Source: an uncultured Bacteroidia bacterium (GTDB taxonomy: Bacteria; Bacteroidota; Bacteroidia; Bacteroidales; UBA932). Taken from it: a stretch of 63,754 nucleotides of DNA. The stretch spans positions 1 through 63,754 of the forward strand of contig CACYWN010000020.1 in assembly GCA_902778105.1 (NCBI GenBank), read 5' to 3'. The position numbers and the translations under genes are program-made. Positions 1-63,754 of this stretch are shown here, one piece after another. The notes under the pieces are model-generated. The model had not been told where the DNA came from and ran no database searches. It was given only the letters and a program-made list of their open reading frames with translations. Positions within the stretch are counted from its first letter, which is position 1. Each line of letters starts with the position of its first letter.

Positions 1-465
1 AAGGAGAAAGAGCGCACCAAGTTCCGCAAGGGCAACATCGGCTTTGTGTTCCAGAGCTTCAACCTCATTGATGAACTCAATGTGTATGAGAACATTGAGA
101 TGCCGCTTCGCTATCTGAACATCAGCGCTGCCGAGCGGAAGCAGAAGGTCACGGAAATCATGAAGCGCATGGCCATCAGCCACCGCGCCCAGCACTTCCC
201 GCAGCAGCTCTCCGGCGGTCAGCAGCAACGCGTGGCCATCGCCCGTGCCGTCGTGGCAGGTCCCAAGTTGATCCTCGCCGATGAGCCCACCGGTAACCTC
301 GACTCCAAGAACGGCAAGGAAGTGATGGACCTGCTGAAAGAACTCAACGCCGAGGGCACGACCATCGTGATGGTGACCCACTCCCAGAAGGATGCTGCGC
401 AGGCTCAAAGGACCATCGACCTCTTCGACGGCCAGATCGTCTCCGACGTTAAAAACGAACTATAA
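1..465 (+). CDS. ABC transporter ATP-binding protein (LolD/MacB type), 5' end outside window
   Basis: This is the C-terminal 154 residues of a nucleotide-binding subunit; the reading frame is already open at base 1, so the Walker A part lies upstream. Visible motifs in order are the Q-loop (FVFQSFNL), the signature [14 protein letters not shown], Walker [14 protein letters not shown] and the H-loop in [14 protein letters not shown] is typical of the lipoprotein-export/macrolide-efflux class that works with FtsX-like permeases. The stop codon overlaps the permease start by one base (TAATG), so the two genes are translationally coupled and almost certainly form one transporter. The substrate cannot be read from the sequence. 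Confidence 0.93.
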
Positions 466-2804
466 TGAAATCCTACCTCAAATTCCTCTCCCGCAACAAG
501 CTTTACACCGCTATCGAGTTCATCGGACTGGCGGTGAGCCTGGCGTTCGTGATCCTGATCGGGTCGTATGTGCGGCAGCAACAGAAGGCCGCCCACGGCT
601 ATCCTGAATGGAAGAAGACCTATCTTGTCGGTACCACCTATGGTTCCGTAGAGATGGGGCCCAGAACCGGTTTGGCCGGGCTGTTGAAGGAGAATGTTCC
701 TGAGATCGATAAAGCTGCTGTCTATTCGTATCTGGGAATCGAGGGAAAGGTGGGAGATGTCCCTATCCATAACGGGATGATCGCCGGAGTCAATGCGGAT
801 TTCCTGGATATGTTCCCGATTCAGTGGGTATCCGGAAATCCGGACGAACTCCTGGAGTCGAATACCGTGGCCGTCAAGGAGCGGTTCGCCCGGGAGATGT
901 TCCCTGGAGAAGATGTCATCGGCAAAGTATGGGAGTATGAAGAGGAGGCAAGTACCGTTGTCGCCGTTTTCCGGGACTTCGGATCTCCGATTTTCCGTGA
1001 TGACGAACTAGTTCTCCTGGAGGTCAGAGAAAATGGCGAGTTGATACGGGGATATACCGGAGGCACCACCTGCTTCGTCCGGAGCGATGAGTCTGAGGAC
1101 AAACTCATGGCCGATATCGACGCCGTCCTGGAAAACCATCTCAGGATGACATGGGGGCGCGACGAAACGAGGGCGATGAAAAACGGATCCATCGAGCGGA
1201 TGGACCGCCTGTATTTCTCGGATTTGAACGGCGGGAACCAAGTCTTCCTGAAGGGCAACAAGTCTCTTCTGAAGATGCTGTCGGCTGTAGTGCTGCTGCT
1301 CCTGCTGTCCGCCATCTTCAATTACATCAATTTAAGTTCGGCGTTGGCAGGACGCCGCGTGAAGGAGATGGGTATGCGAAGTGTCTTGGGCGCATCCAGG
1401 GAACAGATCGTGTGGAACTACCTCAAGGAGTCCCTCGTCTTCACTGCCGTCTGTACGGTGGTAGCGGTCCTTCTGGCCTATGCATTCCAGCCAGTCTTTA
1501 CGCATTATGTCGATGCCCATGTTTCCTATTCCCCCGTTTCCGTCCCGTTTGCCTGGCATTGGGATTTCGGAACAATCACTATGGTCATCGGCCTTACTCT
1601 CCTGATTGGCCTGGTTGCCGGATGGGTTCCCTCCCGCATCGCATCCCGATTCGACGCCATCCGGGTCATCAAGGGTGATTATCGCACGACCTCCAAACGG
1701 ATTCTGTCCAAGGTTTTCATCGTTTTCCAGACGGGTTTGTCTGTCCTGCTGATCGCCTTCTCTCTGGTCATGGAACGGCAATACAGCCATATGATCCACC
1801 GGCCGCTGGGCGCGAATGTTGATGGCCTTTACAATCAGTATCTTGTGCGGGGTACGGGCCATGAAGACGCCTTGAAGGCCTTGCCGTTCGTCTCCGAAAT
1901 GGACCAGACTAATGGCTACCCTGGAGACCCCTATATGACCATATCCATGCAGGATAAAGAGACGGGCGGCATGGTCAGTTTTGCTTTCCTGTACTGCGGT
2001 CCGGAGGCATTCAAGATGTACGGTTTCGAAGTCGTGGAGGATTTCCACGCTCCGAATGGAGAAGGATACTGGCTCTCGGAGTCGGCCTTCCGTAAATTCG
2101 GAACGGATCCCGCCGAACCCAAGATGCCGGAGATCCTGGGCGAGTGGTACCAGGGGACTGTGGCGGGTGTCGTCAAGGATTTCGCGCTGACGGATGCCGC
2201 CCATGTCAACGACGACTTGCTGGGCATCCTCTCCGTATATGACGACCGAGACTCGCCTTATCGGGTTCTTCGTATCGAAGGGGACCACAAAGAAGCAGAG
2301 AAGGAACTCCAGGCGCTTTATAAGCGGTTCAGCATGGAACGGGATGGCTATGAGGGCATCCCTGAACTCAGTGGATTCATGAAGGACCAGTTGGATGCCA
2401 AACTCGGCGAGGCGGAGAATTACATGCGCCTGATCGAACTGTTCATGTTCCTTGCGGTCATGGTCTCGCTGTTGGGCTTGCTGGCCATGTCGGCTCTTTA
2501 CGCGTCCGAGCGCACGCACGACATCGCCGTCCGCAAAGTCTTCGGCAGTACCGTCCGAGGGGAGACCCTCAAATCGGTCGGATCGTATATGGTTCTCGTC
2601 AGCCTTTCCTGCCTGATTGCCGTTCCTGTGGCCGTGTGGCTGGCCGGAAAGTATCTGGAGGACTTTAATTACAGGATATCTGGCTATGGATGGATCTTCG
2701 CCGTGGCGGTTCTCATCACCCTCGCGATCTCCTTCCTCGCCGTCCTATGGCAGAACCTCAAGGCTGCGAAGACCAATCCGGCGGTGGAACTGAAGAAAGA
2801 ATAA
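465..2804 (+). CDS. ABC transporter permease, FtsX/MacB family
   Basis: A 779-residue inner-membrane permease, partner of the ATPase it overlaps. It has the two-repeat layout usual in Bacteroidota: a first membrane helix near residues 15-35, a periplasmic MacB-like domain, an FtsX helix bundle around 270-400, a second periplasmic segment, and a final FtsX bundle from about 650 to the end. The segments GRRVKEMGMRSVLGASREQI and ERTHDIAVRKVFGSTVRGE are the characteristic FtsX cytoplasmic loops (xxRxxELGVRKxxGA type), one per half. These transporters usually move lipoproteins or peptides, or act mechanically across the envelope. No outer-membrane or membrane-fusion partner is seen downstream, since the next gene is on the other strand. 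Confidence 0.92.
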   Translation: MKSYLKFLSRNKLYTAIEFIGLAVSLAFVILIGSYVRQQQKAAHGYPEWKKTYLVGTTYGSVEMGPRTGLAGLLKENVPEIDKAAVYSYLGIEGKVGDVPIHNGMIAGVNADFLDMFPIQWVSGNPDELLESNTVAVKERFAREMFPGEDVIGKVWEYEEEASTVVAVFRDFGSPIFRDDELVLLEVRENGELIRGYTGGTTCFVRSDESEDKLMADIDAVLENHLRMTWGRDETRAMKNGSIERMDRLYFSDLNGGNQVFLKGNKSLLKMLSAVVLLLLLSAIFNYINLSSALAGRRVKEMGMRSVLGASREQIVWNYLKESLVFTAVCTVVAVLLAYAFQPVFTHYVDAHVSYSPVSVPFAWHWDFGTITMVIGLTLLIGLVAGWVPSRIASRFDAIRVIKGDYRTTSKRILSKVFIVFQTGLSVLLIAFSLVMERQYSHMIHRPLGANVDGLYNQYLVRGTGHEDALKALPFVSEMDQTNGYPGDPYMTISMQDKETGGMVSFAFLYCGPEAFKMYGFEVVEDFHAPNGEGYWLSESAFRKFGTDPAEPKMPEILGEWYQGTVAGVVKDFALTDAAHVNDDLLGILSVYDDRDSPYRVLRIEGDHKEAEKELQALYKRFSMERDGYEGIPELSGFMKDQLDAKLGEAENYMRLIELFMFLAVMVSLLGLLAMSALYASERTHDIAVRKVFGSTVRGETLKSVGSYMVLVSLSCLIAVPVAVWLAGKYLEDFNYRISGYGWIFAVAVLITLAISFLAVLWQNLKAAKTNPAVELKKE

Positions 2805-2818
2805 AACCCTCCGTAAGT

Positions 2819-3298
2819 TTACTGTCTCACGACAAGGACCGTGGCCCACACTTCACAACCTTCGCAGCGCCCGACGAAGCCCAGGCGCTCGGTGGTGGTG
2901 GCTTTCACGGAGACGGCATCGACGTCAACGCCGAGGATGGGCGAGAGGGTTTCCCGCATCGACTGGATGTGGGGGGCGAGCTTCGGCCGCTGGAGGGCGA
3001 TGGTCACGTCGACATTGCCTATGCGCCAGCCTTTTTCCCGGAGGAGGTCCACGACCTTTCCGAGAAGAAGTTTGCTGTCAACGCCTTTCCACTCGGGAGA
3101 AGTGTCGGGGAAAAGATGGCCGATATCCCCGAGGGCGAGGGCCCCGAGGAGGGCGTCGCAAAGGGCGTGGATGGCGACGTCGCCGTCCGAATGGGCCACG
3201 AAGCCGGTTTCCGAGGGGATGCGTACCCCACCCAGCCACATAGGCAGCCCTTCCGCGAGGGCGTGCACGTCGTATCCGTTTCCGATCCTGATTTCCAT
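2819..3298 (-). CDS. ispF: 2-C-methyl-D-erythritol 2,4-cyclodiphosphate synthase
   Basis: 159 residues, the normal length for IspF. It converts CDP-ME 2-phosphate to the cyclodiphosphate in the MEP isoprenoid pathway, as a cytosolic trimer with Zn. Metal ligands are visible in GYDVH (Asp10, His12) and in SDGDVAIHAL (His44). DIGHLFPDT and the C-terminal KATTTERLGFVGRCEG segment are also conserved. A perfect -7 box TACCTTTG lies five bases before the ATG, so the transcript may be leaderless. The gene is transcribed toward the ABC permease and ends 14 bases from its stop. Confidence 0.97.
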   Translation of the reverse strand: MEIRIGNGYDVHALAEGLPMWLGGVRIPSETGFVAHSDGDVAIHALCDALLGALALGDIGHLFPDTSPEWKGVDSKLLLGKVVDLLREKGWRIGNVDVTIALQRPKLAPHIQSMRETLSPILGVDVDAVSVKATTTERLGFVGRCEGCEVWATVLVVRQ

Positions 3299-3303
3299 GG
3301 TTA

Positions 3304-3311
3304 CAAAGGTA
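3304..3311 (-). promoter_or_regulatory. -7 box of ispF
   Basis: Reads TACCTTTG on the minus strand, a perfect TAnnTTTG. Only five bases separate it from the ispF ATG, which places the expected transcription start at or next to the start codon. Confidence 0.6.
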
Positions 3312-3329
3312 ACGAAAAAAATCCGAGTC

Positions 3330-4604
3330 CTAGTCCGCCCCCTTGCACAGGTTGGCGAAATAGGACCGGAGGTCGGCCCAGCGGTAGTAAGGGCCCTGTA
3401 CCGGCGTGAGTGCGGGCACGGTCCTCTCTTTTTCGTTATAGAGCATCTTTACCAGGATGTCGTCGCCCTTCCGGTAGAAGACCAGCTGGTAGTTGGACCC
3501 CATCGGAATCATGTCCCCGGAATACCAGTAATAGTGGGCGTCCGTCTGGAGGGCCTTCTTGTCCATGCCGCTGAAACCGATGAGGGTGGCGAAGGGCAGC
3601 AGGGCCGTATCGTGCGTGAAACGAAGGTCTGCCGCCCGGGTGCTTTCCCCGGAGACGGCGGCGTCCGCCTTTTCGACGAAATCCCGTAGGAGCCGCTTTC
3701 CCTGAAGGGCGGTGGAATCGCCGTACAGGAGGGAATTGGCGTTCTGGGTGTAGAATCGGTCGCTTTGGTCCGTCGCGAGGATATACAGCTCATCCAGGGT
3801 GAAATACCGGTACAGGTCCACTTCCCGCTCCATGTCCAGGGTCTCGGTGAAGGATGTGCACACGAAGAGGGTCCGGAGGAAACGGTAGGGAGAAAAATCG
3901 CCCAGGGCCGCTGCTGGGTCCGTGAACAGGGTTCCCAGGATCCGGCCGGGATCCAGGTGCTCCTGCAGGTAGCGGTCGCTGTCCGGCCGGACAGTCGTCT
4001 GGCGCGCCCGGTTCCGGCTGTCCCAATGCATCAGGTAGCGCATGTATTTGTCTCCGGTGTCGGTCCGGATTTCAAGACGGGGATGTTCCCGGCTCACCTC
4101 CAGCAGGAAGTTGGTCATGGACAGGATGCACCGGGGCACGGTGGAGGAGACCGCATCCACTTCCTTTCGCTGCCGGGAGGAAAAAACGGCGGGGAAGCGC
4201 GCCATCATCCGGGCAGCGATCTGCCGGTGCTCCCGGCAACCGCGCTGGGTAAGCATTTCCCACATCCCCTCGGACGCCTCTTTCATCAGGGACACCTCCT
4301 GCAGGAGGCTGCGGCCTTCTTCGGTCAGAAGTCCCTGCTCCCCGGCCTTGGTGAGAAGGTCGGTGACGAGGATGAAGTTTTCGCCCTCTCCCAGGTCGTA
4401 GCGGCTCCCGTGCCGGCCGACATGGCTGATGTAAAAAGGCTTGTACCCTCTGGGGGCGGGCGTGTCGGTGATCACGCCGGGATCGTAACTGTGGTGGACA
4501 CCGTTCGCCAGGTATTTGTCCTGTGCCAGGCGCTCGGGCGTGAGCTGGGCATGGGCGGGGAAAAGGGCGACGACAACGAAAATGAAAGGAAGGAGTTTTT
4601 TCAT
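3330..4604 (-). CDS. Secreted histidine acid phosphatase, MINPP/phytase-like
   Basis: 424 residues with a clear Sec signal peptide (MKKLLPFIFVVVALFPAHAQ). The clade-2 histidine phosphatase signature RHGSRY (His65 would be the phosphohistidine) follows ISHVG, and the proton-donor HD dipeptide appears near the C-terminus in RFTHDTALLP (His331, Asp332). RHGSRY and the overall length resemble bacterial multiple inositol polyphosphate phosphatases, so release of phosphate from inositol phosphates in the periplasm is the best guess. Other phosphomonoesters cannot be excluded. It is a single gene: the susC region starts divergently about 200 bp away and ispF lies 31 bp downstream on the same strand with its own -7 box. 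Confidence 0.82.
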   Translation of the reverse strand: MKKLLPFIFVVVALFPAHAQLTPERLAQDKYLANGVHHSYDPGVITDTPAPRGYKPFYISHVGRHGSRYDLGEGENFILVTDLLTKAGEQGLLTEEGRSLLQEVSLMKEASEGMWEMLTQRGCREHRQIAARMMARFPAVFSSRQRKEVDAVSSTVPRCILSMTNFLLEVSREHPRLEIRTDTGDKYMRYLMHWDSRNRARQTTVRPDSDRYLQEHLDPGRILGTLFTDPAAALGDFSPYRFLRTLFVCTSFTETLDMEREVDLYRYFTLDELYILATDQSDRFYTQNANSLLYGDSTALQGKRLLRDFVEKADAAVSGESTRAADLRFTHDTALLPFATLIGFSGMDKKALQTDAHYYWYSGDMIPMGSNYQLVFYRKGDDILVKMLYNEKERTVPALTPVQGPYYRWADLRSYFANLCKGAD

Positions 4605-4645
4605 CGCGATGCAGATTCAATCATGGTCAAGGGTGATTCGCGGTC

Positions 4646-4653
4646 TAAAGGTA
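4646..4653 (-). promoter_or_regulatory. Possible -7 box of the histidine phosphatase gene
   Basis: Minus strand reads TACCTTTA, one base from TAnnTTTG, about 41 bases upstream of the ATG. Apart from this and the susC promoter I see nothing in the 207-bp divergent gap. Confidence 0.35.
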
Positions 4654-4739
4654 CGCAAACTTTGTTTTAATCGCCAGCCTGAATCGGATGATTTTGCCTT
4701 TTTTGAACAAAAGTGAAAGGGAAATGGATTTTTGTTCTA

Positions 4740-4768
4740 TTGATTTCATCCGTAAATGATGACCTTTG
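4740..4768 (+). promoter_or_regulatory. Promoter of the susC-susD operon
   Basis: TTG at 4740-4742 lies 18 bases before GACCTTTG at 4761-4768, a one-mismatch -7 box. The ATG at 4812 is 43 bases further on. Confidence 0.45.
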
Positions 4769-4811
4769 TGACAGATCAACCAGACATCCTTATTTTAACA
4801 AATCATCTGTT

Positions 4812-7793
4812 ATGAAAAGCTTTTTACCTTTCTTTCTCTCCCTCGCTTTGCTGACGGCGGCACTTCCTGCCGCTGCGCAGGTAACGGTGAGGGGAACCGT
4901 CACCGACGAAACGGGCCAGGGCGTCGTCGCCGCCGGTGTCGTGGAAGCGGGGACGACGAACGGCGTCGTCACGGACGGGCGCGGACAGTATGTCCTCACT
5001 GTAAAGGGACCGGATTCCGTGTTGGAATTCTCCTGCGTCGGTTATGAAACCCAGCGTGTCCCCGTCGGACGGAACGGCGTTGTCAATGTCGTCCTCGCCG
5101 AATCCGCCACCTTCCTGGAGGAAACCGTGGTCATCGGCTACGGTACCCAGCGGAAGGGTGACGTCACCAGCGCGGTCACCAGCGTCAAGGCCGAAGACTT
5201 CAATGCCGGCCAGATGCTGGATGCCGGCGACCTGATCCAGGGCAAGGTGGCGGGCCTGACCGTCACCAACGGCAGCGGCGACCCGAGCGCAACGTCCACC
5301 ATCCGCCTGCGCGGCGTCATTTCGATGGAAGGCAGCCAGACACCGCTTGTCCTCGTGGACGGCATCGAAGGAAGCCTGTCCACGGTCGCTCCCGAGAGCA
5401 TCGAAAGCATCGATGTCCTGAAGGATGCCTCCGCAGCGGCCATCTATGGCACCCGCGGTGCAAACGGCGTGATCATCATCACGACGAAGAACGGCCGTCG
5501 TGACGGCCGTGTCACCACGACCTATTCCGGTTACGCCAGCCTCTCCAATTTCGCGAAGATGTACGATTTCATGGGGGTCGATGACATCAAGGCCGGCCAT
5601 ACGGACCTCACCGATGGCGGCACCTCCACCGACTGGCTCAAGGAAATCTCCCGCACCGCATTCTCCCACAACCACAACGTGAACATCAGCGGCGGCCTGG
5701 AGAACACTTCCTTCTACGCCGACTTTACCTTCCGCGACACGGAAGGCACCATCATCGACACCTACCGCAAGAGCCTCAATCTCAACGCAGGTGTCTCCCA
5801 GTGGCTGTTCAACGACATCCTCAAGATCGGCTTCGACATCCAGTCCCGCCAGACCCAGAGCGACATCGTAAGCTCTTCGTCGGCCTACCACCAGGCCATT
5901 CTCCGCAACCCTACGGAACCCGTGTACAAGGATGACGGCTCCTTCTTCGAGAACTTCAGCGCCACCAACTACTACAATCCCGTGGCGATGATCAAGGGCC
6001 GGGAAGGCAGTTACAAGAACCAGCAGACCCGTCTTACCGGCAACATCACCCTGGAGCCTGTCAAGGGCTGGCAGACCAACCTGAAACTGGCCATGGTGAA
6101 TTCCAACGGTGTCACCGACACTTTCCGGAACGAGTACGATTACGGCAATATCAACTACGGCTACACGGGACAGGCCACCCTGAGCCACGGCGGTTCCCAG
6201 CAGAAACTCCTGGAACTCACGACACGCTATGACAAGGTGCTCGGCAAGCACCGCCTGAACGCCCTGGCCGGTTACAGCTGGCAGTACGACGACTACAAGA
6301 GTTTCAGCGCCTACAACCGGGATTTCCCGAACTATTTCTTCGGAACCGACAACCTGGGCCTGGGCCGCGCGCTCAAGGAAGGAAACGCCACCATGAGCTC
6401 CTACCGCGAAGACAGCAAGCTGATTGGCTTCTTCGGCCGTATCAGCTATGGTTACGACAATCGCTACAACGTGCTGGTCTCCTTCCGCCGGGAGGGTTCC
6501 TCCAAGTTCGGTGAGAACAACAAGTGGGGTAACTTCCCCTCCGTTTCCGCCGGCTGGAACATCCACAACGAGGATTTCATGCACAACGTGACCTGGATCA
6601 GCGAACTCAAGCTCCGCGCCGGCTTCGGTATCACCGGCGTCATTCCCGAGTCCTCCTACATGTCCCTCACCCGATACGACTATGATGGTTACTATTTCTC
6701 CGAAGGGAAATGGCTGCCCGGCATGTCTATCGCTTCCAACCCCAACCCGGACCTGAAGTGGGAGAAATCCCAGGAATATAACGTAGGTCTGGACGCCCAG
6801 TTCCTGGGCGGCCGCCTGGGCTTCACGCTCGACCTGTACCGGAAGACGACCAGCGACATGCTCTACTGGTACAACGTGCCCACTCCCCCGAACCTGTATG
6901 ACCAGACGCTGGCCAACGTGGGCGTGATGACCAACTCCGGTGTCGAGCTGGCCATCAACACGACGCCTGTGAAGACCCGCGACTTCCAGTGGGACATGGA
7001 CTTCACCTTCTCCCACAACTCCAACAAGCTGGTGAACCTCTCCAACGACCTGTACGAGACCGATAACTACCAGTACAACAGTGGTTTCGGTAACATCTCT
7101 TCGGCCCGCACGCACCGGCTGGAGCCCGGACAGCGGGTAGACCTCTGGTACGGTCCCAAGGCTGTCGGCATCTCCGCTGACGGCAAATGGATGATTGAGA
7201 ACGTGGAGACCGGCGAGGCCGAGGAATATGTCCCGGCCATGGACAACAACGACACCTACTGCCAGGTCCTGGGCCATGCCCTTCCCGACCTGTACATGGG
7301 CATGAACCACCGCCTCCGCTACAAGGGCTTCGATCTGGGCCTGCAGTTCACCGGCCAGTTCGGCTTCCAGATCCTGAACGAGGGACGGGTGGAATATGAA
7401 AGCTACTACTACACCCAGTACAACCACTTGAAGTCCCTCCTGGTTGCTCCTTTCGCCGACGGCAACGTACTGTCCCGCAACATGAACTCCAAGCAGTGGA
7501 CCAGCGCCCACCTGGAGAAGGGCGACTTCCTGAAACTCAAGAACGCCAGCTTCGGTTATACCTTCAACCTGAAGGACAACCCCTATCTGACAGCCGCCCG
7601 CCTGTATGTAGCCGCCACCAATCTGTTCACCATCACCCGGTACTCCGGCCTGGATCCTGAACTGTCCAACGCGGACCTCTGGTACTTCGGCCATGAGTCT
7701 TCCACCAATTATCCGCCGGTGCGTACGCTCACCGTCGGCGTGAACCTGAAGTTTGGAAAAGCCTCCAGTTACCCGCAGCGTATGTATCGTTAA
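4812..7793 (+). CDS. SusC/RagA-type TonB-dependent outer-membrane receptor
   Basis: 993 residues from the chosen ATG at 4812, which starts directly with a signal peptide (MKSFLPFFLSLALLTAALPA). An in-frame ATG 33 codons upstream is rejected because it precedes the promoter. After the signal come a CarboxypepD-regulatory-like domain (VTVRGTVTDETGQG, residues about 23-95), a TonB-box-like stretch EETVVIGYGTQRK, the plug domain with LVDGIEG and the SusC signature DASAAAIYGTRGANGVIIITT, then a beta-barrel rich in aromatics. The family imports glycans or peptides together with a SusD lipoprotein, encoded here three bases downstream. The protein runs about a dozen residues beyond the usual barrel-end GVNLKF. 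The substrate cannot be deduced, because no hydrolase follows within the cluster. Confidence 0.96.
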   Translation: MKSFLPFFLSLALLTAALPAAAQVTVRGTVTDETGQGVVAAGVVEAGTTNGVVTDGRGQYVLTVKGPDSVLEFSCVGYETQRVPVGRNGVVNVVLAESATFLEETVVIGYGTQRKGDVTSAVTSVKAEDFNAGQMLDAGDLIQGKVAGLTVTNGSGDPSATSTIRLRGVISMEGSQTPLVLVDGIEGSLSTVAPESIESIDVLKDASAAAIYGTRGANGVIIITTKNGRRDGRVTTTYSGYASLSNFAKMYDFMGVDDIKAGHTDLTDGGTSTDWLKEISRTAFSHNHNVNISGGLENTSFYADFTFRDTEGTIIDTYRKSLNLNAGVSQWLFNDILKIGFDIQSRQTQSDIVSSSSAYHQAILRNPTEPVYKDDGSFFENFSATNYYNPVAMIKGREGSYKNQQTRLTGNITLEPVKGWQTNLKLAMVNSNGVTDTFRNEYDYGNINYGYTGQATLSHGGSQQKLLELTTRYDKVLGKHRLNALAGYSWQYDDYKSFSAYNRDFPNYFFGTDNLGLGRALKEGNATMSSYREDSKLIGFFGRISYGYDNRYNVLVSFRREGSSKFGENNKWGNFPSVSAGWNIHNEDFMHNVTWISELKLRAGFGITGVIPESSYMSLTRYDYDGYYFSEGKWLPGMSIASNPNPDLKWEKSQEYNVGLDAQFLGGRLGFTLDLYRKTTSDMLYWYNVPTPPNLYDQTLANVGVMTNSGVELAINTTPVKTRDFQWDMDFTFSHNSNKLVNLSNDLYETDNYQYNSGFGNISSARTHRLEPGQRVDLWYGPKAVGISADGKWMIENVETGEAEEYVPAMDNNDTYCQVLGHALPDLYMGMNHRLRYKGFDLGLQFTGQFGFQILNEGRVEYESYYYTQYNHLKSLLVAPFADGNVLSRNMNSKQWTSAHLEKGDFLKLKNASFGYTFNLKDNPYLTAARLYVAATNLFTITRYSGLDPELSNADLWYFGHESSTNYPPVRTLTVGVNLKFGKASSYPQRMYR

Positions 7794-7808
7794 TAAATGC
7801 GTCAAGCC

Positions 7809-9458
7809 ATGAAAAAGATTCTCTATACCATCCTTGCCGCGGCGGCGGTCCTTTCCTCCGCCTGTACCAATCTGGACGAAACCATCTACAGCCAGATCGC
7901 GGCCGAGAAATACGAATTCACCGATGACGACATCCAGGCCATGCTCGCATCCGTCTATGACTATGTCCACCAGGTCTATGCCTCCTTCAACGGGATGGGA
8001 GACCTGGAGGAATCCACCGATATGTGGTGCGTTCCTTCCCGCCTGGGAATCGGCTGGGGCAAGTATTACATCCTGCTCCACAAACATACGTTCAACAACA
8101 GCATCAGCCACTGCGCCGGTTTCTTCTCCGCCGCCTATTCCGCGATTTCCGAATGCAACCGGATGATGGAGATGGACGCAATCAAGCAGAATGCCGTAAC
8201 ATTCAATCAGTTGCGCTTCTTCCGGGCGTTGATGTACTATAACCTGTTCGACAATTTCCGCAATATCGGCCTGGACACCTCCTATATTCACGAAGACGGC
8301 TGGATGCCCACCCAGGTCGCTCCGCAGGTGACCTACGATTTCATCATGGACGAACTGAACGCCATCAAGGGCAAGTGCGGCGCTGACAACGGCTTCGGCG
8401 TGGTGAACGACTACTGCGTGAACATGCTGCTCGCGAAGATGTACCTTAACCACAATGCCTGGTTCAATGACGAGAGCGACCAGTCCTACTACCAGAAGGC
8501 GCTGGATGAAGTGGAAGAGGTGATTGCTTCAGGCAAGTATTCCCTGGCCGCCAATTACCTGGACAACTTCAAGGCTGACATCTCTTCCAGCCCCGAGGTC
8601 ATCCTCGCCTTCCCGTTCGAATATCCTTATTCCTACGGCCTCGGCTGGGCCAGCCTCTGGCTGGCCAATTCCAACCGAAAGACCTATGGATACACCAGTT
8701 GGGCAACCTCCGGTGCCGGCGCCATTCCGCAGTTCATCCATACCTATGACGAGGATGACCAGCGTCTGACCGACACTTGGTTCTGGGGCCAGCAGTATGA
8801 CCAGCAGGGCAAGGAAATCGAAGGCTGCAACTACACCATCGAGTTTGGCAGCATCGACGGAGCCTATGAGTTCGAAGGCGCCCGCTGCCACAAATACGAG
8901 ATCGGAAACGGCCCCGTGGGCACCTACTCCACCGACCTTCCGGTGTTCCGCTATGCCGACGCCCTCATGATCAAGGCCGAGTGCCTGCTTCGCCTGGGCA
9001 AGAATGAAGATGAGGCCGCCGAGCTGGTCAGTCAGGTCCGCGCCCGCAACTTCACTTCGGCGCCCGAGAAGGCTACCGTTACCGCCGCCCAGCTCAAGGG
9101 AGGCAGCTGCTATGACTACGGCCTGCGCTACAACCTGAACATCCAGGACGATCCCGCCAAGACCGAAGCCGGCCAGAAGAACGAATGGGTAATCACCCAC
9201 GAGGGCGGCGACGACATTATCCTCGGCGGACTCCTGGACGAGCTTGGCTGGGAATTCATGGGGGAATGGCACCGTCGTCAGGACCTCATCCGATTCAAGA
9301 TGACCAACGGTCAGAGCGTCTGGAACGGCAAGTCCTGGTTCTGCAAGCCGCGCGTTGAGACCATCGACAACGTGGATGACAATATCTTCCCGTTCCGCGC
9401 CGCGACCCTGGAAGCCAACCCTTGGCTCACCCAGAACCCCATCCGGGACGTCAAGTAG
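7809..9458 (+). CDS. SusD/RagB-family nutrient-binding lipoprotein
   Basis: 549 residues beginning with a lipoprotein signal MKKILYTILAAAAVLSSACT (lipobox SSAC, Cys21 or close). An in-frame ATG four codons upstream at 7797 is possible but gives a poorer signal peptide. The body has the family layout: an N-terminal TPR-like helical half (FNQLRFFRALMYYNLFDNF) and a C-terminal half with the usual FRYADALMIKAECLLRLGK and HRRQDLIRF segments. It caps the SusC barrel as the lid that captures the ligand at the cell surface. The genes are adjacent and presumably one transcription unit, followed 42 bases later by the regulator. Confidence 0.95.
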   Translation: MKKILYTILAAAAVLSSACTNLDETIYSQIAAEKYEFTDDDIQAMLASVYDYVHQVYASFNGMGDLEESTDMWCVPSRLGIGWGKYYILLHKHTFNNSISHCAGFFSAAYSAISECNRMMEMDAIKQNAVTFNQLRFFRALMYYNLFDNFRNIGLDTSYIHEDGWMPTQVAPQVTYDFIMDELNAIKGKCGADNGFGVVNDYCVNMLLAKMYLNHNAWFNDESDQSYYQKALDEVEEVIASGKYSLAANYLDNFKADISSSPEVILAFPFEYPYSYGLGWASLWLANSNRKTYGYTSWATSGAGAIPQFIHTYDEDDQRLTDTWFWGQQYDQQGKEIEGCNYTIEFGSIDGAYEFEGARCHKYEIGNGPVGTYSTDLPVFRYADALMIKAECLLRLGKNEDEAAELVSQVRARNFTSAPEKATVTAAQLKGGSCYDYGLRYNLNIQDDPAKTEAGQKNEWVITHEGGDDIILGGLLDELGWEFMGEWHRRQDLIRFKMTNGQSVWNGKSWFCKPRVETIDNVDDNIFPFRAATLEANPWLTQNPIRDVK

Positions 9459-9500
9459 GCAGTATGGCAGTATCCGCTCATGGGGAGGGGGCCTGACATC

Positions 9501-12500
9501 ATGGCTATCCTGACACGGTTGTGGCTGTCCGCCGCAGTCCTGCTGCTGGGCGCGGCCATCCCCCTCCCCGGGGCTCCTGCCTATTCTTTCCGCCACTACA
9601 CTACCCGGGACGGACTGTCCTCCAACACCGTCCGGGCCCTGATCCAGGATCGGTCCGGGCTGATCTGGCTGGGCACCAACGGTGGGCTGGACAGTTTTGA
9701 CGGGCGGGTCATCGTCCATCATCCCTTTCCTTCGGGAGAGGTCCATCCGGTCCGGCGGATCCTGGAGGACCGCCAGGGCACCTTATGGCTCGGGACGGAA
9801 AACGGGGTGTTCCGGTACTTGCAGGACCATGCGGTCCATCCGATGGAAGCGTTTCCGGCCGAATGGGTCTGCGACCTGATGGAGGACCAGGACGGAGATA
9901 TCTGGGTGGGGACGCGGAACAGGGGACTGTTCCGCTGGTCCGGCGGGAACCTGACCCAATACCTGGATGGAAATGACATTGAATGCCTGTTTGAATCTGC
10001 AGACGGGCGTATCTGGGCCGCCTCTCCCACGGGAGAGCAACGGCTCTACCTTTTTTCGGGAACTTCCGATTCCTTCACTCCGGCGCTGCTCGATTACCAA
10101 GACTGCAGTCCGACCCGCATTTACGCCATGGCCCAGGATCCTTCCGGGACCATGTGGCTGGGGACATGGGACCGGGGCCTGTATACCCTGGACCCGGAGA
10201 CCCGGACCGTCCGCAATCCCGTTCCCGGGGGGAGGGGGTTCACCCATATCCACTCCCTTACGCAAGTCGAGCCCTATCATTTCCTGATCGGTTCGGACGA
10301 CGGTCTGCTGGACCTGAAGCCGCTCCAGGACGGCGGGGGTACCCTGTACGGCAACGACCGCCGGAACCCGTCGTCCCTGTCCAGTAAATTCGTCTACCCG
10401 GTCCTGGAGGACCGCGAGGGCGGAATATGGATCGGAACCTATTATGGCGGCGTGAATTACGTCTCCCCATTTGCCGGACAGTTCGTTTCCCGCTCACTGT
10501 CCGAGTTGGTCGATGCCGAAGAGAACTACATCGTCAGCTGCTTCTGCGAGGATCCGGACGGAACGGTGTGGATGGGATCCGACAACGGCGGCCTGTTCCG
10601 GTACGATCCCGTCACCGGAACGGCGCAGCGCTGGAAGGTGCCCATGAGGGAGAACGATCCGGGGGCGGCCATGAACATCCATGCGATTCACCGGTCCGGA
10701 TCGGATCTCTGGGTGGGGACCTTCTCCCGGGGGCTCCTGCGGACCGATCTCCGGAGCGGCAAAAGCCGCGTGTACCTGCGTGACAACGGCCTGTTGGACA
10801 GCAGCGTCTATTCCTTGGCCCGGGATTCAGAGGGAACGCTCTGGGCCGGTAACCTGACGGGAATCAGCCGGTATGACGCTTCCGCGGACAGATTCGTTCC
10901 GGAACAGGAAACGGGTTTCATGACCGGAGCCATCCTCCCCGATGGGGACGGGACCATCTGGTTCGCGACCGAGGGGAAGGGGCTGCTTTGCCGCCACCCC
11001 AATGGGGATTGGAAGGGCTACACCACGTCTTCCGGCGACCTTCCCAGCGATGTGGTCCGCTGTCTGCTGGCCATTCCGGGGGGCATCTGTGCCGGTACGG
11101 AAAAAGGACTCGTCCTGCTCAAAGATGGCCAGGGGAGCGTACTGCTGGAGGGGGAGGACATCCGCTATGCCGCTTATGACGGAACCCAGCTGTGGATTTC
11201 CACCTCCTCTTCCCTGATCCGCTATTCCCTTTCCACGGGGATGACCGAGCGGTTCGGGATCAACGACGGCATTCCGGGCAGTCTGTTCTTTCCGGCCTCG
11301 GGCCTCGTCGCCCATGACGGGAGGATTTTTCTGGGGTCCCTGGATGGCTTTGTGTCCTTTTACCCGGGCAACATCCGTACCAACAGTGTTCCGCCGACCG
11401 TCCTCATCACCCGCTTCGGAATGACTTCCCGAAACGGAAAGGACAGGCAGGAGGTTTTCTTTCCGGGAAAGACGGCCCCCTCCTTTTCCTGGAAGATGCG
11501 GGACCTGCGCATCGGCTTCGCCGCCCTGAGTTACTGTGCCCCGGAAAAAGTCCGTTATTCCTGCCGGCTGGAGGGAATGGGGCCTGCTTATTGGAAGGAC
11601 CTGGGGAATCAGAACTGGGTCGAATACAGCGGGCTGCCTCCCGGGAAATATTGCCTGACGGTCATTGCCAGCAACAACAGCGGTGTATGGAACCGGGAGG
11701 GGGTTTCCATCTCGTTTACTGTCCGTCCGCATCCTTTGCGTTCGGGCCTGGCCATTTTCCTCTATGTCCTCGTGGGAATCGCCCTGCTTTTTCTGGGTGT
11801 CAGACTGCTGCTGCAGCAGGCGAAACGCCGGACCCAGACGCAGTATGCCCGAGAACTGGATGAAGCCGTCTCCCTGGTCAAAGAAGACGAGATGGGCGAC
11901 AGGGCCCGTCTGCTTTCCTCCCTGAACAGCCAGTTGGAGGCCCCCGTTCAGGGAATCGGCGTGCAACTGGAGCGCCTGAAGAAACATCCCAAGGCAACGT
12001 CCGACTTCCGTGCGGAAATCAATGCCATCGAGAGGAACCAGCGCATGCTGCGGTCTCTTTCCGGCAACCTGGAACGCATGCTTGTATCCATGGACCGGCA
12101 GCCGGCATCCGGGGCCGAGGACGGCTCTTCCCATTCTCCCGCTGATTCCGCCGCGTTCCTGGACCGCCTGAACCGACTCATCCAGGACCACCTGGCGGAT
12201 CCCGACCTGTCGGTTTCCTTCCTGGTGCAGGAACTGGCCATCTCCAAATCCAGTCTGTTTCTCAAAGTCCGGGAACTGACCGGAGAAACGCCCAACCGGC
12301 TCATCAGCCAGGCCCGCCTGAGCAAGGCGGCCGTCCTTCTTTCGGAAGGAAAGCAATCCATAGCGGAGATTGCCTTCGCCGTAGGATACTCCTCTCCGTC
12401 TTATTTCACCAGAAGCTTTGTCCGTCAATATGGTATGACCCCGCATGAATGGGTCACCCGCCGCCGTGAGGCCCGGAATGAATCCGATGCATCCGATTCT

Positions 12501-12518
12501 GATTCCCCTGGTCGCTGA
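9501..12518 (+). CDS. HTCS-like propeller sensor with AraC HTH, lacking kinase and receiver domains
   Basis: 1005 residues. The ATG at 9501 is preferred over 9480 because a purine block (GGGGAGGGGG) sits 9-18 bases before it and it starts a signal peptide. The periplasmic part holds repeated reg-prop blades (DRSGLIWLGTNGG, DREGGIWIGTYYGG and more) to about residue 640, then a Y_Y_Y domain, and one membrane helix at about 750-771. A canonical HTCS would follow with HisKA, HATPase, receiver and AraC HTH. Here only a degenerate HisKA-like helix pair remains (about 798-862, with Ser810 where the phospho-His should be), then directly an HTH_18 domain (about 890-985, with IAEIAFAVGYSSPSYFTRSF). It probably senses the sugar handled by the neighbouring SusC/D and controls that operon without phosphotransfer. 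Confidence 0.88.
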   Translation: MAILTRLWLSAAVLLLGAAIPLPGAPAYSFRHYTTRDGLSSNTVRALIQDRSGLIWLGTNGGLDSFDGRVIVHHPFPSGEVHPVRRILEDRQGTLWLGTENGVFRYLQDHAVHPMEAFPAEWVCDLMEDQDGDIWVGTRNRGLFRWSGGNLTQYLDGNDIECLFESADGRIWAASPTGEQRLYLFSGTSDSFTPALLDYQDCSPTRIYAMAQDPSGTMWLGTWDRGLYTLDPETRTVRNPVPGGRGFTHIHSLTQVEPYHFLIGSDDGLLDLKPLQDGGGTLYGNDRRNPSSLSSKFVYPVLEDREGGIWIGTYYGGVNYVSPFAGQFVSRSLSELVDAEENYIVSCFCEDPDGTVWMGSDNGGLFRYDPVTGTAQRWKVPMRENDPGAAMNIHAIHRSGSDLWVGTFSRGLLRTDLRSGKSRVYLRDNGLLDSSVYSLARDSEGTLWAGNLTGISRYDASADRFVPEQETGFMTGAILPDGDGTIWFATEGKGLLCRHPNGDWKGYTTSSGDLPSDVVRCLLAIPGGICAGTEKGLVLLKDGQGSVLLEGEDIRYAAYDGTQLWISTSSSLIRYSLSTGMTERFGINDGIPGSLFFPASGLVAHDGRIFLGSLDGFVSFYPGNIRTNSVPPTVLITRFGMTSRNGKDRQEVFFPGKTAPSFSWKMRDLRIGFAALSYCAPEKVRYSCRLEGMGPAYWKDLGNQNWVEYSGLPPGKYCLTVIASNNSGVWNREGVSISFTVRPHPLRSGLAIFLYVLVGIALLFLGVRLLLQQAKRRTQTQYARELDEAVSLVKEDEMGDRARLLSSLNSQLEAPVQGIGVQLERLKKHPKATSDFRAEINAIERNQRMLRSLSGNLERMLVSMDRQPASGAEDGSSHSPADSAAFLDRLNRLIQDHLADPDLSVSFLVQELAISKSSLFLKVRELTGETPNRLISQARLSKAAVLLSEGKQSIAEIAFAVGYSSPSYFTRSFVRQYGMTPHEWVTRRREARNESDASDSDSPGR

Positions 12519-12535
12519 GGTTCCGAAAAAATGCT

Positions 12536-12543
12536 TATTTTTG
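12536..12543 (+). promoter_or_regulatory. -7 box upstream of the small membrane protein and mutL
   Basis: TATTTTTG matches TAnnTTTG, 23 bases before the ATG at 12567. No convincing -33 box is visible. Confidence 0.5.
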
Positions 12544-12566
12544 TAAGTTGACAACAGCGTAAGACT

Positions 12567-12875
12567 ATGGCAGGTTTTAATTTTGGATTCTTCGGAAACC
12601 AGGAACACCGGGTGTTCAACTACAAGCCCCGCTACTACGACCCTGAGGAAGAAGAGCGCCGCCGGATGTTCGGCGACGTGGACGGGACGAACGAGAAAGC
12701 GAAGGAGGAAGGCAAGTATGTGCCGGGCAGCAGCATCCGCGGCGCCTGGCGCGATGGCAACTACAAGCGTACCCGTACCACGCATTCCCGCACGCAGACG
12801 ATCATCGGCCTCATTACGATGCTGCTGATCGCCGCCGTCCTCATCTACATTACGAAATTCTATTCCCTCCTGTAG
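12567..12875 (+). CDS. Small conserved-looking protein with C-terminal membrane anchor
   Basis: 102 residues; I do not recognise a named family. The N-terminal two thirds are hydrophilic, with an aromatic start (MAGFNFGFFGNQEHRVFNY) and a charged segment DPEEEERRRMF. One hydrophobic helix (about 80-97, LITMLLIAAVLIYI) ends the protein, consistent with a tail-anchored inner-membrane protein. Its stop codon touches the mutL ATG (TAGATG), so the two are cotranscribed, and the gene has its own -7 box. The consistent codon use and operon position make it a real gene. Confidence 0.75.
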   Translation: MAGFNFGFFGNQEHRVFNYKPRYYDPEEEERRRMFGDVDGTNEKAKEEGKYVPGSSIRGAWRDGNYKRTRTTHSRTQTIIGLITMLLIAAVLIYITKFYSLL

Positions 12876-14684
12876 ATGGAACTGAAGATCCTTCCCAGGA
12901 ACATCGCGGACATGATCGCCGCGGGAGAGGTCGTCCAGCGGCCGGCTTCCGTGGTGAAGGAACTTTTGGAGAACGCCGTGGACGCCGGCGCAGACCAGGT
13001 GTCGGTCACCGTGACCGATGCCGGACGTACCCTCATCCAGGTGATCGACAACGGCACGGGCATGTCGCCCGACGACGCCGTGCTGTGCTTCGAACGGCAT
13101 GCGACGTCCAAGATCGCGACCGCCGAGGACCTGCAGGAGATCACGACCTTCGGCTTCCGCGGGGAGGCGCTCGCTTCCATCGCCGCCGTGGCCGATGTGG
13201 TCCTGAGAACCCGCCGCGAGGAAGACGAAGTGGGGGTGGAAGTGGAGATGTCCGGTTCCGAACACCTGTCCACGCGGGTGGTCGCCGCCCCCAAGGGCTC
13301 AAATTTCGCCGTCCGGAACCTGTTCTACAACATCCCGGCCCGCCGGAAATTCCTGAAGAGCGACGCCGTGGAATTCCGCCACATCGTGGAAGAGTTCCAG
13401 CGGGTGGCCCTCACCCGGCCGGAGATCGGGTTCACCCTGATCCACAACGAACGGGACATCCATGTCCTGAAGCCTGCCAAATCGCTCAAGTTCAGGATTA
13501 TGGACCTCCTTGGCCCCGCCGTGGTAGGGGAGGTGGTGGACATCGAGGCCGATACCTCCCTGGTCCGGATCCATGGTTTCGTTGGCCGTCCCGAATCGGC
13601 GAAGAAGACGCTCGGCAACCAGTTCCTTTTCGTCAACGGCCGCTACTTCCGCAGTCCTTACCTGCACAAGGCAGTGATGAAGGCGTATGAGGCTTTGATT
13701 CCCGAAGGGACCACGCCTTCCTACTTTATTTTCCTGGAAGTGGATCCCTCTTCCATCGACGTGAACATCCATCCCACCAAGACGGAGATCAAGTTCGAGG
13801 AGGACAGCGTCGTCTTCCAGACCCTCTATGCCTGCGTCCGCGAGGCGATGGGGCGGGAGAATGCGGGCGGAGCCATCGATTTCGAAAATCCCGAGGCGCG
13901 GGAGATGCCGGTCATCGGCACCCGTTTCGAGGAATACCGGCCGGTCACCATCCCCACGGCGGGGGTGGATCCGACGTATAATCCCTTTACGGCCGGAGAC
14001 AAATATCTGGATGACAGGGACTTTGCTCCGTCCGCGCAGCCGTCGGCACCGCTCCGCCCCTCCTATACGGTGGACCGGCACGACGACTATGGCAAACTCT
14101 TCGAGGAACGGACGATGCCTACGGCCCAGGTCCTGGTGGTCCAGGGCAAATACATCCTGTCCCCCTCGGCTTCCGGGGTGATGGTCGTGAACGTCCGCCG
14201 CGCACGGGAACGCATCCTGTTCGACCGCTTCCTGAAGGTCCTCGGCCACGAGGCCCACGTGAGCCAGACCACCCTTTTCCCCGTCCAGGTCAATGTAGGC
14301 GTGCAGGGGCGCCTCCTGTTCGATGCCCATGCCGACCTGCTGAAGCGCCTGGGCTTCGACATCGAAGCCTTCGGCACCGATACGGTGGTGGTGAACGGCG
14401 TTCCCGAAGGGTACAGCACGGAAGCCGGCAAAGTCCAGACGATGGTCGGCGACCTGATCCTGGTCCTGTCCGACGACCACGGCTCCCTGCCGGAGATGAT
14501 GGAGCAGTCCCTGGCGCAGAAATTCGCCGTCCTGGGCGCCTCCGGCGGCGAGAAACTCGCTTCGCCCGTGGAAGCCCAGCGCCTCCTGGACGCCCTCCTT
14601 TCCTCGGACAATCCCGAATTCACCTCTTCCGGCCGGCGGATCATCAGCATCCTGCCACTGGACGAAATCGACAGACGATTCTGA
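12876..14684 (+). CDS. mutL: DNA mismatch repair protein MutL with eroded endonuclease motif
   Basis: 602 residues. The N-terminal GHKL ATPase is intact: ENAVDAGA, DNGTGM, FGFRGEALASI and the GxRGxAL-type loop, then NIPARRKFLK and the second-domain motif VNIHPTKTEIKF. The C-terminal dimerisation domain starts near residue 420. Where endonuclease-type MutL proteins carry DQHA(X)2E(X)4E, this one reads NVRRARERILFD (Asn439-Asp450): the Asp and His ligands are replaced, and no Cys remains near the C-terminal NPEFTSSGRR segment. It should still dimerise and act as the MutS-MutH-style matchmaker, but its nicking activity is doubtful. It lies between the small membrane protein and the rhomboid gene with spacings of 0 and 1 base. 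Confidence 0.95.
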   Translation: MELKILPRNIADMIAAGEVVQRPASVVKELLENAVDAGADQVSVTVTDAGRTLIQVIDNGTGMSPDDAVLCFERHATSKIATAEDLQEITTFGFRGEALASIAAVADVVLRTRREEDEVGVEVEMSGSEHLSTRVVAAPKGSNFAVRNLFYNIPARRKFLKSDAVEFRHIVEEFQRVALTRPEIGFTLIHNERDIHVLKPAKSLKFRIMDLLGPAVVGEVVDIEADTSLVRIHGFVGRPESAKKTLGNQFLFVNGRYFRSPYLHKAVMKAYEALIPEGTTPSYFIFLEVDPSSIDVNIHPTKTEIKFEEDSVVFQTLYACVREAMGRENAGGAIDFENPEAREMPVIGTRFEEYRPVTIPTAGVDPTYNPFTAGDKYLDDRDFAPSAQPSAPLRPSYTVDRHDDYGKLFEERTMPTAQVLVVQGKYILSPSASGVMVVNVRRARERILFDRFLKVLGHEAHVSQTTLFPVQVNVGVQGRLLFDAHADLLKRLGFDIEAFGTDTVVVNGVPEGYSTEAGKVQTMVGDLILVLSDDHGSLPEMMEQSLAQKFAVLGASGGEKLASPVEAQRLLDALLSSDNPEFTSSGRRIISILPLDEIDRRF

Positions 14685-14685
14685 C

Positions 14686-15351
14686 ATGGCCTTTTCCCAA
14701 TTTTTCCAGCGCATTCCGCCGGTAACCCGGAATATCCTGATAATCAACGTGATCATGTTTGTTGCCACGTTGATCAACGACAACTTCATGTACAGCCTGT
14801 TCGCGATGTTCTACCCGGCGTCGCCGCTGTTCCGCTGGTGGCAGCCCATCACGCACATGTTCATGCATGGGGGCTTCTGGCACATCCTGTTCAACATGTA
14901 CACCCTCGTGATGTTCGGCATGGTGGTAGAGCAGGTCCTGGGCACGAAGAAGTTCCTGATCCTGTACTTTGTGACGGGCCTTGGCGCCGTGGCGCTGCAC
15001 ACGGGCGTGGAATGGCTGCAGGTCCAGCACCTTATGGCCAGTTCGGACCCTGCGGCGCAAATCGAGTATACGAATCTGCTCCGGACGCCGATGGTTGGCG
15101 CTTCCGGTGCCATTTACGGCGTCCTGGTCGCTTTTGCGATGCTGTATCCGCAGGCGCGGATGACCCTGATTTTCCCTCCGGTCACGCTGGATGCAAAGTG
15201 GATGGTTCTCATCTTCATCGGGATCGAACTCCTGACCGGCATCACCGGCACGCAGCTGGGGATTGCGCATTTCGCCCATCTGGGCGGTGCGCTCTTCGGC
15301 TTCCTGCTTATCTTGTATTGGCGTAAACGCGGCGAACTGTGGAGGAGGTAA
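14686..15351 (+). CDS. Rhomboid family intramembrane serine protease
   Basis: 221 residues, about six membrane helices. The catalytic Ser sits in GASGAIYG, and the helix-6 His in IAHFAHLGGALFGF; the WWQPITHMFMHGGFWHILFNMYTL segment (helix 2 with HxxxHxxxN) is also present. The full Ser/His dyad therefore predicts an active protease that cleaves single-pass membrane substrates within the bilayer. It starts one base after mutL and overlaps the next gene by 13 bases, so it belongs to the same operon. The natural substrate is unknown. Confidence 0.95.
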   Translation: MAFSQFFQRIPPVTRNILIINVIMFVATLINDNFMYSLFAMFYPASPLFRWWQPITHMFMHGGFWHILFNMYTLVMFGMVVEQVLGTKKFLILYFVTGLGAVALHTGVEWLQVQHLMASSDPAAQIEYTNLLRTPMVGASGAIYGVLVAFAMLYPQARMTLIFPPVTLDAKWMVLIFIGIELLTGITGTQLGIAHFAHLGGALFGFLLILYWRKRGELWRR

Positions 15352-16415
15352 AGAAGAAAAGACACGGCTGGTTCTCCCGGCTCACCTTCGGGACGGCGAC
15401 CCTGATTCTCTGCGGTCTGCTCGCCCTGAGCTACCTGTCCGTCATCGTAAACCCGGCGAAGGCCTGGTATTTCACCGTATTCGGTCTCATGTTCATCCCG
15501 CTGGGACTGTTGACGCTCCTGTTTTTCGTCTGGGCCATTGTCCGTCGTTCCCGGATGACGGGGCTGCTCTTCCTGATGCTCCTTCCCGCCATCTTTCTGA
15601 TCGGCCGGTATTATCAGTTCAAAGCCCCGGAATCCGACCGGGAACCAACCCTGAAGGTCGTCACCTACAATGTCGGCCTTTTCGCCCACGGCGACATGGG
15701 GGACAGGCGCCTGGCGCTGGCCGATTCGGTGGCTGCGTTCCTGCGCCGAACGGACGCCGACGTCATCTGCCTGCAGGAGTTCTATCTGCCGAATTCCCTG
15801 AACATGGATGCCTGGTTCCGTGAGCACTTTCCGGGCTATCATGCCGAGTATTATGTCCTTACGGGTGAAAAAGGACATGCCGGCAACGTGACGCTGAGCC
15901 GTCGTCCCGTCCTGTACAAGGGAAAACTGGACTTTGAAAAATCCACGAACCTGGCCCTCCATGCCGATATCCAGCTGGATTCGACGGTCCTCCGGTTCTA
16001 TAACTGCCATTTCGAGAGCTACAACATCTCCCTGTCGGGCTTGATCAAGACCATCGGGAACAAAGGTGAGGTGGAGGACACGGGGCGGAAGATGCGCCGG
16101 TCCATCACCCAGCGTCCCCGGCAGGTGGACGAGGTGATGCGGGACGTGGACGAATGCCCCGTCCGTTCCGTCGTCCTGGGTGATTTCAACGACAACCCGC
16201 TCTCTTACACGGTCCATCGTCTTTCCCGGGGCCGGCGCGATTCGTTCGTCCAGGGCGGAAAGGGTTTCGGTGCAACGTTCCGGACCCTCTGGCCGCTCCT
16301 GCGGATCGATTACATCCTGATTCCCCGCGACCTGGAGACCGTCAGCTACGAGGTCCCGAAAGTCAAGTATTCCGACCATTATCCCGTCATCGCCACGTAT
16401 TATGAAAAGAGATGA
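15339..16415 (+). CDS. Membrane-anchored endonuclease/exonuclease/phosphatase (EEP) family protein
   Basis: 358 residues read from a GTG that overlaps the rhomboid stop; no usable ATG occurs before the first membrane helix. Three hydrophobic segments occupy residues about 15-95. The EEP fold follows with TYNVGLF (metal-site Asn), DVICLQEFY (Glu ligand), LGDFNDNP (Asp/Asn) and the terminal catalytic YSDHYPV (SDH). The family includes Mg-dependent nucleases and phosphodiesterases, and the membrane-anchored Bacteroidota members are uncharacterised. The topology would place the enzyme domain on one side of the inner membrane, probably the periplasm. It overlaps tsaC by 14 bases. Confidence 0.88.
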   Translation: MEEVKKKRHGWFSRLTFGTATLILCGLLALSYLSVIVNPAKAWYFTVFGLMFIPLGLLTLLFFVWAIVRRSRMTGLLFLMLLPAIFLIGRYYQFKAPESDREPTLKVVTYNVGLFAHGDMGDRRLALADSVAAFLRRTDADVICLQEFYLPNSLNMDAWFREHFPGYHAEYYVLTGEKGHAGNVTLSRRPVLYKGKLDFEKSTNLALHADIQLDSTVLRFYNCHFESYNISLSGLIKTIGNKGEVEDTGRKMRRSITQRPRQVDEVMRDVDECPVRSVVLGDFNDNPLSYTVHRLSRGRRDSFVQGGKGFGATFRTLWPLLRIDYILIPRDLETVSYEVPKVKYSDHYPVIATYYEKR

Positions 16416-17004
16416 AATCCTTGCCGAGGCCCTGAAAACCCTCCGCGCCGGCGGCACCATCCTCTATCCCACCGACACGGTCTGGGGCCTGGGCTGTGAC
16501 GCCACGAACCCCGAGGCCGTGGCGAAGATCTATGGAATCAAGCGCCGCAGCGAAGCCAAGTCGCTGGTCCTGCTCTCCTGCGACCTGGACATGGTGGCGA
16601 AATATGTCCGGCAGGTTCCTTCCATCGCCGTGGACCTGGTGGAGGTCAATGACAAGCCGATGACCCTGATCTATCCCGAGGCCGTCGCCGGTGTCGAAGG
16701 CGAGCCCGGCGACCGCTGGCATCTGGCCTGGAACACCGTGGCTGAAGACGGTTCCGTGGGCATCCGCATCCCCCTTTTCGACTTCTGCAAAGATTTGGTT
16801 TTCAAGTTGGGACGGCCCCTGGTTTCCACCTCGGCCAACATCTCCGGCGAACCCACGCCGAAACGGTTCAGCGACATTCCGCAGGAAATCAAGGACGCCG
16901 TGGATTTCGTCGTTCCTCCTTCCATCGACACCGACTCCACCGGCAAGGCTTCGCAGATCATCAAGGTCGCCCTGGACGGCGAGGTGGAAATCATCAGAAT
17001 GTGA
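16402..17004 (+). CDS. tsaC: L-threonylcarbamoyladenylate synthase
   Basis: 200 residues, the short TsaC/YrdC form without the Sua5 C-terminal domain. It makes threonylcarbamoyl-AMP for the universal t6A37 tRNA modification. Family features are GGTILYPTDTVWGLGCDA, IKRRSEAKSLVLL (the KR..SxxK substrate segment) and RPLVSTSANISGE. It is the last gene of the mutL-led run and ends tail-to-tail with rsmE, overlapping it by 11 bases. Confidence 0.95.
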   Translation: MKRDEILAEALKTLRAGGTILYPTDTVWGLGCDATNPEAVAKIYGIKRRSEAKSLVLLSCDLDMVAKYVRQVPSIAVDLVEVNDKPMTLIYPEAVAGVEGEPGDRWHLAWNTVAEDGSVGIRIPLFDFCKDLVFKLGRPLVSTSANISGEPTPKRFSDIPQEIKDAVDFVVPPSIDTDSTGKASQIIKVALDGEVEIIRM

Positions 17005-17734
17005 GGTACACGGCCGTGGCGGCGAGGACGGCGGCGGTTTCCGTGCGGAGGCGCGAGGTGCCCAGATGCACGGGGATGTAGCCGTGCTCGAGGGCGAGGC
17101 GGGCTTCCTCCGGTGAGAAGTCGCCTTCGGGGCCGATGAGGACGGTGATGTCATCACCCTCATAATCATTCAGCGCTTCCTGTATGGAAATCCGCTTCGT
17201 GTCGCCTTCGAAGCAGTAGGCGATCAGTTTGAGGGATTCCTTCATGTCATTTCGACCGAGCGAAGCGAGTGGAGAAATCTGAATGAAATCCTTGACGGAG
17301 ATGGGGTCCGCAATTTCGGGGATGCGGGCCTTCAGGGACTGTTTGGTGGCGGACAGGGCAATACGGGCGGCGCGGTCGGTCTTGTACACTTTCCTTTCCG
17401 AGCGCTCCCCGATGGTGGGGACGATCCGGTCCACACCTATTTCGGTGGCCTTTTCCACGAACCATTCGAAGCGGTCGTTGTTCTTGGTCGGGCAGCAGGC
17501 GACGGTCAGCCGGTAGGGGTGGCCACCCCAGCCGGGAAAGGTTTCCAGCACTTCGGCCTCCGCCCCTTTCGGGTTGTCGTCCGTCAGCCGGCAGCGGTAC
17601 ATCGTCCCGAGTCCGTCGATGACGTTGATTTCGTCGCCGCTGCGATGCCGGAGCACCCGGCAGCAGTGTCCCGACTCTTCGGCGTCCAGCCGGCAGGTCC
17701 GGCCATCGGCGTCGTATGCGTAAAACAGTTCCAT
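16994..17734 (-). CDS. rsmE: 16S rRNA (uracil-1498-N3)-methyltransferase with repeat-encoded insertion
   Basis: 246 residues, SPOUT fold. An N-terminal PUA-like domain is followed by the knot with LIGPEGDFSPEEARLAL and LGTSRLRTETAAV, the hallmark of RsmE, which methylates U1498 of 16S rRNA from SAM. Residues about 152-163 (QISPLASLGRND) are encoded by a hairpin repeat that occurs elsewhere in this window. They fall in a variable stretch between VKDFI and LKLIAYC and appear to be a tolerated extra loop. The reading frame continues normally on both sides, so the protein is probably functional. The gene is divergent from the phosphodiesterase gene. Confidence 0.94.
   Translation of the reverse strand: MELFYAYDADGRTCRLDAEESGHCCRVLRHRSGDEINVIDGLGTMYRCRLTDDNPKGAEAEVLETFPGWGGHPYRLTVACCPTKNNDRFEWFVEKATEIGVDRIVPTIGERSERKVYKTDRAARIALSATKQSLKARIPEIADPISVKDFIQISPLASLGRNDMKESLKLIAYCFEGDTKRISIQEALNDYEGDDITVLIGPEGDFSPEEARLALEHGYIPVHLGTSRLRTETAAVLAATAVYLTF
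17246..17280 (+). repeat. Short hairpin repeat inside rsmE
   Basis: 35 bp beginning GTCATTTCGACC and ending GGAGAAATCT. ATTTC near the 5' end can pair with GAAAT near the 3' end. The termini match the copies at 39164-39189 and 40509-40534 (opposite orientation), with a different, longer loop containing GAGCGAAGCGAG. Confidence 0.8.
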
Positions 17735-17758
17735 AATGCAAATATCGTCAAAAATCCG

Positions 17759-17766
17759 TAACTTAG
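17759..17766 (+). promoter_or_regulatory. -7-like box directly before the phosphodiesterase gene
   Basis: TAACTTAG, one base from TAnnTTTG, four bases before the ATG at 17771. Suggests a leaderless or near-leaderless transcript. Confidence 0.4.
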
Positions 17767-17770
17767 CACC

Positions 17771-18283
17771 ATGTATATCGGACTCATATCAGATACGCAC
17801 GGTACGTTTGACGATCCGTTCAGGGAGTTCCTCTCGCCGGTGGACGAGATCTGGCATGCCGGCGATTTCGGCGGGGGATTCCGGACGGCGGCGGAAATCG
17901 CGGCGTTCAAGCCGCTCCTGGGGGTCATCGGCAACTGCGACGACCGGCGGCTCATCTACGATTATCCGGCCTACCGGTTCTGGCAGTGCGAGGGACTCTG
18001 GATCCTGATGACGCACATCGGCGGCTCTCCGGGCCATTATTATCCCGAGGCGTCGAACTTGATCCGGCAATACCGTCCCAACGTGTTCGTGTGCGGGCAT
18101 TCCCACATTCTCAAGGTGATGAATGACAGCAAGGAAAACCTGCTGTATATCAATCCCGGAGCCAGTGGAAACCAGGGGTGGCATACCGTGAGGACCGCCC
18201 TCCGCTTTCATATTGATAGCGGAAAGGTGCATGACATGGAGGTCTTCGAGCTGAATCGGCGTCAGACTGAAATGCTTCCTTGA
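17771..18283 (+). CDS. YfcE/MJ0936-type metallophosphoesterase
   Basis: 170 residues, a complete small calcineurin-like phosphodiesterase. Metal ligands are seen in order: SDTHG, HAGDF, GNCD, MTHIGG and CGHSH. The family hydrolyses phosphodiesters in vitro with Mn; the cellular substrate is generally unknown. It is transcribed alone, divergent from rsmE, and followed by a promoter region for the next small lipoprotein. Confidence 0.92.
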   Translation: MYIGLISDTHGTFDDPFREFLSPVDEIWHAGDFGGGFRTAAEIAAFKPLLGVIGNCDDRRLIYDYPAYRFWQCEGLWILMTHIGGSPGHYYPEASNLIRQYRPNVFVCGHSHILKVMNDSKENLLYINPGASGNQGWHTVRTALRFHIDSGKVHDMEVFELNRRQTEMLP

Positions 18284-18313
18284 CTTTTCGGATTATAAAT
18301 TTTTTGAAAAAAG

Positions 18314-18345
18314 TTTGGAAGAATCAAAAATCCGATGTACATTTG
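18314..18345 (+). promoter_or_regulatory. Promoter of the small Ala/Glu-rich lipoprotein gene
   Basis: TTTG at 18314-18317, 20 bases, then TACATTTG at 18338-18345. Both boxes are perfect; one of the best promoter matches in the window. Confidence 0.75.
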
Positions 18346-18389
18346 CGGCCGGAAAGTGTTTTGTTTAACTAGTTATAATACAAATGGCT

Positions 18390-18593
18390 ATGAAAAAGGT
18401 ATTTATGTCCGCCGCCGTCATCGCGCTGATGGTCGCTGCCGTCGCTTGCGGTAACAACAATTCCAAGAAGGCCGAAACCGAGGCTGAGGCCGCCGTCGAG
18501 GCTGCTGTCGAGGCTGTCGATTCCACCGTTGCCGCCGCTGCCGACACCGTCGCTGCCGCCGCTGAGGAAGTTGTCGAGACTGTCGCTGAGTAA
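18390..18593 (+). CDS. Small Ala/Val/Glu-rich lipoprotein
   Basis: 67 residues from the ATG at 18390, two codons after another ATG at 18384. It starts with a lipoprotein signal (MKKVFMSAAVIALMVAAVAC, lipobox AVAC), then GNNNSKK, and a low-complexity helix of Ala, Val and Glu (EAEAAVEAAVEAVDST, AAAEEVVETVAE) with roughly heptad-like spacing. It looks like a small envelope lipoprotein with an amphipathic rod, comparable in design only (not in sequence) to Lpp. A strong promoter in front and a strong terminator behind mark it as an independently and probably highly expressed gene. Function unknown. Confidence 0.8.
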   Translation: MKKVFMSAAVIALMVAAVACGNNNSKKAETEAEAAVEAAVEAVDSTVAAAADTVAAAAEEVVETVAE

Positions 18594-18619
18594 GGTTTAC
18601 TCCAGCAATCATTGCGATG

Positions 18620-18655
18620 AGATATTGTCCCAGGTTGGAACAATATCTTTTTTTT
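18620..18655 (+). terminator. Intrinsic terminator after the small lipoprotein
   Basis: AGATATTGT and ACAATATCT pair perfectly around a short loop with extra C/G pairs, followed by eight T. Confidence 0.85.
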
Positions 18656-18664
18656 GTATCTTCG
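18635..18664 (+). promoter_or_regulatory. Promoter of radA
   Basis: TTG at 18635-18637, 19 bases, then TATCTTCG at 18657-18664 (one mismatch). It overlaps the preceding terminator, and the radA ATG follows at 18686. Confidence 0.45.
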
Positions 18665-18685
18665 CGTTGACAAAAGGACTGGAAA

Positions 18686-20062
18686 ATGGCCGTGAAAGGA
18701 TCCGTTAAAGCGAAGACCGTCTGGTTCTGTTCGAACTGCGGCAACGAATACTCCAAGTGGATGGGCAAATGCCCCGCCTGCGGGGAATGGAATACGATGG
18801 TGGAGAAAGAAGTGGTCACCGGGAAGCGGCCTTTGTCCGCATCGGTGTCCGTTCCGGGTGCGGGGCGGAAGCCGATGCCCCTGAAGGAAGTCTCCACGAC
18901 GGCGGAAGACCGCGTGTCCCTCGGCAACGCCGAGGTGGACCGGCTCCTCGGCGGCGGCATCGTCAAGGGCTCCCTGGTGCTGATGGGCGGCGAACCCGGT
19001 ATCGGCAAATCGACCCTGTCCCTGCAGATCCCGCTTTCCTGCCCGAACCTCAAGGTCCTGTATGTCACGGGCGAGGAGAGCGTCAAGCAGGTGAAGATGC
19101 GGGCGGATCGCCTGGGCGGCGATGCCTCCAACTGTTTGATTTACAGTGAGACACTGATGGATAACATCCTCGCCGAGGCTGAGGAGACCGCCCCGGACCT
19201 GGTTATCGTGGACTCTGTCCAGACGATGTACAGCCAGAACGTGGAGTCCACCGCCGGCTCCGTCTCACAGGTGAAGGAAGTCGCCGCCTCGCTTCTCCGC
19301 TTCGCCAAAGGCAGCGGGATTCCCGTCATCCTCATCGGCCATATCACGAAGGAAGGGACCATCGCCGGTCCGAAGGTGCTGGAGCACATTGTCGATGTGG
19401 TCCTTCAGTTCGAGGGCGAGAACCGGGGCGCCTACCGGGTCCTCCGGAGCATCAAGAACCGTTTCGGCTCCACTTCCGAACTGGCGGTCTTCGAGATGAC
19501 CGGCGCCGGACTCCGGCAGGTGGCCAATCCCTCGGAACTGCTGATTCCCCAGCACGAAGCCGGCCTCAGCGGCACGGCCATCAGCGCCATGCTGGACGGC
19601 AACCGTCCCTTCATGTTCGAGGTGCAGGCGCTGGTCTCGTCGGCCGTGTACGGAACGGCGCAGCGCAGCGCGACGGGCTTCGACGTCCGCCGCCTGAACA
19701 TGCTTCTTGCCGTGCTGGAGCGCCGCGCCGGCTTCAAGCTCAGTCAGAAGGACGTGTTCTTGAATATGGCAGGCGGCCTGCGCATCACGGACCCTGCCTG
19801 CGACCTCGCCGTCGTCGTGGCCGTGCTGTCGTCCAATTTCGACTATGCGATTCCGGCTGATGTGTGCTTCGCCGGGGAAGTGGGCCTCAGCGGCGAGATC
19901 CGCCCCGTCTCCCAGGCCGAGCGCCGCGCCGTGGAAGCGGCCCGTCTGGGCTTCCGTCGCATCTTCGTTTCCTCCTACACCCGTTTCGACCGTAAACCCG
20001 AGGGCATCGAGGTAGTGAAGGTGTCCGATATTCCCGCCCTCGTAAAATCCCTGTTCCGATGA
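18686..20062 (+). CDS. radA: DNA repair protein RadA (Sms)
   Basis: 458 residues. N-terminal C4 zinc finger (Cys15, Cys18, Cys29, Cys32 in CSNCGNEYSKWMGKCPACGE), a RecA-like ATPase with Walker A GEPGIGKST, the RadA-specific KNRFGSTSELAVFEM motif, and a C-terminal Lon-like domain (AGGLRITDPACDLAVVVAVL). RadA is a helicase-like branch-migration factor in recombinational repair. Its stop overlaps the deformylase start by four bases (ATGA), so the two are cotranscribed. Confidence 0.97.
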   Translation: MAVKGSVKAKTVWFCSNCGNEYSKWMGKCPACGEWNTMVEKEVVTGKRPLSASVSVPGAGRKPMPLKEVSTTAEDRVSLGNAEVDRLLGGGIVKGSLVLMGGEPGIGKSTLSLQIPLSCPNLKVLYVTGEESVKQVKMRADRLGGDASNCLIYSETLMDNILAEAEETAPDLVIVDSVQTMYSQNVESTAGSVSQVKEVAASLLRFAKGSGIPVILIGHITKEGTIAGPKVLEHIVDVVLQFEGENRGAYRVLRSIKNRFGSTSELAVFEMTGAGLRQVANPSELLIPQHEAGLSGTAISAMLDGNRPFMFEVQALVSSAVYGTAQRSATGFDVRRLNMLLAVLERRAGFKLSQKDVFLNMAGGLRITDPACDLAVVVAVLSSNFDYAIPADVCFAGEVGLSGEIRPVSQAERRAVEAARLGFRRIFVSSYTRFDRKPEGIEVVKVSDIPALVKSLFR

Positions 20063-20739
20063 GCATGACGATGAGACAGATCAACCGGTACCTTTTCCCG
20101 ATCCTGATCGTGGCCGCGGTGTTCCTGGCCGTCAACCGCCCGAAAGCTTTCACGAAGGCGGAACGCCAGATCATCCGGGAGTCCGATTCGGTGATGTATG
20201 TGACGGTGCTTCCGGATGACAGCGCCGTCCTCCGCACCCCCTGCGTGGACCTGACCCCGGCCGAACTCAAGTCCAAGGAACTCAAGACCTTGATGGCCAA
20301 GATGCTGGCCACCGTACGTTCGCCGCAACACGACGGTGTGGGCATCGCCGCCCCGCAGGTGGGCATCGACAAGCGCGTCATCTGGGTGCAGCGGTTCGAC
20401 AAGGAGGGGAGTCCCTTCGAATGCTACCTGAATCCGCACCTGGACAGCCTGTTCGGGCCCATGGGCAAGGGGCCGGAAGGTTGCCTGTCCGTCCCGCCGA
20501 TGCGCGGACTCGTTCCTCGTTTCACCTCGGCCATCGTGTCTTATGTCCAGCCGGAAACGCTTGAACCCAAGTGCGATACCGTTACCGGATACACCGCGGT
20601 CATCTTCCAGCACGAGTGTGATCACCTGGACGGCATCCTCTATATTGACCGGGCCGACACGGTTTATGTTTCCCCCTCCTGGGAAGCAGAAAGGCGGGCA
20701 TATGACTATACCCGCCCCGAATGGTGGCCCCTCCCTTAG
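20059..20739 (+). CDS. def: Membrane-anchored peptide deformylase family protein
   Basis: 226 residues. All three deformylase motifs are present: GVGIAAPQVG, EGCLSVP (Cys metal ligand) and the HExxH-type QHECDHLDG. Unusually, the catalytic domain is preceded by an N-terminal hydrophobic helix (about residues 10-24, YLFPILIVAAVFLAV) and a linker, so the enzyme is either membrane-anchored or exported. Cytosolic housekeeping deformylases normally begin near the metal domain. It may be an additional paralogue rather than the essential one. It overlaps radA by four bases and converges with the radical SAM gene, overlapping its end by four bases. Confidence 0.85.
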   Translation: MSMTMRQINRYLFPILIVAAVFLAVNRPKAFTKAERQIIRESDSVMYVTVLPDDSAVLRTPCVDLTPAELKSKELKTLMAKMLATVRSPQHDGVGIAAPQVGIDKRVIWVQRFDKEGSPFECYLNPHLDSLFGPMGKGPEGCLSVPPMRGLVPRFTSAIVSYVQPETLEPKCDTVTGYTAVIFQHECDHLDGILYIDRADTVYVSPSWEAERRAYDYTRPEWWPLP

Positions 20740-21611
20740 CGGGAGTACAGCTTTCCTTGCCAGGTGTCCCGTTCAACGAGGCGCTGGTCCAACAAACGAG
20801 AGAATTCCGAGGCTTTGACTCCCCAGCCGGGAACGGCGAGAAAGCGGGGAGGAACGCTGGCTGCCAGGCGGCCGACGGCAAGGGTCGGCCGAAGGCGTTC
20901 CAGCAAATCTGCCAGCAGGTCCATATATTCAGGAAGCGTCCATCGGACAAAGTCTCCCGGCCGGCTAGCGTATTCGATCTCCATCGGCGTCCCTTTCAAC
21001 AGCTGCAATTGATGGAACTTGATACTGTCAAGGGGGAGAGCGTTGATCCGGGCGACGTCCTCCAATAACGTCTCCCGCGTTTCGCCCGGCAGTCCCAGGA
21101 TGAAATGCCCGCACACGGGGATTCCCCGTGTTGCCGTCTCCCGTACCGCCCATTCCGAGCAGGCGAAATCGTGTCCCCTCCGCACCCGCTTCAAAGTATC
21201 GTCCCGGCACGACTCGATACCATACTCTATCCGCGCGCAGCCGAGTGAGGCAATGTAGTCCAGTTTCTCCGCGTCCACGCAGTCCGGCCGGGTGCCGATG
21301 ACGATACCGGACACGGCCGGATGCGCCAGGGCTTCCCCATAGACCTCTTTCAGGTGTGCAATCGGTGCGAATGTATTGGAATAAGATTGGAAATAAGCCA
21401 GATACGGTCCTCCAGCCCGCCCCCGTGCGGCGTGGAACGCAATCCCTTCGTCAAGCTGTTGAGAAATGCTTTTGTCAGGAGTGCTGTAGGAAGGATGGAA
21501 TGCAGCATTGTCACAGAAGGTGCATCGGCCCGGGCACGAAAACCCCGCGTCCAGCACGAGCTTCTGTCCCGATTCCCGGGCTACCTGATATCTTTTCCCG
21601 TTCCACTCCAT
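20736..21611 (-). CDS. YhcC-type (TIGR01212) radical SAM protein
   Basis: 291 residues from the ATG at 21611; a longer open frame continues upstream but that part is antisense to the LytTR gene's coding end and not conserved-looking. The radical SAM cluster motif is CPGRCTFC (Cys26, Cys30, Cys33), followed by YFQSYSNTFAP, the SAM-binding region IGTRPDC, and EYGIES and FILGLPGE. This family is widespread and uncharacterised; a role in RNA or protein modification is often assumed. No functional clue comes from its neighbours. Confidence 0.9.
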   Translation of the reverse strand: MEWNGKRYQVARESGQKLVLDAGFSCPGRCTFCDNAAFHPSYSTPDKSISQQLDEGIAFHAARGRAGGPYLAYFQSYSNTFAPIAHLKEVYGEALAHPAVSGIVIGTRPDCVDAEKLDYIASLGCARIEYGIESCRDDTLKRVRRGHDFACSEWAVRETATRGIPVCGHFILGLPGETRETLLEDVARINALPLDSIKFHQLQLLKGTPMEIEYASRPGDFVRWTLPEYMDLLADLLERLRPTLAVGRLAASVPPRFLAVPGWGVKASEFSRLLDQRLVERDTWQGKLYSR

Positions 21612-21621
21612 CCGGAAAAAC

Positions 21622-22491
21622 TTATCCCTGCATCCGCATGGAAATGGGCTTGTGCGACAGGATCTCGAAGAAACGGGCTTTACTGGAATCGGAAAGCGGG
21701 AGCAGGTTGCCCGCAATGGAGACTTTTCCTCCCTTCAGCCCTTCGACTTTGTCGACATTGACCAGGAACGAGCGGTGGATCCGGCAGAACCGGTCGAAGG
21801 GAAGCTGTTTCTCCAGCGCCTTGAGGGTCATGAGCACCATCGGAGCCGACCCGTCCGCCAGGTGGATGACGATGTAGTCGCCGTCACTTTGCACATACAG
21901 GATATCGTCCAGGCGCAACTGCTTCTTTATCAGGTCGATTTTGACAGTGATGCTGTCCTGCTGCCCAGCCGGCCGTTTCAAGGCGTCCACCTGTCCCTTC
22001 AAATCCTGCACGTCGCGGACGAGCGTCCGGTTCTTCTTTTCTGCTTCGTGATAGTGGAACGCGGCGACACGCCACTCGTCCGACATGCCGACGGCCAGGG
22101 CGACAAATGTGGTGACCAGTTGAAGGATGGACATCATGACCAACTGGGAAAGGTTGACTCCAAACCCCAGATAGTCCTGGACGGTAAGTCCGTCCCCGAT
22201 TTCAAAGCGGTTGAAAACGGAATGCAGGAAATATTGAAGGCCCAGACCGACCAGGAAGACGGCTGTGCTGAGAAGCACATAGGCACCGATCCTGCCCTGG
22301 ACGAAGTAACGGTCAATGAGCAGACACCGTTGAACCAGATAGATGCCGGCATTGACCAGGACGATGCAGGCATAGAAGGCATATGCCCACCAGGGAAGGA
22401 CGATATGCCCCAGCATGAAAGGCAGCGTCGTGGGCAGGATGAGCAGCACCAGCAGGACGCAGAGGAATATGGTCAGCCGTTTGCGTGACAT
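21622..22491 (-). CDS. Membrane-bound LytTR-domain transcription regulator
   Basis: 289 residues from the ATG at 22491 (MSRKRLTIF). An upstream TTG at 22512 is rejected because it lies inside the -7 box. Four hydrophobic helices (about 5-30, 37-58, 68-92, 110-135) are followed by a coiled-coil (about 150-180) and a LytTR DNA-binding domain (about 190-280, with ILYVQSDGDYIVIHLADG and RFCRIHRSFLVNVDKV). There is no receiver domain, so the membrane part presumably senses the signal itself. It lies just downstream of the Omp85-like gene on the same strand and near a tandem operator at 23929-23959 of the kind LytTR proteins bind, making these two genes candidate targets. Confidence 0.9.
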   Translation of the reverse strand: MSRKRLTIFLCVLLVLLILPTTLPFMLGHIVLPWWAYAFYACIVLVNAGIYLVQRCLLIDRYFVQGRIGAYVLLSTAVFLVGLGLQYFLHSVFNRFEIGDGLTVQDYLGFGVNLSQLVMMSILQLVTTFVALAVGMSDEWRVAAFHYHEAEKKNRTLVRDVQDLKGQVDALKRPAGQQDSITVKIDLIKKQLRLDDILYVQSDGDYIVIHLADGSAPMVLMTLKALEKQLPFDRFCRIHRSFLVNVDKVEGLKGGKVSIAGNLLPLSDSSKARFFEILSHKPISMRMQG

Positions 22492-22509
22492 AGAGGATCC
22501 GTTATCACG

Positions 22510-22517
22510 CAAAGATA
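22510..22517 (-). promoter_or_regulatory. -7 box of the membrane LytTR gene
   Basis: Minus strand reads TATCTTTG, perfect, 18 bases before the chosen ATG at 22491; it decides against the upstream TTG start. Confidence 0.6.
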
Positions 22518-22522
22518 ATCAT

Positions 22523-23866
22523 TTAGAATGAAAAGCCCAGATTGATGTATACACCGAAGCTGCCGTCCTGCGGATCCAGCGGGCGTCCGAATTCGACCGC
22601 CGTGATGAAATTGTGGTTCATCGCAAACCAGAATCCGCCACCCACACTGCTGTGGAGCCGTTCGCGCGTGGCGATGTCCGGATCGAAAATGCTTCGAAAG
22701 GGACCGGCTGTCACTCCGTCCAGGGTTTTCCCTGCGGTAATGCTTCCCAGGGCGGTCTGCTGCTCCAGTTTATACGGCTGTATGGCGGCGCCGGCGTCGG
22801 CAAAACCCACCAGTCCGAGTTCGAAATTCTGCTTGAAAAGCCGGAAGCGTGCGAAACAAAGCCGCAGGTCTGCGGATGCCCAAGCTACGCCGTTGCCCGT
22901 GATGCGGCTGCCGAACGAACCGCGCATCGAGAAGGCGGGCAGGGCGTAAAACGGCAGTGAACCGGCCAGCAATCCCTTGTAACTCAACTGATACGCCAGC
23001 GTGATTCGGCCGGGCCAGAGCGGAAGGTAGTGCCGGAAATCCGCTGAGAGGAGCAGGGACTCCCGGGCTCCTTCTGAGATGCTGGCCCCGGCGGTGGCGG
23101 TCACCGTCGCAAAGAGTCCCCGGACGGGGTTGGGCTCGAAATCCCGGGTGTCATATACCAGGCCTCCCTTCAGTTCCGCCCGGTGTCCGTGCGTGTCAGC
23201 CTCCGGAATCAGTCCGTTCTCCACGTATTGGTGAAAAAGGGATTCATGTCCGTCGAAAGCTTTGAAGGAAACATCCGTGTAGTGCTGCCAGGAATAACTG
23301 AAACCGCCGATCCAGGTCAGCCCGTCCGCCAGGCGTCCCTGCAGGTCGAGGTTCGCACGAAGTTGGCGCTGGTGATCGGCATAGAAGGCAATCCCTTCCG
23401 TTCCATCCGCGGATTTGCGCATGTCCAGGTCGGCATGATAAGGCGAGACCGCACCGTTGAAACCATAGAAACCGCATAGCGGGTTGTCCATGAATTCCAG
23501 ACCCGCCGTCACGCGCATGCCGGGGATGAGGTACTTGGAATCATAATTCAGGGCCACCTGCTTGGCGCCGCGGGTATAATAGTTCACATTGACCGAAAAC
23601 TTGTGCCGGTAGTTGGGATAGACGCTGCCGTCACCATAGTCGAACACCTGCGCCATCGCCCCGACCATGAATCCGAAATCGTTGTTGTAATAGAATGCGG
23701 GCAGCACGCCGACACTCCAGCCCGATTTGGCGATCTCTTTCTTGAGAGGGACCGTGACCGGGTCGTTCCGGTCGCTTGAGGGGGAGGTCCTTTCGTTTTC
23801 GGCAAGGACGGGGGTGGAGAAGGAGACCAGGGCAAGAAGCAGGAGGACCGAAGGGATGTGTTTCAT
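22523..23866 (-). CDS. Omp85/BamA-TamA-like outer-membrane beta-barrel without POTRA domains
   Basis: 447 residues: signal peptide (MKHIPSVLLLLALVSFSTPV, cut near VLAEN), then a barrel ending in Phe (YINLGFSF). The D15/Omp85 hallmark YDTRDFEPNPVRGLF is present, as are glycine- and aromatic-rich alternating strands. There is no room for POTRA repeats between the signal peptide and the barrel, which sets it apart from BamA and TamA. Such short Omp85 relatives in Bacteroidota are uncharacterised, and an export or lipid-transfer role is conceivable. Its promoter (TACTTTTG, minus strand, 23892-23899) shares the intergenic region with the divergent GH43 lipoprotein. Confidence 0.85.
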   Translation of the reverse strand: MKHIPSVLLLLALVSFSTPVLAENERTSPSSDRNDPVTVPLKKEIAKSGWSVGVLPAFYYNNDFGFMVGAMAQVFDYGDGSVYPNYRHKFSVNVNYYTRGAKQVALNYDSKYLIPGMRVTAGLEFMDNPLCGFYGFNGAVSPYHADLDMRKSADGTEGIAFYADHQRQLRANLDLQGRLADGLTWIGGFSYSWQHYTDVSFKAFDGHESLFHQYVENGLIPEADTHGHRAELKGGLVYDTRDFEPNPVRGLFATVTATAGASISEGARESLLLSADFRHYLPLWPGRITLAYQLSYKGLLAGSLPFYALPAFSMRGSFGSRITGNGVAWASADLRLCFARFRLFKQNFELGLVGFADAGAAIQPYKLEQQTALGSITAGKTLDGVTAGPFRSIFDPDIATRERLHSSVGGGFWFAMNHNFITAVEFGRPLDPQDGSFGVYINLGFSF

Positions 23867-23891
23867 GGCATCGACGTGTTTGATTTCGCCA

Positions 23892-23899
23892 CAAAAGTA
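23892..23899 (-). promoter_or_regulatory. -7 box of the Omp85-like gene
   Basis: Minus strand TACTTTTG, a perfect TAnnTTTG, 25 bases before the ATG at 23866. The tandem operator starts about 30 bases further upstream. Confidence 0.55.
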
Positions 23900-23928
23900 C
23901 GCTTGCCCGCGTCATTTCAGGAAAATAA

Positions 23929-23959
23929 TCGGTGAACGGGCCGTTTTCTCGGTGAACGG
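23929..23959. promoter_or_regulatory. Tandem direct-repeat operator (GH43/Omp85 intergenic)
   Basis: TCGGTGAACGG occurs at 23929-23939 and again at 23949-23959, 20 bp apart, two helical turns. Both copies continue as GCCG or ACCG. The same motif, C[AG]G[CT]G[AT]ACGG, is duplicated 21 bp apart at 30931-30965 before the LytS-like kinase gene, at nearly the same distance from a -7 box. This fits the spacing known for LytTR regulator binding sites. Confidence 0.7.
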
Positions 23960-23981
23960 ACCGGATTTGAGGTAAATATGC

Positions 23982-23989
23982 TATCTTTG
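23982..23989 (+). promoter_or_regulatory. -7 box of the GH43 lipoprotein gene
   Basis: TATCTTTG, perfect, six bases before the ATG at 23996. No -33 box; the tandem operator ends 22 bases upstream, as expected for an activator-dependent promoter. Confidence 0.7.
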
Positions 23990-23995
23990 TTCCAG

Positions 23996-25813
23996 ATGCT
24001 ACGACTGAAACTTTTTTTCGCTGCCCTGATCATTTCTTTGCTGTCCGGTTGTTCCGGAGGGAAGGATACGGCCGGAGATCGTGTTTCCACCCTGGAACAG
24101 ACCGGCGGTTTGACTTCCTATACCCTGGGACCGGACGCGTCCCAAATTGAGGACATTTCTTTTACTGCCTCGGAGGGCTGGAAAAGCTACGTTTCATATA
24201 GAGGTGTCCTGGGATGGCTTTCTGTGGAGCCGTATGCCGGAAAGGATGCCGGCGCATATACTCTTACCGTCACGGTGGCCAGGAACAAGTCGTCAGAAGC
24301 CCGGAGTGCGACACTCATCATTCGATGTGGCAACGCCTCTGACCTGCAGATATCCATCGTTCAGGAAGGTGCTGAGCCAGAAGAGCCGGAAGAACCGGAA
24401 GAACCCGATGAGCCTGACGATCCGTCCAAGACCACCGTGGTGTCCTCCCTGAAACTGGGAACCGGCATGGCCAACCCCCTGCTGGACTTCCAGTTCTGCG
24501 CCGACCCTACCGCCATCGAATACGAAGGGCGTCTCTATGTGTACGGCACCAACGACCACCAGCAGTACGAGGAGGCCGAAAAGAACACCTATGAGAAAAT
24601 CAAGTCGCTGGTGATGATGTCCACGGACGACATGGTGAACTGGACTTACCATGGACTCATTCCGGTCGGTGAAATCGCCCCGTGGATCATCGCCTCCTGG
24701 GCCCCCAGCATCATCAGCGAGCCCCAGGCCGACGGCAGCACCCTCTTTTCCCTTTATTTCTCCAACAGTGGCTGGGGAACAGGCGTGATTCAATCCAAAT
24801 CCCCTGTAGGCCCATGGACTTCCCCCTTGAACACCAGCCTCATTGACGGAAACAACGAGATCGTCAAGGGCAGCGGCGCCATCTTCGACCCCGGTGCTGT
24901 GGTGGATGACAGCGGACAGGCATGGGTGGCCTTCGGCAGCGGCCAGGGCTGGATCGCCAAACTGAATCCGGACCTTTTCTCTCTGGCAGGGAAACCCGTT
25001 AAATTGCCCTCATCCTATCACTTCGAGGCCAATGAACTGAATTTCATCAACGGAACATACGTCTACACGTACAACAACGACTGGAGCGACCACTCCCCGT
25101 GGACTTGGGGCGGCACAAGGCCCACCATGTGCAGCATGAACTACTTCACCAGCAAAACGCCACTGGTTACGGACTCCTGGACTTACGGAGCCAACTATTT
25201 CAAGAACCCCGGCGAGAACGACATGGGCTATACCAACAACCACACACACCTGCACAAATACCAGGGCAAGTGGTATCTGTTCTACCAGACCAACCTGATG
25301 CAGTCCTGCCTGGGGTCCGATGGCGGATTCCGCAGTATCTACGTCGACGAAGTTGACGTGGACGAAGAGAATGTGGTCATCCATGAGTGTATTCCCACCA
25401 GGAAGGGCGGCAGGGCAGTCAAGGACTTGGACCCCTATGCCAAGCAGTCTGCGGCGACGTCTGCGGCAACACTGGGCATCATATTCAACGCCACCGATAC
25501 GCCCGGCCACATGACGGTTTCCCGCGGAACTCCGTGCAAGACGGCCAACAAGCCAAGGGCCGGCTTCATTGAAGTACGCAATGTGACGTTCACGGCCGGC
25601 GGGCAGACCCTTTCCTGCCGTATTAAAGGAAAGGGAAAGGTTTCTTTCCGTCTGGACAAGCAGGATGCTTCTGACTTTGCCTCTGTTTTTGGGGCCGGGA
25701 ATGAATGGACCGAACAGGAAGTATCCTGTACCCTGGAAGGCGGGACCCATACTCTTTATATCGTCCTTACCGGGAATGCAGAACTGGACACCTGGCAGGT
25801 CATCCATAGATAA
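23996..25813 (+). CDS. BACON-domain GH43-type glycoside hydrolase lipoprotein
   Basis: 605 residues from the ATG at 23996; an ATG six codons earlier lies upstream of the -7 box and cannot be used. Lipoprotein signal MLRLKLFFAALIISLLSGCS (lipobox LSGC). A BACON-like domain follows (about 30-125, with ARSATLIIRCGNASDLQISI), then an acidic Pro/Glu linker (EEPEEPEEPDEP), and a five-bladed propeller with the GH43 catalytic triad pattern: Asp in FCADPTAIEYEGRLYVYGTN, Asp in FDPGAVVDDSGQAWVAFG, Glu in HFEANELNFINGTYVYTY. A C-terminal CBM6-like beta domain completes it. It is a surface enzyme acting on plant or mucosal pentosans or galactans; the exact linkage is not readable. Confidence 0.87.
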   Translation: MLRLKLFFAALIISLLSGCSGGKDTAGDRVSTLEQTGGLTSYTLGPDASQIEDISFTASEGWKSYVSYRGVLGWLSVEPYAGKDAGAYTLTVTVARNKSSEARSATLIIRCGNASDLQISIVQEGAEPEEPEEPEEPDEPDDPSKTTVVSSLKLGTGMANPLLDFQFCADPTAIEYEGRLYVYGTNDHQQYEEAEKNTYEKIKSLVMMSTDDMVNWTYHGLIPVGEIAPWIIASWAPSIISEPQADGSTLFSLYFSNSGWGTGVIQSKSPVGPWTSPLNTSLIDGNNEIVKGSGAIFDPGAVVDDSGQAWVAFGSGQGWIAKLNPDLFSLAGKPVKLPSSYHFEANELNFINGTYVYTYNNDWSDHSPWTWGGTRPTMCSMNYFTSKTPLVTDSWTYGANYFKNPGENDMGYTNNHTHLHKYQGKWYLFYQTNLMQSCLGSDGGFRSIYVDEVDVDEENVVIHECIPTRKGGRAVKDLDPYAKQSAATSAATLGIIFNATDTPGHMTVSRGTPCKTANKPRAGFIEVRNVTFTAGGQTLSCRIKGKGKVSFRLDKQDASDFASVFGAGNEWTEQEVSCTLEGGTHTLYIVLTGNAELDTWQVIHR

Positions 25814-25836
25814 TAGTTTTTTTCAAGAATAATCCG

Positions 25837-25844
25837 TATCTTTG
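25837..25844 (+). promoter_or_regulatory. -7 box of the 94-residue gene
   Basis: TATCTTTG, perfect, 23 bases before the ATG at 25868. Confidence 0.6.
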
Positions 25845-25867
25845 ACCCGAATTAAAACAGAAAGACA

Positions 25868-26152
25868 ATGAATCTTCGTGACATCAAGAAAGACATCGAG
25901 TATGTGATCGGTGCATTTGTGGACGACTGCGCCCTGTTCCTCTCCGTCCATCCGGGCAAGAATGCCGACGGAATCGCGGACCTTATCGACGGTGCCGTGG
26001 ACCTGTACAATGAGCTCCGCGACAAGCTGGGCAAGCCGGAGGGCAGCAAGAAGGCCTACTACAACGACATCCGCAAGCAGCTTCTCGAGAAGACGGACGC
26101 CCTGTACGACCAGCTCAGCGAGGCAGTCAAGAAAGGCCTGTCGGAAGAATAG
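25868..26152 (+). CDS. Small conserved-type hypothetical protein, all-alpha
   Basis: 94 residues, no signal peptide or membrane helix. The sequence (MNLRDIKKDIEYVIGAFVDD, DGAVDLYNELRDKLG, LLEKTDALYDQLSEAVKKGL) predicts three or four helices and a cytosolic protein. I recognise it only as the type of small hypothetical protein common in Bacteroidales. It has its own promoter and a strong terminator, so it is monocistronic. No function is inferred. Confidence 0.8.
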   Translation: MNLRDIKKDIEYVIGAFVDDCALFLSVHPGKNADGIADLIDGAVDLYNELRDKLGKPEGSKKAYYNDIRKQLLEKTDALYDQLSEAVKKGLSEE

Positions 26153-26175
26153 GCATCGCCCCATACCCATGATAA

Positions 26176-26205
26176 AAGAGGCTCGGAGAAAACTCCGGGC
26201 CTCTT
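26176..26205 (+). terminator. Intrinsic terminator between convergent genes
   Basis: A 13-bp stem (AAGAGGCTCGGAG with CTCCGGGCCTCTT, one G-U pair) closed by AAAA, followed by CCTTT. It serves the 94-residue gene and, read backwards, could also stop the DUF2490 operon. Confidence 0.75.
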
Positions 26206-26238
26206 CCTTTGAAAAATGGTGGTTTAGGTTAAGTAGCG

Positions 26239-27087
26239 TCAGAACGACCACTTGTAGCCGATGCCGCCGGAGATCATGTTCCCGGTGTACCATTCGATGG
26301 ACTTGAGCACCAGGCCGTTCTCTTTCCAGCTGGAGGATCCTTCGCGGTTGGTGTCAATCTTCTTGTCCTTATAGTGGTCGCCCAGCACATAGAAGTCCAG
26401 TTCGTGATGCTTGTTGAACTTGACGGTCACGCCCAGCTGTCCGCGCAGGCGGTTGATGTAGGCGTGCCGGTAGCCGAGGAACTGTTCGTTCTGGTAGCGG
26501 CCGGGATTGTCGGTCGCCGAAGCGTTATAAGTGCCTGAGTAGGATGCGTCGTTGAGGGTGTTGCGTACCTCGAAGGCAGCGAAGGGGACGACCTTCCCCC
26601 AGCCGCGGTATTTGACCGAGACCTTGGACTTGAGCGCCAGGGCGGTCTTCGGGGATTGGTACGGGTTCACATCGTCCGGGCGGTAGGTCATCCGGAAAGT
26701 CTCCTTGAGCCCGAACCGCCAGTCGTCGGCGTCGAAGGTACCGGTCAGGAAGAAGTTCCCCCGGTGACGGATACCCCATTCCGTGTAGGTTTTTCCGTTA
26801 CTGTCGGTTTTGTATTTCTGCCGGTTGATCAGTTCATATTCCGCGCCCACCTTCAGGAAAGAAAGCACCTTGTATTCCAGGCCGATTCCCGTATAGAAAC
26901 GCAGGATGTCGTCTCCGCCCGAATAGACGCGGGCTTCTTCATGGGCGAGCAGGTGCAGGCCGCTGGAGAGTTTCGCATCGGCCTCCACCGTGGCACGGGC
27001 GCCGAAGGAAAGGCCCTCGTCATAGGTTGTCTGTGCGAAAGCCGTCGAAGGGAGCGTCAGCGCAAGGATGAGAAGGATCTTTTTCAT
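26239..27087 (-). CDS. DUF2490-type outer-membrane beta-barrel protein
   Basis: 282 residues with signal peptide MKKILLILALTLPSTAFAQ and a C-terminal Phe (GGIGYKWSF). Alternating strands with LLAHEEARVYSG, FTGIGLEYKVLSFLKVGAEY and HELDFYVLGDHYKDKK resemble DUF2490, a family of small barrels. Its start overlaps the DUF4956 stop by four bases. It is the last gene of the VTC/DUF4956 run and presumably the outer-membrane part of that system. Confidence 0.82.
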   Translation of the reverse strand: MKKILLILALTLPSTAFAQTTYDEGLSFGARATVEADAKLSSGLHLLAHEEARVYSGGDDILRFYTGIGLEYKVLSFLKVGAEYELINRQKYKTDSNGKTYTEWGIRHRGNFFLTGTFDADDWRFGLKETFRMTYRPDDVNPYQSPKTALALKSKVSVKYRGWGKVVPFAAFEVRNTLNDASYSGTYNASATDNPGRYQNEQFLGYRHAYINRLRGQLGVTVKFNKHHELDFYVLGDHYKDKKIDTNREGSSSWKENGLVLKSIEWYTGNMISGGIGYKWSF

Positions 27088-27851
27088 TGTTCGAGGAAGT
27101 CTTTGGCGCGGGTGATCTGGTCGATGGAGCCGGTTTCGTCCTTGCCGAGGGTGTAGTAAATCTTGATGAAGGCGGCATCCTTGAGAAAGTCCACATGGCC
27201 CACCTCGAGGTTGTCCACCTTGACGCCGATGCGTTTTTCCAGGTCGGCGATGAGTTCGGCCCTCCGCTCAGGGACAATGAGTTCGATCCGGTCGTAGAGG
27301 ACGAGTTTGGTGGATGTATGGTGCAGGAGTTTTTCGCTCTCCAGCACCCAGATCAGGCCCACGACCAGGAAATTCGACAGGACGGTAACCAGCAGGGCGC
27401 TCCCATTCAAGGCGTAGTGCGGTGTGTCGGAAGATGCCCCGGCAATCCGGTACAGCGGTGCCAGGCCGTTCATGGCGGCGATGGCGATGATGACGAACAG
27501 GTAGGTCATCTCCCGGATGGGGACGGTTTCCGTTCGGTAGCGGATGACGCCGAAAATGGCGAACAGACCGAGGGTAAGGCCTACGCCCACCTCCACGTTG
27601 CCCATGATGTACAAGAGCATGAGCATCGCGGTGGAGAACACCATGAAGGTGAAGTAGTAGTCGCGGCGCCGGCTCTTCCGGTAGTAGAACAACCCGACGA
27701 TGACCCAGCACACCAGCAGGTTCAGGAAAAACCGGATCGCCAGTTCCGTGAGGCTCTGGGTGGTGGTCATCATCGCGTCCGTAATGGATTGGACGTCAAT
27801 GAAATTCTCGTCGGCGAGATTGTATTCGTCAAGGTCTTGCATGGAGATCAT
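27084..27851 (-). CDS. DUF4956 inner-membrane protein
   Basis: 255 residues. Four hydrophobic helices (about 38-58, 68-84, 90-103, 116-135) with the family signature GLFAIFGVIRYRTETVPIRE, then a soluble C-terminal alpha/beta domain (about 180-255, RIGVKVDNLEVGHVDFLKDA). DUF4956 proteins are typically encoded next to VTC-domain proteins, as here, where the start overlaps the VTC stop by four bases. The pair is often associated with CotH kinases and large surface proteins, but its biochemical role is not established. Confidence 0.9.
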   Translation of the reverse strand: MISMQDLDEYNLADENFIDVQSITDAMMTTTQSLTELAIRFFLNLLVCWVIVGLFYYRKSRRRDYYFTFMVFSTAMLMLLYIMGNVEVGVGLTLGLFAIFGVIRYRTETVPIREMTYLFVIIAIAAMNGLAPLYRIAGASSDTPHYALNGSALLVTVLSNFLVVGLIWVLESEKLLHHTSTKLVLYDRIELIVPERRAELIADLEKRIGVKVDNLEVGHVDFLKDAAFIKIYYTLGKDETGSIDQITRAKDFLEQ

Positions 27852-28645
27852 ACGACGGTGATTTTATGGTTGATGGTTTTTTCGATCTGTCGCACCTTCA
27901 CCTTGAACCGGTTGGATTTGGCCGAAGGGTCCGTCAAGGTGACGGCGATGCAGTATTTGCTGATCCGGGCGGGCTTGACCCGGTGGTTGAGGAGGATGCG
28001 TTTCATCGGACTGGCGGCGTGGCCGTCCTGCTTGAGTTCGATGATGACGGCGTCGAGAAGGGAGGTTTCCAGTCCGGTGCGGATGTTCCTGAAGCGCAGA
28101 CGGGTGTCGATGGTAAGCCGTTCGGTCATCGCCGGATTCACCAGCGTGATCCGCTCGAAGAGCGTCTCCAGGGTGGGTTGGAGTTGTCCGGCTTCGAAGT
28201 CCGAATGAGCGGCCAGATACCGGCAGGCGGCTTCGTCGGAGCGGAAATCGGGGAGCTCGCCGATCGGGATGCCGGTCCGTTTCTTCCTGGTCCGTCCCTT
28301 GTTGTTCTTCCGCTTGATTTCCAGATAGGCATCTCCGGAGTTGACGTAGGCCCGGGTCCGCACCTTCTGCCGGCACAGTCTCCGGTTATGGTGGTCGGAA
28401 AACATCTTGAGTCCATCCGTATCGAAGTACACGGAGTCATACGGACTGATGCGGGCGTCCTCTGCGACAAGGACCCGATACCCGGCAGCAGCCGCATCGG
28501 AAAGTATGCCCAGAAGCGTCGCTTCGTCCGTGAGGTACTTCGTGTCGATGCGGTTCATCAACTTTACCGAGTCCATCTCCTCCAGGGTGATGGGCACGAG
28601 CGCCCGCAGCGGTTCCTCAAAGGAAATATGCGTTTCCTCAGGCAT
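27848..28645 (-). CDS. VTC-domain (polyphosphate-polymerase-like) protein
   Basis: 265 residues from the ATG at 28645. The CYTH-like tunnel fold of the VTC family is suggested by NRIDTKYL near the N-terminus, the Arg/Lys-rich strands RQKVRTRAYV and EIKRKNNKGRTRKKRTG, and the acidic strand DAVIIELKQDG. Eukaryotic Vtc4 polymerises ATP-derived phosphate; bacterial homologues paired with DUF4956 are not proven to do so. It overlaps the upstream 138-residue gene by eight bases and DUF4956 by four, so the cluster is translated as a unit. Confidence 0.85.
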   Translation of the reverse strand: MPEETHISFEEPLRALVPITLEEMDSVKLMNRIDTKYLTDEATLLGILSDAAAAGYRVLVAEDARISPYDSVYFDTDGLKMFSDHHNRRLCRQKVRTRAYVNSGDAYLEIKRKNNKGRTRKKRTGIPIGELPDFRSDEAACRYLAAHSDFEAGQLQPTLETLFERITLVNPAMTERLTIDTRLRFRNIRTGLETSLLDAVIIELKQDGHAASPMKRILLNHRVKPARISKYCIAVTLTDPSAKSNRFKVKVRQIEKTINHKITVV

Positions 28646-29054
28646 CTTCCGTGATATACTCGAACACCTTGATGGATTTGAGTTTTCCCTTGGGGTCATA
28701 GTTGTACTGGGTCTTCTTGCGCCCGAATTCGTTGTATTCGAATTTCCGGACGGTATCCAGCCGGTTCCGCTCGTTATACAGCGACTCCTTGACGCATTTC
28801 CCGCTGGCGTCATATTCGTAGCGCTTGCGCCATTTCTGCCCTTCGGAATTGTACTCGATCTCTTCGATTTTCTTGCCGTCGGCGTTATAGGTGGTGATGC
28901 GGTCCAACGCCTTGCTGCCGCTCTTGGGGTCGGTCTTCCATTCCTTGATGACCAGGTTTTTCTTGTTGATCTTCTGGCCGGTCTGGGAGTTCTGTGCCGC
29001 AGCCGGCAGGGCGAGGGCGAAAAACAGGGCGATGAGGGTCAGTATCTTTTTCAT
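28638..29054 (-). CDS. Secreted repeat protein (YD/MORN-like antitoxin-type repeats)
   Basis: 138 residues with signal peptide MKKILTLIALFFALALPAAA. The mature part is a run of short degenerate repeats of the form Y(N/D)xxGKKxxxxxY: TYNADGKKIEEIEY, EYNSEGQKWRKRYEY, EYNEFGRKKTQYNY, NYDPKGKLKSIKVFEY. These resemble RHS/YD or YwqK-type beta-sheet repeats and suggest a small extended periplasmic beta structure. It is the first gene of the VTC-DUF4956-DUF2490 operon and has its own -7 box. Role unknown. Confidence 0.75.
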   Translation of the reverse strand: MKKILTLIALFFALALPAAAQNSQTGQKINKKNLVIKEWKTDPKSGSKALDRITTYNADGKKIEEIEYNSEGQKWRKRYEYDASGKCVKESLYNERNRLDTVRKFEYNEFGRKKTQYNYDPKGKLKSIKVFEYITEDA

Positions 29055-29073
29055 TTCAAATCGGTTTAACTTA

Positions 29074-29081
29074 CAAAGATA
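29074..29081 (-). promoter_or_regulatory. -7 box of the VTC operon
   Basis: Minus strand TATCTTTG, perfect, 19 bases before the ATG at 29054. It separates the operon from the upstream lipoprotein gene. Confidence 0.6.
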
Positions 29082-29098
29082 CGATTATTTTTTCACAA

Positions 29099-30853
29099 TC
29101 ACCATCCGGGACGTCCGCCGCCTCCGCCCATGCCGTTTCCGCCGGTGTAGGAGGACAGGGTGCATCCGCTTCCGCCGGTGACCGTAGCGCCCGTGGTGAA
29201 CAGGCCGTCGAAGAGGGCGGCCCCGCCATCGACCGTCACCCCGTATTGGACGGACTCCAGGCTTGGACCGGAGACAATCAGGGTCAGGTTCCCGGTAGAA
29301 GGGGTTTTGAAAGCGCCGAGGACCTCGCCGTCGCCATCAAAGAGGGCATAGGCGGTATTGGATTTGACCGTGCCGGCAGACCAGCAGTTCTGGCCGATGG
29401 AGGCCCCGCTTTCCATCCCGCCCACGGCGACGACCGTGCCGCCGGTGACATAGAGCTTTTTCTGCGCCTCAGAGTTCGCATCGATGGCAAGTTCCGCCCC
29501 GCCGCTCCCGATCGCATAGACGATTCCGCCCTTGATATAGAGGTTACCGTTGGCGTCCAGGCCGTCGTTGCCGGTGGACTGGGCGAAGACCGCCCCGCCC
29601 TCGATGGTGAAGTCGCCGGCCGCGTTGATGGCGTCGTCGCTGGAATAGGCGTATACTTCGCCGCCGCTGATCTGGATGATGCCCTTGGCCTCGATGGCTT
29701 CGTGCCTGGCGCTCTTCACGGTCACTTTACCGCCGGTGACATAGAGATTGCCGTCGAACTTGACGCCCTTGGACGCCACGGAGTTGTCGGAAGAGGAGTT
29801 TTGTCCGCCCCAGCCGCCCATGCCCGGGCGGAATCCGCCCTTGCCGCCGGACGAGCTGCTGCCGTAGTTGGCGCCGGAGACATCGACCGTGACCGTGCCG
29901 CCGTTGAAGTAAGCCACGTTGTCGCCGCTGATGCCCTTGGCACCGGTCCCGGTGCTGGTGATCGAGAGCATGCCGTCGTCCATGACGAAGCGCAGGTCGG
30001 CCTTGATGCCGGCGACACCGGTCAGCTCCCCGTCTACATCTCCGGCCGATCCGGTGGTCTTGATGGTGGTCACGCCGCCACCGAAATAGACCAGCGTATC
30101 GGAAGAAAAGCCTTTCTTGCCTGTGCCGGAAACATTGACGTCGATGGTCCCGTCACTCACGATGATGGCTTCCTTCCCGCGGACGCCGTGTCCGGCGCTG
30201 GAAGTGACGTTGATGACCGGCGCATCCATGAACCGGACATAGTCGTCGGAGGTGATGCCCGCCTTGCCGGTGGCGTTGACCGTCAGGGTTCCGTCACCGC
30301 TGAAAACGAGCTGGCCTTCGGAGAAGAAAGCGGCCTTCTCATCCTCATCGGACGGCGTTGCGGTATAGGAGGCTCCGTCGGCAAGGGTGTTCGTTCCTTT
30401 CACAACGACGAATGTGCGCTTGTGGCTTTGGTTGTTGATGGCGGCGCCGTTCTTGTTCGTGAGGCTCAACCCGTTCAGCAGAAGCTCCTGCTTCCGGGTG
30501 CTGTACAGCTTGAAATACCCGTCGGAGGATGATCCGGTGAGTTCGTAAATCACGGCTTCTTCGCCGTTGTTGGTGATGGTCACGCCGGCCCCGTCGACGG
30601 ACACGGTGAAGTCTTCCGACGCCCCCGTAACGGTAGCGCCGGCTCCGCTGAAGGTAACTTTCACGGTGCGGTCGAAGGTGGAATTGGCGACCTGGTCGTC
30701 ATCCTTGTCGGTTACGATGCTTTCGCCGGCGGAGTCGTCGGCTTCAACGGGAGTGGTGTCTGTTTCCGGAACGGCGATATCGATGGGGTCCTTCGAGCAG
30801 GACAGCAAAACGGCGGCTGCCAGGACCGGGAGGGGTAATACGGTCTTTCTCAT
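29099..30853 (-). CDS. DUF4353-like carbohydrate-binding-type beta-helix lipoprotein
   Basis: 584 residues from the ATG at 30853 (MRKTVLPLPVLAAAVLLSCS, lipobox LLSC). After an acidic linker the protein is a long series of parallel-beta-helix-like turns: GDGTLTVNATGKAGITSDD, VRGKEAIIVSDGTIDVNVSG, ISGGEVYAYSSDDAINAAG and IEGGAVFAQSTGNDGLDANG. Gly/Ser-rich insertions include GKGGFRPGMGGWGGQ, and the tail is glycine-rich (NGMGGGGGRPGW). This matches the large lipoproteins annotated as carbohydrate-binding domain-containing that often neighbour VTC/DUF4956 genes. It lies directly upstream of that operon and divergent from the LytS/LytTR pair. Confidence 0.83.
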   Translation of the reverse strand: MRKTVLPLPVLAAAVLLSCSKDPIDIAVPETDTTPVEADDSAGESIVTDKDDDQVANSTFDRTVKVTFSGAGATVTGASEDFTVSVDGAGVTITNNGEEAVIYELTGSSSDGYFKLYSTRKQELLLNGLSLTNKNGAAINNQSHKRTFVVVKGTNTLADGASYTATPSDEDEKAAFFSEGQLVFSGDGTLTVNATGKAGITSDDYVRFMDAPVINVTSSAGHGVRGKEAIIVSDGTIDVNVSGTGKKGFSSDTLVYFGGGVTTIKTTGSAGDVDGELTGVAGIKADLRFVMDDGMLSITSTGTGAKGISGDNVAYFNGGTVTVDVSGANYGSSSSGGKGGFRPGMGGWGGQNSSSDNSVASKGVKFDGNLYVTGGKVTVKSARHEAIEAKGIIQISGGEVYAYSSDDAINAAGDFTIEGGAVFAQSTGNDGLDANGNLYIKGGIVYAIGSGGAELAIDANSEAQKKLYVTGGTVVAVGGMESGASIGQNCWSAGTVKSNTAYALFDGDGEVLGAFKTPSTGNLTLIVSGPSLESVQYGVTVDGGAALFDGLFTTGATVTGGSGCTLSSYTGGNGMGGGGGRPGW

Positions 30854-30930
30854 GACTTCTTCGGTTTTAGTTACACTACAGGCATGCATGCAAAGGCAAG
30901 TTAATCAAGAATCTCACCTTGCGGGAAAGT

Positions 30931-30965
30931 TTTCAGCGTACGGGCCGATTCTTTCAGCGAACGGG
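30931..30965. promoter_or_regulatory. Tandem direct-repeat operator before the LytS-like kinase gene
   Basis: TTTCAGCGTACGGG (30931-30944) and TTTCAGCGAACGGG (30952-30965), 21 bp apart, differing at one base. The core matches the tandem motif at 23929-23959. It lies between the divergent DUF4353-like gene and the kinase gene and ends 23 bases before the kinase -7 box. Confidence 0.75.
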
Positions 30966-30988
30966 AGGCTGCTCTCGGAAATGTTTTG

Positions 30989-30996
30989 TATTTTTG
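30989..30996 (+). promoter_or_regulatory. -7 box of the LytS/LytTR operon
   Basis: TATTTTTG, perfect TAnnTTTG, eight bases before the ATG at 31005, with no -33 box. Confidence 0.65.
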
Positions 30997-31004
30997 CGGC
31001 AGCT

Positions 31005-32099
31005 ATGATTCGGATGGACTCGGAAAAAAAGCAGGAGGTTGTCATTTACGGCATCCTATGGGCTGTCGTTTTCCTGCTGGTGCCGGCCGCGATGCTTCTC
31101 CATGGGCATTCCGCCGGCCATTCGTTCCGGTTGGCGGACGGGTTCCGCATCTGGCTGGACATCCTGCCGTTCCTCATCCTGTTCCTCCTGCATGACTTGC
31201 TGGCGGCGCCGCTTTGGGTGGAGAAGGGGAAGGTGGGTGCCTATATCGCCGTGACAGCCGTGCTGCTGTTCCTGTTCGGAGGGTATGTCTGGACGAGCCG
31301 CCGGGAGCCTGAGCCGAGGCATCGCGAGGGACCGCCGCCCGTGGAGAGGAAGGAGGGACAACGCCCTCCCATGGGCCCGGGGAGAGACTTGCCCATGACA
31401 CCCGAGGTGATGAAGTTCCTGCTGGGACTGCTTATGCTGGGGGTGAACCTGGGCGTAAAGTATTATCTGAAGTCCCTGCGGACCGAACGGCGGATGCAGG
31501 AGCTCAAGGCGGAGAACCTGGAGCGGCAGATGGAAGCACTGCGTTACCAGATCAATCCGCATTTCTTCATGAATACCCTCAACAATATCCATGCGCTCGT
31601 GGACATCGACCCGGAACAGGCGAAGACGAGCATCGAGGAGTTTTCAAAGCTGATGCGGTTCATCCTCTACGAGGGGGACCGGCCCACGATACCGCTCTCG
31701 AAGGAACTGGAATTCCTGCGGCACTATGTCTCACTCATGAAGATGCGGTATGCCGATTCGGTCCGCATTGACCTGTCCCTGCCGGAGGCGGATTCCGGGG
31801 CAGAGGTCCCGCCGCTGGTGCTCGCTTCGTTCGTGGAGAATGCCTTCAAGCACGGGATCAGCTACGAGAAGCCCTCTTTCGTGCGGGTATCCGTTTCCCT
31901 GGAAGACGGAAAGATTGCCTTCAAGTGCGTGAACAGCCGGCAGGGGGAAGAGCAGGTGCGGAGTCATGGTGTGGGCCTCTCCAATGTCCGGGGCCGGCTG
32001 GACCTCCTGTACGGGGATGGCTACACCCTGTATATCGACCAGAATGCCGAGGTGTATGACATCCTGCTGCTCCTGCCGATGGAGGCGGCCCGCGCGTGA
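31005..32099 (+). CDS. LytS/YehU-type sensor histidine kinase
   Basis: 364 residues from the ATG at 31005; the open frame continues upstream but runs through the operator and promoter. Four hydrophobic helices (about 13-33, 48-70, 77-95, 133-152) surround a Pro/Arg-rich loop. The His_kinase (LytS) domain follows with YQINPHFFMNTLNNIHALV (phospho-acceptor His186) and an HATPase with ENAFKHGI and HGVGLSNVRGRLDLLYG. It overlaps the response regulator by four bases (GTGA). The signal is probably sensed within the membrane, as no periplasmic domain is present. Confidence 0.92.
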   Translation: MIRMDSEKKQEVVIYGILWAVVFLLVPAAMLLHGHSAGHSFRLADGFRIWLDILPFLILFLLHDLLAAPLWVEKGKVGAYIAVTAVLLFLFGGYVWTSRREPEPRHREGPPPVERKEGQRPPMGPGRDLPMTPEVMKFLLGLLMLGVNLGVKYYLKSLRTERRMQELKAENLERQMEALRYQINPHFFMNTLNNIHALVDIDPEQAKTSIEEFSKLMRFILYEGDRPTIPLSKELEFLRHYVSLMKMRYADSVRIDLSLPEADSGAEVPPLVLASFVENAFKHGISYEKPSFVRVSVSLEDGKIAFKCVNSRQGEEQVRSHGVGLSNVRGRLDLLYGDGYTLYIDQNAEVYDILLLLPMEAARA

Positions 32100-32788
32100 T
32101 CCGGGTGCTCATTGTCGATGACGAGCCGCTGGCGCTCAGGCAGCTGGAGATGTACATCGGCCGGATCCCCGACTTGTCGCTGGTGGCGTCCTGTCCCTCC
32201 GCGGCTGCGGCCCGGCCGTTCGTGGGGGAGACCGACATCCTGTTCGTGGACATCAACATGCCGGACCTGTCCGGGATGGATTTCGTGCGCTCCCTGGAGC
32301 GTCCGCCGCTGGTGGTCTTCACGACCGCTTATTCGGAATATGCCCTGGAAGGATACCGGGTCCATGCGGCGGACTATCTGCTCAAACCCTTCAGTTTCAG
32401 TGAATTCGAGGCCTCTGTCGCACATCTTCGTGACCGGATCGAGGCCGCCCGTCCCAAGGCGGAACCCCAGCCGGAAGTCCTGACCTTCCGACTGGATTAC
32501 AAGACCGTTCGAGTGGAAGTGTCCCGCATCCGGTATGTGGAGAGCATGAGCGAATACCTGAAAATCTGGCTTCGGGACGAGCCGGCTCCGCTGGTCGTGC
32601 TGTACAGCCTGAAACGCCTTGCCGGGCAGCTGCCCGGAGACCGCTTTCTCCGCATCCACCGCTCTTACCTGGTGAACCTGTCGGAAGTCAGCGAATTCCG
32701 CCGTACTTCCGTCACCCTCTCCGGCGGCCCGACACTCCCCATCGGCGACCTTTATCGGGCCGCCGTGCGGGAAGCCTTGTCTCAGTGA
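32096..32788 (+). CDS. LytTR-family response regulator
   Basis: 230 residues, GTG start overlapping the kinase stop. A receiver domain with the acidic pocket VDDE (Asp8, Asp9), phospho-acceptor Asp52 in LFVDINMPD and LLKPFS is followed by a LytTR DNA-binding domain (about 130-228; IRYVESMSEYLKIWLRD, RFLRIHRSYLVNLSEVSEF). It is the obvious regulator to bind the tandem repeats 1.1 kb upstream at its own operon promoter and, by the shared motif, those at 23929-23959. Confidence 0.94.
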   Translation: MIRVLIVDDEPLALRQLEMYIGRIPDLSLVASCPSAAAARPFVGETDILFVDINMPDLSGMDFVRSLERPPLVVFTTAYSEYALEGYRVHAADYLLKPFSFSEFEASVAHLRDRIEAARPKAEPQPEVLTFRLDYKTVRVEVSRIRYVESMSEYLKIWLRDEPAPLVVLYSLKRLAGQLPGDRFLRIHRSYLVNLSEVSEFRRTSVTLSGGPTLPIGDLYRAAVREALSQ

Positions 32789-32791
32789 TAA

Positions 32792-35008
32792 CTATCGTCC
32801 CCCTGCCGGCAGGTGCTCCAGCCAGAAGCGGAGCATCGTCCGGTACAGGTGCATCGTCGTGTTTTCCCGTTCGCTGATTCCGTGCGTGCGCATCGGATAG
32901 GCCATCATCGAGAACTGCTTGTCCTGCTTCACCAGCTCGTTCACCAGCATTTCCAGGCTCTGGTAGTGGACGTTGTCATCTCCGGTGCCATGGATGAGGA
33001 GAAGGTCGCCCTTCAGGCCGGCGGCATGGTTGATCGGCGATCCCTCACGGAAGCCGTCAGGATTCGTGGAAGGAAGACCCATGTAGCGTTCCTGATAGAT
33101 CGAGTCATACAGGTACTGCGAGTATACGCCCGCGACGGCGATGCCGGTGGAATAGATGTCCGGATACTTGAACATCAGGTGGGCGGTGGAGGAACCGCCG
33201 CCGCTCCAGCCCCAGACACCGATGCGCTCCGGATCCATGAAGGGGAACATTTCCTCCGCCAGGCGGACGGCCTTGGCGTGGTCGGCCATGGCGAGGATGC
33301 CCACTTTTCCGTAAATGGATTTCCGCCATTCCCGCCCCTTGGGATTGTTCGTCCCCCGGGGATCGATACTCATGACGATGTACCCGTTCTGGGCCAGCAG
33401 CTGGTTCCAATAGTCGCCGGACCAGCTGTTCTGGACCGTGGAGGAGGCGGGTTCTCCATAGATGTTGAAGATGACGGGGTACTTTTTCGCCGGGTCGAAA
33501 TCCCGGGGCTTGATCATCCAGCCGTCCAGCACGACCTCTCCGATATCCACCTGGAAGTACTCCCGGGTGCGGAAGCCGTAAGAAGCGTAGACGGCCTTGA
33601 GGGCTTCGTTGTCCTCCAGGGTGCGGATGACCTTGTGGTCCGGAAGGGAAACCATCTCATAGACGCGCGGCGTGGCGCAGTTGCTGTAGCTGCACAGGGC
33701 ATACTTGGCGCCGGGTGAGATATTGTAGGAATAGGTTCCGTTGAATCCCATGGGCGTTACCCTTTCCGCCGCCTTCTTCCCGTCCAGCCGGCTGCGGTAG
33801 AGGTACTGTTCCACGGCGCTTTCCGGAGAAGCCATGTAATAGACATATCCTCCCTTGGTGTCGATCTGCAGGATGCGGATGACATCGAATTCGCCCTTCG
33901 TGATGAGGGTCTCCTTCTTTCCGTCGCGGCTGACCCGGTACAGGTGGCGCCAGCCATCCTTCTCGCTGGTCCAGGTGAAATACTTGTTCCCGTCCAGCCA
34001 TACGATGTTGTCGTGGATGTCCAGGAAGGCGTCGTCATGGTCCTGATAGAAAGAATTCAGTTCCAGGGTGTTGACGTTTCCGTAATAGACGGTGTTCGTA
34101 TTCTGGAGGCGGTTCAGCTGCTGGATCATCACCTCCTCGGTCCCGGGGACGAATTCCATCCGGGCGATGTAATTCTCCCGCGGGTCGCCCGGGACGGGGA
34201 ACCAGCCGGTCTCCGCGGTCTCCACGTCCACGACCCCCACCTTGACGGCGGAATTCGTCGTTCCCGCCTTCGGATACGGAAGGGGAATGGTGAAGGAATA
34301 GAGGGAGTCGATGTTGTCGATCATCAGGAAGGTGCCCGTGCCCTCGGTGTCGGAGCGCCAGAAGGCGATCTTCTTCCCGTCGGGGCTCCAGCGCCAGCCG
34401 TCGTAGCAGCTGAGTTCCTCCTCATACACCCAGTCGAAGTTGCCGTTGACGATGACCTCGCTGCCGTCGCGGGTCAGCTGGCGGCGCTCGCCGGTGGCGA
34501 TGTCTTCCACATACAGGTTGTTGTAATAGACGTAGGCGAACTTGTCTCCTTTCGGGGACAGTTTCCCGTACATCATCCGGGAAGGCTCCAGGCCCTGGCC
34601 GAGCTGGCGGATGGTCCCGGCGGCGATGTCCAGGAGCCAGTAGTCGCCCCGGGTGTTGCGGCGCCAGACCCGGCGGGAGTTCGTGTAGACGACCAGTTTG
34701 GTCTTGTCTTCGGACCAGGTGTAGTCCTCGGCCCGGACAGGCCGGTCGGCTCCTTCCGGAATGAAGGCGGACATCGGGACGACGACCGTTTCCGCCAGCG
34801 TGGCGGCGTCGATCCGGACCAGTCCTTCCCCGGTCATGGCGGAATAGGAGCGGCCGTCTTCCATCCAGGTAGGCTGGGGGACGCCCCGCATCCGGAACGT
34901 GCCTTTGGCGTAGATGTCTTCCAGGGTGAGTTCGGGCTGGGCCTGCATAGACAAGGCCGCCGTCAGCAGCGTGACGGCGGACAGGAGAATTCGTGAAGAG
35001 CGGTTCAT
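32792..35008 (-). CDS. Dipeptidyl peptidase IV-family (S9B) exopeptidase
   Basis: 738 residues with signal peptide (MNRSSRILLSAVTLLTAALS, cut near MQAQ). An eight-bladed propeller is followed by an alpha/beta hydrolase with GWSGGG (Ser602), HGTGDDNVH (Asp677/678) and MRTHGIS (His709). The propeller carries FDWVYEEELSC, containing the Glu-Glu pair typical of DPP-IV specificity for the substrate N-terminus, so removal of X-Pro or X-Ala dipeptides in the periplasm is expected. It ends three bases from the LytTR stop (convergent) and starts six bases after the galE stop. Confidence 0.94.
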   Translation of the reverse strand: MNRSSRILLSAVTLLTAALSMQAQPELTLEDIYAKGTFRMRGVPQPTWMEDGRSYSAMTGEGLVRIDAATLAETVVVPMSAFIPEGADRPVRAEDYTWSEDKTKLVVYTNSRRVWRRNTRGDYWLLDIAAGTIRQLGQGLEPSRMMYGKLSPKGDKFAYVYYNNLYVEDIATGERRQLTRDGSEVIVNGNFDWVYEEELSCYDGWRWSPDGKKIAFWRSDTEGTGTFLMIDNIDSLYSFTIPLPYPKAGTTNSAVKVGVVDVETAETGWFPVPGDPRENYIARMEFVPGTEEVMIQQLNRLQNTNTVYYGNVNTLELNSFYQDHDDAFLDIHDNIVWLDGNKYFTWTSEKDGWRHLYRVSRDGKKETLITKGEFDVIRILQIDTKGGYVYYMASPESAVEQYLYRSRLDGKKAAERVTPMGFNGTYSYNISPGAKYALCSYSNCATPRVYEMVSLPDHKVIRTLEDNEALKAVYASYGFRTREYFQVDIGEVVLDGWMIKPRDFDPAKKYPVIFNIYGEPASSTVQNSWSGDYWNQLLAQNGYIVMSIDPRGTNNPKGREWRKSIYGKVGILAMADHAKAVRLAEEMFPFMDPERIGVWGWSGGGSSTAHLMFKYPDIYSTGIAVAGVYSQYLYDSIYQERYMGLPSTNPDGFREGSPINHAAGLKGDLLLIHGTGDDNVHYQSLEMLVNELVKQDKQFSMMAYPMRTHGISERENTTMHLYRTMLRFWLEHLPAGGR

Positions 35009-35014
35009 AAGCGA

Positions 35015-36043
35015 CTATTTCCCTGCGATATGCTTCTCCCAGGCCCAGGCGGCGGCGAGGGTTTCCTCGACGGTGCGTGTGGCTTTCCAGCCCATTTCCT
35101 CATTCGCGAGGGTCGGGTCTGCCCAGATGGCGGTGACGTCGCCCGCACGGCGCGGGGCGAACTTGTGGTTGACTTTCACGCCGTTCACTTTCTCGAACGC
35201 GTTGATCAGTTCCAGCACGGAGACCGGACGGCCGGTGCCGATGTTGAAGACCTCGCAGTCTTTCTTCATCTTGCCTTCGATCATCCGTGTGACGGCAAAC
35301 ACATGGGCCTTCGCGAGGTCCACGATGTCGATGAAGTCGCGCAGGCAGGTACCGTCCTCGGTGGGATAGTCGTTGCCGAATACGGAGAGGCACTCGCGCT
35401 TGCCGATGGCGGTCTGGGTGATGAACGGGACCAGGTTGTTGGGAACGCCGCGGGGGAGTTCGCCGATCAGGGCGCTGGGGTGGGCGCCGATGGGGTTGAA
35501 GTAGCGCAGCAGGATGCCCTTCACCGCACCCTTCGTGGCGAAGACGGTGTCGCGGAGGATGTCCTCGCAGACCGCCTTGGTGTTGCCGTAAGGCGAGGTG
35601 GCGGGCTTGCGGGGCGTCTTTTCCGTCACGGGGACGACATCCGGTTCGCCGTACACGGTGGCGGAAGAGGAGAACAGCACGTTGCATCCACCCTTGGCCT
35701 CGGCCGCTTCCAGCACGTTCAGGAAGCTCATGAGGTTGTTCTTGTAGTAGAGGACCGGCTTGAAGACGGATTCACCCACGGCTTTGAAGGCGGCAAAGTG
35801 GATGACGGCGTCGATGGGGTAGTCGTTGAAGATCTTGTGCACCGCCTCCGCGTCGCAGAAATCCATCTTTACCAGGGGAATGTCCTCGCGTCCGGTGATC
35901 TTCTTCACGCCCTCGAAGCAGGTGAGGTCGCAGTTCGAGAAATTGTCGGCGACCACCACGTCGTAGCCCGCCTGGATGAGTTCCACGGTCACGTGGCTTC
36001 CGATGAAGCCCGCTCCGCCCGATACAAGTACTGTCTTTTTCAT
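35015..36043 (-). CDS. galE: UDP-glucose 4-epimerase
   Basis: 342 residues from the ATG at 36043. Extended SDR fold: SGGAGFIGSH for NAD, catalytic Ser in FSSSATVYG and the YGNTK (YxxxK) pair, then the GalE-specific NPIGAHPSALIGE and DFIDIVDLAKAHV. It interconverts UDP-glucose and UDP-galactose (or the N-acetyl forms) for glycan synthesis. It lies upstream of the DPP-IV gene on the same strand, with a perfect -7 box (36068-36075), divergent from dacB. Confidence 0.96.
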   Translation of the reverse strand: MKKTVLVSGGAGFIGSHVTVELIQAGYDVVVADNFSNCDLTCFEGVKKITGREDIPLVKMDFCDAEAVHKIFNDYPIDAVIHFAAFKAVGESVFKPVLYYKNNLMSFLNVLEAAEAKGGCNVLFSSSATVYGEPDVVPVTEKTPRKPATSPYGNTKAVCEDILRDTVFATKGAVKGILLRYFNPIGAHPSALIGELPRGVPNNLVPFITQTAIGKRECLSVFGNDYPTEDGTCLRDFIDIVDLAKAHVFAVTRMIEGKMKKDCEVFNIGTGRPVSVLELINAFEKVNGVKVNHKFAPRRAGDVTAIWADPTLANEEMGWKATRTVEETLAAAWAWEKHIAGK

Positions 36044-36067
36044 TTCCGGAAAGGTTTGTTCAGAAAA

Positions 36068-36075
36068 CAAAGATA
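36068..36075 (-). promoter_or_regulatory. -7 box of galE
   Basis: Minus strand TATCTTTG, perfect, 24 bases before the ATG. It lies 12 bases from the back-to-back dacB -7 box. Confidence 0.6.
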
Positions 36076-36087
36076 AGAAAAATATCC

Positions 36088-36095
36088 TATCTTTG
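36088..36095 (+). promoter_or_regulatory. -7 box of dacB
   Basis: TATCTTTG, perfect, five bases before the dacB ATG; a leaderless transcript is expected. Confidence 0.6.
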
Positions 36096-36100
36096 TCATT

Positions 36101-39163
<3,063 letters not shown>

Positions 39164-39165
<2 letters not shown>

Positions 39166-39189
39166 ATTTCTCGACAAGCTCGAAATGAC
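39164..39189 (+). repeat. Hairpin repeat at the atpD-atpC junction
   Basis: 26 bp beginning AGATTTCTCGAC and ending GCTCGAAATGAC. ATTTC/GAAAT and CGA/TCG can pair. The first two bases overlap the atpD stop codon and the ATG within GAAATGAC is the atpC start. The same sequence recurs at 40509-40534. Confidence 0.85.
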
Positions 39190-39433
39190 AAACGCAATAG
39201 CTTTGCATATCGTATCCCCGGAGGGAACGCTGGTGGAGACGGAGGTGTCGGCCGTGACGCTGCCGGGCTCCCTGGCGCCGTTTGAGGTCCTGAAGGACCA
39301 CGCCCCCCTGATCTCCTCCCTGGACCAGGGCGACATCGTCTATGTCAACGAGGGTGGCGAGCAGCGCCTTCCCATCGCTTCGGGATTCGTGGAAGTGCGT
39401 GACAATCAGGTGGAAGTTTGCGTGGAGGTATGA
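39185..39433 (+). CDS. atpC: F-type ATP synthase subunit epsilon (short form)
   Basis: 82 residues: MTNAIALHIVSPEGTLVETE, then VTLPGSLAPFEVLKDHAPLISSL. It is the N-terminal beta-sandwich only, without the C-terminal helical hairpin, which is normal in this phylum. The ATG is provided by the hairpin repeat; a TTG five codons later (before HIVSPEG) is the only other sensible start. Its stop overlaps the atpB ATG (ATGA). Confidence 0.93.
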   Translation: MTNAIALHIVSPEGTLVETEVSAVTLPGSLAPFEVLKDHAPLISSLDQGDIVYVNEGGEQRLPIASGFVEVRDNQVEVCVEV

Positions 39434-40509
39434 TCGCTGCGCTCCTCATATCGCTGCTGATGCTTCTGCAGATTCCTTCACCTGCTCCGCAGGTTCGGAA
39501 TGACAGGGAGACTGTCATTCCGAGCGAAGCAACCTCTGTCATTCCGAGCGAAGCGAAGGAATCTCAAGAAGACATCGACATCGCCGAAATCATTTTCGAC
39601 CACATCGGCGACGACTATGAGTGGCATCTCTGGTCCTGGGGGGACAGGCATGTCGCCCTGCATCTTCCGGTCATCGTGCACAGTTCTACGGGCTGGCATG
39701 TGTTTTCGTCCAAGCGTCTCTCGCACGGGCAAAGCTATGAGGGATTGAGGATCGACCCGGAGAAAGGGAAAATCGTGGAGGCGGACAGCGGAAAGCGGCC
39801 TTTCGACATTTCCATTACCAAGAACGTGCTGTCGCTGATGATGTCCAGCCTGCTGCTGCTCGTCATCATCCTGTGCACGGCCCGCTGGTACAGGAAACAT
39901 GACGTGCTGAATGAGCCTCCGACGGGTATCGCCGCCCTGATGGAGCCGCTGGTGATGATGGTCCACAACATGGCCCGCGAGAACATCGGCGAGGAGGATT
40001 ACCGGAAGTATTCTCCCTACCTGTGCATGGCCTTCCTGTTCATCCTGCTGAACAATTTCCTCGGCATCGTTCCGTTCTTCCCGGGCGGAGCGAACCTCAC
40101 CGGCAACATCGCCATCACGCTGGTACTGGCCCTGTGCACCTTCTTTACGGTGAACTTGACCGGCACCAAGCACTATTACAAGGACATCTTCAATCCGGAC
40201 GTTCCGGTGTTCCTGAAGCCCATCATGCCCGTCATCGAGGTCTTCAGCGCCCTGATGAAACCGGTGTCCCTCACGATCCGACTCTTCGCGAACATGCTCG
40301 CAGGCCACATCATGATCCTGTGCATGGTGTGCATCATCTTCATCATGGCCAAGTACGGGCCGCTCCTGATGGGGTCGATGACGGTGGTGTCCGTGCTCTT
40401 CGGCATCTTCCTGGATGCGCTGGAGTGCCTGGTGGCCTTCATCCAGGCCTATGTGTTCACGATGCTGTCATCTATCTATATCGGGCTCGCCAGGGCCCAT
40501 GGAGAGTGA
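39430..40509 (+). CDS. atpB: F-type ATP synthase subunit a with repeat-built N-terminal segment
   Basis: 359 residues. The Fo stator channel is recognisable from LVLALCTFFTVNLTG, PVIEVFSALMKPVSLTIRLFAN (essential Arg in SLTIRLFANMLAGH) and VAFIQAYVFTMLSSIYI. As in other Bacteroidota there is an N-terminal signal-like helix (MIAALLISLLMLLQ) and a long periplasmic domain with DDYEWHLWS. Here residues 14-45 between signal and domain are encoded by three consecutive hairpin-repeat units (QIPSPAPQVRND, VIPSEATS, VIPSEAKES). The reading frame is intact through all of them. ATGA overlap with atpC. Confidence 0.94.
   Translation: MIAALLISLLMLLQIPSPAPQVRNDRETVIPSEATSVIPSEAKESQEDIDIAEIIFDHIGDDYEWHLWSWGDRHVALHLPVIVHSSTGWHVFSSKRLSHGQSYEGLRIDPEKGKIVEADSGKRPFDISITKNVLSLMMSSLLLLVIILCTARWYRKHDVLNEPPTGIAALMEPLVMMVHNMARENIGEEDYRKYSPYLCMAFLFILLNNFLGIVPFFPGGANLTGNIAITLVLALCTFFTVNLTGTKHYYKDIFNPDVPVFLKPIMPVIEVFSALMKPVSLTIRLFANMLAGHIMILCMVCIIFIMAKYGPLLMGSMTVVSVLFGIFLDALECLVAFIQAYVFTMLSSIYIGLARAHGE
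39470..39564 (+). repeat. Three tandem hairpin-repeat units inside atpB
   Basis: Unit 1 (39470-39504) begins AGATTCCTTCACC and ends GGTTCGGAATGAC (inverted orientation, loop CTGCTCCGCAG itself a hairpin). Unit 2 (39514-39537) is GTCATTCCGAGCGAAGCAA plus CCTCT, lacking the closing arm. Unit 3 (39538-39564) begins GTCATTCCGAG and ends CGAAGGAATCT; it is identical to the copy in atpG at 44069-44095. Confidence 0.88.
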
Positions 40510-40534
40510 GATTTCTCGACAAGCTCGAAATGAC
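40509..40534 (+). repeat. Hairpin repeat at the atpB-atpE junction
   Basis: Same 26-bp unit as at 39164-39189 (AGATTTCTCGAC ... CTCGAAATGACA), again starting on the stop codon of the upstream gene. Confidence 0.85.
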
Positions 40535-40556
40535 AAACATTTAAAACCATAAAGTT

Positions 40557-40752
40557 ATGTTACTTGTTACCATGATTCTCCAGGCTGCGGCCGGTGCCGC
40601 CCGGCAAGATCGGTAAGTCCACGATGGAATCCATCGCCCGCCAGCCGGAATCCGCCGGCAACCTGAGGACCGCGATGATCATCGCCGCCGGTATGATCGA
40701 AGGCGCCGCCCTGTTCGCCATCATCGTCTGCCTCCTGGCCCTGGTTCTCTAA
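40557..40752 (+). pseudogene. atpE: F-type ATP synthase subunit c, internal deletion and frameshift
   Basis: The frame opens as MLLVTMILQAAAGAA and then hits RQDR and a stop at 40614-40616. In another frame the second half of subunit c is intact: GKIGKSTMESIARQPESAG, then helix 2 with the ion-binding Glu in AAGMIEGAALFAII, ending at 40752. Compared with the usual ~85-residue protein, about 20 residues (the glycine-rich end of helix 1) are missing and the frame is shifted, so roughly 60 bp were lost near 40602. As the rest of the operon is well preserved, an error in the sequence or a clone-selected mutation is as likely as a true pseudogene. Confidence 0.82.
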
Positions 40753-40755
40753 GCC

Positions 40756-41252
40756 ATGAACCTCGTTACGCCTGACAGCGGCCTCCTGTTCTGGATGGTC
40801 GTCATCTTCGGTTCCTGCTGTGGAAGTTCGGGTTCCCGGTCATCACGGAGATGGTCGAGAAACGAAACGACACCATCGAGAAGTCGCTGAAGGACGCCCA
40901 TGAGATCGAGGCCCGCATGGGTCAGATGGTGGAGGAACACGCCCGGATGCTCGACGAGGCCCGCAAGGAGCAGAGCGCCATCCTCAAGGAGGCGTCCGAG
41001 ACCAAGGCGCGGATCCTCGCCGAGGCGAAGGAGCAGGCGCGCGCGGAGGCCGACAAGATCCTCTCCGACGCCCGCACGCAGATCGCGGCCGAGAAGGAAT
41101 CGGCCCTCCGGGACGTCCGGAAGGAGGTCGCCTTGCTTTCCGTGTCCATCGCCGAGAAGATTCTCCGCAAAGACCTTTCCGTCGACGAGGCCCAGCAGGA
41201 GTACATGGACAAGATGGTCGACGAAACCACCCGCGCCGGCATCAACTCATGA
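40756..41252 (+). pseudogene. atpF: F-type ATP synthase subunit b, frameshifted in the membrane helix
   Basis: Starts MNLVTPDSGLLFWMVVIFG in frame with the ATG at 40756. The frame must then change near 40812 to continue FLLWKFGFPVITEMVEKRND and the long charged stator helix, which runs to 41252 ([15 protein letters not shown]). One missing T in GGTTCCTG (expected GGTTTCCTG) would restore a continuous reading frame. The remainder (about 135 residues of coiled coil, rich in Glu/Ala/Lys) is normal. The stop overlaps atpH by four bases. Together with atpE this makes two lesions 210 bp apart. Confidence 0.85.
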
Positions 41253-41806
41253 ATACGAGCATCGTCCGTCTTCGCTATGCGGAAGCCCTGACCAGATACG
41301 TCCATGAGACCGGTCGGGGCGAGGCCGTCTGCGCCCAGGCGGAAAAGCTTGCCCGGGTCATCGGCGAGGTTCCCGACCTCTCCCGGATGGTGGCGGCGAA
41401 GGATGTCGTCTCGGATGCGGAGAAGATGAAACTGCTCCGCGCCGCGCTGGACGGGCCCATGGAAACGGACCTCGAGCGGTTCATCCGCCTGATGATGGCA
41501 AACGGCCGGACCGACCTCCTGCCGCTCACGCTCAGGGATTTCGTGGACCGGTACCGCCGGAGCATCGGCATCCGGAAAGCGTCCCTGAAGGTCGCGGTCC
41601 CGCCGCCGGAAAGCCTCCTGGAACGGCTCAAGGCCCTGGTCCGGGAACGGACCGGCTGCGAGGCGCAGATCGACGTGGAGGTAGATCCGTCCCTCATCGG
41701 GGGATTCGTGTTCGACATCGACGATGCGATGATCGACAAGAGCGTCTCCCGCCAGCTGGAACTGATCCGGGAACAGTTCATCGAGAAAAACAGAAGAATC
41801 GTGTAA
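41249..41806 (+). CDS. atpH: F-type ATP synthase subunit delta (OSCP)
   Basis: 185 residues: [18 protein letters not shown] at the N-terminus and the delta signature [25 protein letters not shown] (split) at the C-terminus. It connects F1 to the b-subunit stalk. ATGA overlap with atpF and two bases before atpA. Confidence 0.95.
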
Positions 41807-41808
41807 GT

Positions 41809-43392
41809 ATGGCAAATACGATAAAACCCAGTGAAATTTCCGAAGTGCTGCTGAGCCAGCTCCGGGAAATGAAGAGCGACCTCCAGTTCGAGGAGATCGG
41901 CAAGGTCCTGCAGGTCAGCGACGGCGTTGTCCGCATCTACGGGCTGGACCATGCCGAGGCCGGCGAGCTGCTGGACTGCGGCGACGGCGTGATGGCCGTC
42001 GTGATGAACCTGGAACCGGACAATGTGGGCGCCGTCCTGATGGGCCCGACGGACCTCCTGAAGGAAGGGGCCGTGGTGCGGCGCACCCGCCGCATCGCCT
42101 CCATCCCGGTGGGCGAATCCATGGTGGGCCGCGTCGTGGACCCGCTGGGCAATCCCCTGGACGGCCTGGGCGAGATCGGCGGCGAGCGGCTGGACATGCC
42201 GCTGGAACGCAAGGCGCCGGGCGTCATTTTCCGTCAACCTGTGAATGAACCGCTGCAGACCGGCCTCAAAGCTATCGACGCGATGATCCCGATCGGCCGC
42301 GGCCAGCGTGAGCTCATCATCGGCGACCGCCAGACGGGAAAGACCGCCATCGCCATCGACACCATCATCAACCAGCGGCAGAACTTCCTGGACGGGAAGC
42401 CTGTGTACTGCATCTATGTGGCTGTGGGCCAGAAGGGTTCCACGGTCGCCAGCATCGTCAAGACGCTCCGGGAGCACGGGGCGATGGACTACACGGTCGT
42501 CGTCGCCGCCACGGCTGCCGATCCCGCCGCCCTGCAGTACTATGCGCCTTTCGCCGGCGCCGCCATCGGCGAGTATTTCCGCGACACCGGACGCCATGCC
42601 CTCGTCGTGTATGACGACCTGTCGAAGCAGGCCGTCGCTTACCGCGAAGTGTCCCTGATCCTGAAACGTCCCTCCGGACGTGAGGCATATCCGGGCGATA
42701 TCTTCTACCTGCATTCCCGTCTTCTGGAGCGGGCGGCGAAAATCATTGACCAGCAGGAGGTTGCTGAACAGATGAATGACCTTCCCGAGGTCCTTCGCGG
42801 GAAAGTGCGCGGCGGGGGATCCCTCACCGCCCTCCCGATCATCGAGACCCAGGCCGGTGACGTTTCGGCCTATATCCCGACCAACGTCATCTCCATCACC
42901 GACGGCCAGATCTACCTGGAGTCCGGCCTGTTCAACCAGGGCATCCGGCCGGCCATCAACGTGGGTATCAGCGTCTCCCGCGTGGGCGGCAGCGCCCAGG
43001 TGAAGTCCATGAAGAAGGTGGCGGGTACCCTGAAGATCGACCAGGCCCAGTACACCGAACTGGAGGCCTTCTCCAAGTTCTCCTCCGACATGGACAAGGT
43101 CACGGAGATGGCCCTGGACAAAGGCCGCAAGAACAACCAGCTCCTCATCCAGCCCCAGTACAGCCCCATGCCCGTGGGCGAACAGGTCGCCGTCCTCTAC
43201 TGCGGCACGAACGCCCTGATGCGGGACATCCCGGTCGCCCGCGTCCGCGAGTTCCAGGAACTCTTCCTGGACCGCCTCCGCGCCGCCCATCAGGACGACG
43301 TCCTCGCTCCGCTCGCCGCCGGAAAGATGACCGATGAGATCGGTGACATCCTCCGCGCAGAAGCTACGTCCATCATCGCCGGAATGCAGTAG
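41809..43392 (+). CDS. atpA: F-type ATP synthase subunit alpha
   Basis: 527 residues. N-terminal beta-barrel, P-loop [16 protein letters not shown], and the alpha signature region [15 protein letters not shown] (alpha-Arg finger in SRVGGSAQ). Regulatory nucleotide-binding subunit of F1, intact. atpG begins four bases after its stop. Confidence 0.98.
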
Positions 43393-43396
43393 TCCC

Positions 43397-44353
43397 ATGC
43401 CCTCTTTAAAGGAAATCAAAGGCCGCATCGCCTCCGTCAAGAGCACGCTGAAGATCACTTCCGCGATGAAGCTCGTTGCGTCGGCCAAACTCCGCAAAGC
43501 CCAGCAGGCCATCGAAGGCATGCGCCCGTATGAACGGAAGTTGCAGGAGATGCTGGCACATTTGACCAGGCAGGCCGGCGGTTCCGGGGTGGGGATTTCC
43601 GGAACATATGCCCGTATTGAGCCACCCCATAAATCAAAGATTTCCGGGGACCCCGGTTGGTCGCGAAGCGACGCGGAGGAAAGCGTCACCCCCGGCCCGG
43701 AGACATCGGCGGAAGAGAAGGTTGTCATCGTCGCTTTCGCGTCCAATTCCTCCCTTTGCGGCGCGTTCAATGCCAATGCCGTGCGGCTGGCCCTGGAGAC
43801 CATCCAGTCTTGCGGGGATGCGCAGGTAACGGTCTATAGCGTCGGCCGCAAGATGGCCGAAGCCATGAAGAAAGTCGGTCATCCTTCCCCGGCGGACTTC
43901 CACGACCTGGCCGACAAGCCCTCCTACGCGGAAGCCGCCGCCCTGGCCGGTCAACTGATGGAAGACTTCCACGAAGGCCGCATCGACCGGGTGGAACTCG
44001 TTTACAACCATTTCGTATCTTCCGGCAAGCAGGTTCCCGTCCGGGAAACCTTCCTGCCTTCCACCATTGTCATTCCGAGCGAAGCGAAGGAATCTGAAAC
44101 CGATTACATCCTGGAACCCTCGGCCAAGGAACTTCTTGAGGAACTTCTTCCGAAGTCCTTGAAACTCAAGCTCTACACCGCCCTCCTGGACAGCAACGCC
44201 TCCGAACATGCCGCCCGGACCGTGGCCATGCAGACCGCCACGGACAATGGCGAAGACCTTCTGCAGGAGCTCACCCTCCAGTACAACAAATCCCGCCAGC
44301 AGAAGATCACTTCGGAAATCCTGGATCTTGCGGGCGGGAGTCAGCAGCAATAG
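43397..44353 (+). CDS. atpG: F-type ATP synthase subunit gamma with two extra inserts
   Basis: 318 residues from the ATG at 43397, about 25-30 longer than usual. The coiled-coil ends are canonical: MPSLKEIKGRIASVKSTLKI and ATDNGEDLLQELTLQYNKSR. The Rossmann-like domain (VVIVAFASNSSLCGAFNANA) is intact. Residues about 61-105 are a non-family insert (GGSGVGISGTYARIEPPHKS and onward) derived from palindromic DNA. Residues 225-233 (VIPSEAKES) are exactly the 27-bp hairpin repeat, in the same frame as in atpB. Both inserts keep the frame. They fall in peripheral loops of the globular domain, so rotation should still be possible. Confidence 0.93.
   Translation: MPSLKEIKGRIASVKSTLKITSAMKLVASAKLRKAQQAIEGMRPYERKLQEMLAHLTRQAGGSGVGISGTYARIEPPHKSKISGDPGWSRSDAEESVTPGPETSAEEKVVIVAFASNSSLCGAFNANAVRLALETIQSCGDAQVTVYSVGRKMAEAMKKVGHPSPADFHDLADKPSYAEAAALAGQLMEDFHEGRIDRVELVYNHFVSSGKQVPVRETFLPSTIVIPSEAKESETDYILEPSAKELLEELLPKSLKLKLYTALLDSNASEHAARTVAMQTATDNGEDLLQELTLQYNKSRQQKITSEILDLAGGSQQQ
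43579..43714 (+). repeat. Palindrome-rich insert in atpG
   Basis: Contains GATTTCCGG twice (43594-43602, 43639-43647), the palindrome CCGGGGACCCCGG (43644-43656) and GTCGCGAAGCGAC (43660-43672). It resembles a composite of short mobile palindromes but is not the same unit as the GTCATT repeats. Boundaries are approximate. Confidence 0.55.
44069..44095 (+). repeat. Hairpin repeat inside atpG
   Basis: 27 bp, identical to 39538-39564 (GTCATTCCGAG ... CGAAGGAATCT). It starts exactly at a codon boundary and adds nine residues. Confidence 0.9.
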
Positions 44354-44361
44354 CCGGTTGA

Positions 44362-44598
44362 CTACTCCTCTTTCAGGCGGTCTTCTTCAGGGATGAGGGC
44401 GACCGCTTTTTCGTAGTCGTCGGCGTTCACCTTCACCTCGATGGCCTTCGCGTAGCCGAGGGAAGGGTAGGAGGAGTCGGCGCCGAAGACGCCGGCGGGA
44501 ATGCCGTTGTCATTGAGCATGCCGGCGAGGATTTCGGCGGGCATGCGCTCGGAGAACTTGGCAACGGTCTTGAATTTTTGGGTGTCAATCGTTTCCAT
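44362..44598 (-). CDS. DUF2007-type small protein
   Basis: 78 residues, cytosolic. The sequence (KTVAKFSERMPAEILAGMLN, NGIPAGVFGADS, IEVKVNADDYEKAVALI) matches the compact alpha/beta DUF2007 fold sometimes described as a putative signal-transducing or PII-like domain. It is the last gene of the hemW-led operon and overlaps the upstream gene by 14 bases. No ligand can be assigned. Confidence 0.83.
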   Translation of the reverse strand: METIDTQKFKTVAKFSERMPAEILAGMLNDNGIPAGVFGADSSYPSLGYAKAIEVKVNADDYEKAVALIPEEDRLKEE

Positions 44599-45055
44599 GG
44601 TTCCGGAATTGATGTTCGATGGAGCTTATGACGCGGACCAGGTCGCGGGAAAGACCTTCGGCCTGGAAACCGCCCAGGATGGGCGAGAGCGTGATGCGGT
44701 CCTCCCACATCCGTGCGGCCCGGTTCAGGCCGGAGGAGAGCCGGAAGGTCAGCACGCCGTCCCGGTCATCTTCCAGGACATAGCCGCGGGCGTCCAGGGC
44801 ACGGACGATGCCTTCCTTGTAATCCGCCGGATCTCCGGCCGCATTGATCTTCCGCTTCTGGTAGCCGAAAAAGGGATAGGCGAGGGCCATGACGGCAAAC
44901 AGGGCGAGTATCCACCAGACCGAGGTCCAGCCATGCTGGAAGGCGACGGCCACGTCCTTGGACACCATTCCCGTCGCCATCAGGATGCCGATGATGACGG
45001 CGAACAGCAGCGTAATCTGGATGAAATACTTGAGGGCTCTGCGCAGGTAGGTCAT
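44585..45055 (-). CDS. Inner-membrane protein with two helices and a soluble C-terminal domain
   Basis: 156 residues; family not recognised. Two hydrophobic helices (about 12-30 and 45-63) precede a soluble domain of about 85 residues (KEGIVRALDARGYVLEDDRD, DRITLSPILGGFQAEG) with alternating strand-helix character. It overlaps the 83-residue gene by four bases and the DUF2007 gene by 14. It is encoded with envelope-stress-type genes (YtxH, holin-like). Confidence 0.75.
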   Translation of the reverse strand: MTYLRRALKYFIQITLLFAVIIGILMATGMVSKDVAVAFQHGWTSVWWILALFAVMALAYPFFGYQKRKINAAGDPADYKEGIVRALDARGYVLEDDRDGVLTFRLSSGLNRAARMWEDRITLSPILGGFQAEGLSRDLVRVISSIEHQFRNHGND

Positions 45056-45303
45056 TTCTTGAGGAGGTTTTTGAGTCCGACGACGGCGTTGATGGCGATG
45101 GTGTACAGCCGGTGTTCCAGGGCGAATCTCCGCACGGCCTGCAGCGCCAGGTTCTGGGGCGTATAGAACCCCTGGACCCGGGTGAGGCTTCCGTGCACGG
45201 AATCGCCCATGGATTCGATCCGGGCGCGGTTGCTCCGGATCGCGGCGTGGAGGTCGTCCAGCGTCCGGATGTCCTGATAGCTATTTTTCTTTTTCATCTT
45301 CAT
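45052..45303 (-). CDS. Small hypothetical protein of the YtxH/holin-like operon
   Basis: 83 residues beginning MKMKKKNSYQDIRTLDDLHA; a start two codons later is equally possible. The C-terminal half is weakly hydrophobic (RRFALEHRLYTIAINAVVGL). It overlaps the holin-like gene by 23 bases and the next gene by four. I recognise the arrangement as common in Bacteroidales but no function. Confidence 0.7.
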   Translation of the reverse strand: MKMKKKNSYQDIRTLDDLHAAIRSNRARIESMGDSVHGSLTRVQGFYTPQNLALQAVRRFALEHRLYTIAINAVVGLKNLLKK

Positions 45304-45649
45304 CGTCGTCGTTGAACAGGAGGTTGACGAATAGCGGGACGAAGGTGTCCTTGAACAGGCTTTCGCGCTTGCGGATGAGGATCCAGACGGCGATGGCGAG
45401 CAGCACGGCCACGCCGATGGCGGACCAGGCGTAGCTGCCGACCAGTTCTCCCACCAGCAGGATGAGGCCGAACGAAAGCACGAGCACCAGGTTTGTCGCC
45501 ACGCCCAGGATCAGGATCATTCCCACGAGTTTGGACACGGAGACGGAAAGACCCTTCACCAGATGGAGTTTGACGTCGTCCAGGCGAAGGTCGATGTATT
45601 CCTGTGCCTGACGGGAGAGGTCTTCGGCCGGTTGGGTGAAATGGCTCAT
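45281..45649 (-). CDS. Phage_holin_3_6/YqjE-type membrane protein
   Basis: 122 residues: an amphipathic N-terminal helix (QEYIDLRLDDVKLHLVKGL), two membrane helices (about 37-62 and 72-90) and a charged tail (FNDDDEDEKEK). This is the pattern of PF07332, whose bacterial members accompany YtxH-domain proteins; they are not lytic holins. ATGA overlap with the YtxH gene. Confidence 0.85.
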   Translation of the reverse strand: MSHFTQPAEDLSRQAQEYIDLRLDDVKLHLVKGLSVSVSKLVGMILILGVATNLVLVLSFGLILLVGELVGSYAWSAIGVAVLLAIAVWILIRKRESLFKDTFVPLFVNLLFNDDDEDEKEK

Positions 45650-46026
45650 GCCTCGGGGGCCTGTTCGTCCACTCCGGGTTCCTCGGCGACGGCCTCTTCC
45701 GCCTCCGATTCGGCCTGCTTCAGGGCTTTTTCCAGCCGTTCGAGCTGCTTGACGAGCAGGTCGCGGGTACTTTCCTTGATTTCGCTGCCCTTCTCGCGGA
45801 GGGTTTCACGGATGTTCTTGATGGATTCCCGGGCCTCTTTCGTCTTTTCGTCAACCTTGGTGCCGAATTCACCGAGGTTTTCCTTGAGGTCCTCATAGCC
45901 GTTGGCCGTGGCTTTCTTTACGCGGGCGCGGGTTTTCCAGCCCTTGTCCGGCGCGTACAGGATACCGATGGCGGCGCCTGCAGCGAGGCCCGCAAGGAGG
46001 GAGAAGAAGGATTTTGTGCTTGCCAT
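45646..46026 (-). CDS. YtxH-domain protein
   Basis: 126 residues. One glycine-rich N-terminal membrane helix (FFSLLAGLAAGAAIGILYAP), followed by the typical DKGWKTRARVKKA, a long charged helix (LREKGSEIKESTRDLLVKQL) and an acidic tail (AVAEEPGVDEQAPEA). YtxH proteins are linked to envelope stress and desiccation. It lies 12 bases after hemW in the operon. Confidence 0.88.
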   Translation of the reverse strand: MASTKSFFSLLAGLAAGAAIGILYAPDKGWKTRARVKKATANGYEDLKENLGEFGTKVDEKTKEARESIKNIRETLREKGSEIKESTRDLLVKQLERLEKALKQAESEAEEAVAEEPGVDEQAPEA

Positions 46027-46038
46027 GATACAGTGTGG

Positions 46039-47115
46039 TTAAATGAGTTCGCGGACAATTTCATCGGAAACGAAGAACCGGTCCTCGGGAATCCGGTACC
46101 GGTTTCCCACGGGGACCAGGGCTCCGCTTTCCACGAGCCGTCCGATGTCTTCCTTCCTGCAATTTTTGTGCAAGAAGGCTGCATCGATTCCCTTGTCAGT
46201 CCGGAGGGAGAGCATCAGGGTCTCCACGCGGGCGTCCTCGGGCGAAAGGGTTTCTGCGGTGGCGGTCCATCCGTGGAGGACCTTGCTGTTCCAGGACCGG
46301 GTGGAACCATGGAAGGAATGCGCTCCGGGGCCGATTCCGACATAGGGCCTCCGGTCCCAGTAGCCGCCGTTGTGCACGGCCTCGAAGCCCGGGCGGGCGA
46401 AATTGGAGATTTCGTAATGGTGGTAGCCGGCCTCTGCCAGTTTCTGACAGAGGATGTCATATTGGCGCCGGCAAAGGGCGTCGTCGGCCTCGGTGTATTC
46501 TCCCGCCGCCACCTGGTCGGCCAGGGCGCTTTCTCCCTCCACCGTCAGCTGGTAGCAGGAGATGTGCTCCGGACCGAGGGCGACGGCCTGGTCGACGGTA
46601 TCGGCCCACACCTCGTCGGAGAGGTGGCTGATCCCGAAGATAAGGTCGATGCTGACATTGTCGACCCCCGCTTCCCGGACGATGCGGAAGGCTTCCCGTG
46701 CCCGGGCGGCGTCGTGCCGGCGGTTCATCCACTGGAGGAGCGGGTCGTCAAAGGACTGGACACCGATGCTGATCCGGTTTACCCCGAGGGCCCTGAGGCT
46801 TTCCACGTAGCCCTTCCCCTTTTCCACGATGTCCTCCGGATTCACTTCCATCGTGAATTCCTGGTAAGGACCTCCGTGGCCCACTTCGTCCAGGGTGATG
46901 AGCAGGCGGGTCAAAACGGAAAGGGGCAGCACCGAAGGGGTGCCGCCGCCGAAATAAAGGGTCTTGGGATCGTCTCCGATGTCGCGGGCCCGCCGGCGGA
47001 TTTCCGCACAGGCTTCATCGGCCCAGGCCTTGAAGCATCCTTCCTCCGTTATCTCCGAGTAGAAGTCACAGTAGGTACAGAAACGCTTGCAGAAGGGGAC
47101 ATGGACGTAGATCAT
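46039..47115 (-). CDS. hemW: HemW-type radical SAM heme chaperone
   Basis: 358 residues. Radical SAM motif CKRFCTYC (Cys9, Cys13, Cys16), LYFGGGTPSVLP, EVNPEDI, NRISIGVQSFDDPLLQWMNR and DLIFGI. The absence of the HemN N-terminal extension favours HemW, a heme-binding insertion factor, rather than a coproporphyrinogen oxidase. It lies three bases after the coiled-coil protein gene. Confidence 0.93.
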   Translation of the reverse strand: MIYVHVPFCKRFCTYCDFYSEITEEGCFKAWADEACAEIRRRARDIGDDPKTLYFGGGTPSVLPLSVLTRLLITLDEVGHGGPYQEFTMEVNPEDIVEKGKGYVESLRALGVNRISIGVQSFDDPLLQWMNRRHDAARAREAFRIVREAGVDNVSIDLIFGISHLSDEVWADTVDQAVALGPEHISCYQLTVEGESALADQVAAGEYTEADDALCRRQYDILCQKLAEAGYHHYEISNFARPGFEAVHNGGYWDRRPYVGIGPGAHSFHGSTRSWNSKVLHGWTATAETLSPEDARVETLMLSLRTDKGIDAAFLHKNCRKEDIGRLVESGALVPVGNRYRIPEDRFFVSDEIVRELI

Positions 47116-47118
47116 CGC

Positions 47119-48033
47119 TTACCGGAGCATCAGTTCGGAACGGCCCAGCAGGCCTTTCGTCGTGTAGGCTTCGACCGTGTAGATTCCCTTGGTGAGCTCG
47201 CCCACATCCTTGACATAGATGCTCAGTTCGACATCCTGGCCTTCATAGTCCACCTCGCGGGAGGCGGAGGCGGAAAGGGTTTCGCCACCGGCGGTGAAGT
47301 CGGAAGAACTGTTGTTCAGCAGGATGAGCCCGTTGGGATCCTTCACGCGGACATACACGCGGACCGGGCCCTTTTCGGCGATCTCGTTCTCCACCAGGGA
47401 GAGGTTGGCGACGAAGTATTTCACGCGGCTGGAGCGGTCGGTCGCCTTGTCGGAACCGTTGTAGGCGACCAGGTTCAGGCCCCGGGCCTTGATGACGGAA
47501 CCGGCGGCTACCTGTCCGGAGAGGTTCTCCACCTGGCGCGTCAGGTTTTCATTGGCCTGGCGGCTCTCGGCGGCCTCCCGGCGCGCTGCGGCGGCATCGG
47601 CCGTCAGTTTCTTGTTCAGGGTGTTCAGGGAATCGATCTGGACGATGTAGCCGCGCATGATGGAGCGCAGGGTGCCCAGTTCTTTCTCATACTGGCGGAT
47701 CTTGGCCCGGTTCGTGGCCTCGGTCTTGGACAGCTGGTCGATGAGGAGGGCCACCTGTTCGCGGGAGGTGTCCAACTGGCTGTTGATATTCTCGTAATCG
47801 GAATTCAGGTTCTCGAAATCACTCTGCAGGTTCAGGAGCTGCTGGGTCAGTTCGGCCTTCTCGTCTTCCAGTTCGTTCACGAGACCGCTTTTCTGGCTCC
47901 AGATCCAGGCCAGGGCGCCGGCCAGGGCCAGGGCGGCGACGGCGAGGATGATGGTCGCGGTCTTCAGGCCGCCGTTGCGGTTTTTCTTCTCACGCTCTTC
48001 GCGTTCGATTCTCTCGAGGGGGTCTTCAGTCAT
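47119..48033 (-). CDS. Membrane-anchored coiled-coil protein
   Basis: 304 residues from the ATG at 48033 (MTEDPLERIEREEREKK). One membrane helix (about 25-46), then a long coiled coil (about 50-170) rich in Glu, Gln, Asn and Leu (NELEDEKAELTQQLLNLQSD, YENINSQLDTSREQVALLID). A C-terminal beta-sandwich of about 120 residues follows (VKYFVANLSLVENEIAEKGP, RVYVRVKDPNGLILLNN). It resembles a Bacteroidota envelope hypothetical. The -7 box (TATATTTG, 48058-48065) is back-to-back with that of the aminopeptidase gene. Confidence 0.82.
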   Translation of the reverse strand: MTEDPLERIEREEREKKNRNGGLKTATIILAVAALALAGALAWIWSQKSGLVNELEDEKAELTQQLLNLQSDFENLNSDYENINSQLDTSREQVALLIDQLSKTEATNRAKIRQYEKELGTLRSIMRGYIVQIDSLNTLNKKLTADAAAARREAAESRQANENLTRQVENLSGQVAAGSVIKARGLNLVAYNGSDKATDRSSRVKYFVANLSLVENEIAEKGPVRVYVRVKDPNGLILLNNSSSDFTAGGETLSASASREVDYEGQDVELSIYVKDVGELTKGIYTVEAYTTKGLLGRSELMLR

Positions 48034-48057
48034 AATGATTCCTGTTTTAAATATCTG

Positions 48058-48065
48058 CAAATATA
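48058..48065 (-). promoter_or_regulatory. -7 box of the coiled-coil protein/hemW operon
   Basis: Minus strand TATATTTG, with TTG (minus) at 48086-48088, 20 bases away. Only two bases from the plus-strand -7 box; the two form an 18-bp inverted repeat. Confidence 0.65.
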
Positions 48066-48067
48066 TT

Positions 48068-48075
48068 TATATTTG
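48068..48075 (+). promoter_or_regulatory. -7 box of the aminopeptidase P gene
   Basis: TATATTTG, perfect; ATG 23 bases on at 48099. The GTG at 48075 is inside this box and cannot be the start. Confidence 0.6.
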
Positions 48076-48098
48076 TGAAAAATGTCAATAATCATACC

Positions 48099-49901
48099 AT
48101 GGAAAACATCTTTGCGCAACGTGTAGAAACCCTCCGTGCCCAGATGCGGGAACGGGGGTGGGACGCCGTCATCCTTACGGGGAGCGATCCCCACGCCAGC
48201 GAATATCCGGCAAAGCGTTGGAAACAAGTGGAGTGGCTGTCCGGATTCACGGGCGAGGCGGGGGACCTGTGCATCACCCTGGACCACGCCGGCCTGTGGA
48301 CGGATACCCGGTATTTCATCCAGGCTGTGAAACAGCTGGCTGGAACGGGGATCGAGCTGCACAAGATGCGGGTGCCCGAGCAGGTTCCCATCCCGCAGTG
48401 GCTGGCCTCCCGCGGATTCGCGAAGCCGGTCATCGCCGTGGACGGCCTGTGCCAGACTGTATCCGCCATGGATAATCTCCGGCGTTCCTTTGACGTTCCG
48501 GTGACAATCGTCCCGGTTCCGGATCTGCTCTCCACCCTGTGGAAGGACCGTCCTGCCGTTCCCTGCACCCCGATCATCACGCTCGGCGAGGACCTGACGG
48601 GTGAAAGCCGGGAGGCGAAGATTCATTGGCTCCGCAAATGGATGATCATCCAGGGTGTCGACGCCATTTTCCTCTCCGCCCTCGATGAAATCGCCTGGCT
48701 GCTGAACGTGCGCGGTTCCGACGTGGAATACAATCCGGTCGTCATCTCCTACCTGCTGGTGACCATGGAACAGGTGTACTGGTTCGTCCGGAAGGATGCT
48801 TTCTCCGAGCCCGACGAGGAAACCCGGGCCAGCCTGGACGAGCTTTCCGCCGACGAAGTGACCATCTGCGACTATGACGAGGCCGTCCTGGCCCTGGCCA
48901 CCTACGTGCACAATGACGTGGACCGGATCTACGTGGATCCTTCCACCCTCAACCTCCAGATCCGCGCGTCCCTGCAGGAGGGCTCCTATGGCGTCGTGGA
49001 GGGCCTCTCTCCCATTCCGCTCCGCAAGTCTGTGAAGAACTCCGTGGAGATTGAGGGGATGCGGGAGGCACACCTGGAGGACGGACTGGCCGTGGAGAAG
49101 TTCCTGTACTGGCTGGAAGGACAGGCCGGACAGGTGGATGAATGGCAGGCCGCCTGCAAGCTGCAGTCCCTCCGGGCCGAGATTCCGGGCTATCGGGGCG
49201 ACAGCTTCGAAACCATATCGGCCTATGGGCCCGGCGCGGCGCTGCCGCATTATGTGACGCCGCATGTCGGAGCGCCCATCCTGGAACCGCGCGGACTCTA
49301 TCTGGTGGATTCCGGCGGCCAGTATCTCTTTGGTACGACGGACATTACCCGTACCGTTCCGATGGGCCCCTGCACGGCCTTGGAAAAGGAGGATTATACG
49401 CTTGTGATGAAGTGCCACATCGACCTGGCGATGGCCGTATTCCCCCAGGGAACGGCGGGCTGCCAGCTGGACATCCTCGCCCGCAACGCCCTTTGGCAGA
49501 CCAAGCGCAACTTCGGCCACGGCACCGGTCACGGCGTGGGCTTCTTCCTGAACGTGCATGAAGGTCCGCAGGAGTTCCGCCAGAATTTCAACGCCTATCC
49601 TTTCATTCCGGGAATCATCAACACCATCGAACCGGGCCTGTATCGGGAAGGCATGCATGGCGTGCGGCACGAGAACGTCGTGCTGGTGCGCGAAGACGGC
49701 ACGAATGATTTCGGAACCTGGTATGCTTTCGAGACCCTGACCCTGTGCCACTACGACACCTCCGTCCTGGTCCGCGAACTGATGACTCCCGATGAAATCG
49801 CCTGGCTCAACGCCTATAACGAGCACGTTTACCGCGTCCTAAGCCCGCGCCTCCCTTCGGAGATCGCCGCCTGGCTGCGGCAGAAGACTTTGCCGATGTA
49901 A
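48099..49901 (+). CDS. Xaa-Pro aminopeptidase (aminopeptidase P, M24B)
   Basis: 600 residues, the long three-domain form: two creatinase-like N-terminal domains and a C-terminal pita-bread domain. Dinuclear metal ligands are seen in LVDSGGQYLFGTTDITRTV (two Asp), GHGTGHGVG (His), NTIEPGLY (Glu) and RHENVVLV (Glu). It removes N-terminal residues preceding proline, in the cytosol since no signal peptide is present. Transcribed alone. Its 3' side abuts the RAYT island, whose first hairpin can act as its terminator. Confidence 0.95.
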   Translation: MENIFAQRVETLRAQMRERGWDAVILTGSDPHASEYPAKRWKQVEWLSGFTGEAGDLCITLDHAGLWTDTRYFIQAVKQLAGTGIELHKMRVPEQVPIPQWLASRGFAKPVIAVDGLCQTVSAMDNLRRSFDVPVTIVPVPDLLSTLWKDRPAVPCTPIITLGEDLTGESREAKIHWLRKWMIIQGVDAIFLSALDEIAWLLNVRGSDVEYNPVVISYLLVTMEQVYWFVRKDAFSEPDEETRASLDELSADEVTICDYDEAVLALATYVHNDVDRIYVDPSTLNLQIRASLQEGSYGVVEGLSPIPLRKSVKNSVEIEGMREAHLEDGLAVEKFLYWLEGQAGQVDEWQAACKLQSLRAEIPGYRGDSFETISAYGPGAALPHYVTPHVGAPILEPRGLYLVDSGGQYLFGTTDITRTVPMGPCTALEKEDYTLVMKCHIDLAMAVFPQGTAGCQLDILARNALWQTKRNFGHGTGHGVGFFLNVHEGPQEFRQNFNAYPFIPGIINTIEPGLYREGMHGVRHENVVLVREDGTNDFGTWYAFETLTLCHYDTSVLVRELMTPDEIAWLNAYNEHVYRVLSPRLPSEIAAWLRQKTLPM

Positions 49902-49921
49902 GAGGCCCCGTCCCTTAGTGC

Positions 49922-49955
49922 CATTCCGGGGAGGGCCTTGCCCGACGAAGGAATC
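49922..49955 (+). repeat. Degenerate hairpin repeat next to the RAYT island
   Basis: CATTCCG at 49922-49928 and CGAAGGAATC at 49946-49955 match the ends of the GTCATT repeat family; the GC-rich loop differs. GGGGAGGG and CCCTCCC on either side add a second possible stem. Confidence 0.5.
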
Positions 49956-49969
49956 CCTCCCGGGGCGGC

Positions 49970-50026
49970 CGTCGAATGGAAGTGGTAATTTGTTCTCCTT
50001 CAACCATTTCCATTCGACGCTTTTTT
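49970..50026 (+). terminator. 16-bp hairpin with T-run: REP-like end and likely terminator
   Basis: CGTCGAATGGAAGTGG (49970-49985) pairs with CCATTTCCATTCGACG (50004-50019) except for one G-T pair, loop 18 nt, followed by C and six T. It probably ends aminopeptidase P transcripts. The RAYT stop codon is in the loop. Confidence 0.65.
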
Positions 50027-50938
50027 CAGCGGCATATGCAGAAATCTGGCAATTTGCTCATCCAAAGCAGCTGTTTGGGGTCTAATTCGGAGAAAGAGGT
50101 CGAATTTCTCGTCCGCGGTCATGGACAGGATGTCGTGGATGTCTTCCACGAGGCGGTTCTTGAGTAGGAATGAGCTCATCTTTTGGTAGGGCGAGTCGCT
50201 CTTGCCAATGAACACTTCATTGATGTCGTGCTCGCTGCCTGTTGTCGCATGCATGGACGTAATCATGTCTTCACCAGTATCAAAGAACCGGATCGCAGCC
50301 TTATAGTCAATGCAGTTGTAGGTGGCGATGATAAAGTCCGTGAGTTGCAACCCCTCTTCCCTGGTCAGGGGTTTAAAAAGCCGGTCCAATTGCGTATAGT
50401 TCAAGGGCTTCCCGGCCTTGAACTGCGTTTTCACTTCTTTGACGGCCTTCTGGAGCGGCCATCGTGCGTCCCGGATGACCAGTTTCTTGGAGAAAGGATG
50501 GTCTGACCAGGCATAGGCAAGGTAGTTCCATCGGTAATCCTCAGCCCTCTCCACCAGGCGCCGCTCCACGGGGTTGTTTCCGACGTAGATCAGACTTGTC
50601 CGCCCTTTCTTGTCTCCGAGCTTCTGCGCCCAGCCATAGCGGCCCCGCAGGACATGCCCTTTGGTGCGGCATCGACCATTCCATTGGCGCGAAAAGAACG
50701 TATTGACCTCCCGCTTGAAGTTTCCCAGGTCGGCTTTGCTCTTTGCCCGGACGGAATCGTGGACATGGTCCGGCATCTGGCACAGGCTCAGCACCTGGAT
50801 TCCGTGCTTTCGGGCGAGGGTGCAGAACAGGGTGAAATGGACCAGATGGTCGCTGTAGGAATAGAAAAGTACGCCGTCATCGGCGCTCCGCTGGTAACAA
50901 TGGGTCAAGATATCCTTGAAAAACTTCCGACGCTTCAT
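50000..50938 (-). CDS. REP-associated tyrosine transposase (RAYT, Y1_Tnp)
   Basis: 312 residues from the ATG at 50938 (MKRRKFFKDILTHCYQRSAD); an upstream TTG at 51004 is not favoured. The HUH motif is MPDHVH (His58, His60), followed by RGRYGWAQKLGDKKG and the catalytic helix SLIYVGNNPVERRLVERAED (Tyr118 the likely nucleophile), then DYRWNYLAY. These are the core features of single-domain Y1 transposases that process palindromic REP sequences as single strands. A long C-terminal extension (about 160-312) is unassigned. The last residues, KKASNGNG, are encoded by the hairpin arm. Palindromic arms flank the gene on both sides. Confidence 0.88.
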   Translation of the reverse strand: MKRRKFFKDILTHCYQRSADDGVLFYSYSDHLVHFTLFCTLARKHGIQVLSLCQMPDHVHDSVRAKSKADLGNFKREVNTFFSRQWNGRCRTKGHVLRGRYGWAQKLGDKKGRTSLIYVGNNPVERRLVERAEDYRWNYLAYAWSDHPFSKKLVIRDARWPLQKAVKEVKTQFKAGKPLNYTQLDRLFKPLTREEGLQLTDFIIATYNCIDYKAAIRFFDTGEDMITSMHATTGSEHDINEVFIGKSDSPYQKMSSFLLKNRLVEDIHDILSMTADEKFDLFLRIRPQTAALDEQIARFLHMPLKKASNGNG

Positions 50939-51056
50939 ATCTCGCAATACAAGGCAGAAAGGGCCTTCATGGGCGAATATCGGGAAGTTTTTTCGAAAAA
51001 GCAAAGAAGTGGTCGTTGAATGGAATCTCCTGGTTTTCAGGTGTTTATGGCAAGGT

Positions 51057-51122
51057 GACTGTACCGTTTTGCGCAGTCATCATTACATAAACGATTGATT
51101 GTTAGTGATTAACATTCGACGC
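51057..51122 (+). repeat. 66-bp island repeat, copy 1 (upstream of RAYT)
   Basis: Aligns without gaps to 52204-52269. It starts with GACTG and, 12 bases on, CAGTC (a 22-bp imperfect palindrome), then an AT-rich middle (CATTACATAAACGATTGAT) and ends in CATTCGACG. About two thirds of the positions of the last 52 bases agree with copy 2. Confidence 0.7.
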
Positions 51123-52187
51123 TTTCTTCCTCAAGTCCTGTGCAATCCAAAGCACCCACTCGTCGATATTGTCAGTAAGTTCCGTAGGATAGGGCAAGTC
51201 AAGACGCACATCCGGGCTGATGCCCTCTTTGTCGATACCGCGGTCGGGCAGGCGGTGAGATACGGTCATAGGGATGGTGATAGTAATAGTGCTATAGGGG
51301 AGATTGACAGATCTGATGTTGGAGATGTCCAGGCATCCGTAAGTATTTTCGCGACCGTAAATGGTGGTTCGTTTGCTGATTGCCCGAAGCATCAAGGTCA
51401 ATTGTTCTCCGGCACTCGCTACAGCGTTGTCGATAATCAGGGCAGCAGCAACCGGCCGTTCAGAAACCGAGGGTAATTCAACGAAAGTATCATCGACGAA
51501 CGGCCACATGACGCGCTCTTTTTGCTTGTTCCGGAAAAGAGCGAGTCGTCTCATCTGGGGGAGATGTTTTTTAAGGAAGTTGTAATTCTTTTTCGTGTAA
51601 AAGAAATCACTCCCATCCACTTGGGCGGGGGTGTCGTATAATAACTCGAGATAGGGCTCAAAATAGTGGTCACTGCCGCCACCGTTTCCTCGAATGTCCA
51701 GAATCAGGAACCGGCAATCCGATTCTTGGAAATCTTGTACGGACTGGCTGACCCATTGCTCGTCAGGGTCTCCGGAACAAGAAGGGAAACGGATCAGATA
51801 GGTCTCATCGTCGACTTTGCAAGACATTTTTCGGGGAGCATAGGAAAACAGGGAGGAATAATCGACATCGTATTTCCAGAGATTCGTTTGCTCAATGTAA
51901 CACGTACGCAGATGCGGATTCTGAAACCAGGCCAGATAATGGCCGACAGCCTCGTAGTCCAGATATGCTTTGGCATCAACACTGTCCCGAAGGGCCGCTT
52001 TCATGACTTCGTATTCTGCTGATTCTTCTTCGGTCAGCAGAGGAAAGCCCGCGTAATGGTATTCTACTTCGTGGATGGCGAAGTCGAGGTCATCCGCGAA
52101 GTTCTCCGTGGAGGATTGCGGTGTACACGAGAATAGCGCCCCAATTAGGCACAAAAGAGCCGTTGAATGGATGTGCTTGACAGTCAT
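51102..52187 (-). CDS. S41-family peptidase-like lipoprotein
   Basis: 361 residues with a lipoprotein signal (STALLCLIGALFSC, lipobox LFSC, Cys21). The S41 (C-terminal processing/tricorn-like) core is visible: ILDIRGNGGGSDHYFEPYL, the nucleophile region DNAVASAGEQLTLML (Ser258 likely) and KEGISPDVRLDLPYP. No PDZ domain is evident; the N-terminal 100 residues are a helical cap. It would be a periplasmic or surface peptidase. It looks more AT-rich than its neighbours, lies inside the RAYT island, and ends in KKASNVNH, encoded by a copy of the island arm; acquisition as passenger DNA is likely. Confidence 0.85.
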   Translation of the reverse strand: MTVKHIHSTALLCLIGALFSCTPQSSTENFADDLDFAIHEVEYHYAGFPLLTEEESAEYEVMKAALRDSVDAKAYLDYEAVGHYLAWFQNPHLRTCYIEQTNLWKYDVDYSSLFSYAPRKMSCKVDDETYLIRFPSCSGDPDEQWVSQSVQDFQESDCRFLILDIRGNGGGSDHYFEPYLELLYDTPAQVDGSDFFYTKKNYNFLKKHLPQMRRLALFRNKQKERVMWPFVDDTFVELPSVSERPVAAALIIDNAVASAGEQLTLMLRAISKRTTIYGRENTYGCLDISNIRSVNLPYSTITITIPMTVSHRLPDRGIDKEGISPDVRLDLPYPTELTDNIDEWVLWIAQDLRKKASNVNH

Positions 52188-52203
52188 ATAGTTACAAGAG
52201 AAA

Positions 52204-52269
52204 GACTGCGCTGTGCAGCACAGTCATTATTGTACAAATAATTGATAATAAGGCGCTTCCATTCGACGG
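52204..52269 (+). repeat. 66-bp island repeat, copy 2 (upstream of the S41 gene)
   Basis: GACTG...CAGTC palindrome (52204-52225, here nearly perfect over 22 bp), an AT-rich middle (TATTGTACAAATAATTGATA) and a terminal CTTCCATTCGACG. Homologous to 51057-51122. Confidence 0.7.
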
Positions 52270-52273
52270 GCCT

Positions 52274-52978
52274 CTACGGATGCACGAGCGTGCCCACCTT
52301 TTCGCCCTTGATGAGCCTGGTGAGGTTGCCGGTGGCGTTCATGTCGAAGACAATGATGGGCATGTTGCCGTCGGAACAGAGGGCATAGGCAGTCTGGTCC
52401 ATGACCTTGAGGTGCTTGGAAATGGCTTCGTCGAAGGTGAGTTCGTCGTATTTCACGGCCGTGGGGTCTTTCTCGGGGTCGGCGGTATAGACGCCGTCCA
52501 CGCGGGTACCTTTGAGCAGGGCGTCGGCACCGATTTCAAGCGCGCGGAGGGCGGCGCCGGAATCGGTGGTGAAGAAGGGGTTGCCGGTACCGCCGGCGAT
52601 GAGGGCGACGCCGCCCCGCTCGAGGACCTTCACGGCGTCGTCGCGCATGTAATACTTCGCGACTGGCTCCATGGGCGTAGCCGTAAAGACCTGTGCTTCG
52701 ACACCTTCGTCCTTAATGAACATGGACAGGGCAAGCGAGTTGATGACGGTGGCCAGCATGCCCATCTTGTCGCCGTCCACCCGGTCGAATCCCTTGCCCA
52801 CGCCCTGCAGTCCGCGGAAGATGTTGCCGCCGCCGTTGACGATGGCAATCTGCAGGCCAGCTTTCGCGGCAGCTGCTATTTCCTTGGCATAGGCGGAGAG
52901 GCTCTCCGTGTCCAGCCCCTTTCCGGCAGGACCGCCGAGACTCTCACCGCTGAGCTTCAACAATACTCTCTTGTACAT
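52274..52978 (-). CDS. pyrH: UMP kinase
   Basis: 234 residues, amino-acid-kinase fold: KLSGESLGG, the UMP site NGGGNIFRG, ATPMEPVAKYYMRDDAVK, GGTGNPFFTTDSGAALRA and VDGVYTADPEKDP. It phosphorylates UMP to UDP in pyrimidine synthesis. In many Bacteroidota and other bacteria it is beside frr; here frr is 2.6 kb away on the other strand. The -7 box is TACTTTTG on the minus strand (53002-53009). Its stop codon is immediately next to the RAYT island. Confidence 0.97.
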   Translation of the reverse strand: MYKRVLLKLSGESLGGPAGKGLDTESLSAYAKEIAAAAKAGLQIAIVNGGGNIFRGLQGVGKGFDRVDGDKMGMLATVINSLALSMFIKDEGVEAQVFTATPMEPVAKYYMRDDAVKVLERGGVALIAGGTGNPFFTTDSGAALRALEIGADALLKGTRVDGVYTADPEKDPTAVKYDELTFDEAISKHLKVMDQTAYALCSDGNMPIIVFDMNATGNLTRLIKGEKVGTLVHP

Positions 52979-53001
52979 GGCATTTCGGTTTGGTTTTGAA
53001 A

Positions 53002-53009
53002 CAAAAGTA
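53002..53009 (-). promoter_or_regulatory. -7 box of pyrH
   Basis: Minus strand TACTTTTG, perfect; 23 bases before the ATG. Confidence 0.55.
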
Positions 53010-53041
53010 TTGAAATATTATGAATCTTGCAAGAAAGACGT

Positions 53042-53049
53042 TATATTTG
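53042..53049 (+). promoter_or_regulatory. -7 box of sdhC
   Basis: TATATTTG, perfect, 34 bases before the ATG at 53084. No well-spaced -33 box. Confidence 0.55.
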
Positions 53050-53083
53050 CATACTTATTGACAAACGTTTCAACTAACTTATA

Positions 53084-53857
53084 ATGGCTAATTTCCTGAC
53101 CTCCTCCATCGGCAAGAAGTTCATCCAGAGCGTATCCGGCGCTTTTCTCGTAATCTTCCTGCTCCTGCACGGCACCATTAATTTCTTCTCCGTCATCGAC
53201 TCCCTGAAGGGTCAGTTTGGCAAAGTGGCCGAAGATACCGTCCGTTTCTCCGAAGGTGACGGCTGGTTCCAGCTGGGCTGCGACTTCATGTCCACCCCGG
53301 TGATTGACATCATGGTTCCGATCCTGGCCCTGGGTGTCCTCATCCACATCATCTATGGATGCTGGCTCAGCTACGAGAACCTCAAAAAACGTGGCGGCAT
53401 GAAGCGTTATGAGGTCGCTTCCAAGGCGAAGAACGATTCCTGGTCCGCCAAGAACATGGCCGTCCTGGGCGTTGTCATCCTGGGCCTGCTCGCCTTCCAT
53501 CTCACCCACTTCTGGGCCAAGATGCAGCTCCGCGAATTCATGGGCAGCGAGGCTGAGAATCCGTATCTGCTGCTGCTCAACACCTTCCGTCACTGGTGGG
53601 TCCTTGCCATCTACGTGGTGTGGTTCGTCGCCATCTGGCTCCACCTCAACCACGGTTTCTGGTCCATGTTCCAGACCATCGGCTGGAACAACAAGAAGTG
53701 GCTGCCCCGCCTCAAGGTCATCGGCGTCATCGTGAGCACCTTGATCGTCCTCCTGTTCCTGTGCACCGCCGTCAACACCTTCGTCGAGGCCCATTACGTG
53801 ACCAAGTCGGCTCAGTATGTGCAGCCCCTGCTGGAGCAGATCGCCGCGCTGAAATAA
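53084..53857 (+). CDS. sdhC: Succinate dehydrogenase/fumarate reductase cytochrome b subunit
   Basis: 257 residues with five membrane helices, the di-heme Bacteroidota type. Heme-ligand histidines are in FLLLHGTINFF, GVLIHIIYG, LAFHLTHFW and WLHLNHGFW. It anchors the flavoprotein and iron-sulfur subunits and passes electrons to or from menaquinone. The expected sdhA and sdhB genes are not next to it: only nine bases follow before the sequence changes into the trp attenuator promoter region. The other subunits must be encoded elsewhere in the genome, or the operon has been rearranged here. Confidence 0.92.
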   Translation: MANFLTSSIGKKFIQSVSGAFLVIFLLLHGTINFFSVIDSLKGQFGKVAEDTVRFSEGDGWFQLGCDFMSTPVIDIMVPILALGVLIHIIYGCWLSYENLKKRGGMKRYEVASKAKNDSWSAKNMAVLGVVILGLLAFHLTHFWAKMQLREFMGSEAENPYLLLLNTFRHWWVLAIYVVWFVAIWLHLNHGFWSMFQTIGWNNKKWLPRLKVIGVIVSTLIVLLFLCTAVNTFVEAHYVTKSAQYVQPLLEQIAALK

Positions 53858-53872
53858 ATTTTTTTAGAATTA

Positions 53873-53904
53873 TTTGGAATTATCATTCCTATTCTCCATA
53901 TTTG
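53873..53904 (+). promoter_or_regulatory. Promoter of the trp leader/trpB2 unit
   Basis: TTTG at 53873-53876, 20 bases, CATATTTG at 53897-53904 (one mismatch). The leader ATG follows nine bases later. Confidence 0.7.
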
Positions 53905-53913
53905 CAAACAGAT

Positions 53914-53970
53914 ATGAGAACGAACATGGTCAATAGCTTTTGGTGGCGCACTTGCAATTCCGCATTGTAA
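53914..53970 (+). CDS. trpL: trp operon-type leader peptide (MRTNMVNSFWWRTCNSAL)
   Basis: An 18-residue open frame with two consecutive Trp codons (TGG TGG at 53941-53946) directly behind the promoter and ending 41 bases before a strong terminator. The Trp codons precede a segment (53946-53957) that can pair with 53965-53975, which includes the leader stop codon. That second segment (53966-53973, TGTAAGTC) is also perfectly complementary to 54019-54026 (GACTTACA) inside the terminator. This is the layout of ribosome-mediated attenuation: stalling at Trp codons frees the antiterminator, and reaching the stop codon masks it. The unit would express trpB2 only when charged tRNA-Trp is scarce. Confidence 0.88.
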   Translation: MRTNMVNSFWWRTCNSAL

Positions 53971-54011
53971 GTCGCATCGCCGTAGGTATAGGAGACCGTG
54001 AAAAGATAAAG

Positions 54012-54039
54012 GCGCGCTGACTTACAGCGCGCTTTTTTT
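54012..54039 (+). terminator. Attenuator terminator before trpB2
   Basis: GCGCGCTG and CAGCGCGC pair perfectly (8 bp) around ACTTA, followed by seven T. The antiterminator sequence GACTTACA overlaps the loop and both stem edges. Confidence 0.92.
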
Positions 54040-54078
54040 GTGCCGAAATCAATTGTCAAACACTTAACAAATAACACC

Positions 54079-55443
54079 ATGAGACAGAAAAAATACCTGC
54101 TCCCGGAGTCCGAGATTCCGACCCATTTCTTCAACATCCAGGCGGTCATGCCCAACAAGCCGCTGCCGTTCCTGAATCCCGCCACCAAGGAGGCCCTGAA
54201 GCCCGAAGACCTGTATCCCGTCTTCGTGGAGGAATGCGCCCGCCAAGAGCTCAACCAGACGGATGAGTGGATTCCCATCCCGGAGGCCGTTCGCGAGCAG
54301 TATGCCGCCTACCGCTGCACCCCGCTCGTGCGCGCCTATGAGCTGGAGGAAGCCCTCGGCACCCCGGCCCACATCTACTTCAAGAACGAGTCCGTCTCGC
54401 CCGCCGGCAGCCATAAGCTGAACTCCGCCCTCGCCCAGGCCTACTATGCCAAGCAGCAGGGAATCACCAACATCACCACCGAGACCGGTGCCGGCCAGTG
54501 GGGCGGTGCCCTCAGTTATGCGGCCAAGAAGTTCGGACTGGAATGTGCCGTATATATGGTGAAGGTGAGCTATAACCAGAAGCCTTACCGCCGGAGTATC
54601 ATGCAGACCTTCGGCGCCGCCATCACGCCTTCCCCGTCCATGTCCACCCGTGCCGGCAAGGACATCCTCACGGTGAACCCCAATGACCAGGGCTCCCTGG
54701 GCAGCGCCATTTCCGAGGCGATCGAACTGGCCGTCACCACGCCCAACTGCAAGTACACCCTGGGCTCCGTGCTCAACCACGTGTGCCTGCACCAGACCGT
54801 CATCGGGCTGGAGGCCGAGAAGCAGATGGCCCTCGCCGGCGAATATCCGGACATCGTCATCGCCTGCTTCGGCGGCGGATCCAACTTCTCCGGCATCGCC
54901 TATCCGTTCATGCGCCACAACATCCAGGACGGCAAGAAGACCCGCTTCATCGCCGCCGAACCGTCCAGCTGCCCGAAACTCACCCGCGGAAAGTTCGAAT
55001 ATGACTTCGGCGACGAGGCCGGCATGACCCCGCTCCTGCCCATGTATACGCTGGGCCACACCTTCAAGCCTGCGACCATCCATGCCGGCGGACTCCGCTA
55101 CCACGGGGCCGGTGTCATCATGTCCCAGCTCATGAAGGACGGCTTCATGGAGGCTGTCGACCTGGACCAGACCGAGACCTTCAAGGCCGGCATCCTCTTC
55201 GCCCAGACGGAGGGCATCATCCCCGCTCCGGAGTCCTGCCACGCCATCGCCGCCACCGTCCGGGAGGCCCTGAAGTGCAAGGAGACCGGCGAGCAGAAGA
55301 CCATCCTTTTCAACCTGTCCGGCCACGGTTTCGTGGACATGGCGGCCTACGACCAATACATCTCCGGCGAGCTGCAGGACTACCATCTGAGTGACGAGGA
55401 ACTCGCGAAGTACATCCAGAGTGCCGATGTGCTGAATCAGTAA
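54079..55443 (+). CDS. trpB: Tryptophan synthase beta chain, TrpB2 type
   Basis: 454 residues from the ATG at 54079. PLP Lys113 in SPAGSHKLNSALAQAYYAKQ, catalytic Glu region TETGAGQWGGALS, the phosphate-binding FGGGSNFSG and a C-terminal LSGHGFVD. The length and the KNESVSPAGSHKLN motif identify the TrpB2 branch, which often occurs outside trp operons and acts as an indole-salvage tryptophan synthase or related L-serine lyase. No trpA is nearby. Control by a Trp-coding leader strongly supports a tryptophan-making role. Confidence 0.95.
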   Translation: MRQKKYLLPESEIPTHFFNIQAVMPNKPLPFLNPATKEALKPEDLYPVFVEECARQELNQTDEWIPIPEAVREQYAAYRCTPLVRAYELEEALGTPAHIYFKNESVSPAGSHKLNSALAQAYYAKQQGITNITTETGAGQWGGALSYAAKKFGLECAVYMVKVSYNQKPYRRSIMQTFGAAITPSPSMSTRAGKDILTVNPNDQGSLGSAISEAIELAVTTPNCKYTLGSVLNHVCLHQTVIGLEAEKQMALAGEYPDIVIACFGGGSNFSGIAYPFMRHNIQDGKKTRFIAAEPSSCPKLTRGKFEYDFGDEAGMTPLLPMYTLGHTFKPATIHAGGLRYHGAGVIMSQLMKDGFMEAVDLDQTETFKAGILFAQTEGIIPAPESCHAIAATVREALKCKETGEQKTILFNLSGHGFVDMAAYDQYISGELQDYHLSDEELAKYIQSADVLNQ

Positions 55444-55462
55444 GGCCCTGGCATGATTTGTG

Positions 55463-55500
55463 AAAAAACGGCGGAAACCGCAAGGTTTTTGCCGTTTTTT
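55463..55500 (+). terminator. Intrinsic terminator after trpB2
   Basis: AAAAAACGGC (55463-55472) and GCCGTTTTTT (55491-55500) pair fully. The inner stem AAACC/GGTTT closes on a GCAA tetraloop. Confidence 0.92.
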
Positions 55501-55502
55501 GC

Positions 55503-55510
55503 TATATTTG
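55503..55510 (+). promoter_or_regulatory. -7 box of frr
   Basis: TATATTTG, perfect, two bases after the terminator and 33 bases before the frr ATG. Confidence 0.6.
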
Positions 55511-55543
55511 TACGATTGACTGTAAACAAAACACGATAAGACT

Positions 55544-56110
55544 ATGTTACCGAAAGCGAAAGAAATTGTGGATGCCGCCGACCTCAAGATGCAGGATGCG
55601 GTGGATTTCCTGGAGGAAGACCTCAAGAATTACCGCGTAGGCAAGGCCACGCCGGCGATCTTCAACGGCGTGACGGTAGACTACTACGGGACGGTCACCC
55701 CGTTGAACCAGGTGGCGTCCGTGACGACCCCCGATGCGAAGACCATCGCCATCCAGCCCTGGGAGCGCAGCATGATCGGCAAGATCGAGAAGGCCATCCT
55801 GGATGCCAACGTGGGCCTGACCCCGTCCAACAACGGCGAAATCATCCGCTGCGTGGTGCCCGCCCTCACCGAGGAGCGCCGCCGCGAGCTGATCAAGAAG
55901 GCCAAGGCGCAGGGTGAGACCACGAAGGTGACGGTGCGCAACGCCCGCCGCGACGGCATCGACCTCCTGAAGAAGGCCCAGAAGAACGATGGCCTGTCCG
56001 AGGACGGTGAGAAGGATGGCGAGGATGAGCTCCAGAAAGTGACCGACAAGCACATCAAGGCCGTCGATGCGATCATCGCCGCCAAGGAGAAAGAGATCCT
56101 GACCGTGTAG
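55544..56110 (+). CDS. frr: Ribosome recycling factor
   Basis: 188 residues, standard length. NYRVGKATPAIFNGVTVDYYG, IAIQPWERSMIGKIEKAI, LTEERRRELIKKAK and VRNARRDGIDLLKKAQ are canonical RRF segments of the three-helix tail and cap domain. With EF-G it splits post-termination ribosomes. It has its own promoter between two attenuated biosynthetic units. Confidence 0.97.
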   Translation: MLPKAKEIVDAADLKMQDAVDFLEEDLKNYRVGKATPAIFNGVTVDYYGTVTPLNQVASVTTPDAKTIAIQPWERSMIGKIEKAILDANVGLTPSNNGEIIRCVVPALTEERRRELIKKAKAQGETTKVTVRNARRDGIDLLKKAQKNDGLSEDGEKDGEDELQKVTDKHIKAVDAIIAAKEKEILTV

Positions 56111-56136
56111 TTTCGGGATTTTATTGCGGTCCGGTA

Positions 56137-56166
56137 TTGGATTGTAAATTTTTTTATTTACCTTTG
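56137..56166 (+). promoter_or_regulatory. Promoter of the phe/tyr operon
   Basis: TTG at 56137-56139, 19 bases, TACCTTTG at 56159-56166 (perfect). The leader peptide ATG is 17 bases on. Confidence 0.75.
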
Positions 56167-56183
56167 CCGAAACGAACTTGACG

Positions 56184-56237
56184 ATGATGCGATTTTACGG
56201 TTTCGACTTTATCTATCTCTATTATCAGAACAGATAA
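56184..56237 (+). CDS. Aromatic leader peptide (MMRFYGFDFIYLYYQNR)
   Basis: A 17-residue open frame in which seven of the eleven residues from position 4 to 14 are Phe or Tyr (3 Phe, 4 Tyr). It lies between a perfect promoter and a terminator and precedes the operon that makes both amino acids. CTATTATC (56219-56226, over the last Tyr codons) pairs perfectly with GATAATAG (56233-56240, over the stop codon). CCGGAC (56241-56246) can pair with GTCCGG (56288-56293) in the terminator stem, the candidate antiterminator. Stalling on Phe or Tyr codons should favour read-through. A second ATG at 56187 is an alternative start. Confidence 0.85.
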   Translation: MMRFYGFDFIYLYYQNR

Positions 56238-56281
56238 TAGCCGGACGCCGTATCATCCAGACAAAGGTTGAAGTATATTGT

Positions 56282-56314
56282 TGGGCTGTCCGGAAAAGGA
56301 TAGCCCATTTTTTT
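56282..56314 (+). terminator. Attenuator terminator before pheA
   Basis: TGGGCTGTCC (56282-56291) pairs with GGATAGCCCA (56298-56307) with one G-U pair, loop GGAAAA, followed by seven T. The pheA ATG is ten bases further on. Confidence 0.92.
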
Positions 56315-56324
56315 GCGCCGGACC

Positions 56325-57143
56325 ATGAAAAAAGTTGCGATTTTGGGACGTCGGGGCAGTTTCCACGAGGAAGCCGCCCTGGCCTTCTATCAGGATATTC
56401 CGCTGGAGCTGAAGGGCTTTGACAGTTTTGAAAAGATGCTGGCAGCCTACGATTCGGCGGATGTCGACGCCGTCGTCATCGCCGTTGAGAATACGCTCTC
56501 CGGGGGGCTTGTCCGGAATCTGGAACTGATCCATTCCGGCGGTTACCAGGTTGTCGGCGAGGTGCATATCCCCATCCATCAGTACCTGATGGCGTTGCCC
56601 GGCGAGTCCCTGGAATCCATCCAGGAAGTCCGTTCCCATGAAATGGCCCTTTATCAGACCCGTGCGTTCCTCGAGAAGCATTTTCCCGGGATACCCCAGA
56701 CCCAGACGTCCAGTACGGTCGCGGCCGTACAGGAAATCGCTTCGGGTCAGCTGAAAGGAGTGGCGGCCGTGGCCTCCCGGCTGGCCGCCAAGGAATACGG
56801 GCTGGAAATCCTGGCCCGGGAAATCGAGTCTTTCAAGGAAAACAGGACCCGCTTTTTCGTGCTGGACCGGTATTTCCGGCCGGAGAAGGCGGACAAGGCT
56901 TCCTGGTGCTTCACGCTGCCGCACAAGGCCGGTGCCCTGGCCCAGATCCTGACCATCCTGTCCTTCTATGAGATGAACCTGACCCGCATCCAGTCGCTGC
57001 CCATCCCGGGTTGTCCGTGGGAGTATTTCTTCTATGCCGACATCCGTTTCGAGGATACCGTCCGCTACCGGCAGGCGCTGTCGGCGGTACGGCCCCTCCT
57101 GGCCGACCTGGATATCATGGGTATCTACAAGGGAAGTTTTTGA
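56325..57143 (+). CDS. pheA: Prephenate dehydratase
   Basis: 272 residues from the ATG at 56325 (MKKVAILGRRGSFHEEAA); an in-frame TTG at 56313 lies in the terminator T-run and is rejected. The PDT domain shows GSFHEEAALAF, IAVENTLSGGLVRNLELI and KGVAAVASRLAA. It is followed by a regulatory ACT domain (about 195-272, KAGALAQILTILSFYEMNLT). It makes phenylpyruvate from prephenate, and the ACT domain suggests feedback by Phe. No chorismate mutase is fused here; that activity is at the end of the operon. First gene of the attenuated operon. Confidence 0.95.
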   Translation: MKKVAILGRRGSFHEEAALAFYQDIPLELKGFDSFEKMLAAYDSADVDAVVIAVENTLSGGLVRNLELIHSGGYQVVGEVHIPIHQYLMALPGESLESIQEVRSHEMALYQTRAFLEKHFPGIPQTQTSSTVAAVQEIASGQLKGVAAVASRLAAKEYGLEILAREIESFKENRTRFFVLDRYFRPEKADKASWCFTLPHKAGALAQILTILSFYEMNLTRIQSLPIPGCPWEYFFYADIRFEDTVRYRQALSAVRPLLADLDIMGIYKGSF

Positions 57144-57164
57144 GTTCAAGTATTTTTCCAAGCT

Positions 57165-58364
57165 ATGAGTGAATCGAGAGTGTCCAAAAGAATGACCCGC
57201 CTGTCCCCCTCCATGACCTTCGCCATGAACGCGTTGAGCAATGAATTGAAGGCCAAGGGGATCGATGTTGTGAACATGAGTCTGGGGGAGCCCGACTTCA
57301 ATACCCCGGAGCACGTGAAAGAAGCCGCCTGTGCCGCCCTGGACGCGGATTATACGCACTATACCCCCGTGCCCGGCAGCCTCTCCCTGAAGGAGGCGAT
57401 CATCGGCAAACTGCAGCGGGAAAACGGCCTGACGTACGGACCGTCGGAAATCCTGGTGTCGAACGGCGCCAAGCAGAGCCTGTGCAATGCGGTCATGGCC
57501 CTGGTCGACGAAGGGGACGAGGTGATCATACCGTCGCCTTACTGGGTGAGCTATCCGCAGATGGTGCTCCTCGCGGGCGGGGTCCCGGTCCATGTCGACA
57601 CCGGCATCGACCAGGGATACAAGATGACCCCCGCGCAGCTGGAAAAGGCGATCACCCCGCGGACCCGGATGCTCATCCTCTGTTCGCCCAGCAATCCGTC
57701 GGGTGCCGTGTATTCGAAGGAAGAACTGGAAGCCTTGTCCGCCGTAATCCTTTCCCACGAAGGGCTGCTGGTCCTTTCCGACGAGATCTATGAGCACCTG
57801 AACTATGTGGGTGCCCATGCCTCTATCGCATCCTGCCCGGGAATGCGGGAGCGTACCATCGTGGTCAACGGCGTATCCAAGGCTTATGCGATGACCGGCT
57901 GGCGGATCGGTTTCCTGGCCGCTCCGAAATGGATCGTTTCCGCTTGCAACATGCTGCAGGGGCAGTATACCAGCGGTCCTTGTTCCATCAGCCAGAAAGC
58001 GGCGGAAGCAGCCTGGAACGGCCCTCAGACCTGTGTCGAGGAGATGCGGCAGGCCTTCGAGCGCAGAAGGAACCTGCTGGTTGGGCTGCTTCGCGAGATT
58101 CCCGGCCTGGAAGTGGCCGTTCCCGAAGGAGCCTTCTACCTGTTCCCCAGGTGCTCTTCCTATTTCGGGAAGACGGACGGGACGCGGGTGATCAGGACGT
58201 CCACCGACCTGGCGATGTATCTGCTGGAAGTCGGGCATGTGGCCACCGTGGGCGGCGATGCGTTCGGCGCTCCGGATTATATCCGGCTCTCCTACGCGAC
58301 CTCCGAGGAGAACATCGTGGAAGCCGCGAAGCGGATGGCGGAAGCCCTTTCACGCTTGAAGTGA
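57165..58364 (+). CDS. Class I aminotransferase (aspartate/aromatic type)
   Basis: 399 residues, fold-type I PLP enzyme: NMSLGEPDFNTPEHV, SNGAKQSLCNAVMALVDEGD, CSPSNPSGAVYSKEEL, SDEIYEHLNYVG, and the PLP Lys239 in VNGVSKAYAMTGWRIGF. It resembles the subgroup I-gamma aspartate aminotransferases such as those acting on prephenate or phenylpyruvate. Lying between pheA and tyrA, it most likely transaminates phenylpyruvate and 4-hydroxyphenylpyruvate (or prephenate) to finish Phe and Tyr. Confidence 0.93.
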   Translation: MSESRVSKRMTRLSPSMTFAMNALSNELKAKGIDVVNMSLGEPDFNTPEHVKEAACAALDADYTHYTPVPGSLSLKEAIIGKLQRENGLTYGPSEILVSNGAKQSLCNAVMALVDEGDEVIIPSPYWVSYPQMVLLAGGVPVHVDTGIDQGYKMTPAQLEKAITPRTRMLILCSPSNPSGAVYSKEELEALSAVILSHEGLLVLSDEIYEHLNYVGAHASIASCPGMRERTIVVNGVSKAYAMTGWRIGFLAAPKWIVSACNMLQGQYTSGPCSISQKAAEAAWNGPQTCVEEMRQAFERRRNLLVGLLREIPGLEVAVPEGAFYLFPRCSSYFGKTDGTRVIRTSTDLAMYLLEVGHVATVGGDAFGAPDYIRLSYATSEENIVEAAKRMAEALSRLK

Positions 58365-58371
58365 TCCCGTG

Positions 58372-59238
58372 ATGGAAATGGAAAGAACGATAGGGATCGT
58401 GGGGCTCGGCCTGATCGGCGGGTCCCTGGCCGTGGACCTGCGCGCACGCGGCTATGCCTCCCGCTTCATCGGAACGGACAAGAATCCGCTGAATGCGGAA
58501 GCGGCCTGCCGGCTGGGCCTGGTGGACCGCCTGGTCTCTTTGGAGGAATGCATCGGGGAAAGCGACATCATCGTGGTCTCCGTCCCTGTGAGCGCGGCGG
58601 CGGGAATCATCCATACGGTGCTGGACACGTTCCGGGACAAGGGGTACACGGACAAGGTCGTGATGGATGTCTGTTCCACCAAGTCCCAGATCGCGGAACG
58701 GCTCAAGTACCATCCCTGCCGCACGCGGTATGTGGCCACCCACCCGATGGCCGGTACCGAGCACAGCGGCCCCTGGGCGGCCCTGCCGGGGCTTTTTGAC
58801 GCCCGCGCCTGCATCATCGCCGACCAGGACGAGTCCGACCCTGCCGCCGTCCGTACGGTGGAGGAACTGTACCGGACGCTGAACATGCGGATCGTGTATA
58901 TGACTTCGGATTCCCACGACGTGCATACGGCGTTCGTTTCGCACCTTTCCCACGTCACCTCCTTCGCCCTGGCCCTCACGGTCCTGGACAAGGAGCGCGA
59001 CGAAAAACACATCTTCGACCTGGCTTCCGGCGGTTTTTCCTCGACGGTGCGTCTGGCGAAGTCGAACGCCGACATGTGGGTCCCCATCTTCATGCAGAAC
59101 CGCGACAACCTCCTCCACGTGGTGGACGCCTATGTCGACAAGATGCAGGAATTCCGGGAGGCGATCGAAAACTACGACGAAGACAAGGTCCGGGCGCTCA
59201 TCGACGAGGCGAACCGGATCAAGAAGATCATCCGATAA
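58372..59238 (+). CDS. tyrA: Prephenate dehydrogenase
   Basis: 288 residues. NAD-binding IGIVGLGLIGGSLAVDL, then VVSVPVSAAAGI, VMDVCSTKSQI and the substrate His region ATHPMAGTEHSGPWAA and SDSHDVHTAFVSHLSH. It oxidatively decarboxylates prephenate to 4-hydroxyphenylpyruvate. ATG 58372 is chosen over the overlapping GTG at 58369. It sits seven bases after the aminotransferase and seven before the DAHP synthase gene. Confidence 0.95.
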   Translation: MEMERTIGIVGLGLIGGSLAVDLRARGYASRFIGTDKNPLNAEAACRLGLVDRLVSLEECIGESDIIVVSVPVSAAAGIIHTVLDTFRDKGYTDKVVMDVCSTKSQIAERLKYHPCRTRYVATHPMAGTEHSGPWAALPGLFDARACIIADQDESDPAAVRTVEELYRTLNMRIVYMTSDSHDVHTAFVSHLSHVTSFALALTVLDKERDEKHIFDLASGGFSSTVRLAKSNADMWVPIFMQNRDNLLHVVDAYVDKMQEFREAIENYDEDKVRALIDEANRIKKIIR

Positions 59239-59245
59239 CGATAAT

Positions 59246-60346
59246 ATGGCAAAGACACTGGACATCGTCCCCGTCGGTGAATGGGGATTCTTCACGCTCC
59301 CGCGGCCGATGGTGATCGCGGGTCCGTGCAGCGCGGAAAGCGAGGAGCAGGTACTGGAAACGGCGCGCGGCCTCGCGGCCTGGGGCATCCACATGTTCCG
59401 GGCGGGCATCTGGAAGCCCCGCACGCATCCGGGCAGCTTCGAAGGCGTGGGTACCCCCGGCCTCAAATGGCTGAAGAAGGTCAAGGAGAAGACCGGCATG
59501 AAGGTCTGCACCGAAGTGGCGAACGAAAAGCACGTGTACGAGTGCCTCAAGTACGGCGTGGACATGCTCTGGATCGGCGCCCGCACGAGCGCGAACCCCT
59601 TCCTGATGCAGGAGATCGCCGATGCGCTCCAGGATACGGACATCCCGGTCCTGGTAAAGAATCCCGTCAATCCGGACCTGGACCTGTGGATCGGCGCCCT
59701 GGAGCGCCTGAACCGAGCCGGCGTCCGGAAGCTCGGCGTCATCCACCGCGGTTTTTCCGCGATGGGCAGCCAGCCCTACCGCAACACGCCGGGCTGGCAG
59801 TTCGCCGTCGAACTCCGCACCCGCTATCCGGATCTCCCCGTCTTCGCCGACCCGTCCCATATGGGAGGTGACCGGAAATACCTGCAGGAACTGTCCCAGC
59901 GGGCGATGGACCTGGGTTTCGAGGGCCTGATGGTCGAGTCGCACTGCAATCCGGCCGTCGCCCTGTCCGACGCGAAGCAGCAGCTTGTCCCCTCGGAACT
60001 TCAGACGCTCATCGAAAGCCTTCTCATCCGGGAGAAGGATTCCGGCGACGAGGACTACCGCGCCGGCATCGACCAGCTCCGTTCGCGGATCGACTACATC
60101 GACGAAGACCTGCTCAAGGAGTTAGGCGCCCGGATGGAGGTGAGCCGGAAGATCGGCGCCTACAAGCGCGACCACAACGTGGCCATCGTCCAGACTTCCC
60201 GCTGGGACCAGGTCCTGGAGGGGGTGAAAGAAAAAGCCCGTGCGTACGGGCTTTCGGAGAAATTCATCGAAGACGTGTTCAACGCCATCCACGAAGAATC
60301 CATCAGGATTCAGAACGGAGTCCTCTCAGCAGGCCCAGAAGCGTAG
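59246..60346 (+). CDS. Bifunctional DAHP synthase/chorismate mutase
   Basis: 366 residues from the ATG at 59246. Residues 1-265 are a type I-beta DAHP synthase (PMVIAGPCSAESEEQV, FRAGIWKPRTHPGSFEGVG, LWIGARTSANPF, VIHRGFS and FADPSHMGGDR). Residues about 275-366 are an AroQ chorismate mutase (LRSRIDYIDEDLLKELGARM, IGAYKRDHNVAIVQTSRWDQ). One polypeptide thus supplies the first shikimate step and the first Phe/Tyr-specific step, as in many Bacteroidetes and Bacillus. It is the last gene of the attenuated operon. Its 3' end overlaps lpxK on the other strand by 44 bases. Confidence 0.95.
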   Translation: MAKTLDIVPVGEWGFFTLPRPMVIAGPCSAESEEQVLETARGLAAWGIHMFRAGIWKPRTHPGSFEGVGTPGLKWLKKVKEKTGMKVCTEVANEKHVYECLKYGVDMLWIGARTSANPFLMQEIADALQDTDIPVLVKNPVNPDLDLWIGALERLNRAGVRKLGVIHRGFSAMGSQPYRNTPGWQFAVELRTRYPDLPVFADPSHMGGDRKYLQELSQRAMDLGFEGLMVESHCNPAVALSDAKQQLVPSELQTLIESLLIREKDSGDEDYRAGIDQLRSRIDYIDEDLLKELGARMEVSRKIGAYKRDHNVAIVQTSRWDQVLEGVKEKARAYGLSEKFIEDVFNAIHEESIRIQNGVLSAGPEA

Positions 60347-61445
60347 TCTCGAAGATTTCCTTTTCCGCGGGGGAGAGGAAATCCACCTGGATCGGTACCT
60401 GGAACAGGCGTTCGCGCAAGGTTCCAGGTACTTTTTTCGTATCCACGATGCGCTGGGCGTCTTTCTCGGTCGTGGCCACGCAGGCGGTGGGATAGGCCTG
60501 GACGGCGCGGGCGACCTTGGCGATGTCGCCGCTCGAGTACTTGTGATGGTCCGGGAACGAGAAACGCTTGACTTCCCTGTACTTGTCGGACAGGTAGGCC
60601 CGGAGAGGCGTGTCCTTGGCGATGCCGGTGAACAGGATCAGGCGCTGGGCGTAGGTGAAACGGCTGTCGGCCTCCTCGGGGAAGACCGGAACCATGGGCT
60701 CGTATCCGATGGAGGAGAAGAGGACGGTCTGGACCTTTTCCTTTCCCTTGCGGAGTTTCCGGACGCCGGTGCAGGTCGCCGTGCTGTAATTGTCCACTCC
60801 CAGCTGCTGGGCCCATTTCCCTTTCTCCCATTCATCCAGGTAGGTGGGGCACTTGGTGACGATGAGGATATCCGCGGCTTTCAGGCGGGAAGGAAGGTCG
60901 CGGAGCTTGCCCCACGGCATGAGCTTGTCCTTCTGGACGGGACGGTTGTAGTCGACGAGGACGATGTTGATGTCGGCCTGGAGCCTGCGGTACTGGAAGG
61001 CGTCGTCCAGGACGATGAGGTTGGCGGCCGGAAAGTTCTTGTCCAGGCACTTGCGGGCTTTCTTGTCGGTCTGGAGCTGCTCGGGGTGGGCGAGGAATCG
61101 GCAGCCCTCCACCCGGTCCTTGTCCACGGCGACGGTCACCGAGGGGAACTTCTTTGCAATCTGCAGGGGTTCATCGCCGAACTGCAGGGCGGTGCCGTCC
61201 CGCCCTACCTTCTGGAACCCTTTGGACTTGCGTTTGTAACCCCGCGACAGGACGGCGAGGTCGGAGTAGGCCCATTCGTCGCTGTGGAGGAGTATCCGGA
61301 GGATCATCTCCGTATGCGGGGTCTTGCCGGTCCCTCCAACGGTGATATTGCCCACACAGATGGTGGGAACGTCGGCCTTGAAGGATTTCTTCCAGCCTTT
61401 GTTGAAAAGGAAGTGTCTTATGGATAGAATGATACGGTAGATCAT
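60303..61445 (-). CDS. lpxK: Tetraacyldisaccharide 4'-kinase
   Basis: 380 residues. N-terminal membrane-associated helix, then CVGNITVGGTGKTPHTEMIL (P-loop), VLSRGYKRKSKG, FGDEPLQIAKKF and LIVLDDAFQYRRL. It phosphorylates the lipid A precursor at the 4' position. It lies four bases from pfkA on the same strand and converges with the DAHP synthase gene. Confidence 0.95.
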   Translation of the reverse strand: MIYRIILSIRHFLFNKGWKKSFKADVPTICVGNITVGGTGKTPHTEMILRILLHSDEWAYSDLAVLSRGYKRKSKGFQKVGRDGTALQFGDEPLQIAKKFPSVTVAVDKDRVEGCRFLAHPEQLQTDKKARKCLDKNFPAANLIVLDDAFQYRRLQADINIVLVDYNRPVQKDKLMPWGKLRDLPSRLKAADILIVTKCPTYLDEWEKGKWAQQLGVDNYSTATCTGVRKLRKGKEKVQTVLFSSIGYEPMVPVFPEEADSRFTYAQRLILFTGIAKDTPLRAYLSDKYREVKRFSFPDHHKYSSGDIAKVARAVQAYPTACVATTEKDAQRIVDTKKVPGTLRERLFQVPIQVDFLSPAEKEIFETTLLGLLRGLRSES

Positions 61446-61449
61446 AGGA

Positions 61450-62439
61450 TTACATCGAAAGCACGTTCAGCACGGTGATGAGCTCCTGGTTGATGGGTTT
61501 GTTCATCTTTACGGCCCGGGAGATGGGCACGTACACGATCTCGTCATTCTTGATGCCGATCATGATGTTGCGCTGCCCTTCCAACAGGGCCTCGATGGCG
61601 GCGTAGCCCATCCGGGACGCCAGGATACGGTCGTAGGCCGATGGGGTGCCGCCCCGCTGCAGGTGACCGAGGATGGTCACGCGGGAATCGAACTGGGGAT
61701 ACTCCTTTTTCACGCGCTCGGCATAGTAGAAGGCACCGCCGACCCCGTTCTTATGCGCTTCGGACACGAGGACGATGGCGCTGTTCTTCGACTTCCGCTT
61801 GCCCCGCTCGATGAATTCCGCGAGCTGGTCCACGTCGGTCGATCCCTCCGGGATGATGGCGGCTTCGGCGCCCGAGGCGATGGCGCTGTTCTGTGCGAGG
61901 AAACCGGCATCGCGCCCCATTACTTCGATGAAGAAGATCCGGTCGTGGGAGTTGGCGGTGTCACGGATCTTGTCCACGCACTCGACGATGGTGTTGAGGG
62001 CCGAATCGTAGCCGATGGTGGAATCCGTCCCGTACAGGTCGTTGTCGATGGTCCCGGGCAGGCCGATGACGGGAATGTCGTATTCCCGGGCGAACAGCTG
62101 GGCTCCGGTCAGGGAACCGTTGCCGCCGATCACGATGAGGGCGTCGATGCCGGCTTCGACCATGTTGTCATACGCTTTCCGGCGCCCTTCCGGAGTCATG
62201 AACTCCTGGGAGCGGGCGGTCTTGAGGATGGTGCCGCCCCGCTGGATGGTGTTGGAGACCGACGAGGAGGTGAATTTGAGGAACTCTTTGTCGATGAGCC
62301 CCTGATAGCCACGGACGACGCCGATGACGTTGATGCTGTGGAAGCGTGCGGTGCGCGTGACGGCGCGGATGGCGGCATTCATTCCGGGCGCGTCGCCCCC
62401 GGACGTGAGGATGCCGATGGTCTGGATATGTCTTTCCAT
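61450..62439 (-). CDS. pfkA: 6-phosphofructokinase
   Basis: 329 residues from the ATG at 62439. [19 protein letters not shown], the nucleotide loop [11 protein letters not shown], catalytic [20 protein letters not shown] and [11 protein letters not shown], and the regulatory [15 protein letters not shown]. The GNG in place of the usual GDG after Gly-Gly is a small departure at the Mg-ATP site; the Gly that favours ATP over PPi is kept. Committed step of glycolysis. The promoter -7 box (TATCTTTG minus) is at 62463-62470. Confidence 0.95.
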
Positions 62440-62462
62440 GGCAGGATCGGATTTAAATCTTA

Positions 62463-62470
62463 CAAAGATA
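62463..62470 (-). promoter_or_regulatory. -7 box of pfkA
   Basis: Minus strand TATCTTTG, perfect, 23 bases before the ATG. Confidence 0.6.
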
Positions 62471-62481
62471 AGAAAAAAGCG

Positions 62482-62489
62482 TAACTTTG
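62482..62489 (+). promoter_or_regulatory. -7 box of dusB
   Basis: TAACTTTG, perfect, only four bases before the GTG start, so the transcript is probably leaderless. Confidence 0.6.
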
Positions 62490-62493
62490 CAGC

Positions 62494-63525
62494 GTGAAAA
62501 TCGGGAACATCGACTTGGGACCGCGCCCTGTTGTGCTGGCGCCCATGGAGGACGTGACGGACGCGTCCTTCCGCATCCTGTGCCGGGAAGCCGGCGCGGC
62601 CATGGTCACGACGGAGTTCGTTCCGTCGGACGGCCTCATCCGCGACGCCTCCAAGGCGATCGCGAAGATGCGTACCCTGGAGGAGGAGTCCCCCGTCGCC
62701 ATCCAGATATACGGCCATATCCCGGAATCGATGGTTGATGCGGCCCGGATGGCCGACCGGGCGGCGGAACTCGCCGGGGGCCACGGGGCCGACGTCATCG
62801 ACATCAACTGGGGCTGTCCGGTGTCAAAGATCGCCGGCCGGGGCGCCGGAAGCGGGATGATGCGGGAACCGGACAAGCTGGTCGCCATCACGAAAGCCAT
62901 CGTGGACGCCGTCAGGACCCCCGTCACCGTCAAGACCCGCCTGGGCTGGGACGAAAGCTCCAAGATCATCGTGGACCTCGCTGAACGCCTGCAGGACGTG
63001 GGCATCCAGGCCCTCACCATCCATGGCCGCACCCGCTGCCAGATGTACAAGGGCGAGGCCGACTGGACCCTCATCGGGGCGGTGAAGGAGAATCCCCGGA
63101 TGCACATTCCCATCATCGGCAACGGGGACATCAACAGCGCTTCACGTGCGAAGGAGATGTTCGACCGCTACGGGGTGGACGGGGTGATGGTCGGCCGGGC
63201 GAGTTTCGGCCATCCGTGGATCTTTACGGAAATCAGGCATCTGCTGGACACCGGAGAAGAAATGCCCCCGATGAGCGTCCGGGACCGCGTGACCCTCGCC
63301 AAACGGCATTTCGGCCTGTCGCTGGACCTCAAGGGGCCGGTCACCGGCATTTTCGAGATGCGGCGCCATCTGTCCTGCTACTTCAAGGGCCTGCCCGGTT
63401 TCAAGGAAACCCGCATCAAACTCGTCACATCCAAGGATCCCGAAGAAATCCTCCGTACCCTGGACTACGTCGCGGAAAGATGGGGCGACGAAGCGCCGGA
63501 GGCGGAGTCGGCATACGGAATATAG
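62494..63525 (+). CDS. dusB: tRNA-dihydrouridine synthase, DusB type
   Basis: 343 residues with a GTG start placed by the -7 box. FMN-barrel motifs: [49 protein letters not shown] (catalytic Cys in NWGCP), [22 protein letters not shown], and [12 protein letters not shown]. Reduces uridines in the D-loop of tRNA. It is divergent from pfkA. Confidence 0.95.
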
Positions 63526-63532
63526 TCAATCA

Positions 63533-63564
63533 TTTGGTAATTTGCCGAATAATTGCTACCTTTG
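63533..63564 (+). promoter_or_regulatory. Promoter of rplM
   Basis: TTTG at 63533-63536, 20 bases, TACCTTTG at 63557-63564. Both boxes are perfect. Confidence 0.8.
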
Positions 63565-63598
63565 CGGTCCCCAAAAAGTGTGGGGATCGCATTTTTTT
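63564..63598 (+). terminator. Terminator-like hairpin in the rplM leader (possible L13 attenuator)
   Basis: GCGGTCCCCA pairs with TGGGGATCGC (one G-T pair), loop AAAAGTG, followed by A and seven T. It begins right at the expected transcription start, so it would stop rplM transcripts rather than dusB alone. Leaders for L13 have been described in Bacteroidia; I cannot confirm a match to that motif. Confidence 0.7.
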
Positions 63599-63625
63599 AT
63601 TGTTAAACCATTAACTATCAAGACA

Positions 63626-63754
63626 GTGGACACACTTAGCTACAAGACAGTTTCGCTGAACAAGGCGACTGTGAACAAGGAGTGGCTCGTCATTGATGCA
63701 ACCGACCTCATCCTGGGTCGCCTGGCTTCCCGCGTCGCCCTCGTGCTCCGCGGC
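63626..63754 (+). CDS. rplM: 50S ribosomal protein L13, 3' end outside window
   Basis: First 43 residues, GTG start: MDTLSYKTVSLNKATVNKEW, then LVIDATDLILGRLASRVALV. This matches the Bacteroidota L13 N-terminus. It binds 23S rRNA early in 50S assembly. The gene runs off the window; rpsI would be expected next. Confidence 0.95.
   Translation, partial: MDTLSYKTVSLNKATVNKEWLVIDATDLILGRLASRVALVLRG

Follow-up and report, generated by a model that had tools for sequence, protein, structure and literature searches.

In Escherichia coli, the prephenate dehydratase gene pheA is preceded by the leader pheL, which is rich in an amino acid of the pathway (its codons are mainly Phe) and is followed by alternative antiterminator and terminator helices. 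Leaders that combine codons for several amino acids made by one operon are also found in E. coli, thrL being a mixed Thr/Ile leader and ilvL a mixed Ile/Val/Leu leader. An attenuator ahead of aroF in Corynebacterium glutamicum, aroR-aroF, was reportedly described by Neshat and colleagues in 2014. The aroR leader has Phe and Tyr codons (Phe-Tyr-Phe) before an aromatic-pathway operon, and in the passages of PMC11802643 that deal with it, read-through responds to Phe limitation, and Tyr is reported to be without effect.

Attenuators of Bacteroidota get only brief mention in the literature we found. A structured 5' element lies upstream of pheA in Flavobacteriaceae, and strong clues for leader-peptide attenuation before amino-acid biosynthesis operons are given for Flavobacterium psychrophilum (both from the main-text portions of PMC9723704). 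That element shares its phylum and its gene with the one described here, and its leader sequence, Phe/Tyr content and any link to the gene content of the operon are not given in those portions of the main text (PMC9723704). Leader-like small ORFs are mentioned for Bacteroides thetaiotaomicron in the relevant part of PMC7366714.

The locus analysed here lies in a 63,754-nt stretch of DNA from an uncultured Bacteroidia bacterium (hereafter, the window). A gap of 214 nt separates the end of frr (56110) from the start of pheA (56325), and the gap is followed by four genes on the + strand:

56325..57143, + strand: pheA, prephenate dehydratase (PF00800, E 4.5e-49)
57165..58364, + strand: class I/II aminotransferase (PF00155, E 1e-71)
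58372..59238, + strand: tyrA, prephenate dehydrogenase (PF02153 and PF20463; NF006307 over its cut-off)
59246..60346, + strand: aroF/CM, DAHP synthase fused to chorismate mutase (PF00793 and PF01817)

Pfam and NCBIfam searches thus confirmed the operon content that an earlier note, made from the letters alone, had read at this locus. For the aminotransferase, the top NCBIfam model was aspartate transaminase, with a score under its cut-off. The closest named relatives, whose PheA is 95–97% identical, are uncultured Bacteroidales. No Rfam family matched the window above its gathering score, and positions 56100-56340 had no match up to E = 1.

The following elements were recognized between frr and pheA:

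56136..56166, + strand: Bacteroidetes-type promoter, called from the sequence (ATTG 56136-56139, 19-nt spacer, TACCTTTG 56159-56166)
56187..56237, + strand: leader ORF of 16 codons, MRFYGFDFIYLYYQNR, called from the sequence and the alignment, with TAA and directly after it TAG
56196..56252, + strand: hairpin 1:2, with an outer helix of TACGG 56196-56200 and CCGTA 56248-56252 plus the 8-bp tip (RNAalifold, pair counts)
56219-56226 with 56233-56240, + strand: the 8-bp hairpin tip, CTATTATC with GATAATAG, perfectly paired at the 3' end of the leader
56241..56249, + strand: region 2, CCGGACGCC, the predicted 5' strand of the antiterminator (stall folding; core paired in 100% of 8 distinct sequences)
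56284..56293, + strand: region 3, GGC-U-GUCCGG, common to the antiterminator and the terminator (pair counts, stall folding)
56282..56314, + strand: intrinsic terminator 3:4, a 10-bp stem (56282-56291 with 56298-56307) and seven T (56308-56314)

The leader reads ATG ATG CGA TTT TAC ... AGA TAA and holds three Phe and four Tyr codons, as the earlier note had counted, so that by the Pfam and NCBIfam gene assignments the amino acids that it counts are those made by the downstream operon. Its length had been put at 17 residues, which includes an extra in-frame ATG at 56184, one codon before the leader start; this first ATG occurs in only two of nine aligned near sequences (the window and L002), and the start that is conserved lies at the second ATG (56187), so the peptide has 16 residues. 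The frame is free of indels across the nine sequences, eight of which are distinct. Compared with pheL-pheA, whose leader is mainly Phe and stands before pheA, the leader here combines Phe with Tyr and stands before a four-gene Phe/Tyr operon in Bacteroidia. It has seven such codons where aroR has Phe-Tyr-Phe before an operon with a DAHP synthase gene, and in relatives the Tyr content of the leader tracks tyrA (see below). The mixed leaders thrL and ilvL belong to other pathways and another phylum.

The promoter had been called perfect. Its -7 box, TACCTTTG, does match TAnnTTTG, which we take to be the Bacteroidetes consensus, while the upstream box is merely ATTG. TTGG and TACCTTTG are retained in all eight leader-bearing near relatives (L002-L009), and at 117 of 136 loci TAnnTTTG occurs no more than 90 nt from the start of the leader, compared with 9.0 in mononucleotide shuffles.

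The region 56175-56315 folds with a z-score of -4.25 against 200 shuffles, and from the alignment alone RNAalifold recovers the terminator and both parts of 1:2, its outer helix and its 8-bp tip. The perfect 8-bp hairpin noted before is real, and it forms the tip of the larger 1:2 hairpin, in which CCGG is included; the 10-bp terminator with its seven T is present as first read. In the named structure 96.9% of alignment cells pair, compared with 31–46% when the partners are slid. One pair each in the outer 1:2 helix, the tip and the terminator has changed on both sides, and these three two-sided changes in 1:2 plus 3:4 are a modest excess over the 1.2 seen in shuffles, 25 of 500 of which reach the same value. 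The pairing of CCGGAC (56241-56246) with GTCCGG (56288-56293) also held up, though not as a helix of 6 bp: by folding, the antiterminator is longer, with 9 bp between CCGGACGCC (56241-56249) and GGC-U-GUCCGG (56284-56293) and a single U bulged. Its core has no covariation support among the 8 distinct sequences, in which five of seven pairs are invariant and none changed on both sides.

To model ribosome stalling, the window transcript was folded up to region 3, with a 12-nt ribosome mask from the A-site codon. The probability of the 2:3 pairing was 1.00 at Phe3, Tyr4, Phe6 and Phe8, 0.86, 0.88 and 0.89 at Tyr10, Tyr12 and Tyr13, and 0.00 with the ribosome at the stop codon; masks of 10 and 14 nt again gave 0.86–1.00 at the Phe/Tyr codons and 0.00 at the stop. 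Folding thus predicts a mutually exclusive antiterminator that is freed by a stall and masked at the stop codon. Stalls at the remaining codons of the range 2–15 also freed 2:3 (P at least 0.66 in three runs), and because the fold releases 2:3 at these codons too, the amino-acid specificity would be set by the codons present and not by the fold.

A looser measure, the pairing of the 5' arm of the terminator with anything upstream, was applied to 134 loci and averaged 0.78 with the ribosome stalled at Phe codons, 0.76 at Tyr codons, 0.34 in the stop state and 0.62 with no ribosome. Tyr stalls exceeded the stop state by over 0.2 in 106 of the 134 loci; the window itself showed little contrast by this measure (0.73 for stalls vs 0.68 at the stop). 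The complete terminator was favoured at equilibrium in the three states tried (P 0.95–0.98), and the untranslated window RNA prefers 2:3 at equilibrium (P 0.97), so the switch must be kinetic. Since the untranslated RNA is predicted to fold into 2:3, the 1:2 hairpin is not clearly a protector.

On this basis, transcription would begin just upstream of the 16-codon leader. With ample Phe and Tyr, the ribosome would reach the stop codon and mask region 2 (56241-56249), and region 3 would then pair with region 4 as the terminator, keeping the operon off. When charged tRNA-Phe or tRNA-Tyr is scarce, the ribosome would stall at one of the seven Phe/Tyr codons and leave region 2 free, 2:3 would form before region 4 is transcribed, and polymerase would read through into pheA-aminotransferase-tyrA-aroF/CM. 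Sequence and comparison show the leader, the alternative helices, the terminator, the operon, their conservation and the tracking of tyrA and aroF by Tyr content; from these we infer the switching and its timing, and that a shortage of Tyr alone would probably suffice for it.

The second leader-peptide attenuator that had been reported close by looks like a real trp attenuator, given the stall model and the Trp-Trp leader of relatives. It comprises:

53914-53970: leader with Trp-Trp, MRTNMVNSFWWRTCNSAL, upstream of a TrpB-like gene
54012-54032: hairpin and then a T run, after the MRTNMVNSFWWRTCNSAL leader

Within this attenuator (53914-54040), GTAAGTC (53967-53973) pairs with a stretch of the terminator hairpin, GACTTAC (54019-54025). 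In the stall model, the antiterminator forms only with the ribosome on or close to the Trp codons (P 1.00 on each of the two, 0.00 at start and stop), and a Trp-Trp leader within 250 nt was found in three of the five near relatives whose locus holds the TrpB-like gene. Further upstream, positions 53058-53085 match the sigma-70 consensus at 12 of 12 positions (TTGACA, 16 nt, TATAAT), which is unusual given the TAnnTTTG boxes for which the phylum is known.

The conservation of the pheA leader was profiled using PheA relatives. Three overlapping genome sets contributed: the genus, with relatives in 76 of 101 genomes, the family (58 of 149) and the order (139 of 295). Named contigs added 11 loci, and a subset of all matches was fetched. 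From 277 loci one fragment (L012) was omitted, and the remaining 276 gave 200 with a distinct pheA start and more than 120 nt upstream. Setting aside 16 divergent PheA-like rows left 184 pheA orthologues. A leader was defined as an ORF with at least six Phe plus Tyr in 12 residues within 350 nt upstream of pheA.

Such a Phe/Tyr-rich leader stands ahead of 137 of the 184 distinct orthologues in the order. Across all 200 upstream regions, 138 had a leader; dinucleotide shuffles gave 8.05 on average, and the antisense strand gave 13. Outside the order, 58 more genomes of the class were searched; 15 gave a PheA match, and nine of these had the leader, each with a terminator. The leader frame is therefore conserved among orthologues, one of the two points on which the earlier note had said that its reading could be refuted. 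A terminator was found between leader and pheA at 134 of the 137 loci, compared with 6 and 12 of 137 in two spacer shuffles.

The element is common, not universal. Forty-seven of the 184 orthologues fell under the leader threshold, an upper bound for the 350 nt scanned, and in at least one genome (G374) a candidate Phe/Tyr ORF lies further upstream, past that distance. Two close relatives (L010 and L011) have no Phe/Tyr leader in the 350 nt scanned, and their PheA identity of 75–78% suggests a recent loss. A scan of the same length likewise showed no Phe/Tyr leader for genus-mate pheA orthologues at GC-rich loci such as L198-L203. Upstream GC was at least 0.50 for 29 of the 42 orthologues with fewer than five Phe plus Tyr, whereas the median for leader-bearing loci was 0.34. 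The divergent PheA-like group (L123-L137 and L157; 15 loci from the genus and one from the family) has 28–32% identity and many open frames near 370 aa. None of its 16 members had a terminator in the last 200 nt, and only one reached six Phe plus Tyr. This divergent gene may replace the usual pheA.

To relate the Tyr codons to operon content, we used 142 leaders with at least five Phe plus Tyr in 12 residues, omitting 11 with short downstream DNA; the window's own row was among those omitted, as its fetched locus ended early. Regression was performed on 127 rows (at least six Phe plus Tyr, context known) with a PheA tree built by FastTree. Leaders with tyrA downstream (n = 105) had on average 4.88 Phe and 4.01 Tyr, those with aroF and without tyrA (n = 15) 5.67 and 2.93, and those with neither gene (n = 7, from four genera) 6.71 and 1.14. 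The last are nearly Phe-only, for example MITINNSFFFFFFRSDPEKGL and MTRFFTHFFFFFTQQ.

In the phylogenetic regression (n = 127), the presence of tyrA added 2.91 to the Tyr count (p = 1.1e-8) and that of aroF only added 2.48 (p = 7e-6), whereas the change in the Phe count was not significant in either case (-1.07, p = 0.15, and -0.55, p = 0.49). A Mann-Whitney test on the Tyr fraction (p 3.5e-6) was superseded by these phylogeny-corrected tests, because the rows are kin. The stricter sign tests on independent pairs were borderline (median p 0.03–0.18). When leaders with neither gene were compared with the rest (8 pairs), a Tyr share of at least one third gave 5.7 pairs in the expected direction and 0 in the opposite one (median p 0.031), and at least two Tyr gave 3.9 to 0 (p 0.125). 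For tyrA alone (15 pairs), at least two Tyr gave 5.4 to 0 (p 0.0625) and the Tyr share 6.3 to 1.8 (p 0.18). Judged from the leader sequences, Tyr content follows tyrA and aroF in the operon, while Phe content is without significant change. This comparison of operon content is the strongest evidence that the Tyr codons matter.

Base composition was considered as a source of the Tyr codons and rejected. When the ORF was chosen by Phe alone, the same ORF was obtained at 128 of the 137 loci, and such ORFs averaged 16.1% Tyr. The leaders as first chosen had 24.3% Phe and 17.9% Tyr, while the two shifted frames had 1.7% and 3.1% Tyr; the contrast between Phe and Tyr counts likewise rules out a composition artefact.

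We also inspected genomes in which tyrA is separate from pheA. Of 20 chosen genomes, 16 had a tyrA match. We followed the region upstream of tyrA in ten where it lies away from pheA; among the remaining six loci, three adjoin pheA, and the other three matched weakly and had no candidate leader within the stretch scanned. Of the ten detached tyrA genes, five (G257, G277, G164, G208 and, with two in tandem, G484) have their own leader with 3 to 6 Tyr plus a terminator. Comparing the lone pheA leader with the detached tyrA leader gave seven Phe and no Tyr vs four and six (G257), six and none vs five and three (G277), five and one vs five and four (G164), and four and one vs three and five as well as three and six (G484). 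The pheA leader of G208 is ambiguous, with two candidates of five Phe and two Tyr or four Phe and two Tyr. The other five detached tyrA operons show no leader: none was detected in the upstream scan of G219 and G229, and none was seen in G133 and G190, where tyrA is last in a run of other genes; in G513 the upstream region of tyrA stops at the contig edge. In one genome (L299:183-375), two tandem leaders containing Phe, Tyr and Trp, with one terminator each, lie upstream of an aminotransferase-tyrA pair.

The Tyr codons could be neutral filler, UAU being one base from UUU, or could at most slow the ribosome, so that the leader would sense Phe only, in keeping with the mainly Phe codons of pheL in E. 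coli. The account of aroR in the relevant part of PMC11802643, in which a Phe-Tyr-Phe leader answers Phe limitation and not Tyr availability, is consistent with this, as are the borderline independent-pair tests. However, the Tyr count is higher by 2.9 codons with tyrA in the operon while Phe shows no significant change; in some genomes a tyrA located elsewhere has a Tyr-containing leader and the lone pheA a Phe-rich one; and in the folding model Tyr-codon stalls in the window free region 2 much as Phe stalls do. We regard Phe-only sensing as improbable.

Still less credible is that the hairpin merely ends transcription coming from frr or shields the pheA promoter, with the short ORF being non-regulatory. 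Although frr ends just upstream (56110), and a promoter and terminator alone would look alike, the promoter sits upstream of the terminator, and conservation of the Phe/Tyr-rich frame holds in the order and extends to 9 of 15 loci from the rest of the class. Moreover, leader and terminator co-occur: under a fixed rule (dG at most -8 within the last 200 nt), a terminator was present at 134 of 137 loci with a leader, two of five at the margin and six of 42 without one, and a plain upstream terminator was rejected on this ground. Action of the leader peptide in trans, or via nascent-chain arrest, in place of codon-specific stalling would be compatible with a fold model that is not codon-specific, and a trans-acting attenuator peptide, peTrpL, has been described (PMC7298713). 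The wide variation between genera in leader length and in the residues other than Phe and Tyr argues against an arrest motif, and we consider this explanation very unlikely as well. We have high confidence that the element is a ribosome-mediated transcription attenuator of the classic trpL/pheL type that reads the charging of tRNA-Phe and tRNA-Tyr. Of five defining features of this class that were examined, four are present, the antiterminator by folding only, while the 1:2 hairpin is conserved yet not clearly a protector. The earlier proposal of a mixed Phe/Tyr leader attenuator controlling a joint Phe-Tyr operon is supported by the conserved frame and by a Tyr content that tracks tyrA and aroF.

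We found no report of a mixed Phe/Tyr pheA leader in Bacteroidales in the open literature searched, and an older prediction may exist. What is novel relative to that literature is that leaders of mixed Phe/Tyr composition are widespread and that their composition depends on the content of the operon. Across Bacteroidia, we somewhat favour the view that the pheA leader is a two-amino-acid sensor on which both shortages act and whose codon composition evolves together with the gene content of the operon, the Tyr codons being lost where pheA stands alone and reappearing in a separate leader when tyrA moves. If this is true, leader composition records which amino acids an operon serves, and the regulatory input of the operon would be readable from its leader. 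The Phe-only and mixed leaders would then be a natural experiment that makes dual sensing by one leader directly testable, and the finding offers a widespread, codon-readable control of Phe and Tyr synthesis in Bacteroidia.
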